Origin: a virus | DNA length: 35,122 nucleotides | Strand: one strand, 5' to 3' | IMG/VR virus record: IMGVR_UViG_3300017745_000028 | Location: 1 to 35,122 of that record | Shown here: in pieces, positions 1 through 35,122 of the stretch | How positions within the stretch are numbered: the stretch's first letter is position 1 | Layout of the letters: the number at the start of each line of letters is the position of its first letter | Program-made: the position numbers and the translations under genes | The notes under the pieces: generated by a model | The model's database searches: none | Seen by the model: the letters and a program-made list of their open reading frames with translations, nothing else | What the model was told of the DNA's origin: nothing

Positions 1-596
1 TAGAAGATTTAAAAGAGTATATATCCAGTACTTTAAGAACAGGATCTGCTGAAGATATAAGAGCACAGATTAAATATTTAAATAAAAAGCGTAAAAAACC
101 AGACCAATATTTATTAGGTGTTGAATATATTGCAAGAGACGAAGATTATAAACCAGCAGATAAGTTAGAAGGAGATACACAACTGTATAAAATATTTCAA
201 GATGGAGGATATGAAGGATCGGAAGAAGACTTTTATGAGAATGTGTTTCCTGATTTAGATCCAAGTTCACAGGAAATATTGTCTCAAGCTGGGTCTAAAG
301 ATGGGAGAATAACATTAGAGGGATTCGGAAAAGATTACTCAAACGATCCTTTTGCTGCGTTTGCTGGGATATCCAAGATTACTGGCAGTGACTCCGATAT
401 CTTTGGAGGCGTAGATAGAGACGAAGATGAAGATGAAGAAAAAGACGTAGCCGACTCATTCAGAATATTTGCTGATGATGATGACGATGACGAAGATGAA
501 TATGATGACCTATTCGGTGTAGGTTCATATAAGAAGAGTAAATCAGGACAAGAAATATTAAGCAATTACACCAAAGGTTTCAGTAGTTTCTTTTAA
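1..596 (+). CDS. C-terminal part of an acidic phage protein (5' end outside window)
   Basis: The reading frame is open from base 3, so this is the last ~197 residues of a longer protein; the GTG at 243 is not a convincing start because the frame continues upstream with protein-like sequence. The tail is strikingly acidic, with a DRDEDEDEE run and a six-Asp run followed by EDEYDD. It ends in a hydrophobic NYTKGFSSFF. A short stretch (SKDGRITLEGF) faintly recalls an EF-hand loop, but no second calcium-binding loop is visible. The product is unknown. Its place ahead of a small basic protein and a lysozyme, on the same strand, fits a late or structural gene, which is inference only. Confidence 0.7.
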   Translation, partial: EDLKEYISSTLRTGSAEDIRAQIKYLNKKRKKPDQYLLGVEYIARDEDYKPADKLEGDTQLYKIFQDGGYEGSEEDFYENVFPDLDPSSQEILSQAGSKDGRITLEGFGKDYSNDPFAAFAGISKITGSDSDIFGGVDRDEDEDEEKDVADSFRIFADDDDDDEDEYDDLFGVGSYKKSKSGQEILSNYTKGFSSFF

Positions 597-604
597 CTTT
601 ACAC

Positions 605-904
605 ATGTCAGATAAACGTAAAAAAGCAGCAAGTGTAGCAAAAATAGCTAAGGATAAATTGGCATGCAATAAAGCAAAGAAAACTCCTAAACATCCTACT
701 AAGTCTCATGTAGTAAAAGCATGCAAGGATGGTAAAGAAAAGATTATAAGATTCGGTCAACAAGGTGTAAAAGGAGCTGGTAAAAATCCTAAAACATCAA
801 AAGAAAAAGCCCGTAAGAAGTCTTACTACGCCAGACATAATGCACAAGACTCTAAACCAGATATATTCTCAGCTAGATATTGGTCTCATAAGGTGAAATG
901 GTAA
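605..904 (+). CDS. Small Lys-rich conserved phage-type protein
   Basis: This 99-residue, very basic protein has a Lys/Ala-rich N-terminal third, then a central IIRFGQQGVKGAG segment and a C-terminal KARKKSYYARH...YWSHKVKW block. The C-terminal pattern (KxSYxARH, then a Trp-containing tail ending KW) matches my recollection of a small protein of unknown function widespread in tailed phages. The high charge suggests nucleic-acid or virion binding, which is inference. It starts 8 nt after the stop of the acidic upstream gene and is followed 40 nt later by the lysozyme gene, so the three are probably co-transcribed. Cys residues at 21 and 40 are isolated and do not form an obvious zinc site. Confidence 0.7.
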   Translation: MSDKRKKAASVAKIAKDKLACNKAKKTPKHPTKSHVVKACKDGKEKIIRFGQQGVKGAGKNPKTSKEKARKKSYYARHNAQDSKPDIFSARYWSHKVKW

Positions 905-944
905 ATAAAATTGTGTATGATTATAGTAAGAAGTAATTACTATT

Positions 945-1619
945 ATGTCCGGTTTTTCTAAAGCCATAGAGTTAATTTGTAAGTATGAAGTTTATAACGA
1001 ACAGTCCTATTGTGATCCAGTAAGTAATAAAGAACCTTACACATTTGGATATGGGACACAATACTATCCAGATGGATCACCAGTTAAAAAAGGACACCGC
1101 TGTACTCAGAAGAAAGCTTTAGACTTTTTATTACATGAATTATATGTAATTGATGCTGAACTAGATAAATTACAGCTAGATATTGATAGTTCAATGAGAG
1201 AATCTTTGATATCTTTTATACATTCAATAGGATGGGAAGCTTTTTTATACAGCAGTGTAGTTGATTATATCAGTGCTCAAAAGTACCATGCTGCCGCAGA
1301 TGAGATGAATCGTTGGATATTTGACCATAATCATCAGGCATTAGGTCATCTATTACATAGAAGACAAGAAGAAACTACTTTATTTTTATCAGAACTAGAT
1401 ACCAATGTATCTGCGTTACCAAACATTCTTTTAACAGCTGTCAAAGAGTACTGCGGTCACCCAAATCAAATACAGGCACTGGTAAATTTAGAGCAGAGAA
1501 TGAACCCTTATATACTTACTGAGTTCATGAATACCTTCGCAATTGAGGTAAAAGATATAGGACCTACTGTAGGAAACGACACATATTACGAACTTACCTA
1601 TGGTGATTTTGATAGATAG
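945..1619 (+). CDS. T4-type lysozyme (GH24-like endolysin) with C-terminal extension
   Basis: A muramidase-like protein of 224 residues. The N-terminus carries the GH24 catalytic arrangement: E15 in CKYE, D24 nine residues later, and T33 in a T-F-G-Y-G motif, matching E11/D20/T26 of T4 lysozyme with a short insertion between D and T. The family substrate is the MurNAc-GlcNAc bond of peptidoglycan. The hydrolase domain should end near residue 150; the remaining ~70 residues are an extension with no domain I recognise. I see no signal peptide, so it would need a holin or could act as a virion-associated enzyme. Gene order does not settle endolysin versus tail lysozyme. The start is ATG with a purine-rich taagaag upstream. 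Confidence 0.85.
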   Translation: MSGFSKAIELICKYEVYNEQSYCDPVSNKEPYTFGYGTQYYPDGSPVKKGHRCTQKKALDFLLHELYVIDAELDKLQLDIDSSMRESLISFIHSIGWEAFLYSSVVDYISAQKYHAAADEMNRWIFDHNHQALGHLLHRRQEETTLFLSELDTNVSALPNILLTAVKEYCGHPNQIQALVNLEQRMNPYILTEFMNTFAIEVKDIGPTVGNDTYYELTYGDFDR

Positions 1620-1652
1620 GCGTAGAATAGGTGTAGAAAATAGTAACAACTA

Positions 1653-1952
1653 ATGGAAAATTCAGTTGAGCCAAAAGCATTCCAACTGCCGTTAGAGCTA
1701 CAGTTTTCCATGAGGAAAGCTGAGATGAGAGCCACCGAGATGACTTGGGATCAGCTTTACTTTGCCTTGTTAAGCTTGTATCACCAACGTCTAATGGAAT
1801 GGTATGCTCTCAAGTCTCTTATGGCAGAAGAAAATGTTGATATAGATTTTGATGTTCCAACGGACATTGAACTATTAGATCTTGTCGCCAAATCTAAAAA
1901 ACATCTTGAAGAAGAATTAGATGAAGACGACGATGAACCTCTAGCCATTTAA
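1653..1952 (+). CDS. nblA-like: NblA-like phycobilisome degradation adaptor with acidic tail
   Basis: This 99-residue protein has residues 11-58 that read like NblA, the small cyanobacterial adaptor that delivers phycobilisomes to Clp protease. The match is LPLELQFSMR, then MTWDQ, then LLSLYHQRLMEWYALKSL, against the family pattern LsLEQqFsiR...MshdQ...l..LYxQm...e..yxeL. Unlike host NblA (about 60 residues), it has a ~40-residue Asp/Glu-rich C-terminal extension (residues 60-96). NblA homologues are established in freshwater cyanophages such as Microcystis phage Ma-LMM01 and have been reported from uncultured marine cyanophages. The gene follows the lysozyme gene by 33 nt and overlaps the convergent DUF3310 gene by 12 nt. 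The assignment is from pattern recognition and needs a profile search. Confidence 0.65.
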   Translation: MENSVEPKAFQLPLELQFSMRKAEMRATEMTWDQLYFALLSLYHQRLMEWYALKSLMAEENVDIDFDVPTDIELLDLVAKSKKHLEEELDEDDDEPLAI

Positions 1953-2210
1953 GTTTATTAGCCTGTTTAAATACCAATTAGCTTTCTTTAAGGACTCTGT
2001 TCCTCCTTTTTTACGTTCACGCCACATATACTTAGCTACATTACCTTTTAAATAACCACGGAATTCTTCTGGCGTAAGCTGTGCTTCTATTGCATCTATG
2101 CATTCCACAGCACCAGCTGCATAGTGCATTGGTTTATCTACAGGATCAAAAAAATGTAAAGGCTTTTCAAGAGAAGGCATAGGACAGAAGCCATCAGTAC
2201 ATTCTTCCAT
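1941..2210 (-). CDS. DUF3310 family protein
   Basis: I place the start at the ATG at 2210, giving 89 residues, rather than at 2390. The longer frame would lie on top of the preceding gene, and its first 60 residues look like out-of-frame translation. Residues 29-85 show the DUF3310 signature: HY..GAVECIDAIE, EEFRGYLKGNVAKYMWR, KKGG, and KKANWYLNRLI. This small domain is common in phages and is often labelled a nucleotide kinase without biochemical proof. The start codon sits 8 nt after the stop of the upstream gene, and the stop overlaps the 3' end of the NblA-like gene on the other strand by 12 nt. Confidence 0.8.
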   Translation of the reverse strand: MEECTDGFCPMPSLEKPLHFFDPVDKPMHYAAGAVECIDAIEAQLTPEEFRGYLKGNVAKYMWRERKKGGTESLKKANWYLNRLINLNG

Positions 2211-2218
2211 TGTCTTAT

Positions 2219-2536
2219 TTACTTCCCTGTTTTCGAATTCGGAGAGCCTAACGCCAGTAAGAGGGTTTTTGGCCTCACTGAAACCCCTGGATACCTTTCC
2301 ACTGCTTCCTCCATCGATGGAATATAACCCGTCATACCCGGTCTCTGACCCTCCAGTCCCAGATTCTGTCTCTCCATTCCCTCTTCGCATACTGCTAATC
2401 CTCGATTATACATATCATACAGAGGAATATCATTTTTTTCATTATCTATTTCAGTACCGAAATCTTCTACAGATAAACCTCTACATTTAACTTCGTCTTT
2501 AACGAAATCATTTAAAAAGTTAGTTGCACCAAGCAT
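2219..2536 (-). CDS. Unknown protein upstream of the DUF3310 gene
   Basis: This 105-residue frame has an ATG start at 2536. The first half is acidic and compositionally normal (NDFVKDEVKCRGL...DIPLYDMYNRGLAVCEEGME). The second half is richer in Gly, Pro and Arg. I recognise no family. It is favoured over the overlapping frame because its end lies 8 nt before a good start codon for the DUF3310 gene, making a compact two-gene operon. It diverges from the + strand gene starting at 2577, and the two share a short control region. Confidence 0.55.
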   Translation of the reverse strand: MLGATNFLNDFVKDEVKCRGLSVEDFGTEIDNEKNDIPLYDMYNRGLAVCEEGMERQNLGLEGQRPGMTGYIPSMEEAVERYPGVSVRPKTLLLALGSPNSKTGK

Positions 2537-2576
2537 GACTATATAAGGTATGATTTCTTTCTCTTACAATGGTATC

Positions 2577-2963
2577 ATGGCAAGATTCTATGATTCTACT
2601 TACGACCCTAGACAAGATTCAGGTACTTCTGGATCAGAGGTATCCGACTTAAATCCTGAGCAAGGGTATGATGTAGACCTACGTCGTATTGATATAGATA
2701 AACGTGGAGACGTGGAAGATATAAATGATGATCAAGGCAGAGTTAAAAAATTCTTTAAAGCAGCAAAAGCAGCTGGTTCCTTTAGACAAAGATCAGGTTT
2801 TGATGAACCTTCTTTAGGAGGACGTATACCTGTAGGTAAAGCTGATATAGGAGGTGTTGAGTTACCAAGTCTTAGAGGACGGAACTTTGGAGGACCTGGA
2901 GGAGGGTCTACAGAGTATGCAACTAAACCAAAACCACAGTTTGGTAAATCCTTTTATATGTAA
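2577..2963 (+). CDS. Gly/Asp/Arg-rich unknown protein
   Basis: The ATG at 2577 gives a 128-residue product beginning MARFYDSTYDP; an in-frame ATG at 2550 would add nine residues. The N-terminal half is Asp-rich and the middle has a basic KKFFKAAKAAG segment. The C-terminal half is glycine-rich (GGRIPVGKADIGG, GGPGGG) and ends KSFYM. It looks flexible and could be a small virion component, but I recognise no domain. It stands alone on the + strand between two - strand blocks, and its stop codon directly abuts the stop of the dCTP-deaminase homologue. Confidence 0.6.
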   Translation: MARFYDSTYDPRQDSGTSGSEVSDLNPEQGYDVDLRRIDIDKRGDVEDINDDQGRVKKFFKAAKAAGSFRQRSGFDEPSLGGRIPVGKADIGGVELPSLRGRNFGGPGGGSTEYATKPKPQFGKSFYM

Positions 2964-3536
2964 CTAAACACCTATAGGTTTGTTTATATTTTTTCTTTTC
3001 CTTTCTGGGTAATCAATATCACAAGGATTACCTCTATAAAATAACAATTGAGTAATGCCTTCATTGGCATAGATTCTATTAAATAAGGAGGTGCAATTAC
3101 TAATTTGTAATGTTAAATAGCCTTCCCATCCACTTTCAGCTGGAGTTATATTACAGAAAATTCCTGACCTCGCATAACTAGATTTTCCAACAGCAACAAC
3201 AGTAATATCTTTAGGTAATTTTAACTTTTCTTCTGCTCTACATAAACAATATCCAAAAGGGGGTAATATGAAGTATTTACCTCTCTCATCTTCGTGTAAT
3301 TCAGTAGCTTTTAATATGTCGGAATCAAAATCTTTAGGGTCACAAGTGCCTGAGCCAGTACCTCCAAACAGTAAACATCTTTCTTCAGATAGACGTATAT
3401 CATAACCATAAGAACCTAAGCCATAACTGAGAGTTTTCTTACCATCAATTTCCTTAATCTCCTTTGATACAAAGGGTTCTATCATGTTCTCCTTTTCAAC
3501 AAGATGTTTAATTTCCCAGTCAGATAAGATACTCAT
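2964..3536 (-). CDS. dcd-like: dCTP deaminase (Dcd/dUTPase-fold) homologue with Gln at the catalytic Glu position
   Basis: A 190-residue protein of normal Dcd length. Family motifs are clear: GSYGYDIRLS near residue 42, VGKSSYARSG at 116-125 (S119, S120 and R123 align with E. coli S111, S112 and R115), and GWEGYLTL followed by ISN and YANEGITQLLF. Dcd enzymes convert dCTP to dUTP (or dUMP), feeding dTTP synthesis. In E. coli Dcd the general base is E138 in VLEFYN; here the equivalent residue is Q144 (codon CAA in LTLQISN). The protein could therefore be inactive, regulatory, or use altered chemistry. It is the last gene of the leftward 5432-2964 operon. Confidence 0.85.
   Translation of the reverse strand: MSILSDWEIKHLVEKENMIEPFVSKEIKEIDGKKTLSYGLGSYGYDIRLSEERCLLFGGTGSGTCDPKDFDSDILKATELHEDERGKYFILPPFGYCLCRAEEKLKLPKDITVVAVGKSSYARSGIFCNITPAESGWEGYLTLQISNCTSLFNRIYANEGITQLLFYRGNPCDIDYPERKRKNINKPIGV
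2966..2995 (+). terminator. Weak candidate terminator between convergent genes
   Basis: Just past the stop of the + gene, AAAC-ACC can pair with GGT-(TT)-GTTT around a TATA loop. It is followed by ATATTTTTTC on the + strand. The stem is short and bulged, and it lies inside the 3' end of the opposing deaminase gene, so this is a weak call. Confidence 0.25.
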
Positions 3537-3569
3537 AATCCCCTTTTGTGTTCTTCGAGTATATCTAAT

Positions 3570-4157
3570 CTAACAAAGGAGTCTACCTTTTTCATCATAA
3601 ATATCTATGAACTTTTCTATCATTCTTGAAGAGTCCTCTATTGGTGGTAAATATACAAGAAAGGATGTACAAGTTTTATGCGAACTAACACCTTTACTTG
3701 TATTTTTTAACAACGTAGGTGCAGTCTTTAATATACAAATAGGGAAGTCAAATATCTTTTGTTCGTATCTAATCATGTCCGGACAATTTGTAAAATAGAG
3801 TCCTTGTTTTACTTCTTTAGCTAACCACGATTTATATAACTTACGAAACCAAACTGCATGGGAAGAAGTTAAACTTGGAGATGATGCACGAGTCATCTTC
3901 CATTTATCATTTTTCTTGTCCCAAAAGTATGCACCACTTGGAGGAAAGAGATAAACATTACCGTACCATTGTTGACAATTAAGACTATCATCACTGGGTG
4001 TAAAGTAACTATCAGCCTCTACATATGTGTTTGCCACTTTTGAACTAGCTACATCTAATTCAATACCCTCTAATAGAGCATGAGCAGATGCAATTAGGTC
4101 GTAATTAGTAATTAATTCTAGATCTTCTTTCCTTTTGGTGACATCATGTATAGGCAT
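3570..4157 (-). CDS. Phage Dam-like DNA N6-adenine methyltransferase homologue
   Basis: Residues ~30-85 follow the layout of the phage Dam methylase family: LDVASSKVANTYVEADSYFT, then DDSLNCQQWYGNVYLFPPSGAYF. In the family the last part is W-G-x-V-x-NPPY, the catalytic motif that holds the flipped adenine. Here it is FPPS, so the usual D/N and Y are replaced. Downstream segments (SSHAVWFRKLYKSW, LYFTNCPDMIRY) fit the second half of such a fold. Likely roles are self-DNA methylation against host nucleases, or a degenerate relative. The start at 4157 overlaps the upstream stop by one base (TAATG), indicating translational coupling. Confidence 0.6.
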   Translation of the reverse strand: MPIHDVTKRKEDLELITNYDLIASAHALLEGIELDVASSKVANTYVEADSYFTPSDDSLNCQQWYGNVYLFPPSGAYFWDKKNDKWKMTRASSPSLTSSHAVWFRKLYKSWLAKEVKQGLYFTNCPDMIRYEQKIFDFPICILKTAPTLLKNTSKGVSSHKTCTSFLVYLPPIEDSSRMIEKFIDIYDEKGRLLC

Positions 4158-4561
4158 TAATTAAGAGAGCAAGGAGATGCATCTACTTTATCGAAGTTAT
4201 CATAATCAATCTCAACATATCTAATACCTTCATTATCTAATATCATGTAACCAGATACTTTTGCTGGATCAATTTGCTCTGCTTTATTTAATATTCTTTT
4301 TAAACTTTCACCTAAATCATCGTTATTAAGAGATTCACATAGACGTATATCTTCTCTAAGGTCATCTAATGTACACCAAGCATCTTTTTCTTGTGTTGGT
4401 ATTAAACGCATAACACCAGGACCTTTAAGTTTCCAAAATTTTAAATACTGTTCTCCTTGATCAGCAAGTATGAATTTAATTGTTGTATCTAAAAAAGCAG
4501 CCTTTTCTGGGTCCATCTCTGGACCAATGACTGAGGCAATTAAGCGTTCTCTTCTGTTCAT
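4157..4561 (-). CDS. Unknown 134-residue protein in the HTH/methylase/Dcd operon
   Basis: The N-terminus is basic (MNRRERLIASVIGPEMDPEKAAFLD), followed by a mixed alpha/beta-looking body and an acidic C-terminus (YVEIDYDNFDKVDASPCSLN). I recognise no catalytic motif, membrane segment or signal peptide. It overlaps the upstream gene by 4 nt (ATGA) and the downstream methyltransferase gene by one base, so it is firmly within a translationally coupled operon. Its function is probably tied to nucleotide or DNA metabolism, by context only. Confidence 0.65.
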   Translation of the reverse strand: MNRRERLIASVIGPEMDPEKAAFLDTTIKFILADQGEQYLKFWKLKGPGVMRLIPTQEKDAWCTLDDLREDIRLCESLNNDDLGESLKRILNKAEQIDPAKVSGYMILDNEGIRYVEIDYDNFDKVDASPCSLN

Positions 4562-5019
4562 TTTTTTAATAGTCCCTGTCTGTTTAAAGAATCAAGTAAT
4601 TTAGGCATTGGTTGATAAAGAACAACCATTTTTCCTAAAATACCACGCCTCTTTACTAATTTGCCATTACTATCTCTTACTTTATTAAACTCTCCTGACC
4701 TAATTAAATATTCAGCTACACAACGTAATCGTCTTTTTAAAGGTAACTCAGCTTTGGGAAACTTACCGCAAATAGTATCTGGCGTCATATCTTTAAAGGC
4801 GATTCGTAATCTGTTCGCTAAAGTCATATTTGAATTAGCATCTTCTTCCTCATAAGTTTTAACATTTTCTAGGTATCTTTTTAAACAACCAGTGTCAAAT
4901 GAACCTTCTGGGGGTATAAACATTTCCACCTGTAATTGTAAAGATTCGGATAAGGTTTGTTTATAATTTTCTATGGTAACTTTTGTTATATCGATATTAA
5001 TGAACCTGTGAGCTATCAT
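4558..5019 (-). CDS. Unknown protein, possibly winged-helix DNA binding
   Basis: The first 60 of 153 residues are mixed. The C-terminal half is basic, with LKRRLRCVAEYLIRSGEFNK followed by KLVKRRGILGKMVVLY. The pattern of helix, basic turn and beta hairpin could be a small winged helix, but this is inference from composition. The start overlaps the stop of the HTH gene by 4 nt (ATGA), and the stop overlaps the next start by 4 nt. Together with the HTH protein it may be a regulator or replication accessory protein. Confidence 0.65.
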   Translation of the reverse strand: MIAHRFINIDITKVTIENYKQTLSESLQLQVEMFIPPEGSFDTGCLKRYLENVKTYEEEDANSNMTLANRLRIAFKDMTPDTICGKFPKAELPLKRRLRCVAEYLIRSGEFNKVRDSNGKLVKRRGILGKMVVLYQPMPKLLDSLNRQGLLKK

Positions 5020-5432
5020 GTTAATTTACCGGAACTAGTTGTTATATACATAGGTGAAGCTTTTTTACGATAATCTTGTGAATTAAAGTCTCTATTTTTA
5101 GCAAAAGATTGTACTAATTGGTTCCACGGTATTCTTATCAATGCTTTTCTACCTGAATCAGGAGAAGCATTTACATAATGTATACCTTCCACCCAACCTT
5201 TTTCAGGATTCTTTTTACCTAAAGCCATCCAATTACGAAGAGTCTGATCTGAAACTCCCAGTCTACGAGAGCATTCTTCGGTGCTAATGTATTCATCTGC
5301 AAATGCTTGAGGATTTAAAACATCTGTGGAACTGTTTTCATAACGACTATGCCAAATAGCCGATAAAATATTTTTTATACCCTTTAATTCCCACGCTATA
5401 TCTTCCAAACCTTTACGTAATCCTGGACTCAT
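5016..5432 (-). CDS. Helix-turn-helix (MerR/excisionase-like) DNA-binding protein
   Basis: First gene of the leftward operon, 138 residues. Residues ~48-80 (YISTEECSRRLGVSDQTLRNWMALG) form a classic helix-turn-helix of the MerR/excisionase type, recognising DNA through the second helix (SDQTLRNWM). A beta-rich wing follows (GIHYVNASPDSGRKALIRI). The N-terminal 45 residues contain a possible short helix (GLRKGLEDIAWELKGIKNIL) that could dimerise. It has the best Shine-Dalgarno of the window (AGGAG, 7 nt spacing), so it is probably well translated. With no integrase in view, a lysogeny role is unlikely; a phage transcription regulator is more plausible. Confidence 0.7.
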   Translation of the reverse strand: MSPGLRKGLEDIAWELKGIKNILSAIWHSRYENSSTDVLNPQAFADEYISTEECSRRLGVSDQTLRNWMALGKKNPEKGWVEGIHYVNASPDSGRKALIRIPWNQLVQSFAKNRDFNSQDYRKKASPMYITTSSGKLT

Positions 5433-5439
5433 GATACCA

Positions 5440-5444
5440 CTCCT
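5440..5444 (-). promoter_or_regulatory. Strong ribosome binding site
   Basis: On the - strand AGGAG lies seven bases before the ATG at 5432. Most genes here lack such a clear Shine-Dalgarno sequence, so this one fixes the start of the HTH gene. Confidence 0.7.
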
Positions 5445-5485
5445 GTCGATTAGATGCTAATGTGAAAGTAAATAGTTTTTCAGTG

Positions 5486-5773
5486 ATGGAAGAACAAGTA
5501 CCTCCTAGTCAGCCACCAGTTAATCCTCAGATTACTCCGGAACAATTAGCACAAATGAAAGCTCGTGCTAGAGACCTGGCTATACAACAAACTTTAGCTC
5601 AAAATGCACCTGTTTCGCCACCTCAACCTCAAGTAATTTATGTTAGAAGGAATCTAACACTTGCAGAGATAGTTATTATTTTACTTTTGTCTTGTGGTTT
5701 AGTTACTGGAGTTCAATTTACTTGGAATATTGTTAATGACTTTCTGCCAAGATTAGAGATAAATATTAAATAA
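5486..5773 (+). CDS. Single-pass membrane protein with Pro/Gln-rich N-terminus
   Basis: I prefer the ATG at 5486 (95 residues, MEEQVPPSQPP...); an upstream in-frame GTG at 5462 would add eight residues. The N-terminal ~55 residues are Pro/Gln/Ala-rich and probably extended. One transmembrane helix follows (LAEIVIILLLSCGLVTGVQF), then a short C-terminal tail. It lies just upstream of the fibre block, divergent from the HTH operon. The function is unknown; one-TM late proteins of this kind can be lysis accessories or membrane-associated assembly factors, but nothing here decides it. Confidence 0.6.
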   Translation: MEEQVPPSQPPVNPQITPEQLAQMKARARDLAIQQTLAQNAPVSPPQPQVIYVRRNLTLAEIVIILLLSCGLVTGVQFTWNIVNDFLPRLEINIK

Positions 5774-5826
5774 GAGCTAGAATACTGGATCTATAATTGT
5801 TAAATAAGCATGCATATTTATAGGTC

Positions 5827-8484
5827 GTGGCAAATCGTAGAATTAGTGAATTACAAGAACAAGCTGGTCTCTTATTAGCGGATGCTGATCTATTAACGGT
5901 TGTTCGTGTATCTGAACCTGATCCTGCATTAAAAAATAAAAAGTTAACAATAGCAGGAACAAAAGCGTATTTAAATATTCATTATTTACCTAAAACAGGT
6001 GGCACTGTCAGTGGAAACGTAATAATTGAAGATGATTTAACTGTTTCTGGCACAACAACCACTTCAGGATTAGTAGTAAGCAATGAAGCAAATATTAGCG
6101 GAATAGTAGTAAAACAGAATGTAACCGTTACTGGAACGGTCAGCGGAACAAATATTACTGGTGGATCTATATTAGGTACTACTATTCAGGCAGTAACCTT
6201 CACTGGAGGAGTGGTTAATGCGGTAAGTGGTAAGTTTACTACTGTAATAAGCGGAGCTACGATTACTGGGGATACTGCAAACTTTACCAATGTCACAGCT
6301 CAGGATTTTACTGTAGCAGATGACTTTATAGTTGCTGATGACGTTACTATCGGTGGAGATGCCACAGTTACTGGGACTATAACTGGATCTACTATTACCG
6401 GTACATCTCTTTTATTTACTAATGCAACTGCGACAAACATCACAGGAACCACAGTAACTGGAACCACTGCTAATTTCACTACAGTTAATGCAGTTGATTT
6501 AAATGTATCAGATGATTTATTAATAACTGATGACGCCGCTGTAGGAGGTGATCTAACCGTTACTGGAAATACTTCTTTATTAGGTAATACAGATGTAGGT
6601 AATGCGACCAGTGATACTGTAACTTTCACAGCCCGTGCAGATTCTGACGTAGACCCAGCTACTAATGATACTCATGATTTAGGAGATCCTTCCCTTAGAT
6701 GGAAAGGAGTGCATGGTGTTACTCTTACAGCTACTACAGGAACTATAACCAATGTCACGGCAACAAATATTACAGGTACTACCATCACTGGTACTAATGC
6801 TTTATTTACTAATGCAACCGCAGTCAACATCACAGGTACTACTGTTACTGGTACTTCTGCTTTATTTACAAATTCCACAGCAACAAACATAACAGGAACC
6901 ACAATAACTGGTACTACTGGATTATTTACCAACGTAACGGCTCAAGATTTTACTGTAGAAGATGATTTTATAGTTGCTGATGACGTAACTATCGGAGGAG
7001 ATGCAACTGTAACAGGAACCATAGAAGGTAAAGGAACTATATCAGGTGCAATAATAACCGGTGGAACTAAGATATTATCTCCACTAATAACAGGTGCCAC
7101 TATCGTTGGTACTACTACAGTTTCAGGTGCCACTGTTACAGGTACTCATGCACTATTTACTAATGCGACTGCAACCAACATTACAGGAACTACGGTAACA
7201 GGAACTACGGCTAATTTCACTACAGTTAATGCAGTTGATTTAAACGTAACTGATGATTTATTAATAACTGATGATCTAGGTATTGGAGGAGATTTAAGTG
7301 TCACCGGTAATACCACTCTTTTAGGTAATGCAGATATAGGTAATGCAACCAGTGATACTGTTACTTTTATAGCTGGCATAGATTCAGCAGTTGTTCCTGA
7401 CGCAACAGCTAATAATAGAGATTTAGGAAGTAGTTCTAAAACCTGGAGAGCACTCTATGCAACTACTTTAGAGTCGACTACTGGAAATATAACTAATATC
7501 ACCGCAACTAATATCACCGGAACCACAATTACAGGAACCACTGTTAAATATACAAACATAACCGGTGTAAATGTAATAGGTACTACTTTAGTAAGTGGTG
7601 CCACAGTCACCGGTGATACCGCTAACTTCACCAATGTAACGGCTCAAGATTTTACTGTAGCAGATGACTTTATAGTTGCTGATGACGTTACTATCGGTGG
7701 AGATGCCACAGTTACTGGGACTATAGAAGGGAAAGGAACTATATCCGGAGTAACAGTCACTGGAACCCACGGTAAATTCACCAATCTTACAGCTACAAAC
7801 ATTACTGGGACAACAGTCACAGGAACCAGTGCTTTATTTACAAACGCAACCGCCACAAATATTACAGGTACTACCGTTACTGGTGCTTCTGCTTTATTTA
7901 CCAATGCAACAGCAACAAATATAACTGGAACTACAGTTACAGGTACTCATGCACTATTTACCAATGCCACAGCAGTAAATATAACTGGAACCACAGTAAC
8001 AGGAACTACGGCTAATTTCACTACAGTTAATGCAGTTGATTTAAACGTAACTGATGATGTAGTAATTACTGACGACTTAACTGTTACTGGAGTTATTGAA
8101 GGTAAAGGTACAGTATCGGGTGCCATTATTACAGGTGGAACTAAGATATTATCTCCACTAATAACAGGTGCCACTATAGTTGGTACTACCACAGTATCTG
8201 GGGTAACGGTTACAGGTACCCATGCTTTATTCACTAATGCCACAGCTACTAATATCACAGGTACTACAGTTACAGGTACTCATGCACTATTTACTAATGC
8301 GACTGCAACCAACATTACAGGAACTACGGTAACTGGTACAAGTGCTCTGTTCACTAATGCAACAGCGACAAATATAACAGGTACCACGATTACAGGTGGA
8401 ACTATAAAAATGAGTGGTGATACTGTTGCTACTCAAACCTTTGCTGAGGATAGTTCGATTGTGTTTGCAATTGCTCTAGGTTAA
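5827..8484 (+). CDS. Long repetitive beta-rich fibre/appendage protein
   Basis: The GTG start gives MANRRISELQEQAG..., an N-terminus of the type cyanophage tail-fibre-like proteins use for virion attachment (ISEL...LLTVV.VSEPD). From about residue 55 the protein is almost wholly Thr/Gly/Asn/Ala repeat: units near 18 residues such as TATNITGTTVTGTSALFTN, likely coils of a trimeric beta-helix. Larger blocks recur: AQDFTVADDFIVADDVTIGG (three copies), a DLNV..DLLITDD...NATSDTVTF unit (two), and a KGT(I/V)SGAIITGGTKILSP unit (two). I see no S74 chaperone, in contrast to the next two fibres. It ends in a short non-repetitive cap (VATQTFAEDSSIVFAIALG). It is probably an adhesin or whisker-like structure. 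Confidence 0.8.
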   Translation: MANRRISELQEQAGLLLADADLLTVVRVSEPDPALKNKKLTIAGTKAYLNIHYLPKTGGTVSGNVIIEDDLTVSGTTTTSGLVVSNEANISGIVVKQNVTVTGTVSGTNITGGSILGTTIQAVTFTGGVVNAVSGKFTTVISGATITGDTANFTNVTAQDFTVADDFIVADDVTIGGDATVTGTITGSTITGTSLLFTNATATNITGTTVTGTTANFTTVNAVDLNVSDDLLITDDAAVGGDLTVTGNTSLLGNTDVGNATSDTVTFTARADSDVDPATNDTHDLGDPSLRWKGVHGVTLTATTGTITNVTATNITGTTITGTNALFTNATAVNITGTTVTGTSALFTNSTATNITGTTITGTTGLFTNVTAQDFTVEDDFIVADDVTIGGDATVTGTIEGKGTISGAIITGGTKILSPLITGATIVGTTTVSGATVTGTHALFTNATATNITGTTVTGTTANFTTVNAVDLNVTDDLLITDDLGIGGDLSVTGNTTLLGNADIGNATSDTVTFIAGIDSAVVPDATANNRDLGSSSKTWRALYATTLESTTGNITNITATNITGTTITGTTVKYTNITGVNVIGTTLVSGATVTGDTANFTNVTAQDFTVADDFIVADDVTIGGDATVTGTIEGKGTISGVTVTGTHGKFTNLTATNITGTTVTGTSALFTNATATNITGTTVTGASALFTNATATNITGTTVTGTHALFTNATAVNITGTTVTGTTANFTTVNAVDLNVTDDVVITDDLTVTGVIEGKGTVSGAIITGGTKILSPLITGATIVGTTTVSGVTVTGTHALFTNATATNITGTTVTGTHALFTNATATNITGTTVTGTSALFTNATATNITGTTITGGTIKMSGDTVATQTFAEDSSIVFAIALG
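7060..7199 (+). repeat. Identical DNA islands in the repeat fibre (copy 1)
   Basis: Bases 7060-7103 match 8134-8177 exactly, and 7135-7199 match 8269-8333 exactly, about 1.1 kb apart. Most other copies of the same amino-acid repeat differ at synonymous positions, so these islands stand out as recent copies. Confidence 0.8.
8134..8333 (+). repeat. Identical DNA islands in the repeat fibre (copy 2)
   Basis: This is the partner of 7060-7199. Between the two identical islands this copy carries one extra ~18-residue repeat unit (HALFTNATATNITGTTVTGT), consistent with expansion or contraction by recombination. Confidence 0.8.
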
Positions 8485-8519
8485 CCTCTCATAAAATAGA
8501 GAAAATATCGATTAGGTTT

Positions 8520-8527
8520 TATAAATA
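8520..8527 (+). promoter_or_regulatory. TATAAATA, T4-late-type box abutting a start codon
   Basis: An exact TATAAATA ends one base before the ATG at 8529. It fits the T4 late promoter core, but transcription from it would begin inside the gene, so it may serve only as an A/T-rich leader. Confidence 0.3.
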
Positions 8528-8528
8528 A

Positions 8529-8909
8529 ATGGCTCGTTTCATCTCAGTCTGTCGAGCAGGTATTACGAATAATTCCACCGTTGCTTCACAACAAGCAGTA
8601 ATTACAGGTTCAACAAATTCGAGTGGAGTACCTGCATCTACTTACGGAGTCATCCTAAGTGTTTTAGCTTCTAATAAAAATGCCAATTCACAGAATGTGA
8701 CTGTAACTTTGTTTAAAGGAGGAGTTGGAGGCACAGCTACTTCTTTAATCACATCTGGTGTAGTACCAGCCCAATCTTCCTTGGAGTTTATGACAGGTAA
8801 CAAACTAATAGTTGAACCTAATGATGTCATAAAAGCTTATGGAAGTACCAACGCTGTGATAGATATCACAGTTTCGTACATGTTGAATCCTCAAGATACC
8901 AGTATTTAA
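8529..8909 (+). CDS. Small beta-rich virion-type protein
   Basis: The 126-residue product, MARFISVCRAGITNNSTVASQQAVITGS..., alternates short hydrophobic strands with Ser/Thr/Asn turns throughout (VTVTLFKGG, LEFMTGNKLIVEPNDVIKAYGS, DITVSYML). The layout looks like a compact jelly roll or immunoglobulin-like domain, as in decoration and fibre-associated proteins. It is placed between two long fibre genes, 2 nt before the start of the next, so it may be a fibre connector or structural partner. I see no catalytic residue pattern, signal peptide or membrane segment. The family is not identified. Confidence 0.65.
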   Translation: MARFISVCRAGITNNSTVASQQAVITGSTNSSGVPASTYGVILSVLASNKNANSQNVTVTLFKGGVGGTATSLITSGVVPAQSSLEFMTGNKLIVEPNDVIKAYGSTNAVIDITVSYMLNPQDTSI

Positions 8910-8911
8910 TT

Positions 8912-11900
8912 ATGGGATACATAGGAAATGTTACACAGAGCTTTAATGTAAGCTCAGCTATGATCGAAGATCAGGCAATAATTCCTGATAAGATAGCAAA
9001 CTCTGGTGATTTTGCATTTCCAGCTGATATAAGATTGAAGGATGCAGATGCTTCTAATTATGTAGGTTTCCAAGCTCCTTCTACGGTAGGAACAAACATA
9101 GTATGGACATTGCCTTCTGCAGATGCAGGTGCTTCAGGTTATGCGTTAGTATCTAATGCGTCTGGTGTTCTATCTTGGGCAGCAATGTCAGGTGGTGGCC
9201 TAAGTTCCGATGCACAAAAGAACACAGTAGGTGGTACCAATGCAGGTGATTCATTTGATGGAACGAATGCAATAGAAAATACTCTCTTTGGCTATGATGC
9301 TGGAACAGCTATAACAACCGGAGATTATGTAACTGCTGTAGGATACAGAGCTGGCAAAAGTATAACTACAGGTGGTTATGCCACTCTACTTGGAAGAGAT
9401 GCTGGTAAAGCTATTACTACAGGACTCTCAAACGTAGCTGTAGGAATGGGAGCTCTTGAAGCTTGCACTACTGGTGGTAATAATATAGCCATAGGTAGTG
9501 CAGCAGTCCGTACAATAACAACTGCTAATGACAACATTGGAATTGGATATTCAGCATTACAAAACACAACATCAGGATATCAAAATATAGCAATAGGAAA
9601 CAATGCTTGTTGGTCGGGTTCTTTAACTGGAAATCGTAATGTAGTAGTCGGATATTATGCTGCTACAAAAATTACTTCGGGAAGTTATAATTTAATCGCC
9701 GGAGCTCAGGCTGGATCAGAGATTACAACTGGTAATTACAACACAGTTGTAGGCTATCAAGCTGGTAATGCTATTACAACAGCAAGTAACAATTCCTTTT
9801 TTGGTTACCTGTGTGGAGATGCAGTAACAACTAGCGGGTATAACGTCGCAATGGGTAATGAGGCTCTATCAGGATTAACTACCGGATCTTCACATACAGC
9901 TATTGGAAGAGGAGCTAGTAAGACTGTCTCGACAGGTAATTATTCAACAGCTGTAGGAAATAATGCTTTACTTAATGCCACTGCTGGTTTCAATAGTGCT
10001 TTTGGAACTAGTGCTTTACAGACTTGTACCACTGGTGAAATAAATACCGCTATAGGTCAAAGTTCGCTTGATTCACTGTCAACTGGAGTTAGAAACGTTG
10101 CAGTAGGTTATCAAGCTGGTAGTGATTTAACAACTGGATCAAGAAATACTTTTCTTGGAGAATATGCTGGTACAACAGGACAATCAGGCAGTAGAAATAT
10201 ATGTATAGGAAATAATGCAGCCCCAAGTTCATCCGGTGTTTCTAACGAAGTAACCATAGGTGACACTAATATCACTAAGTTCAGAGTTCCAGGTCTTAAC
10301 TTTGTAGTTAAAGATTCTACAGCTACTGATAACTATGTTTTAACAGTAGATGCCAATGGAGAGTGTGGATGGGAAGCAGCAGCTGGTGGTGGTGTAAGTT
10401 CTGATTCTCAAGAAAACACAGTAGGTGGTACTAATGCTGGAAATGCAATAGCCAGTGGTGGTGTATCAAACACTTTCTTCGGTGCTTCTGCTGGGAGAAA
10501 TACTAGTACTGGCGATAGAAACACAGCTATAGGTAGGTACACTCTTTATAATGCCACTACTGCTACTGACAATACGGCTGTTGGTTATAATTCTCTTTAC
10601 GCAGCAACAGGTGATAAGAATACTGCAGTCGGATCTTACGCTGGAAGAAATATTACATCAGGTACAGGCAATACAGTTATGGGATTTCAAGCTGCAGATC
10701 AACTTACAACAGGTAATAGCAATACCGTAGTGGGTCACGAAGCATTAGAGAACTGTACAACTGGTGCTTACAATACTGTTGTTGGTTTGTCTGCAGGTCA
10801 GTCAATAACTACTGGTGGTCAAAACACACTTATGGGACTGTACACAGGAGATGCAATAACAACCGCACAAGAAAACACACTTATGGGTGCTCATGCTGGT
10901 GGAAGCCTGACAAATGGTAGTTATAACACAGTGGTAGGTAAGAGTGCATTACAGAACAGCAATTCTGGTGCTTACAACACAGCAATAGGTAATCAGGCCA
11001 TGTGGTATGGTTCAGCTACAGGCAATCATAATGTAGCTATTGGTAACGCTGCAGGTGCTTATATCACTTCTGGAACAAGAAACGTAGCTGTAGGTAATTA
11101 TGCTTTAGATTCAAACACATCTGCAAGTGATAATACTGCTGTTGGTTATGAAGCTTTACCAGCAAACACAACAGGTAGCAATATAACTGCTGTTGGTTCA
11201 CTTTGTTTGGCAAATGCTGCAACTGGTGGTGGTAATGGTAATACTACTGCTGTAGGTTGCAACGCTGGAAGATATGCTACTGGTGCAAATAATTCTACTT
11301 TAATAGGGTATCAAGCTGGTCATAGAATTACTGGTGGTGATGACTATACATTTGTTGGATACCAGGCTGGTGGTTCACTAGCTGGTTCTGACACTACAGG
11401 ACAAAGTAATAATGGGTTTGGGAATACTGCTTTAGGTAGGCTTACTTCGGGAACACATAACGTAGCCCTTGGTAAAGCTTCAATGACCAACCTTACTACA
11501 AGTAGTAGTAACGTAGCTGCTGGTAACTATTCAATGCAAAATACTACAACTGGAGGAAGCAACGTAGCTATTGGTTACGGAGCTATGCTTTCCAGCACAA
11601 CTGGACATAACTCTGTAGCTGTTGGATTTGAGGCTTTAGAAGATATGACAACTGCAGCTGACAACACTGCTGTTGGTCATTCATCAGGGAAGAATATAAC
11701 AACAGGTTATAAAAATACTGCAGTTGGTCAAAATTCATTAGTATCAGCAACAACACATTATCAAAATACAGCCATTGGTTATGATACACTTCATGATTGC
11801 ACAGGAAATAATAATACTGCTGTTGGATTTCAGGCTGGTCAAAATATAACAAGTGGATCTAATAATGTCACTATTGGATGGCAATCTGGTACTTCTCTCA

Positions 11901-12418
11901 CTACTGGTAGCAGAAGTTGCATAATTGGTTATCTAGTTAATGCCTCAGGTGCTACTATTGGTGATGAATTAGTTGTACATGCTGGTAATGCTACAGTTAC
12001 TGCTTTTGGTAACGGTACAGCTTTTCTTGGAGCACATAGTGCTGGAGGTGGTGCTGGGGCTGTTTACAGAAGTCAAAATAGTTCTTCCTGGAACACTACA
12101 TCTGATGAAAGAATTAAAAAAGATATTACTGATAATACAGATGGATTATCAATTATTAACCAAATAAAAGTTAGAAACTTTAAATATAGGACTGAAGATG
12201 AAATTACAGTAGATTCATTAAAACCTTATTCAAGAATAGACTGTGGAACTGGAAATCATATTGGTGTGATTGCTCAAGAATTAGAGACAGTTGCTTCACA
12301 ATGCGTATCAGATGAGACTACAGGACTTAAATCAGTTGATACTGATGAATTATTCTGGATTATGTTGAATGCAGTTAAAGAATTATCAGCAAAAGTCACA
12401 GCCCTCGAAGCAGCTTGA
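8912..12418 (+). CDS. YadA-head-repeat tail fibre with C-terminal S74 chaperone (fibre A)
   Basis: The 1168-residue N-terminus (MGYIGNVTQSFNVSSAMIEDQAI) leads into an adaptor domain ending near residue 90. Two blocks of 14-16-residue YadA-head-like repeats follow (NTAVGYEAL, NTVVGYQAG, ITTG), giving a left-handed trimeric beta-roll. A hinge separates the blocks (TIGDTNITKFRVPGLNF, then LTVDANGECGWEAAAGG, residues ~445-495). The C-terminus is an S74 intramolecular chaperone of the endosialidase type: the predicted self-cleavage is S1064/D1065 in TSDERIKKDI, releasing ~104 residues that end in a coiled coil, KVTALEAA. Such chaperones trimerise the fibre and are then cut off. It is likely a receptor-binding tail fibre. 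Confidence 0.88.
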   Translation: MGYIGNVTQSFNVSSAMIEDQAIIPDKIANSGDFAFPADIRLKDADASNYVGFQAPSTVGTNIVWTLPSADAGASGYALVSNASGVLSWAAMSGGGLSSDAQKNTVGGTNAGDSFDGTNAIENTLFGYDAGTAITTGDYVTAVGYRAGKSITTGGYATLLGRDAGKAITTGLSNVAVGMGALEACTTGGNNIAIGSAAVRTITTANDNIGIGYSALQNTTSGYQNIAIGNNACWSGSLTGNRNVVVGYYAATKITSGSYNLIAGAQAGSEITTGNYNTVVGYQAGNAITTASNNSFFGYLCGDAVTTSGYNVAMGNEALSGLTTGSSHTAIGRGASKTVSTGNYSTAVGNNALLNATAGFNSAFGTSALQTCTTGEINTAIGQSSLDSLSTGVRNVAVGYQAGSDLTTGSRNTFLGEYAGTTGQSGSRNICIGNNAAPSSSGVSNEVTIGDTNITKFRVPGLNFVVKDSTATDNYVLTVDANGECGWEAAAGGGVSSDSQENTVGGTNAGNAIASGGVSNTFFGASAGRNTSTGDRNTAIGRYTLYNATTATDNTAVGYNSLYAATGDKNTAVGSYAGRNITSGTGNTVMGFQAADQLTTGNSNTVVGHEALENCTTGAYNTVVGLSAGQSITTGGQNTLMGLYTGDAITTAQENTLMGAHAGGSLTNGSYNTVVGKSALQNSNSGAYNTAIGNQAMWYGSATGNHNVAIGNAAGAYITSGTRNVAVGNYALDSNTSASDNTAVGYEALPANTTGSNITAVGSLCLANAATGGGNGNTTAVGCNAGRYATGANNSTLIGYQAGHRITGGDDYTFVGYQAGGSLAGSDTTGQSNNGFGNTALGRLTSGTHNVALGKASMTNLTTSSSNVAAGNYSMQNTTTGGSNVAIGYGAMLSSTTGHNSVAVGFEALEDMTTAADNTAVGHSSGKNITTGYKNTAVGQNSLVSATTHYQNTAIGYDTLHDCTGNNNTAVGFQAGQNITSGSNNVTIGWQSGTSLTTGSRSCIIGYLVNASGATIGDELVVHAGNATVTAFGNGTAFLGAHSAGGGAGAVYRSQNSSSWNTTSDERIKKDITDNTDGLSIINQIKVRNFKYRTEDEITVDSLKPYSRIDCGTGNHIGVIAQELETVASQCVSDETTGLKSVDTDELFWIMLNAVKELSAKVTALEAA
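9101..9182 (+). repeat. Adaptor-domain DNA shared with fibre B (copy 1)
   Basis: About 82 bp encoding VWTLPSADA..ASGYALVSNASG recur at 13149-13230 with only a few mismatches, clustered where Ala-Gly becomes Ala-Ala. Such identity between different genes indicates recent exchange or duplication. Confidence 0.8.
10238..10389 (+). repeat. 152-bp hinge module shared between fibres A and B (copy 1)
   Basis: This matches 14187-14338 over 152 bp with a single synonymous mismatch (GAT versus GAC in TVDANG). It encodes the hinge between consecutive YadA-like blocks. Confidence 0.9.
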
Positions 12419-12426
12419 TATAAATA
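12419..12426 (+). promoter_or_regulatory. TATAAATA box after fibre A
   Basis: An exact TATAAATA begins right after the fibre A stop. A second exact copy lies 28 bases downstream and is better placed for the next gene. Confidence 0.35.
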
Positions 12427-12442
12427 GGGTTTTGCCCCTTTA
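12427..12442 (+). terminator. Weak hairpin with short T-run after fibre A
   Basis: GGGT-TTT-GCCC can form a four-pair stem followed by CTTT. It is small, but it lies between a stop codon and a late-type promoter box, where a terminator would make sense. Confidence 0.3.
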
Positions 12443-12446
12443 AATT

Positions 12447-12454
12447 TATAAATA
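12447..12454 (+). promoter_or_regulatory. T4-late-type promoter TATAAATA for the coiled-coil gene and fibre B
   Basis: An exact TATAAATA ends 35 bases before the ATG at 12490, which allows a normal late-type start about 5-6 bases downstream and a leader near 30 bases. Use of this box by the phage is inferred from the T4 consensus. Confidence 0.55.
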
Positions 12455-12489
12455 AGTAGACTATAATTTGTTTAGATAAATATTATACA

Positions 12490-12690
12490 ATGTCCTGTAA
12501 TCTTGACGAAAAAATCGCAGAGCGTACTGAAGAGTTTAAAGCAGCGATTGATGAACATAATGAAGCGTTAGCTACGCTTAATTCTCTAAAAGAAAAAATA
12601 GTAATACTGCAAGGACGTCTGACAGAACTACAATCTTTAAAGGATGATTCTACAGAAAAGAGTGAATCCGTCTCTCCAGAAGTTGCGTGA
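12490..12690 (+). CDS. Small coiled-coil protein between two fibre genes
   Basis: Residues ~5-52 of this 66-residue protein form an uninterrupted heptad-like helix (LDEKIAERTEEFKAAIDEHN, then LATLNSLKEKIVILQGRLTELQSL). It ends in a short Ser/Glu tail. There is no signal peptide or membrane segment. With a good TATAAATA box upstream and the 1173-residue fibre B starting 38 nt downstream, it is probably co-expressed with the fibre, perhaps as an assembly chaperone or trimer-stabilising partner; that role is inference. Confidence 0.65.
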   Translation: MSCNLDEKIAERTEEFKAAIDEHNEALATLNSLKEKIVILQGRLTELQSLKDDSTEKSESVSPEVA

Positions 12691-12728
12691 TTTAAAATAA
12701 GAGATAAGTAAACAATTAGGGTAGGAAT

Positions 12729-15700
12729 TTGTCTTATATTGGCCAGAGACCAGTCGTAGGCAGATACATTAAACTTGATCAAATATCTAGTGGGTTTAAT
12801 GGATCTAGTACCAGCTTTAGCATGACAGCTGGCAGTCAAGCTGTCTCCCCTGGCACAGCAAGAAATTTATTACTTTCATTAGGCGGTGTAATACAAGAAC
12901 CAGATACGGACTACACTGTCCTAGGATCTACGCTAACCTTCACCACAGCTCCAACTGCTGGATCATCCTTCTTTGGAGTGGTCTTTGGTGATATGCAGTC
13001 TATTGCTACACCTAGTGATGGAACTGTTCTACCAGCGTCTATAGCTAGTTCTGGTGATTTTGCATTCCCAGCCGATGTAAGGTTAAAAGATTCTGATGGA
13101 TCACACTACGTAGGATTTCAAGCTGCCTCTACAGTAAGCAGTAACGTAGTATGGACATTGCCTTCTGCAGATGCGGCAGCTTCAGGTTATGCGTTAGTAT
13201 CTAATGCGTCTGGTGTTCTATCTTGGGCAGAGATGACCAGTGGCATAACAATACAGGAGGAGGGTAGTTCTTTATCTACAGCTGCAACTACTCTTAACTT
13301 TGTAGGGTCCAGTGTAACTGCAACAGGTTCTGGTGCTACAAAGACTATTACGGTTACTGGTGGTGGTGTTACATCTGATGCTCAGGAAAACACAGTAGCT
13401 GGTACAAATGCCGGATCTTCGTTCAGTGGTACGGATGCTCTAGATAATACTCTTTTTGGATATGATGCTGGTGCGGCAATAACAACTGGAGATAATAATA
13501 CTTTCTTTGGACACTCTGCGGGTAAAGCAGTAAATACTGCAGCGGGGAATACCTGCATCGGGTATGATGCTGGAAAATCTATGACTACTGCTGAGAAAAT
13601 GGTAGCTATAGGAACTTATGCTTTAGATTCTCAACAGACTGGATATGGAAATGTTGCTTTAGGGTATGCCGCTTTAAATGGTTCAACTACAGGTCAGAGA
13701 AATATAGCTATTGGCTATTACGCCATGGCTTATGGAAATCTCACTAGCAGTTCACTAGGAAATATAGCTATTGGTGAAGGTGCTCTAGTGAGTGCTAGGA
13801 CCGGCTCTCAATACAATATAGCTATAGGTTATGAAGCTGGATATAATGCAACGACTAATAATAATAACATACTGATTGGATCTAGTGTCGCTAGATATGC
13901 GAGTGGTACTTCTTTTAGTGGTGCTAGCAACGTAGTTATGGGTAATAGTGCCTTTTATTCAGCTACTAATGCTGAATTAAACGTTGCTATTGGCCAGTCT
14001 GCAATGAATTCAATCTCATCTGGAGATTTTAATGTCGTGGTGGGAGCTTCAGCCGGAAGAGATATTACAACCGGTAATAAAAATGTTCTTGTAGGTTATG
14101 AAGCTGGTAATACAGGTACAAACGATCTTACAACTGGGGCGAACAATATAATCATAGGTTATGAAGCTGCTGCTAGTTCAGCAACAGTTTCTAACGAAGT
14201 AACCATAGGTGACACTAATATCACTAAGTTCAGAGTTCCAGGTCTTAACTTTGTAGTTAAAGATTCTACAGCTACTGATAACTATGTTTTAACAGTAGAC
14301 GCCAATGGAGAGTGTGGATGGGAAGCAGCAGCTGGTGGCGTTAGTTCTGATGCTCAAGGCAACACCGTGGGTGGTACTAATGCTGGAGATAGCTTTAGTG
14401 GTACGGATGCTGTTAAAAATACTTTATTTGGATACAATGCTGGAACTGGCATTACCACAAAGGATAACAACACTGCTTTTGGATATGATGCTTTAACTGG
14501 TGATGGAGGTAATAATACTGCTTTTGGCTATGAAGCATTAAAAGTTAATGCTGGCAGTTCATTTTTAATGAATGTAGCAGTAGGAGGTCAGGCTTTAAAG
14601 GCTTTAACTACTGGAAATCAGAATGTGGCTGTTGGACAAAGTGCTGGAATAGCAGCAACAACAGGTAGCAGAAACACTTTAGTAGGTTTAAGTGCTGGTA
14701 CTGCACTAACAACTGGTGGTTATCATACTTTTATTGGCTGGAACTCAGGTTATAAACAGATAACTGGATATGCCAATACAGCCGTTGGATATTATTCTTT
14801 ATGGAACTCTACTGAATCAGAATATAACGTAGCGATAGGATATAGAGCAGCATTAGATATAACCACTGGAGACAATAATGTAGTAATTGGAACTGATGCT
14901 GGTAATACAGGAACAAACGATCTTACAACTGGTTCTAATAATATTCTTATAGGACACGATGCTGCTGCAAGTTCGGCAACAGTAAGTAATGAAGTAACTA
15001 TTGGTGATACTAATATTACTAAGTTCAGAATCCCTGGTATTAACGTAGTCTTAAAAGATAATGGTGGTACTCCAACTGACGGACACGTACTAACAGTTGA
15101 CTCTAACGGAGAAGCTGGTTTTGCTATTTCGAGTTTAGCTAGTGATGCTTTCAACAATACTGTTGGTGGTACAGATGCACTTACAAATGCAAGTAGTGGT
15201 ACAGATGCTAATACAGCTTTTGGTAAACAAGCTTTAACAGCACTTAATGGAGGACAATATTCTGATGCTTTTGGTTATCAAGCTTTAAGGGTTGTTACTA
15301 CTGGAATTTACAACGCTAGTTTTGGTTGTTTTTCTGGATATAGTGTTTCAACAGGAAGTGATAATACTTTATTAGGATATTACTCTGGTAATAACATTAC
15401 TACAGGATCTAATAATATTGTTATTGGTAAGGCTACAACCGCTTCTTCAGCTACGGTTTCCAACGAAATTACTTTGGGTAATAGTAGTATCACGAAGTTC
15501 AGAATACCCGGTCTTAACTTCGATGTAGATTCGTCTGGAATAAATATTACAGCTGCTACTCCAGAAATTTCTTTTAAGGCTAATAGTGTTGCAGATGCAG
15601 GGCAAATAAAAGTATATGAATCAAGTGGTGGTGGAGCTATGGGATTCCTTACCAAAGATACTAGTGGTACTGAGACTGAGCGTTTCCGTGTTAACCCAGA

Positions 15701-16250
15701 TGGAAGATTTTTAGTAGGTACTTCTGTTGAAACTTTTGCAAGAGTTTGTTTTAAAGTTTCTGCTAATAATGAGCAACCATTTTCTATAAATGATTCTAGT
15801 AATACAAGTACTATGACATCTAGGATTGGATTTAGAACAGGTAATAATCAAGTTGGCACAATTAAATCTAGTAGTAGTGCAACACAATACAATACAAGTT
15901 CTGATTACAGATTAAAAGAAAATGCTGTTTCAATATCTGATGGCATTACAAGAATTAAAACTTTAAAACCTTATAAATTTAATTGGATTATTGATGAAAC
16001 AAATACACCTGTAGATGGATTTTTTGCACATGAGGTAAGTGGTGTTGTTCCAGAAGCAATAAGTGGTACGAAAGATAAAGTAGCAGATGCTGCGGATGTA
16101 GCTAGAGGTGATGCAAATGAAGTCGGTGATCCAGTTCATCAACAGATAGATCAAAGTAAACTTGTACCTTTACTTACTGCTGCATTGCAAGAAGCTATAA
16201 CAAAAATAGAAGTATTAGAAACAAAAGTTGCAACGCTAGAAGCAGCATGA
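12729..16250 (+). CDS. YadA-head-repeat tail fibre with C-terminal S74 chaperone (fibre B)
   Basis: A TTG start gives MSYIGQRPVVGRYIKLDQIS, preceded by a purine-rich taggaat; no nearby ATG starts the same domain. Residues 1-95 (GFNGSSTSFSMTAGSQAVSP...LLLSLGGVIQEPDTDYTV) resemble N-terminal virion-attachment domains of phage fibres. An adaptor shared with fibre A follows. Three blocks of YadA-head-like repeats come next, each closed by a TIGDTNITKFR(V/I)PG-type hinge; the last is TLGNSSITKFRIPGLNF. A non-repeat domain (~residues 940-1050) precedes the S74 chaperone, with predicted self-cleavage at S1058/D1059 in SSDYRLKEN. The released ~115 residues end KVATLEAA. It is one repeat block longer than fibre A and probably another receptor-binding fibre. 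Confidence 0.87.
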   Translation: MSYIGQRPVVGRYIKLDQISSGFNGSSTSFSMTAGSQAVSPGTARNLLLSLGGVIQEPDTDYTVLGSTLTFTTAPTAGSSFFGVVFGDMQSIATPSDGTVLPASIASSGDFAFPADVRLKDSDGSHYVGFQAASTVSSNVVWTLPSADAAASGYALVSNASGVLSWAEMTSGITIQEEGSSLSTAATTLNFVGSSVTATGSGATKTITVTGGGVTSDAQENTVAGTNAGSSFSGTDALDNTLFGYDAGAAITTGDNNTFFGHSAGKAVNTAAGNTCIGYDAGKSMTTAEKMVAIGTYALDSQQTGYGNVALGYAALNGSTTGQRNIAIGYYAMAYGNLTSSSLGNIAIGEGALVSARTGSQYNIAIGYEAGYNATTNNNNILIGSSVARYASGTSFSGASNVVMGNSAFYSATNAELNVAIGQSAMNSISSGDFNVVVGASAGRDITTGNKNVLVGYEAGNTGTNDLTTGANNIIIGYEAAASSATVSNEVTIGDTNITKFRVPGLNFVVKDSTATDNYVLTVDANGECGWEAAAGGVSSDAQGNTVGGTNAGDSFSGTDAVKNTLFGYNAGTGITTKDNNTAFGYDALTGDGGNNTAFGYEALKVNAGSSFLMNVAVGGQALKALTTGNQNVAVGQSAGIAATTGSRNTLVGLSAGTALTTGGYHTFIGWNSGYKQITGYANTAVGYYSLWNSTESEYNVAIGYRAALDITTGDNNVVIGTDAGNTGTNDLTTGSNNILIGHDAAASSATVSNEVTIGDTNITKFRIPGINVVLKDNGGTPTDGHVLTVDSNGEAGFAISSLASDAFNNTVGGTDALTNASSGTDANTAFGKQALTALNGGQYSDAFGYQALRVVTTGIYNASFGCFSGYSVSTGSDNTLLGYYSGNNITTGSNNIVIGKATTASSATVSNEITLGNSSITKFRIPGLNFDVDSSGINITAATPEISFKANSVADAGQIKVYESSGGGAMGFLTKDTSGTETERFRVNPDGRFLVGTSVETFARVCFKVSANNEQPFSINDSSNTSTMTSRIGFRTGNNQVGTIKSSSSATQYNTSSDYRLKENAVSISDGITRIKTLKPYKFNWIIDETNTPVDGFFAHEVSGVVPEAISGTKDKVADAADVARGDANEVGDPVHQQIDQSKLVPLLTAALQEAITKIEVLETKVATLEAA
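13149..13230 (+). repeat. Adaptor-domain DNA shared with fibre A (copy 2)
   Basis: This is the partner of 9101-9182. The flanking codons diverge quickly on both sides. Confidence 0.8.
14187..14338 (+). repeat. 152-bp hinge module shared between fibres A and B (copy 2)
   Basis: This is the partner of 10238-10389, with one mismatch in 152 bases. A diverged version of the same hinge recurs near 14992 in this gene, and its protein counterpart is also found in the third fibre near 34960 on the - strand. Confidence 0.9.
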
Positions 16251-16459
16251 TGGATCTTATTGAACTAATTTACTTATTTTGTTTTGCTCTTGTGGTTGGA
16301 GCTGCATTTGCATTCATGTATAGATCAATGGACCTGGTATTTAAAGAATTAGATAAACCAAAACGCCCTATACATCCAGAACTAAAAGATGTGAAAGACG
16401 GAGATGAGTTGTTAGTATTCAGAATTAAGGAGGATACTACCGAAGAAAACTTGCATTAA
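16247..16459 (+). CDS. Small N-terminally anchored membrane protein
   Basis: A 70-residue protein with one transmembrane helix at residues ~5-25 (IELIYLFCFALVVGAAFAFM). A cytoplasmic-type, charged, Lys/Asp/Glu-rich tail follows. The ATG overlaps the fibre B stop by four bases (ATGATGG; a second ATG at 16250 is equally possible), so it is translationally coupled to the fibre. It resembles the small one-TM genes that often follow cyanophage fibres; the function is unknown. A holin role would require more helices or evidence of pore formation. Confidence 0.6.
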   Translation: MMDLIELIYLFCFALVVGAAFAFMYRSMDLVFKELDKPKRPIHPELKDVKDGDELLVFRIKEDTTEENLH

Positions 16460-16506
16460 GATTTCCAAAACCTATAATATATGTATATAAGAAATTATTA
16501 GTAAAC

Positions 16507-16764
16507 ATGGAAGAAAGGACAGCTGATGAAGTTGCAGCAATTTTCTCTGCTGCCGGAGATAGTGTAACTCTCATAAATACGGACACAGCAAAAGAAACTA
16601 ATGAAACCGAAGATGAATGGAAAGCTCGCATCAAACGTAATGTGGAGCATCTTGAAATTATTAAAGCTTACAAGAAAGTAGATGAAACTACTTCTATTTG
16701 GACTTCGGAAGATTTCACTGCCATAGACGCAGCTATTGTTACTGGTAAAGCAGTATACGAATAA
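16507..16764 (+). CDS. Small acidic protein of cyanophage type, unknown function
   Basis: The 85-residue product (TADEVAAIFSAAGDSVTLIN...DEWKARIKRNVEHLEIIKAYKKVDET...WTSEDFTAIDAAIVTGKAVYE) looks alpha-helical, with a central basic helix. It resembles conserved hypothetical proteins of cyanophages; the ending DFTAIDAAIVTGKAVY recalls the short end motif of tail-fibre-associated proteins. The stop overlaps the next ATG by one base (TAATG). The AT-rich leader (tataatatatgtatataag) may contain a promoter, but no exact late box is present. Confidence 0.65.
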   Translation: MEERTADEVAAIFSAAGDSVTLINTDTAKETNETEDEWKARIKRNVEHLEIIKAYKKVDETTSIWTSEDFTAIDAAIVTGKAVYE

Positions 16765-16976
16765 TGCTTAAGAAGATAATTACAGTATTAGTTTTTGTTA
16801 ATACTTTTTTTCTATTAGGAATTATTGGAGGTGGTTTTTATGCTTACAAGTATGCAACCAGTGGTAGTTTAGAAAAGCTAATAAAGAATAGAGTTATGGG
16901 GGATATTCAGAAAGTTTTACCCAATGCCATAGAAGATAAACTACCTTCTAAAACAGGAGTATCTATTCCGTTCTAA
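16764..16976 (+). CDS. Small single-pass membrane protein
   Basis: Of 70 residues, the N-terminal 3-28 form a transmembrane helix or uncleaved signal anchor (IITVLVFVNTFFLLGIIGGG). About 40 mostly polar residues follow (LEKLIKNRVMGDIQKVLPNA...). It is coupled to both neighbours by one-base stop/start overlaps (TAATG at 16764 and at 16976), so the three genes act as a unit. The topology would put the C-terminal part outside the cytoplasm if the positive N-terminus stays in. The function is unknown. Confidence 0.65.
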   Translation: MLKKIITVLVFVNTFFLLGIIGGGFYAYKYATSGSLEKLIKNRVMGDIQKVLPNAIEDKLPSKTGVSIPF

Positions 16977-17656
16977 TGAGTATTCCAGTTATATCTATAC
17001 CAGATATAACGGTACCTAATATTTCTGTTGATATCGTTCCTCCTGTAAGAGTCTTTGGAGGTTATGTGACTCATCCTTCCTTTAGTGAACCTTCTTTACT
17101 ATTACCTGGATGCTATAAAACACATAGAGACGCTGATAAAAATTCTAATCTTATAAATGTAGATCCTACAGGTACTTTCTGGAGTTGTCCATGGGGAGAA
17201 GTGGGAGAAATAACTCCTATTGAGTATGATTCTTCTCGTGTAATTTATGCTATACCAGAAGAAGAAGTAAAGAAAGAAGAGCAAGTAATACTTAAAGAGA
17301 AAACTACAGTAAAGAAGATACCAAAAAAGGAGGATAAAGTATTCTTTCCTCCTTGTCCTGATCCTAATTCAAAACTCCGAGTAGGTTCGTGGGCTAATGA
17401 GAAGAGAATGGAAAGAGTTAAATCGTTTGAATATAATGAAGATAAGACAGAATGCCTAGTGGTTTGGGAGGATGTGATCTATCGTGATCAATGGATTCCA
17501 GAAACTACATTAATACTCAATACTGTAGTCATAGCCTCTATAGCAGCGGGGTCACCCGCCATAATTAATCTGATAAAAGGTCTGACAAAGAATCTCGTAA
17601 AAAAATTTACTGCTTCTCGGAAGAAACAGAATGATAGTGAGACTCAATCTGATTAG
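16976..17656 (+). CDS. Unknown protein with C-terminal membrane segment
   Basis: A 226-residue protein. The N-terminal part is Ile/Val/Pro-rich and strand-like (ISIPDITVPNISVDIVPPVR), followed by a Cys/Trp-containing domain (PGCYKTHRD, TGTFWSCPWGEVG) and a charged Lys/Glu linker (residues ~95-118). A second small domain follows (SKLRVGSWANEKRMERVKS...CLVVWEDVIYRDQW). A hydrophobic segment is near residues 178-200 (LILNTVVIASIAAGSPAIIN), with a basic tail. It resembles conserved cyanophage hypotheticals and may be a membrane-associated virion or host-interaction protein. The last 50 nt overlap the end of the convergent gene on the other strand. Confidence 0.65.
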   Translation: MSIPVISIPDITVPNISVDIVPPVRVFGGYVTHPSFSEPSLLLPGCYKTHRDADKNSNLINVDPTGTFWSCPWGEVGEITPIEYDSSRVIYAIPEEEVKKEEQVILKEKTTVKKIPKKEDKVFFPPCPDPNSKLRVGSWANEKRMERVKSFEYNEDKTECLVVWEDVIYRDQWIPETTLILNTVVIASIAAGSPAIINLIKGLTKNLVKKFTASRKKQNDSETQSD

Positions 17657-18272
17657 GTTTCGGGGTTAAAAAAATATCTTTACAAACTTGGAAAAATGGT
17701 GAGTTGGATTTTACATTTATACCTTTCTGCATTAGTTCACCACAATGTTTTACCCTAGCTACGTGCCATTCTAATTCTAAGTTTTTTAGTTTTTGTTTTT
17801 GAATACCTATTTGTGTTGAAGCCGCATCTTTGCATAACTTACCAAGTTTTCTATCTAATGGAATACTGAAATTTAATGTGATTCCTGTTCCTAAAGAATA
17901 AGAATCCTTGTTAGTGCCTGAATAATTCTGCTGCCAATAAAGAATATTACCGGGGTTGTCTGGTGTTCCATCTCCTATGGCATTACCACTATCATCGAAA
18001 TCTCCTACTATATCTGTCGGGTCATACACTGGTGTTTCATATCTATGATCAAAAGGTTTTTGAAAGTTTGTATTGAATGTTGAGAAGGGAGTAATATTCA
18101 TCATAGGTCCCTGACAGACTATGTTTCCACCATATTGGTTGGTATGAAAATTTCCATTATTGACATTATAATTTTGATTCGTGACGCTTCCTGTATTCGA
18201 CTGGCTTACCGCATTAGCTAACACAGGTGTAGGAGAAAGTAGTAATAGTAAGGCTACTTTTGAAAAATTGAT
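17607..18272 (-). CDS. Exported protein, third gene of a secreted-protein cassette; no canonical start codon
   Basis: The mature part is clear: a signal peptide (FSKVALLLLLSPTPVLANA), then VSQSNTGSVTNQNYNVNN..., an internal CQGPMMNITPF segment, and a C-terminal helix-rich domain with three Cys (KLGKLCKDAAS, KHCGELMQKG, FFQVCKDIF). Homologues seem to exist in T4-like cyanophages as hypotheticals. The start is odd. The frame is open to 18425, but bases above 18272 give Arg/His/Asn-rich translation of the upstream gene in another frame, and no ATG, GTG or TTG lies between the ATG at 18392 and the signal peptide. I place the start at an ATC codon (18272), 16 nt before the end of the upstream coding frame; a -1 frameshift from that gene or a sequence error are alternatives. 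Confidence 0.6.
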   Translation of the reverse strand: MNFSKVALLLLLSPTPVLANAVSQSNTGSVTNQNYNVNNGNFHTNQYGGNIVCQGPMMNITPFSTFNTNFQKPFDHRYETPVYDPTDIVGDFDDSGNAIGDGTPDNPGNILYWQQNYSGTNKDSYSLGTGITLNFSIPLDRKLGKLCKDAASTQIGIQKQKLKNLELEWHVARVKHCGELMQKGINVKSNSPFFQVCKDIFLTPKPNQIESHYHSVSSEKQ

Positions 18273-18682
18273 TGCGTGACTGTCACGCTTTCCACGGTTA
18301 TGTTTCTGGTTATTGTGGTGACATTGGAAAGCCCTGGACCCATGTAACTTTCGGTCATTTGAAAAGGAGCTCCGTTCTCTGTTTGTTTCCATGTTGGCTT
18401 TGTATTGAAATCTAAACCAGTCCATGAATAACTAACCCCATCTGTAGTTCCCGTTGTTTGAACAGCACTTGGTACCATATTACCGCTATTCTGCATCTCT
18501 ATGCCAGTGCCAGCTAAACTATAGCTATACCCTGAATTATAGTCTTTTGAAACCACAGATTCAACTATTACCTGACTGGTAGTGGTTGTAGAATTCATGG
18601 TTCCGGTAGTAAAAGCACCAGTGATAGGCTGGGCTTTTAGCGGGATAGGTATTAATAAACACAGCAGTAGAAGCCGTTTCAC
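18254..18682 (-). CDS. Exported Ser/Thr-rich protein, second gene of the secreted cassette
   Basis: An obvious signal peptide (MKRLLLLCLLIPIPLKAQ, cleavage after KAQ or LKA) starts this 142-residue protein. The mature region is beta-rich and polar (GAFTTGTMNSTTTTSQVIVE, GYSYSLAGTGIEMQNSG, TWKQTENGAPFQMTESYMG) and ends in TRNITVESVTVTQSIFQK. It lacks a lipobox and the mature chain is not membrane-spanning, so it should reach the periplasm or beyond. Its ATG overlaps the upstream stop by one base. A GCGTGAC-T-GTCACGC inverted repeat (18274-18288) lies near its 3' end, just before the next gene. I do not recognise the family. Confidence 0.7.
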   Translation of the reverse strand: MKRLLLLCLLIPIPLKAQPITGAFTTGTMNSTTTTSQVIVESVVSKDYNSGYSYSLAGTGIEMQNSGNMVPSAVQTTGTTDGVSYSWTGLDFNTKPTWKQTENGAPFQMTESYMGPGLSNVTTITRNITVESVTVTQSIFQK

Positions 18683-19170
18683 TAGTCTAGAGTAAGTCCG
18701 ACTACAAATTGACCGGTTACGCTAGTACCCGCCCCTCCCGCTACTATTGTCAAATCACTTTTCGTGTCGATGGTACCTGCAAGTGACCCTGCTGTACCTG
18801 CACTTGTACTTGTAAGGTCTCCGAATGGTGAAACTTCTCCCACTGTTAAACTTGTAGCTACTGTATCTCCGGCGGTATAGCTAGAGCTGAAACTGAACGC
18901 ATCCCCTGCTGTAAGTTGAGAGGCTGTAATTGGTGTATATGCATTTACTCCGTTCGTACTCGCTCCTAGACCACCCACTGATCCCGTAGTTGTTCCATCT
19001 GTAGTATTAACTCCTGTACCACTAATACTCATTGAGTTACCGATTCTATCTGCTGCAGTGGCCGCAGCATTTACGTCCAGCTTTACTGACGATGAAATCG
19101 AGTGATAGATATTACTTCGAGCCATAGTAGGGAAAGACAGTAATATTAATAATGATAAATACTTCAACAT
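18682..19170 (-). CDS. Exported Ala/Gly/Thr-rich protein, first gene of the secreted cassette
   Basis: A 162-residue protein with a signal peptide (MLKYLSLLILLSFPTMA). The mature chain is almost free of charges and rich in Ser, Thr, Gly and Ala (SSSVKLDVNAAATAADRIGN, then repeated T-G-G-L-G and T-A-G-D segments), ending VTGQFVVGLTLD. The composition suits an extracellular beta-structured or fibre-forming protein. It may also be a porin-like or surface protein, although the C-terminus lacks the terminal Phe of outer-membrane barrels. It is led by CTATAAAATAAA three bases upstream and coupled to the next exported protein. Confidence 0.7.
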   Translation of the reverse strand: MLKYLSLLILLSFPTMARSNIYHSISSSVKLDVNAAATAADRIGNSMSISGTGVNTTDGTTTGSVGGLGASTNGVNAYTPITASQLTAGDAFSFSSSYTAGDTVATSLTVGEVSPFGDLTSTSAGTAGSLAGTIDTKSDLTIVAGGAGTSVTGQFVVGLTLD

Positions 19171-19172
19171 TT

Positions 19173-19182
19173 TATTTTATAG
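19173..19182 (-). promoter_or_regulatory. CTATAAAATA element before the secreted cassette
   Basis: On the - strand CTATAAAATAAA immediately precedes the ATG at 19170. The same ten bases occur before the PsbN-like gene (33351-33360). It is one inserted A away from the T4-late TATAAATA core and could be a variant promoter or a translation leader. Confidence 0.35.
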
Positions 19183-19193
19183 ACAAGTATTGA

Positions 19194-19658
19194 TTAAATT
19201 CTATCATCGCCAATTAATACCCGATCTTTATAATAATTGTTCAAAAGCCACGAGCTGCTATTGATCTTGTATTCTCCTCCTACTCCCCACTGAAATGTAA
19301 CTCTTTTATTGTCATTATATGCGTCTAATTCGGGAGTATTACCAACTATCCTGTCTCCTCCATTAGCAAAGATAACTCTCTCAGCTATTGATAAACATTT
19401 CTCTATAGCTCCACAGGCAGTTTTATCTGAGTCATCCCAGTTTATAACCATTGAAACCATGTCCAAATGTTTAATTATATTGGATCTTTCATCCCAATCT
19501 TGAAACGCTTGTTTCTTTTTATTTATTAGCCATTCATCACTGTTTAAACCAATGACTAAAAAGTCAGATAATGCACTTGCTGCTTTGAAGTATTCGATAT
19601 GTCCACTATGTATGGGATCGAATCCTCCTGTCACTAGCGTTAGTTTGTCTACGAACAT
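19194..19658 (-). CDS. Cytidylyltransferase-like nucleotidyltransferase
   Basis: The ATG at 19658 gives MFVDKLTLVTGGFDPIHSGH, 154 residues; a TTG at 19667 would overlap the upstream gene. GGFDPIHSGH (H17 and H20) is the HxGH nucleotide-binding motif of the adenylyl/cytidylyltransferase superfamily (TagD, RfaE C-terminus, PaaT). These enzymes join a nucleoside triphosphate to a phosphorylated sugar or alcohol, making activated precursors for surface glycans or lipids. The C-terminal ISSSTxx(I/R) motif appears as INSSSWLLNN. It may work with the cupin and glycosyltransferase at 23413-25156. The exact substrate cannot be read from sequence. Confidence 0.8.
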   Translation of the reverse strand: MFVDKLTLVTGGFDPIHSGHIEYFKAASALSDFLVIGLNSDEWLINKKKQAFQDWDERSNIIKHLDMVSMVINWDDSDKTACGAIEKCLSIAERVIFANGGDRIVGNTPELDAYNDNKRVTFQWGVGGEYKINSSSWLLNNYYKDRVLIGDDRI

Positions 19659-19660
19659 AA

Positions 19661-20215
19661 TTAACAATCATTAAAGGATTTAGCGATTTCTCCTCCAACA
19701 TCTGCACCTTTATTACCACCAAACATTGCGACCCATCCAGCGGCTAACCAGCCTACTATAGGGATTTGGGATAAAGCTGGAGCAGCTTGAGCTCCAATAG
19801 ATGTTCCTACTAATCTACCCGTGGATTCTCCAGCTCCTTCAGTTTTTATACAAGCAATCAATTCATTAGAGATTCCTTCTCCAACTTTGGTAGACGATTT
19901 ACCAAGTAAAGTATCCTCTTCATACAAATCCACTTCTTCTTGTTTACCTCCGAAGAGACCTTTAGGAGTAGATGTTCTTGTACGAGTTATAAATTTCTTT
20001 GGATCGTTTGCTTTATAAGAAAGAGTGTAGCCACTTTTGGTTGCAGTTAAGCGATAGGAAGTGTAAGGACCTACCGGTATGTTAAAGGAGGGAATTTTTT
20101 TATGACTTGATGTACTTACTACATAAGTAATCAAGGATATATTTGATGCACCTAGTAAAACAGCAAGAGAGATTGATAAGAAAGATTTTCTTTTATTCTC
20201 TCTGTTGCTATACAT
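19661..20215 (-). CDS. Membrane-anchored protein with Gly-rich C-terminus
   Basis: A signal anchor lies at residues ~12-34 of 184 (LSISLAVLLGASNISLITYV), after a basic MYSNRENKRK. A strand-rich middle follows (YRLTATKSGYTLSYKANDPK), then a lysine-rich linker. The C-terminal region is small-residue-rich and hydrophobic (GRLVGTSIGAQAAPALSQIP, GWLAAGWVAMFGGNKGADVG), resembling glycine-zipper membrane or pore segments. Homologues appear to be conserved hypotheticals in cyanophages. Its start overlaps the upstream gene's end by eight bases. A host-envelope or lysis role is plausible but unproven. Confidence 0.65.
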   Translation of the reverse strand: MYSNRENKRKSFLSISLAVLLGASNISLITYVVSTSSHKKIPSFNIPVGPYTSYRLTATKSGYTLSYKANDPKKFITRTRTSTPKGLFGGKQEEVDLYEEDTLLGKSSTKVGEGISNELIACIKTEGAGESTGRLVGTSIGAQAAPALSQIPIVGWLAAGWVAMFGGNKGADVGGEIAKSFNDC

Positions 20216-20576
20216 TTTTCTTAGTATCAGTAGTTATTTTTAAAGGAGCCTGTTCTATACGTATGATCTGTGTAGGTATAGAGGATGGTTTAGACCCATC
20301 TTTTCCATCTTTCTTTTTCTTACCTACATCCACCGAAAATGTGGCTAGGCACCCCGTAAAGACGCTGGCGATGAAAGTGATATCCTTGGGTCCACCATCC
20401 TTTGCTAGACCTGGAAAAGAAACATAATTTAAAGAAATTATAAATCCAGCCCAAACCATAACGCCCAAGCGTATGAAGGTTCCTAGAATTTCTAGTTGTT
20501 CTTCTTTGTCATCAATAACCTCTTTTAATTTGGAAAGAGGATTTTTTGATTCTTGTTTTTCTTTTGTAGCTTCCAT
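20208..20576 (-). CDS. Two-pass membrane protein, holin candidate
   Basis: A 122-residue protein whose charged N-terminus (MEATKEKQESKNPLSKLKEV) precedes two hydrophobic helices at ~33-54 (FIRLGVMVWAGFIISLNYVS) and ~66-83 (ITFIASVFTGCLATFSVD). A basic tail follows (GKKKKDGKDGSK...). Two helices, small size and a charged C-terminus match class II holins, which release endolysin through the inner membrane. The lysozyme gene is far away at 945, so the pairing is only a possibility. Other two-TM envelope proteins would look the same. Confidence 0.6.
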   Translation of the reverse strand: MEATKEKQESKNPLSKLKEVIDDKEEQLEILGTFIRLGVMVWAGFIISLNYVSFPGLAKDGGPKDITFIASVFTGCLATFSVDVGKKKKDGKDGSKPSSIPTQIIRIEQAPLKITTDTKKNV

Positions 20577-20609
20577 ATATAAACATAATGCTACATTAAT
20601 TTTAAGCTA

Positions 20610-20780
20610 TTACTTCTTTGTAGTAGTAAAGCCTAATCCTTTTTTGACTATAGCTAGAGCTGCATCATCTAGTTCTGTTTCTGTAGATTCAACTAATTTT
20701 TGTAGTAAATCAATCACCAGCTTCTTCACTTGTGATGAGGTGGCAAATTTGATTAATATCGGACGGATTAAAGCAATCAT
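20610..20780 (-). CDS. Short conserved-looking 56-residue protein
   Basis: The ATG at 20780 begins MIALIRPILIKFATSSQVKK, followed by an amphipathic helix (LVIDLLQKLVESTETELDDA) and ALAIVKKGLGFTTTKK. The regular helical pattern and tight placement (27 nt after the neighbouring gene, 33 nt before the next) argue that it is real. It looks like a small cyanophage protein, function unknown. The hydrophobic N-terminal half could associate with a membrane. Confidence 0.6.
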   Translation of the reverse strand: MIALIRPILIKFATSSQVKKLVIDLLQKLVESTETELDDAALAIVKKGLGFTTTKK

Positions 20781-20806
20781 TGTTTTATATTGTTAACACT
20801 CCTATT

Positions 20807-21241
20807 CTAAGACCTTTTTTTGTAAAAGAAAAATGATTTATGTTCTTCGGATATCACCCAAGGAATGTCCTCATGGGTTGCAAACCATTTCTTATATATT
20901 CTAAATAATTGATCTGATTTTGCACCTTCAGCTCTAAACACTAAAGAATCTCCATCAGGTATCTCTTTTATCCAATTTTTCGCTGCGTTTACAGCTATAC
21001 GTAAAGCTTTTACATCTCTCTTCTTAGGATAAAAGTGGTTTAATTTTTTCACTCTTTTACGTTTAGTTCTTTCATTTATCCAATCATTTAAAGCTCTATT
21101 ACTTTTAGAAGCCACCATTCCTACCAACCAGAAATATTTTCCATTAGGGAATTTAAAAGGTCTTCTTATTACTTTGAATTTATCCCCATTGGATAATTTA
21201 TCCGTTATTACTTTCTTTTTTCTGCTTAATTTACACGTCAT
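20807..21241 (-). CDS. Basic protein of unknown function
   Basis: The ATG at 21241 gives MTCKLSRKKKVITDKLSNGD, 144 residues; it overlaps the 3' end of the small upstream gene by 11 nt. A longer frame from 21289 would overlap it by 59 nt and is less likely. The protein is rich in Lys, Arg and aromatic residues (FKVIRRPFKFPNGKYFWLVG, NERTKRKRVKKLNHFYPKKR, HKSFFFYKKRS) with no membrane helix. Nucleic-acid binding is suggested by charge only. It is probably co-transcribed with the structural gene upstream. Confidence 0.6.
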   Translation of the reverse strand: MTCKLSRKKKVITDKLSNGDKFKVIRRPFKFPNGKYFWLVGMVASKSNRALNDWINERTKRKRVKKLNHFYPKKRDVKALRIAVNAAKNWIKEIPDGDSLVFRAEGAKSDQLFRIYKKWFATHEDIPWVISEEHKSFFFYKKRS

Positions 21242-21368
21242 ACACCTTACATTGAGGTAGATAAGGCATTTGCTCACATGTTCTCTCAAATTTAGCAGTT
21301 AATCCTCCTTTGTTATTTTTCTTTGCTTTTCCGTCCAATAATAAGTTGTAGAGTTTTGCAGCGTTCAT
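21231..21368 (-). CDS. Small 45-residue protein
   Basis: ATG at 21368, two bases after the stop of the upstream gene, with the product MNAAKLYNLLLDGKAKKNNK then GGLTAKFERTCEQMPYLPQC. The end (TCEQMPYLPQCKVYDV) has two Cys and two Pro. It fills an otherwise empty stretch between two genes and uses similar codons. The function is unknown. Confidence 0.5.
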   Translation of the reverse strand: MNAAKLYNLLLDGKAKKNNKGGLTAKFERTCEQMPYLPQCKVYDV

Positions 21369-21370
21369 TT

Positions 21371-22108
21371 TTATTGTGTGGTAGTGTACTCTGTTAAAAA
21401 TGCAGGGAAAGGATCTTCAGGCTGTCGTTCTCTACTCCAGGCTGTTTTCCATTCAGTAAGAGAGTGATCATGAGTATCGTCTCCAGTGAAGTTAGTAGTT
21501 GTGTCACATATTATTGCGTCATCTCCATCAGCATCAGGATTGTCTTCATAAATAAGTCTAGAGAAGTCTTCTGTAAGTAGTAAAGGAAAGGGGTCTGAAA
21601 TTTCAATTACTATACCTACAGCATAATCTATTGGTTCATTTCTAACACTAGATATACAGATTAAATACTCTCCTATTGGTAGAGTAAAGTACCTATCATC
21701 ACCTCTGTCTAATCTCCTTGGATCAAAAGTGTTATAAGTATCTGATTGTGCTCCTTGAACAGTTCCTTCATATGGATATTGTTTAGACCCATCAGCAGTG
21801 CTTATTTGACCTATACTATCCGCTCCAAAAATAGCTCTTCCTTGTATGGGATTCCTGTTTAAATCGTAGGCAGATATATTTATAAACTTAGGTTTAATTG
21901 AACCGTTAGCAATTATTATCCACCCACTCTGTTCTAGTGTTACTTTAAACCAATGATTGGTTGTACCTCCTCCGTATCCTCCAGAATTTACTCTATTTTT
22001 AGATCCTAGATTACCTCTTAGATAACGTATAGAAGTCTGTGTAAAAGATCCTATGGGTAAAGGATCTTTCACTGTTCTTTGTCGTTGTGTTAATTGATTA
22101 CGAGCCAC
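21371..22108 (-). CDS. Probable virion structural protein
   Basis: The start (MARNQLTQRQRTVKDPLPIG) leads into a beta-rich body of this 245-residue protein: NHWFKVTLEQSGWIIIANGS, then PKFINISAYDLNRNPI, and YFTLPIGEYLICISSVRNEP. This is the layout of a jelly-roll or C2-like sandwich seen in bacteriophage appendage and structural proteins, and of prepeptidase C-terminal-like domains. The acidic C-terminal part (NPDADGDDAIICDTTTNFTG) is loop-like. It is preceded by two HNH-type genes in the same operon. The structural role is inferred from fold impression and phage context. Confidence 0.6.
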   Translation of the reverse strand: MARNQLTQRQRTVKDPLPIGSFTQTSIRYLRGNLGSKNRVNSGGYGGGTTNHWFKVTLEQSGWIIIANGSIKPKFINISAYDLNRNPIQGRAIFGADSIGQISTADGSKQYPYEGTVQGAQSDTYNTFDPRRLDRGDDRYFTLPIGEYLICISSVRNEPIDYAVGIVIEISDPFPLLLTEDFSRLIYEDNPDADGDDAIICDTTTNFTGDDTHDHSLTEWKTAWSRERQPEDPFPAFLTEYTTTQ

Positions 22109-22123
22109 TCTCTATCTCTATAC

Positions 22124-22795
22124 CTACCCTTCATCATAATCTGGAGCAGCCTCTACGTGCAAAGGATGTGCGATAGTTGCCTTATAAGCATCTCTAATTA
22201 TTTCCTGATCTCTGTTTAACATACGAGCTTTAGATATTCTCATCAATTTCTCAGCATCAAAATCAATGTGAAAAGGAGTTAATTTAGAAGGAGGAAAACC
22301 TACATTCCAACTGGATATCATATGCAAAGGATTACCACACCATGGATTTCCACATAAACGTGTCACACTCATAGCCCCTATATCACCCCATGCACATTGG
22401 TAAATAGCTTTATGTGCATTTACGTTTTCTGATTTTTGTCTACTGTAAAAAGTTCTATAGGAGGGAAAACATACACGATTAGGGCTTTTATTACCTGTTA
22501 ATTTCATATTCCAGCATTCATCAGGCTCTCCTATCTCTACTTTTTTCCAGAGTTTATAATATTTATTTTTAAAATCATTAGCCAGAAAGTTTAAATCAAA
22601 GCCACATATATTGGATTTAATCTTAAGTACGCACTCATAACACCAATGATTTTCTATATCCCTTATTTCATGTCCATGGGGACATTGATATCCACGATAA
22701 TAACCATGCTTATGTAACTCTGAATCATTTAATTCATGGATGTTTTTTACATGTCTGAAGTTCGTAGTTTCAAACGTTTTTATTACATTAGCCAT
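22124..22795 (-). CDS. Zinc-binding HNH-type protein
   Basis: Two parts are visible in its 223 residues. Residues ~38-55 form a zinc ribbon-like CPHGHE...HWCYEC. Residues ~125-160 (AHKAIYQCAWGDIG, then TRLCGNPWCGNPLHM) follow the HNH layout H..Y....G.i....h.CgNp.CvNP.HL. The position usually held by the central His is Arg (VTRLC), so nuclease activity may be altered; related zinc-only families also exist. HNH enzymes cut DNA and in phages are often homing endonucleases. It overlaps the upstream HNH gene by one base, which is unusual for an invading free-standing homing gene. Confidence 0.65.
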   Translation of the reverse strand: MANVIKTFETTNFRHVKNIHELNDSELHKHGYYRGYQCPHGHEIRDIENHWCYECVLKIKSNICGFDLNFLANDFKNKYYKLWKKVEIGEPDECWNMKLTGNKSPNRVCFPSYRTFYSRQKSENVNAHKAIYQCAWGDIGAMSVTRLCGNPWCGNPLHMISSWNVGFPPSKLTPFHIDFDAEKLMRISKARMLNRDQEIIRDAYKATIAHPLHVEAAPDYDEG

Positions 22796-23139
22796 TATAT
22801 TTTAAATCCTGAAGCCATTATCTTTTTATTATTAGGTGTCTTATAAGTCTCAATCAAAGGAGTCCTGTTATCTCTAGTTTCTCCTAGGTGTTGTACGCTA
22901 TGAGCATCAGGAGAGATTCCCATCCTTAAATAATAAACAATACGGTGAACCATATACACTTCGTTATCTATGGAGACCATATAATAACCAGTTGATTTGT
23001 TTAACTTACCCACTGGATCACCTGGACTGTTACTAGCCTTATTTACACGCCAAACTAATCCGTTTGGACACTGATTTGACAGCTTAAATAACTCGTTCAG
23101 CCGCCAAATTGGGGGCATTGGTTTATAATTTCTTGACAT
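22795..23139 (-). CDS. HNH homing-endonuclease-like protein
   Basis: A 114-residue protein matching the HNH_3/AP2-type phage layout: GKLNKSTGYYMVSIDNEVYMVHRIVYYLRM (given here as GYYMVSIDNEVYMVHR), then GISPDAHSVQHLGETRDNR. That is G-Y-x-V-x-I, H-R, G..P....V.H....DNR, with the catalytic His in VQHL and the Asn in DNR. No specific target can be read. It is the first gene after the 23140-23412 control region and is coupled to the zinc HNH gene by TAATG. Confidence 0.7.
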   Translation of the reverse strand: MSRNYKPMPPIWRLNELFKLSNQCPNGLVWRVNKASNSPGDPVGKLNKSTGYYMVSIDNEVYMVHRIVYYLRMGISPDAHSVQHLGETRDNRTPLIETYKTPNNKKIMASGFKI

Positions 23140-23169
23140 AAAACTGTGAATGAACTAATTTTCTTTTTG

Positions 23170-23196
23170 ATTTTAACTTAAATAACAATTTGTCAA
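23170..23196 (-). promoter_or_regulatory. Sigma70-like promoter candidate for the leftward 23139-17607 genes
   Basis: On the - strand TTGACA (23196-23191) is followed after 15 bases by TAAAAT (23175-23170), about 30 bases before the ATG at 23139. The -35 is perfect, but the spacer is shorter than the ideal 17, so the call is moderate. Confidence 0.4.
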
Positions 23197-23234
23197 TAAT
23201 GTAATGTTTATTCGCTGTTATTTAAGTCTTATAA

Positions 23235-23248
23235 GTCTATTAATAGAC
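23235..23248. promoter_or_regulatory. 14-bp perfect palindrome, operator candidate
   Basis: GTCTATTAATAGAC is a perfect palindrome about 40 bases upstream of the TTGACA element. It lies in an AT-rich non-coding stretch (23140-23330) with no gene. AAGTCT-like half-sites are repeated just to its left. A dimeric regulator, phage or host, could bind here. Confidence 0.4.
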
Positions 23249-23330
23249 CTTACATTTTGTCATAATATGTTATTTAGCTCACGACGAAAGTAAAAAGATT
23301 TCATTCTTAGTTTTAACAGAAAATGAAGTA

Positions 23331-23367
23331 AAAAGAAAACTCCCCCAGCTGTGATAGCAAGGGGAGT
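23331..23367 (-). terminator. Rho-independent terminator after the cupin gene
   Basis: Read on the - strand, ACTCCCCTTGCT pairs with AGCTGGGGGAGT around an ATCAC loop: 12 positions with one T-T mismatch and one G-T pair. TTTTCTTTTT follows directly. It lies 46 bases past the cupin stop and ends the leftward sugar/primase transcription unit. Confidence 0.85.
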
Positions 23368-23412
23368 AGCACTTTGCAAACATGAACCTATGACCGAGGG
23401 GACCCAAATCCC

Positions 23413-23850
23413 TCAACCAGATACTAACGCTCTTCCATAGTCGTCTTCAAGTCTTTCTATATCTTCTTCATATAATTCCTTTCCGTGTTGTAATTCCAAG
23501 ATAATTAGATCACCTCGCATAGCTTTTGCACGGTGCCAAGTATCAACTTCTATAGTAAATGTGTCTTTAGGATGAGCTAAATGCCAAGTACCATCACAAT
23601 AAACAGATCCAAAACCTGAAGCTATTGTCCACACCTCAGAACGATGATGATGTTTCTGTAAACTTAAACGATTACCTTCTTCAATACATATTGTTTTTAC
23701 CTTGAAGTCTTCTCCTTCCATAGTGGTTTGATACCATCCCCATGGTCTATAAATTTTTACATAATAATTATTCTTATCTTCTTCTATCTGTCTTCTATTT
23801 ATACAACAATTACAGTTACAATCTTCCCCTGTAAGATTATTTTTAATCAT
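23413..23850 (-). CDS. Mannose-6-phosphate isomerase-type cupin with Cys-rich N-terminus
   Basis: Residues 35-135 of 145 match the C-terminal cupin of type II phosphomannose isomerase/GDP-mannose pyrophosphorylase: RPWGWY, then IEEGNRLSLQKHHHRSEVW with metal-ligand candidates H67, H69 and E72, and H106 in DTWHRA. Cupins of this family interconvert mannose-6-P and fructose-6-P, supplying mannose for glycans. The N-terminal ~20 residues carry CNCNCC (residues 11-16), an unusual cluster that could bind a metal. The gene is downstream of the glycosyltransferase on the same strand and is followed by a strong terminator. Confidence 0.8.
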   Translation of the reverse strand: MIKNNLTGEDCNCNCCINRRQIEEDKNNYYVKIYRPWGWYQTTMEGEDFKVKTICIEEGNRLSLQKHHHRSEVWTIASGFGSVYCDGTWHLAHPKDTFTIEVDTWHRAKAMRGDLIILELQHGKELYEEDIERLEDDYGRALVSG

Positions 23851-23890
23851 GTTAATTTGGTTTAAAACTTTACTCTAACTATAACTAATT

Positions 23891-25156
23891 CTACTTTTTA
23901 GATCCAATCTTTCTAGCTTTTTTTCTCTTTTTAGGTTTAATTCTTTTTTCAGGCTCTACCACAGAATGATCAACACCATTCAATGTGTCCTGGAAGACTC
24001 CACCGAACTGTGATGCAATGTTCTCCCAATGAAATTGAGGATCAGTAGCTCTTAGGTAGCAGAGTTCCGCTGTCGCTTTAAGTTTTCCTCTATCTTCATA
24101 CAGTTCATTAAGGATGCTTGTAAGGTGATCAGCATCTGGGCAAGGCATTTCCCTAGCAAAAGTGGTGTCGACATCAACATGATTACAATTTATAAGTTGT
24201 CCATAACCTTCAAATATCTCCTTACAAGAAGTGTGGTTAGGCACTACTTGGGCAACCTTACATGCTGCATGTTCAAAGTTCACCAGACCCCAGCCTTCGC
24301 CTTTACAAGTATTCACGCCTACATCACATACATTATATATAGTATTCAGCATGTCCACTTCAACGTTAGGGGGATCTTGAGTATTCGTGGTCATTATTAT
24401 TCTCCCATTAGGATCTAATCCACACTTCCGCATTTCCCGACTAAACAAAGGCATGATATCCCAACCTTGATCCTTCAATCCCATGTGCAAATACATTCTG
24501 GTATCTGGTTTATCTACTGCGAACTTGGCAAAAGCTTCACAAGTTATATCCAATCTCTTACGGAATTGATTCCTGTTCCCATTGAAAACAATAAACAAAT
24601 CTTCATCTAACTTTAACTTTTTCCTAGCTTTCTTTTTGTCTACTGGATAGAACTGACCCTCAGTTACGCCATGAGGAATTACTGCTATCGGTTGAGTTAT
24701 TCCAGCTTTGATAAATTCTCTAGCTCCAAACTCGGTATAGGAAATAATTCCATCCCAATCATTAGCAGTATCTGTTAAACAGCCGACCCAATTATAAGAA
24801 TCCATGGGAACATAGCCAACAAATTTAAATCTCTTATCTTTATGTAAATCCTGAATTTGTTTATATTGCTCATTAACAATCCACATATCGTTAATAGTAA
24901 ATATAATATCTGGCTCAATCTTCATTACTATTTCTCTAATACGCTCTTCTCCAAAGGGTGCAGTCTGGAAACGATTAGAGGAAGGATACATTGTGTAGAT
25001 TTTCTGTAGAGGAGAGGGATCTCCCCACCAATTGTTTCCTAATACTGTGATATCAAAATCATCTTTAAGGAACGGTAATACGTTTTCAGTTACTCTGGCA
25101 AATCCTGTCTTAGCTACTATATCTCCTATCCATAAAAGCTTTGGTTTTTTATTCAT
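23891..25156 (-). CDS. Glycosyltransferase, GT-B fold (GT4-like)
   Basis: A 421-residue protein with two Rossmann-type halves. The N-terminal half begins KPKLLWIGDIVAKTGFARVT, with TGFAR as the acceptor-side loop. The middle VIPHGVTEGQFYPVDK is typical of GT4 enzymes, and FNGNRNQFRKRLDI opens the donor-binding half. E287 and E295 in EGWGLVNFE form the E-x7-E motif that binds the nucleotide sugar. The C-terminus is a basic KRKKARKIGSKK tail. It may glycosylate phage DNA, virion proteins or host surface sugars; nothing in the sequence distinguishes these. It lies next to the cupin gene, suggesting shared use of a mannose-type donor. Confidence 0.85.
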   Translation of the reverse strand: MNKKPKLLWIGDIVAKTGFARVTENVLPFLKDDFDITVLGNNWWGDPSPLQKIYTMYPSSNRFQTAPFGEERIREIVMKIEPDIIFTINDMWIVNEQYKQIQDLHKDKRFKFVGYVPMDSYNWVGCLTDTANDWDGIISYTEFGAREFIKAGITQPIAVIPHGVTEGQFYPVDKKKARKKLKLDEDLFIVFNGNRNQFRKRLDITCEAFAKFAVDKPDTRMYLHMGLKDQGWDIMPLFSREMRKCGLDPNGRIIMTTNTQDPPNVEVDMLNTIYNVCDVGVNTCKGEGWGLVNFEHAACKVAQVVPNHTSCKEIFEGYGQLINCNHVDVDTTFAREMPCPDADHLTSILNELYEDRGKLKATAELCYLRATDPQFHWENIASQFGGVFQDTLNGVDHSVVEPEKRIKPKKRKKARKIGSKK

Positions 25157-25171
25157 TTAAGAAGTGTATTC

Positions 25172-25531
25172 TTACTTAAATATACACAATTTTGGGGAGC
25201 GTTCCAAGTTTCTTACTAAACGAGAATTAGCCCCTAGTTTTATATATAGATGTTCAATTATATTTTCAGGTTTTGCAGTAGGTCCGCAGGTATAAAAATC
25301 CATTGCACAGTACTTATGTTCTGGCCAGGTGTGCATTGAAGCGTGTGATTCTGCTAACAAAGCTAATAAAGTAACCCCTTGAGGTTCGAACTTATTACTT
25401 GTAACCTTTAACACTGTTGCGTTACATAGAGTCAATGAATCTTCGAAGATAGTTTTTAACCCTTCTAGATCATCTAATAACGCAGAGTTGCACCCATAAA
25501 GGTCAATAATTAAATGTTGTCCCAATTGCAT
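25172..25531 (-). CDS. speD: S-adenosylmethionine decarboxylase proenzyme
   Basis: A bacterial/archaeal-type AdoMetDC of 119 residues. The self-cleavage site is E61-S62 in LLAESHASMHTWPE, where Ser becomes the pyruvoyl cofactor. H67 and C82 (DFYTCG) are the expected processing and catalytic residues. The enzyme makes decarboxylated SAM, the aminopropyl donor for spermidine. It is a well-known auxiliary gene of T4-like cyanophages and may raise polyamines for DNA packaging or for photosystem and translation support. It ends 15 bases before the glycosyltransferase start and follows the primase-helicase gene by 3 bases, so it is part of one operon. Confidence 0.92.
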   Translation of the reverse strand: MQLGQHLIIDLYGCNSALLDDLEGLKTIFEDSLTLCNATVLKVTSNKFEPQGVTLLALLAESHASMHTWPEHKYCAMDFYTCGPTAKPENIIEHLYIKLGANSRLVRNLERSPKLCIFK

Positions 25532-25534
25532 GGT

Positions 25535-28123
25535 CTAAGGGGAGTTTAAGATACTTCCGTATTGTTCTTTCCACTCTTCTTTATTTAACCCAACTTCAAT
25601 TATTGAAGGGTAGGTGAGATACTTTTGATCAGATGTTCTACACGCAATGTTCACTACTCTTACTCCACGACGTTCCTTCATCTTATAAACATTTAACCCT
25701 AACTGATGGACACATACGTCTATTAATAAGGTTTCAAACCTACTTCTACCTAAGATGTTGCTGTTAGAAGCTTTGGAGAACTCGCAGTAACTTGCATACA
25801 ACCATTTATCTGAAGCCATATAAACAATCGAAGAGCCAGCTGGAGCAGCCTTTGCCAGTCCTATAGACGCAGAAGCATTCTCATCAAATACTAAACAATG
25901 CTCCATCCAATCCATTATCTGATTAGATTTAAGTATCTGTTCTCTATTATGCTTCGCAAAGAAATCAACCTTCTTTGTAGTCTCCATCAAGTATTCCCTC
26001 ATCTCGTGTTCAGACATATCCAACACCCAGTTAACTAGACCAGACAACATGGAGGAGAAGTCCCCAAAGGGGCATCCTCGGTCGTCCATATCTATAAGGG
26101 TTCGTTGGTCTGCAGACTTGCCTAGGAAGGGCTTATCGAAGGGTATGGTGAGACGTCTACGAGCTAACCCAGAGGTAGGATCGGTAGTTTGAATAGGCTC
26201 GTTTGCCGTTATCATAACTAAACCGTTGAACTTAAAGGGTTTCTGTGATCCTGACTGAAATTTTCTTTCATGTCTTATTAAATCTCTACCTGTTATTGCC
26301 TTCAACACAGATACAGAACCACCATATCTCTCTACATCATTGAATAGTAATAGCTTTTTCTTATATAAGTTAGCGGTTTCAAAACGATTCTTCTCCAAAT
26401 GCTCTAATGAGGAGATCATTGCGTTGTCATCTCCTACCAGTGCATGAGCTAAATTAGCGTAAGTAGATTTACCTGACTTCCCTGGACCTACTATTTCAAC
26501 AAATTTCTGTACGTCTGAATGACTTAGGAGCACCGCTCGCAACCATGCTCTGAGCACTTGCACTCTGTCCCAGTTTCCATCTTGGACTTTTTTAAGCCAT
26601 TTGATGATGGGTTCACAGGTCGCTTCCGGTGAGTAGTTATATGGCAGTTGCTGGGTGAAGTGCATTCCTCTATCGAATGGGAGGAGTTCTTTGGTTTCGA
26701 TGCAGAGTATTCCATTTTTAAATAATAAGTGTCTGTTGTCTTCATACCATTCGTCAAATATCTCAGAGATTCTAAGTTGCTCTACTACATCATTGACGAG
26801 ATTCATACTATAACCACTAGGTAATAGATGATCTTTTACTAAATCTAACCTATGCTTCACTTCTCCTTTCATCTCTATATCAGACAAACCAGACCATAAG
26901 CCTTTACTTTTATACTCATATATAAAGAAACAGTTCTGTTGCTGGCTATACTTTAAATTACCTTTATAGGTCTGTAATAGTATTTGAGATATTACATCGG
27001 AGGAGGGATTCCTAGGTTTCTGGTCTCTTCCTCTTGGAGATAGGGGAGCTGCAGCCATCTCTAGTTTGGGCATCATAGTAGTAGCAGCTGTAAGTTTAAC
27101 TTTTTTCTTAGGTGTGTTTACTTTTCCTTGCATTTCTCTTAAACGTTTTTCGTCCTCTTCTAATTGTGCATCATCAACATTCATACTCTTATAGCTTTCT
27201 GAAGGCTTCCAACCATTCTCCTTGGCTATATGTATAAGTGAACCTATACCACGACCTCCTCCTTTACTGAAGGAGAACCATCTTTTCTGGCAATCACCTT
27301 TACGATACTTGTCAGATTGTTGTGACCATTTATCCCACTCATCTAATAGTGAGTCATCTAAAGAATGTAATGATTGACCAACCGTAATCCAGATATCGTA
27401 ATCATCAGTAGCCTCTGGAGGTAATGCCCACATAGCTTCTGTCGCTAACTGTATATCACGTTCTAAATTTATTCTGGCGTTCAGAGCAAATCCAGGACCA
27501 ACGATACGTGTATGTTGATTAGAAGGTACACCTTGTTTAGCATTCTTGTTTATGATTGCATTCATCAACCAATCAGGCATATCTGGCAGTTTATTCACAT
27601 ACTCAAACCCTTGATCTTTGGCTGTGTAATAACCTTGAGTATCAGGATGTAAGCCCATCAACACTCCCTGATGCTTACTCCATAAGATTTCTAGCTTTTC
27701 TTTAGGTGCTTCTGCATGCCAAGTGTACTTATTACGTATGAAATGTTTATGTTGTTCTCTTTTTAACTTATATAGTTTACGTTCTCTACCTTCCTTACCA
27801 CTACATATAGTAAGAGTATTAGGTAAAGCTTCAGCTATAGAGTCACCACACAACTCTTCTATGGCTTTATATACAGTAGGTCCATCAATATCCACCCAGA
27901 CTAAACCATAAGGATGATTGTAGACAGGACCACCTAGTAAACCTACGGCTTTACATTCTCCAGTTGTCAGCTCGTCTTCAATATCCCGTACACTGAATGG
28001 CTGGTTCTGCCATCCTTTGACATAAGGATCTTTATTTTTCCCTAAAGGGGTCAGTGGCCAATCAATGGGTATCCATGAGAGATTAAATTGACCTGGTTTG
28101 AGTTCTTTTTTACTTTCTGTCAT
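25535..28123 (-). CDS. Primase-helicase: PrimPol-like N-terminus with SF3/D5-type helicase
   Basis: The N-terminal part of this 862-residue protein contains LVWVDID (D78, D80), the metal-binding motif of PrimPol domains, followed by TLTICSGKEGRERKLYKL, where I do not find the usual S-x-H. Residues ~230-305 look like a primase C-terminal domain (WALPPEATDDYDIWITVGQS, then WFSFSKGGGRGIGSLIHIA). The helicase has Walker A GPGKSGKST (546-554), Walker B LLLFNDVE (591-598), a sensor ITANEP (638-643) and GLARRRLTIPF near 652-662. Such proteins prime and unwind at phage or plasmid origins. T4-like phages normally use separate gp41 and gp61, so this may be an extra replication or recombination-restart enzyme. 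It overlaps the upstream small gene by 3 nt. Confidence 0.85.
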   Translation of the reverse strand: MTESKKELKPGQFNLSWIPIDWPLTPLGKNKDPYVKGWQNQPFSVRDIEDELTTGECKAVGLLGGPVYNHPYGLVWVDIDGPTVYKAIEELCGDSIAEALPNTLTICSGKEGRERKLYKLKREQHKHFIRNKYTWHAEAPKEKLEILWSKHQGVLMGLHPDTQGYYTAKDQGFEYVNKLPDMPDWLMNAIINKNAKQGVPSNQHTRIVGPGFALNARINLERDIQLATEAMWALPPEATDDYDIWITVGQSLHSLDDSLLDEWDKWSQQSDKYRKGDCQKRWFSFSKGGGRGIGSLIHIAKENGWKPSESYKSMNVDDAQLEEDEKRLREMQGKVNTPKKKVKLTAATTMMPKLEMAAAPLSPRGRDQKPRNPSSDVISQILLQTYKGNLKYSQQQNCFFIYEYKSKGLWSGLSDIEMKGEVKHRLDLVKDHLLPSGYSMNLVNDVVEQLRISEIFDEWYEDNRHLLFKNGILCIETKELLPFDRGMHFTQQLPYNYSPEATCEPIIKWLKKVQDGNWDRVQVLRAWLRAVLLSHSDVQKFVEIVGPGKSGKSTYANLAHALVGDDNAMISSLEHLEKNRFETANLYKKKLLLFNDVERYGGSVSVLKAITGRDLIRHERKFQSGSQKPFKFNGLVMITANEPIQTTDPTSGLARRRLTIPFDKPFLGKSADQRTLIDMDDRGCPFGDFSSMLSGLVNWVLDMSEHEMREYLMETTKKVDFFAKHNREQILKSNQIMDWMEHCLVFDENASASIGLAKAAPAGSSIVYMASDKWLYASYCEFSKASNSNILGRSRFETLLIDVCVHQLGLNVYKMKERRGVRVVNIACRTSDQKYLTYPSIIEVGLNKEEWKEQYGSILNSP

Positions 28124-28290
28124 CTGACAATCCTTGCTTCAAAATGCTTGTTTGGAAATTTTTCTTTTACTATACCAAAAGCGTGTAGGTGCATTTCAGT
28201 GGGAAGATAAAAACAATCTCCGTCAGACGCCTCTATCATGCGTTCTTGAAGAGTTTTCATCCACTCACCGATAGAAATTCGGATGTCCAT
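28120..28290 (-). CDS. Short 56-residue protein coupled to the primase-helicase
   Basis: The ATG at 28290 gives MDIRISIGEWMKTLQERMIE, then ASDGDCFYLPTEMHLHAFGI and VKEKFPNKHFEARIVR. The stop overlaps the primase-helicase start by three bases (ATGA), and an exact TATAAATA lies 19 bases upstream. The length, start and promoter placement all argue that it is genuine. It is a basic alpha/beta protein with no known domain that I recognise, possibly a helicase partner. Confidence 0.65.
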   Translation of the reverse strand: MDIRISIGEWMKTLQERMIEASDGDCFYLPTEMHLHAFGIVKEKFPNKHFEARIVR

Positions 28291-28309
28291 CGATAATTAT
28301 TTCTCTGTG

Positions 28310-28317
28310 TATTTATA
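28310..28317 (-). promoter_or_regulatory. T4-late-type promoter TATAAATA
   Basis: The box is exact on the - strand, 19 bases before the ATG at 28290. It would drive the small gene, primase-helicase, SAM decarboxylase, glycosyltransferase and cupin up to the terminator at 23331. Confidence 0.5.
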
Positions 28318-28374
28318 ATCCTATCTCTTCCTATTCAAGAAAACAATGTTATTTTTCTTGCAAAATATTAAGAA

Positions 28375-28620
28375 TTAATCTTCAGAATCTTTTAACCATT
28401 TAGCCTTCAAACTTATCTCACCACCTAGCTTTGCCGCTTCTGAATCTGGATCATCATGTGGCTTCTCTTCAAAGATTGGCTCAAAACTTTCTTTTAATTC
28501 TTTATCAAACTTAATTTTATATTTCTTTTCTATTTTATCTAATCTAGCCTGTAATTTAGCTTCAAACCATACTTTTTTAAGCCAAGATATCAGCTCTTTT
28601 ATTAACTTTCTGAGTAACAT
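28375..28620 (-). CDS. Small helical Lys/Glu-rich protein
   Basis: The N-terminal half of this 81-residue protein is a long amphipathic basic helix (MLLRKLIKELISWLKKVWFE, AKLQARLDKIEKKYK). The C-terminal half is acidic (FEEKPHDDPDSEAAK). It overlaps the 3' end of the exonuclease gene by 19 nt, indicating coupling. The amphipathic N-terminus might contact membrane or nucleic acid, or form a coiled coil. No family is recognised. Confidence 0.6.
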   Translation of the reverse strand: MLLRKLIKELISWLKKVWFEAKLQARLDKIEKKYKIKFDKELKESFEPIFEEKPHDDPDSEAAKLGGEISLKAKWLKDSED

Positions 28621-29411
28621 TCTTCTATTTGTTTATAATATTCTTCAACAATTTTATACCAATCCTGCCTTAACGAATTAAGGAACCCTCTTGATATTTT
28701 AAATATCTGAGTTCTTTCTGGGGTTGATACTAATATAGCTGCTTGTTGAACCTTTAATCCTAAAGTTTGTTCTATCGCAATGTCATATGCTGCAAGCTGT
28801 TTGCATGTTTTTTTAAACTTCATATAACCGCCTAATAAGTTTCTCCATTCTTGAGTACCTTTTTCGTAATCTTTCGGCCATCTACGACTGTAAGGTTTGA
28901 CGCTAGTTTTTAAATCAGCGAGAGTTAATTTATTATTTACTACTGCAATTATGTCAGGAGCACCAGCCCATGCTCTCCCCTGGTCATCTGATCCCCACAC
29001 CCGTGCAATATCATCAGAACCTACTGTGAATTTAAATTTATCTAATACAGGAGACTCAGCCCATAACACCTCAGTAAACTGATCCAATATCTTTGGTAAG
29101 CCTGACCAGAAGTTTCCGTACTCATCCTTTATCTCAGGTTCCTTATCTCCTTTTAGATATTGCTCCATTCCATAATGTATTGCCGTTCCTCTTTCTGCTG
29201 CTTGTTCTTTTACTCCCGGATTATTCTTAGACCACATTTCTAATTTCTTTTTATTCTGCTCTGATGCAGTCTGTGAAATTATTGTAGTTACTGAAGGAGC
29301 AGGTCCTGAGGGGAGAGGCGTCGTGTAATGTCTTTTACCATTCAATGTAATCCTTACTGGATTCTTGTTAATTTCTTCGAGAGAATTAACGTCTAAATTG
29401 TTATTTAGCAT
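28602..29411 (-). CDS. PD-(D/E)XK (RecB/Cas4-like) exonuclease
   Basis: A 269-residue single-domain nuclease. ERGTAIH (73-79) is the typical entry helix. AGAPDIIAVVNNKLTLADLKTS (given as AGAPDII then LADLKTS) supplies catalytic G-x-x-D153 and D166-L-K168. KQLAAYDIA adds the Q-x-x-x-Y motif (Q205, Y209) characteristic of the lambda-exo/RecB branch. Members degrade or resect DNA ends in phage recombination and host-chromosome breakdown. The gene lies 16 bases downstream of an exact TATAAATA box and is coupled to a small helical protein that could be a partner. Confidence 0.85.
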   Translation of the reverse strand: MLNNNLDVNSLEEINKNPVRITLNGKRHYTTPLPSGPAPSVTTIISQTASEQNKKKLEMWSKNNPGVKEQAAERGTAIHYGMEQYLKGDKEPEIKDEYGNFWSGLPKILDQFTEVLWAESPVLDKFKFTVGSDDIARVWGSDDQGRAWAGAPDIIAVVNNKLTLADLKTSVKPYSRRWPKDYEKGTQEWRNLLGGYMKFKKTCKQLAAYDIAIEQTLGLKVQQAAILVSTPERTQIFKISRGFLNSLRQDWYKIVEEYYKQIEECYSES

Positions 29412-29426
29412 TAAATGTTTATTGCC

Positions 29427-29434
29427 TATTTATA
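29427..29434 (-). promoter_or_regulatory. T4-late-type promoter TATAAATA for the exonuclease gene
   Basis: The box is exact on the - strand, 15 bases before the ATG at 29411. It lies in the divergent 109-base space between this gene and the + strand small gene at 29521. Confidence 0.5.
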
Positions 29435-29520
29435 ATTTATCAGAATAATTACAAAAAAGGTAATATTTTTTGCGGTTAATTTGAGTTATTGATATGCTTT
29501 AATTAAATGCTACTTGTAAG

Positions 29521-29673
29521 ATGCCATCTACTAAAGTCCGCTTTTATTATGGTGAACAAACTGGAGAGAAGTTTAAAGGTTTTGCTTATGATGATTTTCC
29601 TTCTGAGAAGGCAGATGATCATGAGTTAACTTTAAAGAAAGAGAACATAGATTACGTGAGGATTGAGTTATGA
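29521..29673 (+). CDS. Short 50-residue protein coupled to a methyltransferase
   Basis: The product is MPSTKVRFYYGEQTGEKFKG then FAYDDFPSEKADDHELTLKK and ENIDYVRIEL. Alternating strands suggest a small beta fold. The stop overlaps the methyltransferase ATG by four bases (ATGA). It is the first gene of a rightward block, with only AT-rich promoter-like sequence before it. The function is unknown. Confidence 0.6.
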   Translation: MPSTKVRFYYGEQTGEKFKGFAYDDFPSEKADDHELTLKKENIDYVRIEL

Positions 29674-30308
29674 AACTTAAGCAACATGACAAGTTAAAAG
29701 AAACAAATAAGGGCTGTAATAATTGGCATGAATATTATAAAGAAGTTAAACCTTTATTAGGACTTAGAGAGATAGGTTTTACAAAAATGTTTGACTATTT
29801 AAATAGAATAAAAGATCCTGTAATCGTAGAGACGGGAACGGTTCGTGAAGATTATAATTTTGAAGGTGATGGTTGTTCTACTGTTCTATTTGATAACTAT
29901 GTAGGTGCAAAAGGAGGAACATTAATAACAGTAGATATTGACCCTGCAGCATGTAAGAATGCAGAGATTGTAACTACTAACGCAGAGGTGGTTGAAAGTG
30001 ATTCTGTGGAGTTCCTAGCAACCTTAGAAGGTCATGTTGATCTTTTATATTTAGACTCCTTTAATATATACAATTGGTTAGATGATTGGGAGGCATCTGG
30101 ACATCATTTAAAAGAATTATTTGCTGCAAAAAATGTTATTAAAGAAGGAACATTAATAGTAGTTGATGATAACTTACATATGGAAAATGTTAAAGCTAAC
30201 AAAAAATTTGGTAAAGGACGTATGATTCATGAATTAATGAAGTCGATAGGTATTCCTCTTTATATAGATGGATATCATATGGGCTGGGTATGGGAGGAGG
30301 TAGCGTAA
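29670..30308 (+). CDS. Class I SAM-dependent methyltransferase-like protein
   Basis: Motif I is VIVETGTVRE (51-60), an E-x-G-x version of the Rossmann loop. It is followed by a Gly-rich GDGCSTVLFD and then LITVDIDP, with D89/D91 as the ribose-binding acid. VDLLYLDSFN and TLIVVDDN complete strands 4-5. The layout resembles the Methyltransf_24/TylF-like O-methyltransferase group; substrates in that group are sugars or small molecules. A role in modifying the glycan precursors made elsewhere in this window is possible, but there is no direct support. It is coupled to both neighbours by ATGA and TAATG overlaps. Confidence 0.75.
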   Translation: MKLKQHDKLKETNKGCNNWHEYYKEVKPLLGLREIGFTKMFDYLNRIKDPVIVETGTVREDYNFEGDGCSTVLFDNYVGAKGGTLITVDIDPAACKNAEIVTTNAEVVESDSVEFLATLEGHVDLLYLDSFNIYNWLDDWEASGHHLKELFAAKNVIKEGTLIVVDDNLHMENVKANKKFGKGRMIHELMKSIGIPLYIDGYHMGWVWEEVA

Positions 30309-31123
30309 TGACTACATTAGTTGCTAATTTACCACCTGTAAAAGTCTGGGTAAGACGTGAGTATCTCAGAGATTTAAGAGATGGACACGGAGAATATACC
30401 CTTGGATATTGGGTTACATGTAAATCTATTTCAGGAAGAGCCTTATACTTTGAGACATATCTTACTGAGTATGGGGCACTGTATGACAAGTTACCTATCA
30501 GTGCTTTTCTTTCTTGGTGCCCTGATAGTCCTCATAAACCTGAACCACCTACTCCGGACTTACCTTTAACCGACCTACAGTTTTGGAATGGGTTTGATAC
30601 TGGTCTGACAGTTGTAGAGAAGAACCTCATATTTAATATGGAGTTTGAAGTTATGACTAGAACGCAGGGAATAATGAAAGGTACTTATCTATTTACTATT
30701 GATAATTATCATGCACATAGAAATGAACCAGATTTTTATTTTGCTGAATCTCCTGATGAACATAAGTCTCATAATATTATCGAGCTAGATAACGGGCAGA
30801 TATGTGCCTATCCAAATAACCGTTGTCGTATGACTGATCCTTCATTGACCAATCATGATCTGAAAACTCCTGACTTCAAGGTATCTACCAGATACTTCAA
30901 TGTAGAACATGTACCCAAATGGGGAAGACTAGGGGAAGTTGATGATTATTTCTGGAAGACTCCTAATGAACAACAGAATATAGAAGATGCCACCACTGTC
31001 ACAATTGATATGCCCGGCATAGATACACAGACTTACAACGCAGTAGTAGAACAAGCTGAATTAGAAGATGAAGCAAGCATGGAAGACTATAAAGATTTTA
31101 AAGACATAGGACTTACTACTTAA
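30308..31123 (+). CDS. Conserved cyanophage-type protein, function unknown
   Basis: I start at the ATG in TAATG (30308, MTTLVANLPPVKVWVRREYL), giving 271 residues; the upstream ATG at 30290 lies inside the methyltransferase. The body is rich in aromatic and His residues (GYWVTCKSISGRALYFETYL, FTIDNYHAHRNEPDFYF, SPDEHKSHNIIELDNGQICA) and ends in an acidic helix. This sequence type is familiar to me from many T4-like cyanophages, where it is annotated as hypothetical. The His/Asp-rich HAHRN and DEHKSHN segments could bind metal. Neighbours give no clear clue. Confidence 0.75.
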   Translation: MTTLVANLPPVKVWVRREYLRDLRDGHGEYTLGYWVTCKSISGRALYFETYLTEYGALYDKLPISAFLSWCPDSPHKPEPPTPDLPLTDLQFWNGFDTGLTVVEKNLIFNMEFEVMTRTQGIMKGTYLFTIDNYHAHRNEPDFYFAESPDEHKSHNIIELDNGQICAYPNNRCRMTDPSLTNHDLKTPDFKVSTRYFNVEHVPKWGRLGEVDDYFWKTPNEQQNIEDATTVTIDMPGIDTQTYNAVVEQAELEDEASMEDYKDFKDIGLTT

Positions 31124-31124
31124 T

Positions 31125-31385
31125 ATGTCTTGGGCTAAAGACAAGGATAGAATAAAAGCTAACGTTAAAAAGTTAGTTGAATATAAAAAGAAAGTAAGGT
31201 GTGATCGCTGTGGTGTCAGAGATTATAGGGTTATAGATTTTCATCATCTTAAAGATAAAGATGGAGAGGTATCTGCTTTCGCATATCAGGGGTATAGCTG
31301 GAAGAGAGTTCTGAAAGAGATAGATAAATGTATTCCTTTATGTAGTAACTGCCATCGTATACATCATTCTGAAGAAGTTGCCTAA
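31125..31385 (+). CDS. Small HNH endonuclease
   Basis: A compact protein of 86 residues: CDRCG (C26, C29) and CSNCHRIHH (C73, C76, H77) form the zinc site, and VIDFHHL (H40, H41) is the beta-strand His pair of the HNH metal centre. It matches the minimal HNH fold used by phage homing nucleases and terminase-associated nickases. Lys-rich residues 1-25 likely contact DNA. The start is one base after the upstream stop. This is the third HNH-type protein of the window. Confidence 0.8.
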   Translation: MSWAKDKDRIKANVKKLVEYKKKVRCDRCGVRDYRVIDFHHLKDKDGEVSAFAYQGYSWKRVLKEIDKCIPLCSNCHRIHHSEEVA

Positions 31386-31416
31386 GCTAAAATTATATTA
31401 AACAGTTACCGGATAG

Positions 31417-31881
31417 ATGGGAAATTTTCAAGATTTGCTTAATAGATTTAGAAAAGGTGAATTTAATTATGAGCAGATGGGGAATATCCCAGAAGTTAGA
31501 CAGAGAACTAATACTATATTAAATGATCCTCGCCAGATGTTTCTCAATACAGACGCCAATTACAGGAACATGGGTAATAGTAGAGGAGTAGTTCCTAATT
31601 CAACAATTAATAACACTGAATCTCCAAGAGCACCTAGTCAGATGCCTATGGATCTGGGAGGAGGTATACAACAAATGCCTTATAGATATGGGGAACAAGG
31701 ACAAGAAGGTATACAGCAAATGCCTTATAGAGGAGGAACAATCCCAGGAACAGCGATAGGTAATATGGAGGGAATGGCCACAGATTTCGGAAAAGGTGTT
31801 GAAGCTATAAAGAAATTAAGAGATAGAGGGGTAATGAACGACTCTACTTATGAAGCATTACAGATGTTACAGGGATACTAA
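31417..31881 (+). CDS. Met/Gln/Gly-rich protein with a short internal repeat
   Basis: The start MGNFQDLLNRFRKGEFNYEQ precedes a disordered-looking centre. Two copies of GIQQMPYR lie in a 15-residue period (DNA 31663-31686 and 31708-31731). The C-terminal helix is VEAIKKLRDRGVMNDSTYEA. The terminal helix may be the functional part, and the centre a flexible linker. It ends the rightward block and overlaps the convergent small gene by 15 nt. I recognise no family; a virion protein is possible. Confidence 0.6.
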   Translation: MGNFQDLLNRFRKGEFNYEQMGNIPEVRQRTNTILNDPRQMFLNTDANYRNMGNSRGVVPNSTINNTESPRAPSQMPMDLGGGIQQMPYRYGEQGQEGIQQMPYRGGTIPGTAIGNMEGMATDFGKGVEAIKKLRDRGVMNDSTYEALQMLQGY

Positions 31882-31998
31882 TTTATCCTGTACCTTATTA
31901 GCTTTTAAAATAATTATCTGAGCTGCATCTCTATCCAGACATAGCTCTGCTTTAAGATTTAATTTATTTAATTTTTTGTGTTGTTTAGTTTGTCTCAT
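31867..31998 (-). CDS. Short 43-residue protein
   Basis: The product begins MRQTKQHKKLNKLNLKAELC and continues LDRDAAQIIILKANKVQDKL. It is basic and helical. It overlaps the 3' end of the neighbouring gene by 14 nt at its start and the convergent gene by 15 nt at its end. Its length and lack of homology knowledge keep the confidence modest. Confidence 0.45.
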   Translation of the reverse strand: MRQTKQHKKLNKLNLKAELCLDRDAAQIIILKANKVQDKLVSL

Positions 31999-32236
31999 TT
32001 AATACTTGTAAGACTGTACTCTTTTTTATAGCCGCTACGTCTTTTAGCCCATTAGCATCAAACCAAGGAGCATTTTTCCAACTAAAACCTTTACCGAAAG
32101 TATTGTCAGGAGCAGATATATACCAATGACAAGCAGAATCAGGTACATCCACTGCACATTTCGACCAGTCATCATCCCACTGGGGAACCTGAACCCACAG
32201 TATTGAAACCAATAACATTACTAAAATACTTTTCAT
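31985..32236 (-). CDS. Small exported or membrane-anchored protein
   Basis: I choose the ATG at 32236 (MKSILVMLLVSILWVQVPQW, 83 residues) because it overlaps the upstream stop by four bases and starts a signal peptide. The frame from 32290 would add 18 residues before it. The rest (DWSKCAVDVPDSACHWYISA...FSWKNAPWFDANG) has two Cys ten residues apart and many Trp, consistent with a small periplasmic disulphide-stabilised protein. There is no lipobox. The function is unknown. Confidence 0.55.
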   Translation of the reverse strand: MKSILVMLLVSILWVQVPQWDDDWSKCAVDVPDSACHWYISAPDNTFGKGFSWKNAPWFDANGLKDVAAIKKSTVLQVLNETN

Positions 32237-32820
32237 CCTTTCCGCAGTGTAGCTTTTATCATCCAAGCAGATTTGAAAGCATTTCCACACAATTCAGCCA
32301 TATAGTTTTCTATATCTATTGCTTTTAATTTGTGTGCAGTTGCCTGTATCTTCTTCGTCATGATACCTAGATTCTCTAAGTTTTTATAATAAGTCATCAG
32401 CATCTCTTCTGGTGCATAGCTTTTCACATGATCAAACTTTTTGTTTGCATCCATTAAACCTTCATGACACATAGGTAATAAGTAGTCCATTGACCTAATG
32501 TATTCTCCTATGTCATCAAACTCTTCGAGATGTAATTCATATTGTTTCTTTAAAAATTTATGAACAGCCATGAAATTACTTGCTTCATAGTTAAGATGAA
32601 TCAAGTGAGATTGGATTTGTAATTCATGAATGTAAGCAGCAAGACCTATAAGCGTCTGAATAAAGGAACCTACGTCATCTTTAGAAGAAGCTTTCTTTTT
32701 AGTAGGTTGTTTTTTCGCTTCAGGTTGTTGCTGGTTCTCCTGTGGCAACGGAGATGGAACCTGATTCTGAGTGGGAGCTGGTGTAAACATTAGATTTCTT
32801 TTTTTCTTGTTCCTCTTCAT
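32233..32820 (-). CDS. Dps/ferritin-like protein with intact ferroxidase residues
   Basis: Residues ~50-190 of 195 form a four-helix ferritin-like domain. SHLIHLNYEASNFMAVHKFL, then YELHLEEFDDIGEYIRSM, matches the Dps core, with H75, H87, D102 and E106 at the same spacings (12, 15, 4) as E. coli H51, H63, D78 and E82. Dps proteins oxidise Fe(II) with peroxide and shield DNA. The N-terminal ~48 residues are Pro/Gln/Lys-rich and disordered-looking, which could bind DNA. The start is uncertain: M at 32820 or at 32790 both overlap the upstream gene. A phage Dps may protect DNA or store iron during infection. Confidence 0.75.
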   Translation of the reverse strand: MKRNKKKRNLMFTPAPTQNQVPSPLPQENQQQPEAKKQPTKKKASSKDDVGSFIQTLIGLAAYIHELQIQSHLIHLNYEASNFMAVHKFLKKQYELHLEEFDDIGEYIRSMDYLLPMCHEGLMDANKKFDHVKSYAPEEMLMTYYKNLENLGIMTKKIQATAHKLKAIDIENYMAELCGNAFKSAWMIKATLRKG

Positions 32821-33046
32821 ATAGTCTAACTGCTTCTAGTCTATCGAAGAATTGTTCACGAACTATGTAAGCTGCTTCTTCTTTAAACTCTTGCCATAAA
32901 CCTGAATAGAAACCATACATTGGATGATCTGGATTACTACGACCTGATACATGATACAGATGTCTGATGAATGCAGTTCTTTTATCTTGTTCAATTAGAT
33001 GTTCTCTAACTGCTGCTTTGTGTTGAATACGTTCTTGTTCTGTCAT
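32720..33046 (-). CDS. Conserved-looking helical protein, unknown
   Basis: Residues 1-88 of 108 look like a soluble helical domain (TEQERIQHKAAVREHLIEQD, NPDHPMYGFYSGLWQEFKEE, REQFFDRLEAVRLYEEEQEK). The final 20 residues are Ser/Thr/Gly-rich (SSHSESGSISVATGEPATT) and are the part that overlaps the Dps-like frame by about 100 nt. This type of protein occurs in T4-like cyanophages as a hypothetical. Function is unknown; it may be made together with the Dps-like protein. Confidence 0.65.
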   Translation of the reverse strand: MTEQERIQHKAAVREHLIEQDKRTAFIRHLYHVSGRSNPDHPMYGFYSGLWQEFKEEAAYIVREQFFDRLEAVRLYEEEQEKKKSNVYTSSHSESGSISVATGEPATT

Positions 33047-33112
33047 TTGTTTACTGATAATAATTCTAAAAGAGATACTGTGCCCGATAGGATCACAATA
33101 AATTTTACTACT

Positions 33113-33337
33113 TTAATCATCATGATCATCCCATGGATCAGTTAAGTTTTTATTTGGAGGACCGAAAGCCATATAGACTCCATACACTGTTATGAAAAAC
33201 AGTAATGCCAATATGATAGCGACCAGTTGACCTTGTGGAGGTAAACCTGAGTAGTTACCGTGACCAATCAGTGGTTGCCTTTCCCATGTACCTGGAAGAG
33301 TGTACACGGATGGTGTTGAAATAAAGTAACTTAGCAT
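33113..33337 (-). CDS. psbN-like: PsbN-like photosystem II protein with N-terminal extension
   Basis: Of 74 residues, 38-58 are a transmembrane helix (LVAIILALLFFITVYGVYMA). Residues 58-74 (FGPPNKNLTDPWDDHDD) match the PsbN C-terminus, recalled as FGPPSKEL.DPFD.HED. PsbN is a one-helix thylakoid protein needed for photosystem II repair and assembly in plants and present in cyanobacteria. The ~37-residue N-terminal extension (TPSVYTLPGTWERQPLIGHG) is not part of host PsbN, which is about 43 residues. It is led by CTATAAAATAAA and separates the third fibre from the Dps block. If confirmed, it is an auxiliary photosynthesis gene that could help keep PSII running. Confidence 0.7.
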   Translation of the reverse strand: MLSYFISTPSVYTLPGTWERQPLIGHGNYSGLPPQGQLVAIILALLFFITVYGVYMAFGPPNKNLTDPWDDHDD

Positions 33338-33350
33338 TCTTTTAGTACTT

Positions 33351-33360
33351 TATTTTATAG
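33351..33360 (-). promoter_or_regulatory. CTATAAAATA element before the PsbN-like gene
   Basis: It has the same ten bases as 19173-19182, here 13 bases before the ATG and just downstream of the fibre stop. It is a variant late-type promoter candidate. Confidence 0.35.
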
Positions 33361-33362
33361 TA

Positions 33363-35122
33363 CTAAGCAGCTTCTAGTGCTGCAACTCTTGTTTCTAATG
33401 CAATATTCTTTGCAGATAGTTCTTGTAGTGCTTTTACTAATACAGGAATCAAGTTACCTTGTTTCGCTTCTAGTTTATCTGGGTTATTATCCGTTACCAA
33501 ATCTAAATACTCTGAACCTGTTTGTGCTTCCTGAAGTTCTTGTGCAATAAATCCAGCCCTTACAGTACCATCATTTGTATCTGGCTCTCTTCTTTGCCAT
33601 TTAAATTTAACTGGTCTAAGAGTATTGATAAGATCTAGTCCAATCGGTAAGTCAATAACATCTGTTTTATCCCTTCCATCAGATAGAGAACTAATTGATG
33701 TTTGATTACAACGTAAACTTGTTATTTGTGAATTTCCAAGAGTTACTTCATTGGTAGCATTACTTGCACTAGGACGAGCTTCATATCCAAGAAGAGTACA
33801 ATTAACTCCATCAACAAGATTACTACTACCCCCAGTAGCACCAGTCCTATATCCTATGCAAGTATTATTATCTGTGTATGTTATATGTTTCCCTGCTCCC
33901 TCACCAATACTAGTGTTTCTGGAACCAGTAGTAAGTGCATTCAGTGCTTCATGACCAACAGCAGTAACACCTTGTGCAGTTGTCGACGTGTACATTGAAC
34001 CTTTACCTACAGCAACATTACTATGTCCAGTTGTGCTTGCCTGTAAAGCCTCGTATCCAATCGCAGTATTATTTGCTCCGCTAGTAATTTCTTTTGCAGC
34101 ATGATAACCCACAGCGGTTATGGCAACAGTGGAGTCTTGTGCAGCGAATTTACCTATTGCTATTGCACCGGTAGTAGTTGCAAGTGAATAACCAGTGGAT
34201 CTTCCTATACAAATATTATCATCTCCGCTTGTAATTCCGTATCCAGCCTGAGAACTCAAGGTAACGTTGTATTGAGCACCACCACCAGAGTTATGCATGG
34301 TGAATGTTCCAATAGCGATATTCATGGTGCCGCTATTGTAAGCTCCCGCATAGTAGCCTATACAGACAGATTGGTCTCCAGTGCTGCCTCCAGTACAAGA
34401 GTGATATCCAATTGCTACGTTATAGCTTCCTGTTGTATTTCCTCGTAACGCAAATTTACCAACACCAACGTTATAACCTCCTGTTGTGTTATTTCCACCT
34501 GCCAGTCTACCTAAAAATGTATTGTCTATACCAGTTGTTATAGAATCTCCAGCATCATGTCCAAAGCAGCTATTATCATCTCCACTTGTTATTGCTGTTC
34601 CAGCATCAAAACCGAATAAAGTATTTTGAATAGCATCGGTTCCTGTAAAAGAATCCCCTGCGTTGCTACCACCTACTGTGTTTTCCTGAGCATCAGAACT
34701 TACACCACCACCACCACTGGCTGCTGCCCATGTAGTACCGCCTGAACCATCTGACTGTAAGAATTGCCCACTAGAACCATATCCTGACGGTAAAACAAAA
34801 GTAAGATTACCAGAGAAATCAGCATGTGCAGGTGCTTTTATACTTGCATAATGAGCATTACTTGATTCGCAATACCATCTGACTTCTGAACGTGTCCCAC
34901 CATTTTTAAGAGTTATAATTCCATCAGTCAACTCAAAATTTATACCCGGAACTCTAAATTTAGTAATACTTGAATTACCAATAGTTACTTCATTTGATAC
35001 CGTTGCACTACTTCCTAATGCTTCGTGACCAATTACTATATTATTTGAACCTGTAGTTAAAGCACCACTACTAGCGTAACCAGCTTGATGTCCAACTAAA
35101 GTATTATCTATTCCTGTAGTGA
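33363..35122 (-). CDS. C-terminal part of a third YadA/S74 tail fibre (5' end outside window)
   Basis: The frame is open from 33363 to the window end, so at least 585 residues of a larger protein are present; a TTG at 34931 is internal, because the same hinge found in fibres A and B (TIGNSSITKFRVPGINF) precedes it in frame. It contains an adaptor-like segment (SGNLTFVLPSGYGSSGQFLQ), a long block of YadA-head-like repeats (NTAIGYEAL, NTSIGEGAG), and a C-terminal S74 chaperone. The chaperone has a predicted cleavage in SLSDGRDK at bases 33680/33681, releasing ~105 residues ending RVAALEAA. It is on the opposite strand from the other two fibres and separated from them by 17 kb. Confidence 0.87.
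   Translation of the reverse strand, partial: TTGIDNTLVGHQAGYASSGALTTGSNNIVIGHEALGSSATVSNEVTIGNSSITKFRVPGINFELTDGIITLKNGGTRSEVRWYCESSNAHYASIKAPAHADFSGNLTFVLPSGYGSSGQFLQSDGSGGTTWAAASGGGGVSSDAQENTVGGSNAGDSFTGTDAIQNTLFGFDAGTAITSGDDNSCFGHDAGDSITTGIDNTFLGRLAGGNNTTGGYNVGVGKFALRGNTTGSYNVAIGYHSCTGGSTGDQSVCIGYYAGAYNSGTMNIAIGTFTMHNSGGGAQYNVTLSSQAGYGITSGDDNICIGRSTGYSLATTTGAIAIGKFAAQDSTVAITAVGYHAAKEITSGANNTAIGYEALQASTTGHSNVAVGKGSMYTSTTAQGVTAVGHEALNALTTGSRNTSIGEGAGKHITYTDNNTCIGYRTGATGGSSNLVDGVNCTLLGYEARPSASNATNEVTLGNSQITSLRCNQTSISSLSDGRDKTDVIDLPIGLDLINTLRPVKFKWQRREPDTNDGTVRAGFIAQELQEAQTGSEYLDLVTDNNPDKLEAKQGNLIPVLVKALQELSAKNIALETRVAALEAA

Follow-up and report, generated by a model that had tools for sequence, protein, structure and literature searches.

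The locus studied here raises the question of whether a cyanophage carries, behind its lysozyme gene, a protein that dismantles the light-harvesting antenna of its host. In cyanobacteria this is the role of NblA, which has been described as an adaptor that brings phycobilisome proteins to ClpC (PMC4103541; PMC7966870). The 35,122-base virus record, the whole of which we call the window, contains a single copy of a short gene that had been predicted, from the DNA letters, to encode an NblA-like protein with a novel acidic tail. The explanation that we favor is that its product, P0001, is a divergent NblA-type phage ClpC adaptor of the S-EIV1 cyanophage lineage that promotes phycobilisome breakdown, a function that we infer from kinship and regard as fairly probable.

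A conserved gene behind the lysozyme gene

The gene and its surroundings have the following layout in the window:

1653..1952, + strand: NblA-like gene encoding protein P0001; ATG start, 99 aa plus stop (from the translation)
1692..1736, + strand: predicted helix 1 of the NblA-like hairpin, residues 14-28, with the L.LE.QF.MR motif (AlphaFold2 core model and column comparison with NblA)
1746..1829, + strand: predicted helix 2 of the hairpin, residues 32-59, with MTWDQ at its start and LYHQ inside (AlphaFold2 core model and gap-free profile alignment to NblA residues 27-54)
1830..1886, + strand: conserved linker, residues about 60-78, consensus EN[VI].[IL][DE][FW]D.PT[DQ][IL]EL..L (alignments; dN/dS 0.18), not in host NblA
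1887..1949, + strand: acidic C-terminal tail, residues about 79-99 (D/E counts of the tail; dN/dS 0.40)
1623..1629, + strand: conserved TAGAATA box, -10-promoter-like, 24 bases 5′ of the start codon
945..1619, + strand: lysozyme gene, the invariant upstream neighbor (Pfam Phage_lysozyme, E 2e-16)
1941..2390, - strand: DUF3310 gene, the convergent and invariant downstream neighbor (Pfam E 7.7e-19)

The motifs on which the original prediction relied are all present in P0001 (QFSMR at residues 17-21, MTWDQ at 30-34, LYHQ at 42-45, and LKSL at 53-56), and the gene does sit after a lysozyme gene, which occupies positions 945-1619 (Pfam E 2e-16) immediately 5′ of it. The phage-like codons that had also been pointed out were judged not to be diagnostic. 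The acidic extension placed at residues 60-96 is indeed Asp/Glu-rich, with D or E at 16 of 37 residues; however, it is really made of two parts, a conserved linker, ENVDIDFDVPTDIELLDL (residues 60-77), and a fast-evolving acidic tail (about residues 79-99).

Using an IMG/VR scan, we found at least 111 relatives of P0001, 80 of which were retained, and a second scan with S-EIV1 as the seed yielded 26 loci, two further divergent clades among them. One isolate has a relative: in Synechococcus phage S-EIV1 the ‘hypothetical protein’ AHV82245 is 58% identical to P0001. Family members are 95-105 residues long (57 distinct sequences). The lysozyme gene is found directly upstream, ending ≤150 bases away, in 75 of the 75 loci with enough upstream sequence, and a DUF3310 match lies downstream on the opposite strand in 81 of 81 loci. 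Median pairwise dN/dS is 0.11 overall and rises from 0.08 in the hairpin core to 0.18 in the linker and 0.40 in the tail. The gene is under purifying selection (dN/dS of about 0.08 in the core), and the open reading frame is a real, selected gene that is fixed in the lineage and not a recent acquisition. In a tree with NblA, every viral sequence lies beyond one long branch (support 100/100, 3.67 changes per column) with the NblA of Ma-LMM01 apart, the exact placing of the viral family being unsure because the alignment is short and the branch long. The viral NblA-like proteins are one monophyletic subfamily, fixed behind the lysozyme gene. The acidic tail that had been called novel is real, yet this phage shares it with the whole S-EIV1 lineage, in which the trait is fixed.

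A TAGAATA-type box is a further constant feature. The pattern TA[GA]AAT[AG] was observed 5′ of the NblA-like gene in 48 of 48 distinct upstream regions, 37 of which have the exact TAGAATA, compared with a shuffle expectation of 1.6%. In S-EIV1, 4 of the 6 [CT]TAGAATA sites lie 13-31 bases 5′ of a gene start. The box suggests that the NblA-like gene has a promoter of its own, and it may be a phage promoter of the S-EIV1 lineage. TAGAATA also occurs between genes at 5778-5784 and 20803-20809 of the window.

The gene ends the late structural and lysis gene block. This invariant place behind the lysozyme would also suit a lysis- or virion-associated protein with a function unrelated to the antenna, whose acidic tail binds a basic partner, and many structural and assembly proteins of phages have acidic tails. 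We consider such a role improbable: the putative promoter directly 5′ of the gene speaks against it, the reciprocal profile evidence given below favors NblA, and 16 family members had no lysis or virion family match in Pfam, PHROGs, or NCBIfam. PHROGs and NCBIfam did not recognise the viral family at all with these 16 members.

Several other features of the window were observed alongside the gene. A second acidic stretch lies in the late gene block of the NblA-like gene: upstream, the final part of a reading frame at 2-596 includes a long D/E run (DRDEDEDEEKDV...DDDDDDEDEYDD). Three long proteins, encoded at 8912-12418, 12729-16250, and 33363-34931, have in common internal repeats of the NT.IG..AG..ITTG type and similar C-terminal ends, which suggests a set of related tail-fibre or adhesin genes within a single phage; the protein of 33363-34931 contains a Peptidase_S74 chaperone domain (E 1e-10). 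An 885-aa protein of many near-identical TNATATNITGTTVTGT-like repeats, at 5827-8484, is perhaps a repetitive fibre. An S-adenosylmethionine decarboxylase gene at 25172-25531 (speD, Pfam E 4.8e-34) adjoins a primase-polymerase, and since S-EIV1 has the same pair, it is fixed in the lineage.

Kinship with NblA over the helix-loop-helix core

Homology of the P0001 family to NblA over the helix-loop-helix core is supported by sequence comparison. Four tests, namely a Pfam search, a search of the PDB with the family profile, a comparison of profile with profile, and a blind reciprocal scan of genomes, support the kinship well. P0001 alone matched the Pfam NblA family with an E of 0.013 and 16.4 bits, its residues 11-57 falling on profile positions 1-47 of 50. 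All 16 diverse members scanned matched NblA, with a best E of 4.7e-5 compared with 0.0025 for the next family. DUF4030 scored slightly above NblA for P0001 alone; it was rejected because, unlike NblA, which matched all 16 members, it matched just 7 of them, at an E of 0.0025 at best. The profile search against PF04485 that the original prediction had proposed as a check gave a mixed outcome: every member matches NblA, but the scores of 16.4 to 20.6 bits (16.4 for P0001 and 17.4-20.6 for the other virus records) fall under the curated cut-off of 25 bits, which counts against the NblA-adaptor reading.

A profile of the viral family found Anabaena NblA (1OJH) as its top match in the PDB, with an E of 5.8e-4 and collinear over 49 residues. 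For scale, phmmer with Anabaena NblA finds S. elongatus NblA at an E of 8.6e-4 and the NblA of 2Q8V at 0.011. Comparison of the viral family with NblA by hhalign gave probabilities of 96.2%, 94.8%, and 93.1%, depending on the alignments used. The strongest test of kinship is the blind reciprocal scan, in which the viral profile was run on six-frame translations of 117 cyanobacterial genomes; 15 matches were obtained at E ≤ 0.1, and the top 14 of these 15 are genes that PF04485 calls NblA in the same 117 genomes.

The match of P0001 is above chance. Scored against a profile built from 57 NblA sequences, P0001 gave 23.5 bits, whereas the best of 21,000 shuffles reached 15.6 bits and the best unrelated ORF, among 5,165 ORFs from the viral loci and the window, reached 7.2 bits. 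With the NblA profile, scores drop to 10.7-12.5 bits in the two viral clades that diverge most, and this too counts against the adaptor reading. Weak profile scores can arise from short helical domains, and a short amphipathic hairpin might have come to resemble NblA by chance, with a tail that mimics DNA or the C-terminal tip of SSB; several freshwater members end in a D/E-rich ...QPF or ...APF, and the SSB of S-EIV1 itself ends in DEPF. We find such convergence very improbable, however, given that the genome-wide reciprocal matches are NblA genes in 14 of 15 cases, that shuffles and unrelated ORFs score far lower, and that the marine clades have PLAI, PLSI, or DFLTA at their ends. Mimicry of the SSB tip by the tail was rejected as a candidate in its own right, as the tips do not covary (one phage has an LTPFFG tail and an SSB ending in KEPF) and the marine clades have no PF.

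The fold of NblA has been described as a helix-loop-helix (PMC4103541). With an alignment of 34 family members, AlphaFold2 predicted helices at residues 14-28 and 32-59, plus a low-confidence helix at 69-94. The core alone gave the same two helices with a mean pLDDT of 86, and of 87-92 within helix 1. This predicted helix-loop-helix of the viral core agrees with kinship to NblA. A comparison of predicted structures had been suggested for this protein, and in the single-chain core model a short first helix and a long second one stand at the NblA positions. When the PDB was searched by Foldseek with the full model and with the core, no NblA match was returned, an outcome that for so small a hairpin speaks neither for nor against the kinship; a search of viral structures with the full model returned no useful match.

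Divergence from NblA and the proposed function

Cyanobacterial NblA (PF04485; 1OJH, 3CS5, 2Q8V, 2QDO) and the viral family are collinear over a helix-loop-helix of 47-51 residues. They have in common the L.LE.QF motif, the M-S/T-x-D/E-Q start of helix 2, and LY.Q within helix 2. In a column comparison, the N-terminal LxLExQF motif is the part of the viral family best conserved with NblA, and in Anabaena numbering L7 is kept in 95%, E10 in 72%, F13 in 88%, and L34 in 100% of the viral sequences. Three replacements count against the adaptor reading: the near-invariant Gln11 of NblA has become Leu, His, or Met, Lys53 (97% K/R in NblA) has become Ala, Gln, or Glu, and Arg/Lys44 has become Glu49 in all viral sequences. 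The viral family also has highly conserved positions of its own, which are P13, Q17, E24, W32, L35, R46, E49, A52, and E60.

The largest difference is at the C-terminus, where NblA has a short end and the viral proteins have 40 residues of linker plus acidic tail. That host NblA has no such extension, as the original prediction stated, was borne out by 56 cyanobacterial NblA sequences, none of which has an acidic tail after the hairpin. The viral tails contain 8-14 D/E in their last 21-30 residues and finish in short, hydrophobic tips (PLAI, PLSI, LQPF, LAPF, DFLTA, or similar); AHV82245 is the sole S-EIV1 protein with an acidic end of this kind. Since the family scores under the 25-bit cut-off and has replaced Gln11 and Lys53, we do not file it in PF04485. 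Judged by its sequences, it is a separate, long-branched subfamily, sister to NblA, and we call it NblA-like.

If P0001 is an antenna-degrading adaptor, its N-terminal hairpin would, like host NblA, bind both the ClpC chaperone of the host and phycobiliproteins, and ClpCP would degrade the light-harvesting antenna during infection. With the antenna lost, amino acids would be released and less light would be absorbed. The tail, being negatively charged, might tune the contact with ClpC, the contact with phycobiliproteins, or the adaptor's own degradation. For NblA itself, the N-terminal motif has been reported to contact ClpC and the C-terminal part phycobiliproteins (PMC4103541). Docking on ClpC is the safer part of this proposal because no part of the viral family is better preserved than the N-terminal motif; the client is less certain because the C-terminal end of helix 2 has been rewritten and is followed by new conserved sequence. 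Some family members may have hosts that lack phycobilisomes, which also counts against the adaptor reading.

Uneven conservation of the two ends can be explained in another way, in which an NblA-derived adaptor still engages ClpC through its N-terminal motif and has been retargeted so as to deliver a different host or phage protein. Recognition of this new client would fall to the changed helix 2, the added linker, and the acidic tail. In picocyanobacteria without canonical NblA, candidate clients would include phycoerythrin-type rods, a photosystem protein, a defence protein, or one of the phage's own proteins. Retargeting would fit an N-terminal part that is conserved with NblA next to a C-terminal part of helix 2, the reported phycobiliprotein-binding part of NblA (PMC4103541), in which Lys53 is absent and Arg44 is reversed to Glu49. 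It would also fit the gain of a conserved linker and the very long viral branch of 3.67 changes per column. However, coevolution with picocyanobacterial phycobiliproteins would give the same pattern, and the invariant Gln11 is lost from the N-terminal part as well, so we hold retargeting to be possible and on the whole unlikely.

Hosts and comparison with known phage NblA proteins

The host of S-EIV1 is a Synechococcus. We scanned 191 genomes of a small-genome cyanobacterial family (about 1.3-2.5 Mb), which on the basis of genome size was taken as Cyanobiaceae/picocyanobacteria, the host group of S-EIV1, and found NblA above the Pfam cut-off in 0 of the 191. With the preferred adaptor reading, the phage would therefore supply a function that its hosts lack or have only in divergent form. 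A closer host relative of the viral family was sought in the same 191 genomes with the viral profile, which found nothing convincing. Small-genome cyanobacteria (L227, L229, and L230), taken to be picocyanobacteria, have a 44-aa open frame, KTSVTNMQPNQVQQFQLLTFRYLL..., with a partial NblA match, which might correspond to the divergent nblA-like gene that has been reported in marine Synechococcus. These frames were rejected as close relatives of the viral family, their match to the viral profile being no better than chance.

S-EIV1-like phages are widespread, and their genus-level group makes up 3.3% of mapped marine cyanophage content (Nishimura 2017, PMC5332604). If the adaptor reading is true, an antenna-degrading adaptor is a fixed gene of the S-EIV1 lineage, one isolate of which has a cultured host. 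The reading is directly testable in the S-EIV1 system.

Phage NblA is already known from Ma-LMM01, MaMV-DC, PaV-LD, and marine metagenomic variants; in reported tests freshwater and marine phage NblAs degrade phycobilisomes, the freshwater proteins being linked to phycobilin loss and one metagenomic marine variant degrading phycobilisomes (PMC9602691). The freshwater proteins of Ma-LMM01, MaMV-DC, and PaV-LD resemble the S-EIV1-type family in being phage-borne NblA cores and, unlike it, have no acidic tail. The cyanobacterial NblA profile gives the Ma-LMM01 protein 53.9 bits, and the viral S-EIV1-type profile gives it only 4.2 bits. A tblastn search of phages with Anabaena NblA gave no match, and the Microcystis phages came up when another NblA was used as the query. 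Among marine cyanophages, Nadel et al. 2019 reportedly assigned an NblA by distant homology. S-SCSM1 ORF237 (QFG06501), a marine phage protein that has been assigned to NblA, is 54 aa long without a tail and gave no match with the NblA profile, where P0001 scores 23.5 bits. In the marine podovirus Syn5, nothing was found with the NblA or the viral profile. For the S-EIV1 group, hli and ptoX have been listed and nblA has not (Nishimura 2017, PMC5332604). Phage NblA itself is known; what appears to have gone unrecognised is the present variant and the fact that the S-EIV1 lineage carries it. AHV82245 of S-EIV1, which is not annotated as NblA and ends in LAPF instead of PLAI, is the orthologue of P0001, in the same place behind the lysozyme and with the same linker and acidic tail.

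Follow-up and report, generated by a model that had tools for sequence, protein, structure and literature searches.

The window, i.e. the whole stretch of DNA analysed (35,122 nucleotides), comprises an entire 35-kb IMG/VR virus record, and the part of it that was compared with phage records had no close DNA match there. It carries a small open reading frame running from ATG to stop, which starts 25 nt past a co-directional fibre gene and translates to 74 aa (MLSYFISTPSVYTLPGTWERQPLIGHGNYSGLPPQGQLVAIILALLFFITVYGVYMAFGPPNKNLTDPWDDHDD, with FGPPNKNLTDPWDDHDD as its C-terminal end). The start codon and the N-terminal extension were kept in close relatives, which argues that the start of this ORF was not mis-called, and no promoter-like site was found upstream of the gene. 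The gene, its parts, and the neighbours referred to below are:

33113..33337 (stop codon included), minus strand: the whole 74-aa gene, consisting of head, PsbN helix, and PsbN tail
33239..33337, minus strand: N-terminal head (residues 1-33), homologous to a Prochlorococcus microprotein and predicted to lie on the lumenal side
33284..33313, minus strand: core motif PSVYTLPGTW (residues 9-18), near-invariant in 42 fused proteins
33164..33238, minus strand: single transmembrane helix (residues 34-58) predicted by AF2, its C-terminal part inside the PF02468 match
33116..33163, minus strand: PsbN C-terminal tail (residues 59-74, GPPNKNLTDPWDDHDD), within the PF02468 match and of low pN/pS
33363..35120, minus strand: upstream fibre gene with an S74 chaperone domain (Peptidase_S74, 41.9 bits), running off the window end
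32720..33046, minus strand: downstream 108-aa ORF, also found after PsbN in close relatives (L007-L009, L014, L016)
25535..28123, minus strand: primase, sharing 61-62% identity with the S-EIV1 primase along 99% of its length, by which the phage is assigned to the S-EIV1 lineage

The C-terminal half of the protein is PsbN, as the initial annotation had proposed. PF02468 (PsbN) aligned with residues 39-74 (58 bits, E 8.6e-16, curated cutoff 25) and had no other match across the whole virus record, and NCBIfam PRK13183 (PsbN) scored 61.1 bits, which is under its cutoff of 70, covering residues 40-74 only. The hallmark of PsbN, one membrane helix followed by an L-x-D-P-[FW]-[DE]-[DE]-H tail, was present (here LTDPWDDH). 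Helix and tail are common to the window protein and the PsbN of cyanobacteria and chloroplasts (PF02468), but the hosts' version comes without the head: PsbN genes from 80 host contigs were mostly 43-56 aa long, a few longer lengths being an artefact of taking the first upstream ATG, and PGTW occurred in none of them. The extension is therefore real, although the ~37 residues initially assigned to it slightly overstated the excess, as host PsbN has several residues in that place and mostly falls short of the window protein by about 24-31 residues. With 74 aa and a head of ~33 residues, where a plain PsbN would have few lumenal residues, it is a PsbN-domain fusion and not a plain PsbN. AF2, run with 42 sequences, predicted one helix (residues 34-58, pLDDT mostly >85) and a head without stable fold (pLDDT 52-60). 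The last ten residues of the tail (LTDPWDDHDD) are identical in many Prochlorococcus PsbN, and Synechococcus and Cyanobium PsbN carry DPF in the tail. A Prochlorococcus origin of the tail is suggested by this ending but is not claimed here, as a tree would need more than 17 residues.

The phage belongs to the S-EIV1 lineage and is not T4-like. S-EIV1, a Synechococcus phage, has genes for primase, S-adenosylmethionine decarboxylase, and a glycosyltransferase in the same order as the window, where speD and a glycosyltransferase lie beside the primase. A homologous primase was present in 15 of 19 relative contigs tested (29-99% identity), and six T4-like cyanophages gave no primase match; the cyanophage setting initially assumed is borne out by the primase. 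In marine relatives, fibre genes homologous to the one upstream are followed by PsbN, with the primase near. S-EIV1 itself had no PF02468 match. An earlier report of psbN in this lineage was not found in the open-access literature, and a photosynthesis-gene survey of environmental genomes of the S-EIV1 group gives only hli and ptoX (PMC5332604). The 108-aa ORF had no match in Pfam or PHROG, and a Ferritin/Dps-like gene (PF00210, 39 bits; 32233-32820, minus strand) overlaps its end by ~100 bases with its own start; the S-EIV1 annotation, too, has a DNA-binding ferritin-like protein near the primase. Three long ORFs of the window (8912-12418, 12729-16250, and 33363-35120) are fibre-like and resemble each other, with recurring GxxAG-type repeats, and one of the three has a recognised S74 chaperone domain.

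P-x-[VI]-Y-x-L-P-G-T-W was found near the start of every fused phage PsbN examined. In the motif-based search this universality is in part built in, whereas the motif was no precondition in the search that used the window protein. P9, V, Y, L, P, G, T, and W were invariant across 42 fused proteins, and a few hydrophobic residues open the head in all members. Among 24 S-EIV1-like sequences, pN/pS was 0.016 in the PsbN tail and 0.021 over the 16 codons beginning with the motif, compared with 0.095 across the head region and 0.20 in the helix; as they average over pairs of relatives whose synonymous divergence is high, these numbers indicate constraint and should not be read as exact. Constraint acts on the two ends, on the motif about as much as on the tail, and the helix is freer. 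PHROG 8051, which PHROGs labels 'unknown function', matched residues 5-74 with the head included (E 7.4e-22), and PHROG 33944 matched residues 4-24 only, a limitation that gave the first hint of a two-part protein. A PDB relative of the head was not found by sequence, and weak matches were discarded.

Both PHROGs correspond to families of T4-like cyanophages. T4-GC163 (PHROG 8051) has the same two-part build in most T4-like isolates, i.e. a PxVYxLPGTW head, a helix, and a PsbN tail, but the isolates tested scored 24-34 bits to PF02468, compared with 58 for the window protein with its fuller FGPP tail, and the family is known from T4-like phages whereas the window gene lies in an S-EIV1-like phage. 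Some phage copies have a tail lengthened by EHAKMHELGIAHGH and a weak PsbN match (24-24.5 bits in two isolates tested). In P-SSM2 (L002:2995-3297) and its relatives the PsbN-like tail runs on into this conserved EHAKMHELGIAHGH, which many phage copies have, and three short T4-like contigs (L055, L072, and L164) hold two or three fused PsbN genes within a few kb. The head is not restricted to PsbN: small single-helix phage proteins that end in a Lys/Arg-rich stretch (T4-GC646, PHROG 33944) share it with the window protein but have a different helix of their own and no PsbN match.

Sullivan et al. (2010, PMC3037559) call T4-GC163 a possible PsbN, present in all phages isolated on Prochlorococcus and in no others. 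This exclusivity fails because S-SSM7, where GC163 is annotated (GenBank), and S-SSM4 and S-SSM6b, where the fused form was found (by tblastn in the latter), all list Synechococcus hosts. The accessible part of the open-access literature on psbN in cyanophages mentions neither the head nor a host relative of it; an ocean oxygen-minimum zone survey counts psbN, together with psbA/D, as one of the commonest photosynthesis genes of viruses (PMC8940887). The extension recurs in other cyanophages, where the initial annotation had suggested looking for it. That annotation had also named an occurrence of the motif in an unrelated phage family as something that would count against PsbN. To the letter, T4-like and S-EIV1-like phages are such a case, but both are cyanophages, so that gene exchange or shared function may account for the sharing and the PsbN identity stands.

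The GC163 annotated in P-RSM4 and S-SSM7 has a length of only 49 aa (MIIPHYNFDPNITFPIS...), the head being encoded at another place of each genome as GC646. The 49-aa PsbN starts exactly at the fusion joint, which lies between ...PGTWTKCNA and IIPHYNADPN..., and S-TIM4 and S-SSM6a look split too (tblastn). A separate GC646 was not seen in other isolates with the fused form. A strict rule of 'fused or split, never both' is broken by the metagenomic contig L194, which has a fused gene and a stand-alone head gene together. The split forms amount to two phage lineages and not to many independent events; in P-RSM4 and S-SSM7 they support, rather than prove, a joint function of both halves, and phages that encode the two parts separately hint at a single process in which both are used. 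In T4-like phages, the fused gene lies at varying places among replication and photosynthesis genes, and a plastoquinol terminal oxidase gene adjoins the head gene or the fused gene in P-RSM4 and S-SSM4. A conserved cassette with T4-GC331 and a T4-like 'DNA-binding protein' was considered and rejected, as the gene order was suggestive but the neighbours had no homology.

The extension, initially called unexplained, has relatives on the host side as well as on the stand-alone phage proteins. A search for the exact DNA motif had pointed to a phage-only head (one of 400 host-family genomes, and there on a phage-like contig), which was overturned by profile searches. A profile built solely from phage heads matched two chromosomal genes of the Prochlorococcus family, one at E 7.7e-9 and the other at 0.006, and once both host genes were added, matches were obtained in 95 of 400 family genomes. 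In the reverse direction, 1376 ORFs from the window and the phage loci were searched with a profile made solely of 40 host proteins, and the phage heads came out on top (window E 1.5e-7; best unrelated ORF 0.26). None of 1000 shuffles reached the observed alignment scores, which were 61 for the window protein against the 67-aa host type (shuffle maximum 42), 83 against the 64-aa host type (maximum 48), and 138 for the phage protein L421 against the 67-aa type (maximum 46). L421 and L373 have a PPVYTLPGTW head, yet their alignment to the host protein runs to the host end, and such full-length phage orthologues bridge the phage head and the host microprotein. One head position differs in a fixed manner, being W in the host and Y in nearly all phages. 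Three further phage contigs (L127, L356, and L357) hold a near-host-type full-length microprotein (PQVWTLSGTWSD) with a stand-alone head gene close by, and L127 has a plastoquinol terminal oxidase match as well.

The host gene encodes a chromosomal membrane protein of 64-67 aa (e.g. L345:4848-5051 and L346:5038-5232) with no relatives in Pfam, NCBIfam, or PDB sequences. Its head is homologous to that of the window protein, but it has its own helix and a basic end and no PsbN, where the window protein has the PsbN helix and an acidic tail. Judged by sequence, the window protein shares the head with this microprotein family and is not a full member of it, and the gene at 33113..33337 encodes a chimeric membrane protein whose helix and C-terminal tail are PsbN. 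The microprotein was single-copy and confined to genomes of up to 2.0 Mb, except for two of the 95 matches, one lying on a phage contig and the other being a weak match, interrupted by a stop codon, in a genome of 2.2 Mb. Phylum-wide, 13 of 292 genomes matched, and each of these already belonged to the family set. Eighteen named Prochlorococcus genomes carry the microprotein; it was absent from all 11 named Synechococcus and Cyanobium genomes and from six named Prochlorococcus whose PsbN ends in LDDP[FW]DEHDD, and four further named Prochlorococcus with assemblies of 1.0-1.1 Mb, which may be incomplete, gave no match. The two PsbN types probably mark the high-light/LLI clades versus the deeper low-light clades, a clade assignment that is itself presumptive. 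In one genome type, the microprotein gene comes after an FAD oxidoreductase (Pfam Amino_oxidase), which I take to be carotenoid-isomerase-like, and the surrounding genes do not place the microprotein in PSII.

Plant PsbN is described in PMC4823308 as a factor that serves PSII reaction-centre assembly and repair without being a subunit, with a stromal C-terminus and only a few residues expected in the lumen. By analogy, the tail of the phage protein would face the cytoplasmic side and the ~33-residue head the lumen. During infection, the PsbN tail may then aid the early steps of PSII reaction-centre assembly as well as its repair, and the head, as a flexible conserved peptide, might dock on a lumenal partner of the host microprotein and thereby keep PsbN activity at the site of D1 replacement. 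Homology to a host microprotein would fit the 'target or tether' role that the initial annotation offered for the extension. I regard this chimera, with its lumenal docking head, as evenly poised between right and wrong. It is supported by the alignment of helix and tail with PF02468, by the conservation of the head in fused copies and on separate phage proteins, by homology of head and host protein in both search directions, by the equal constraint on motif and tail, and by the split versions, as well as by the plastoquinol terminal oxidase neighbours and the role of PsbN in plants (PMC4823308). It is weakened by microprotein neighbours that are not linked to PSII, by L194 with both forms, and by the absence of a visible psbA in the window, which is a partial genome; moreover, a Synechocystis psbH psbN double mutant was no worse than the psbH mutant, and PsbN is perhaps dispensable in cyanobacteria (PMC4823308). 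The predicted unfolded head is as expected of a docking peptide but equally of any flexible end.

That fusions of this kind exist was known from T4-like cyanophages; new are the other phage lineage, by which psbN is extended beyond T4-like phages, and the tracing of the head to a Prochlorococcus microprotein. The two-part phage protein gives the host microprotein gene a first functional lead, and provides a testable link between viral infection and an assembly factor whose importance in cyanobacteria is debated. The microprotein may itself be a lumenal PSII assembly or repair component that acts with PsbN, the phages having joined the two, which I put forward as a tentative and somewhat improbable extension of the docking proposal.

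A rival case can be made for the head as a generic N-terminal signal for membrane insertion, orientation, or thylakoid sorting that has no specific partner and leaves all activity to the tail. A short head without stable predicted fold and with a few hydrophobic residues at its start would suit such a signal, but host PsbN inserts without a head, and a mere signal would neither hold PxVYxLPGTW nearly letter for letter (pN/pS 0.021) nor be common to a separate host protein, so I consider it unlikely. It is more doubtful still that the head is a competitor which mimics the microprotein and displaces it from its partner, with the PsbN part as an anchor near PSII: the fixed divergence between host W and phage Y and the presence of stand-alone heads and near-full-length orthologues in phages would agree with this, but the head is also found in phages listed with Synechococcus hosts, whose 11 named genomes (Cyanobium included) lack the microprotein, and the full-length phage orthologues look like working copies. 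A structural or lysis protein, e.g. a holin-like one, that merely resembles PsbN is very improbable, for although small single-helix phage proteins often have such roles and the gene comes after fibre genes in the S-EIV1 lineage, it scores 58 bits to PsbN, its almost invariant tail has the LTDPWDDHDD ending of Prochlorococcus PsbN, and T4-like phages place the gene among replication and photosynthesis genes.

As a minor observation on the host side, one Prochlorococcus-family bin (L350, G395:C3:48000-64000) includes, in addition to its own chromosomal PsbN and microprotein, a contig of 189 kb on which phage genes and a fused PsbN lie, and possibly represents an infected cell or a phage sorted into the bin.
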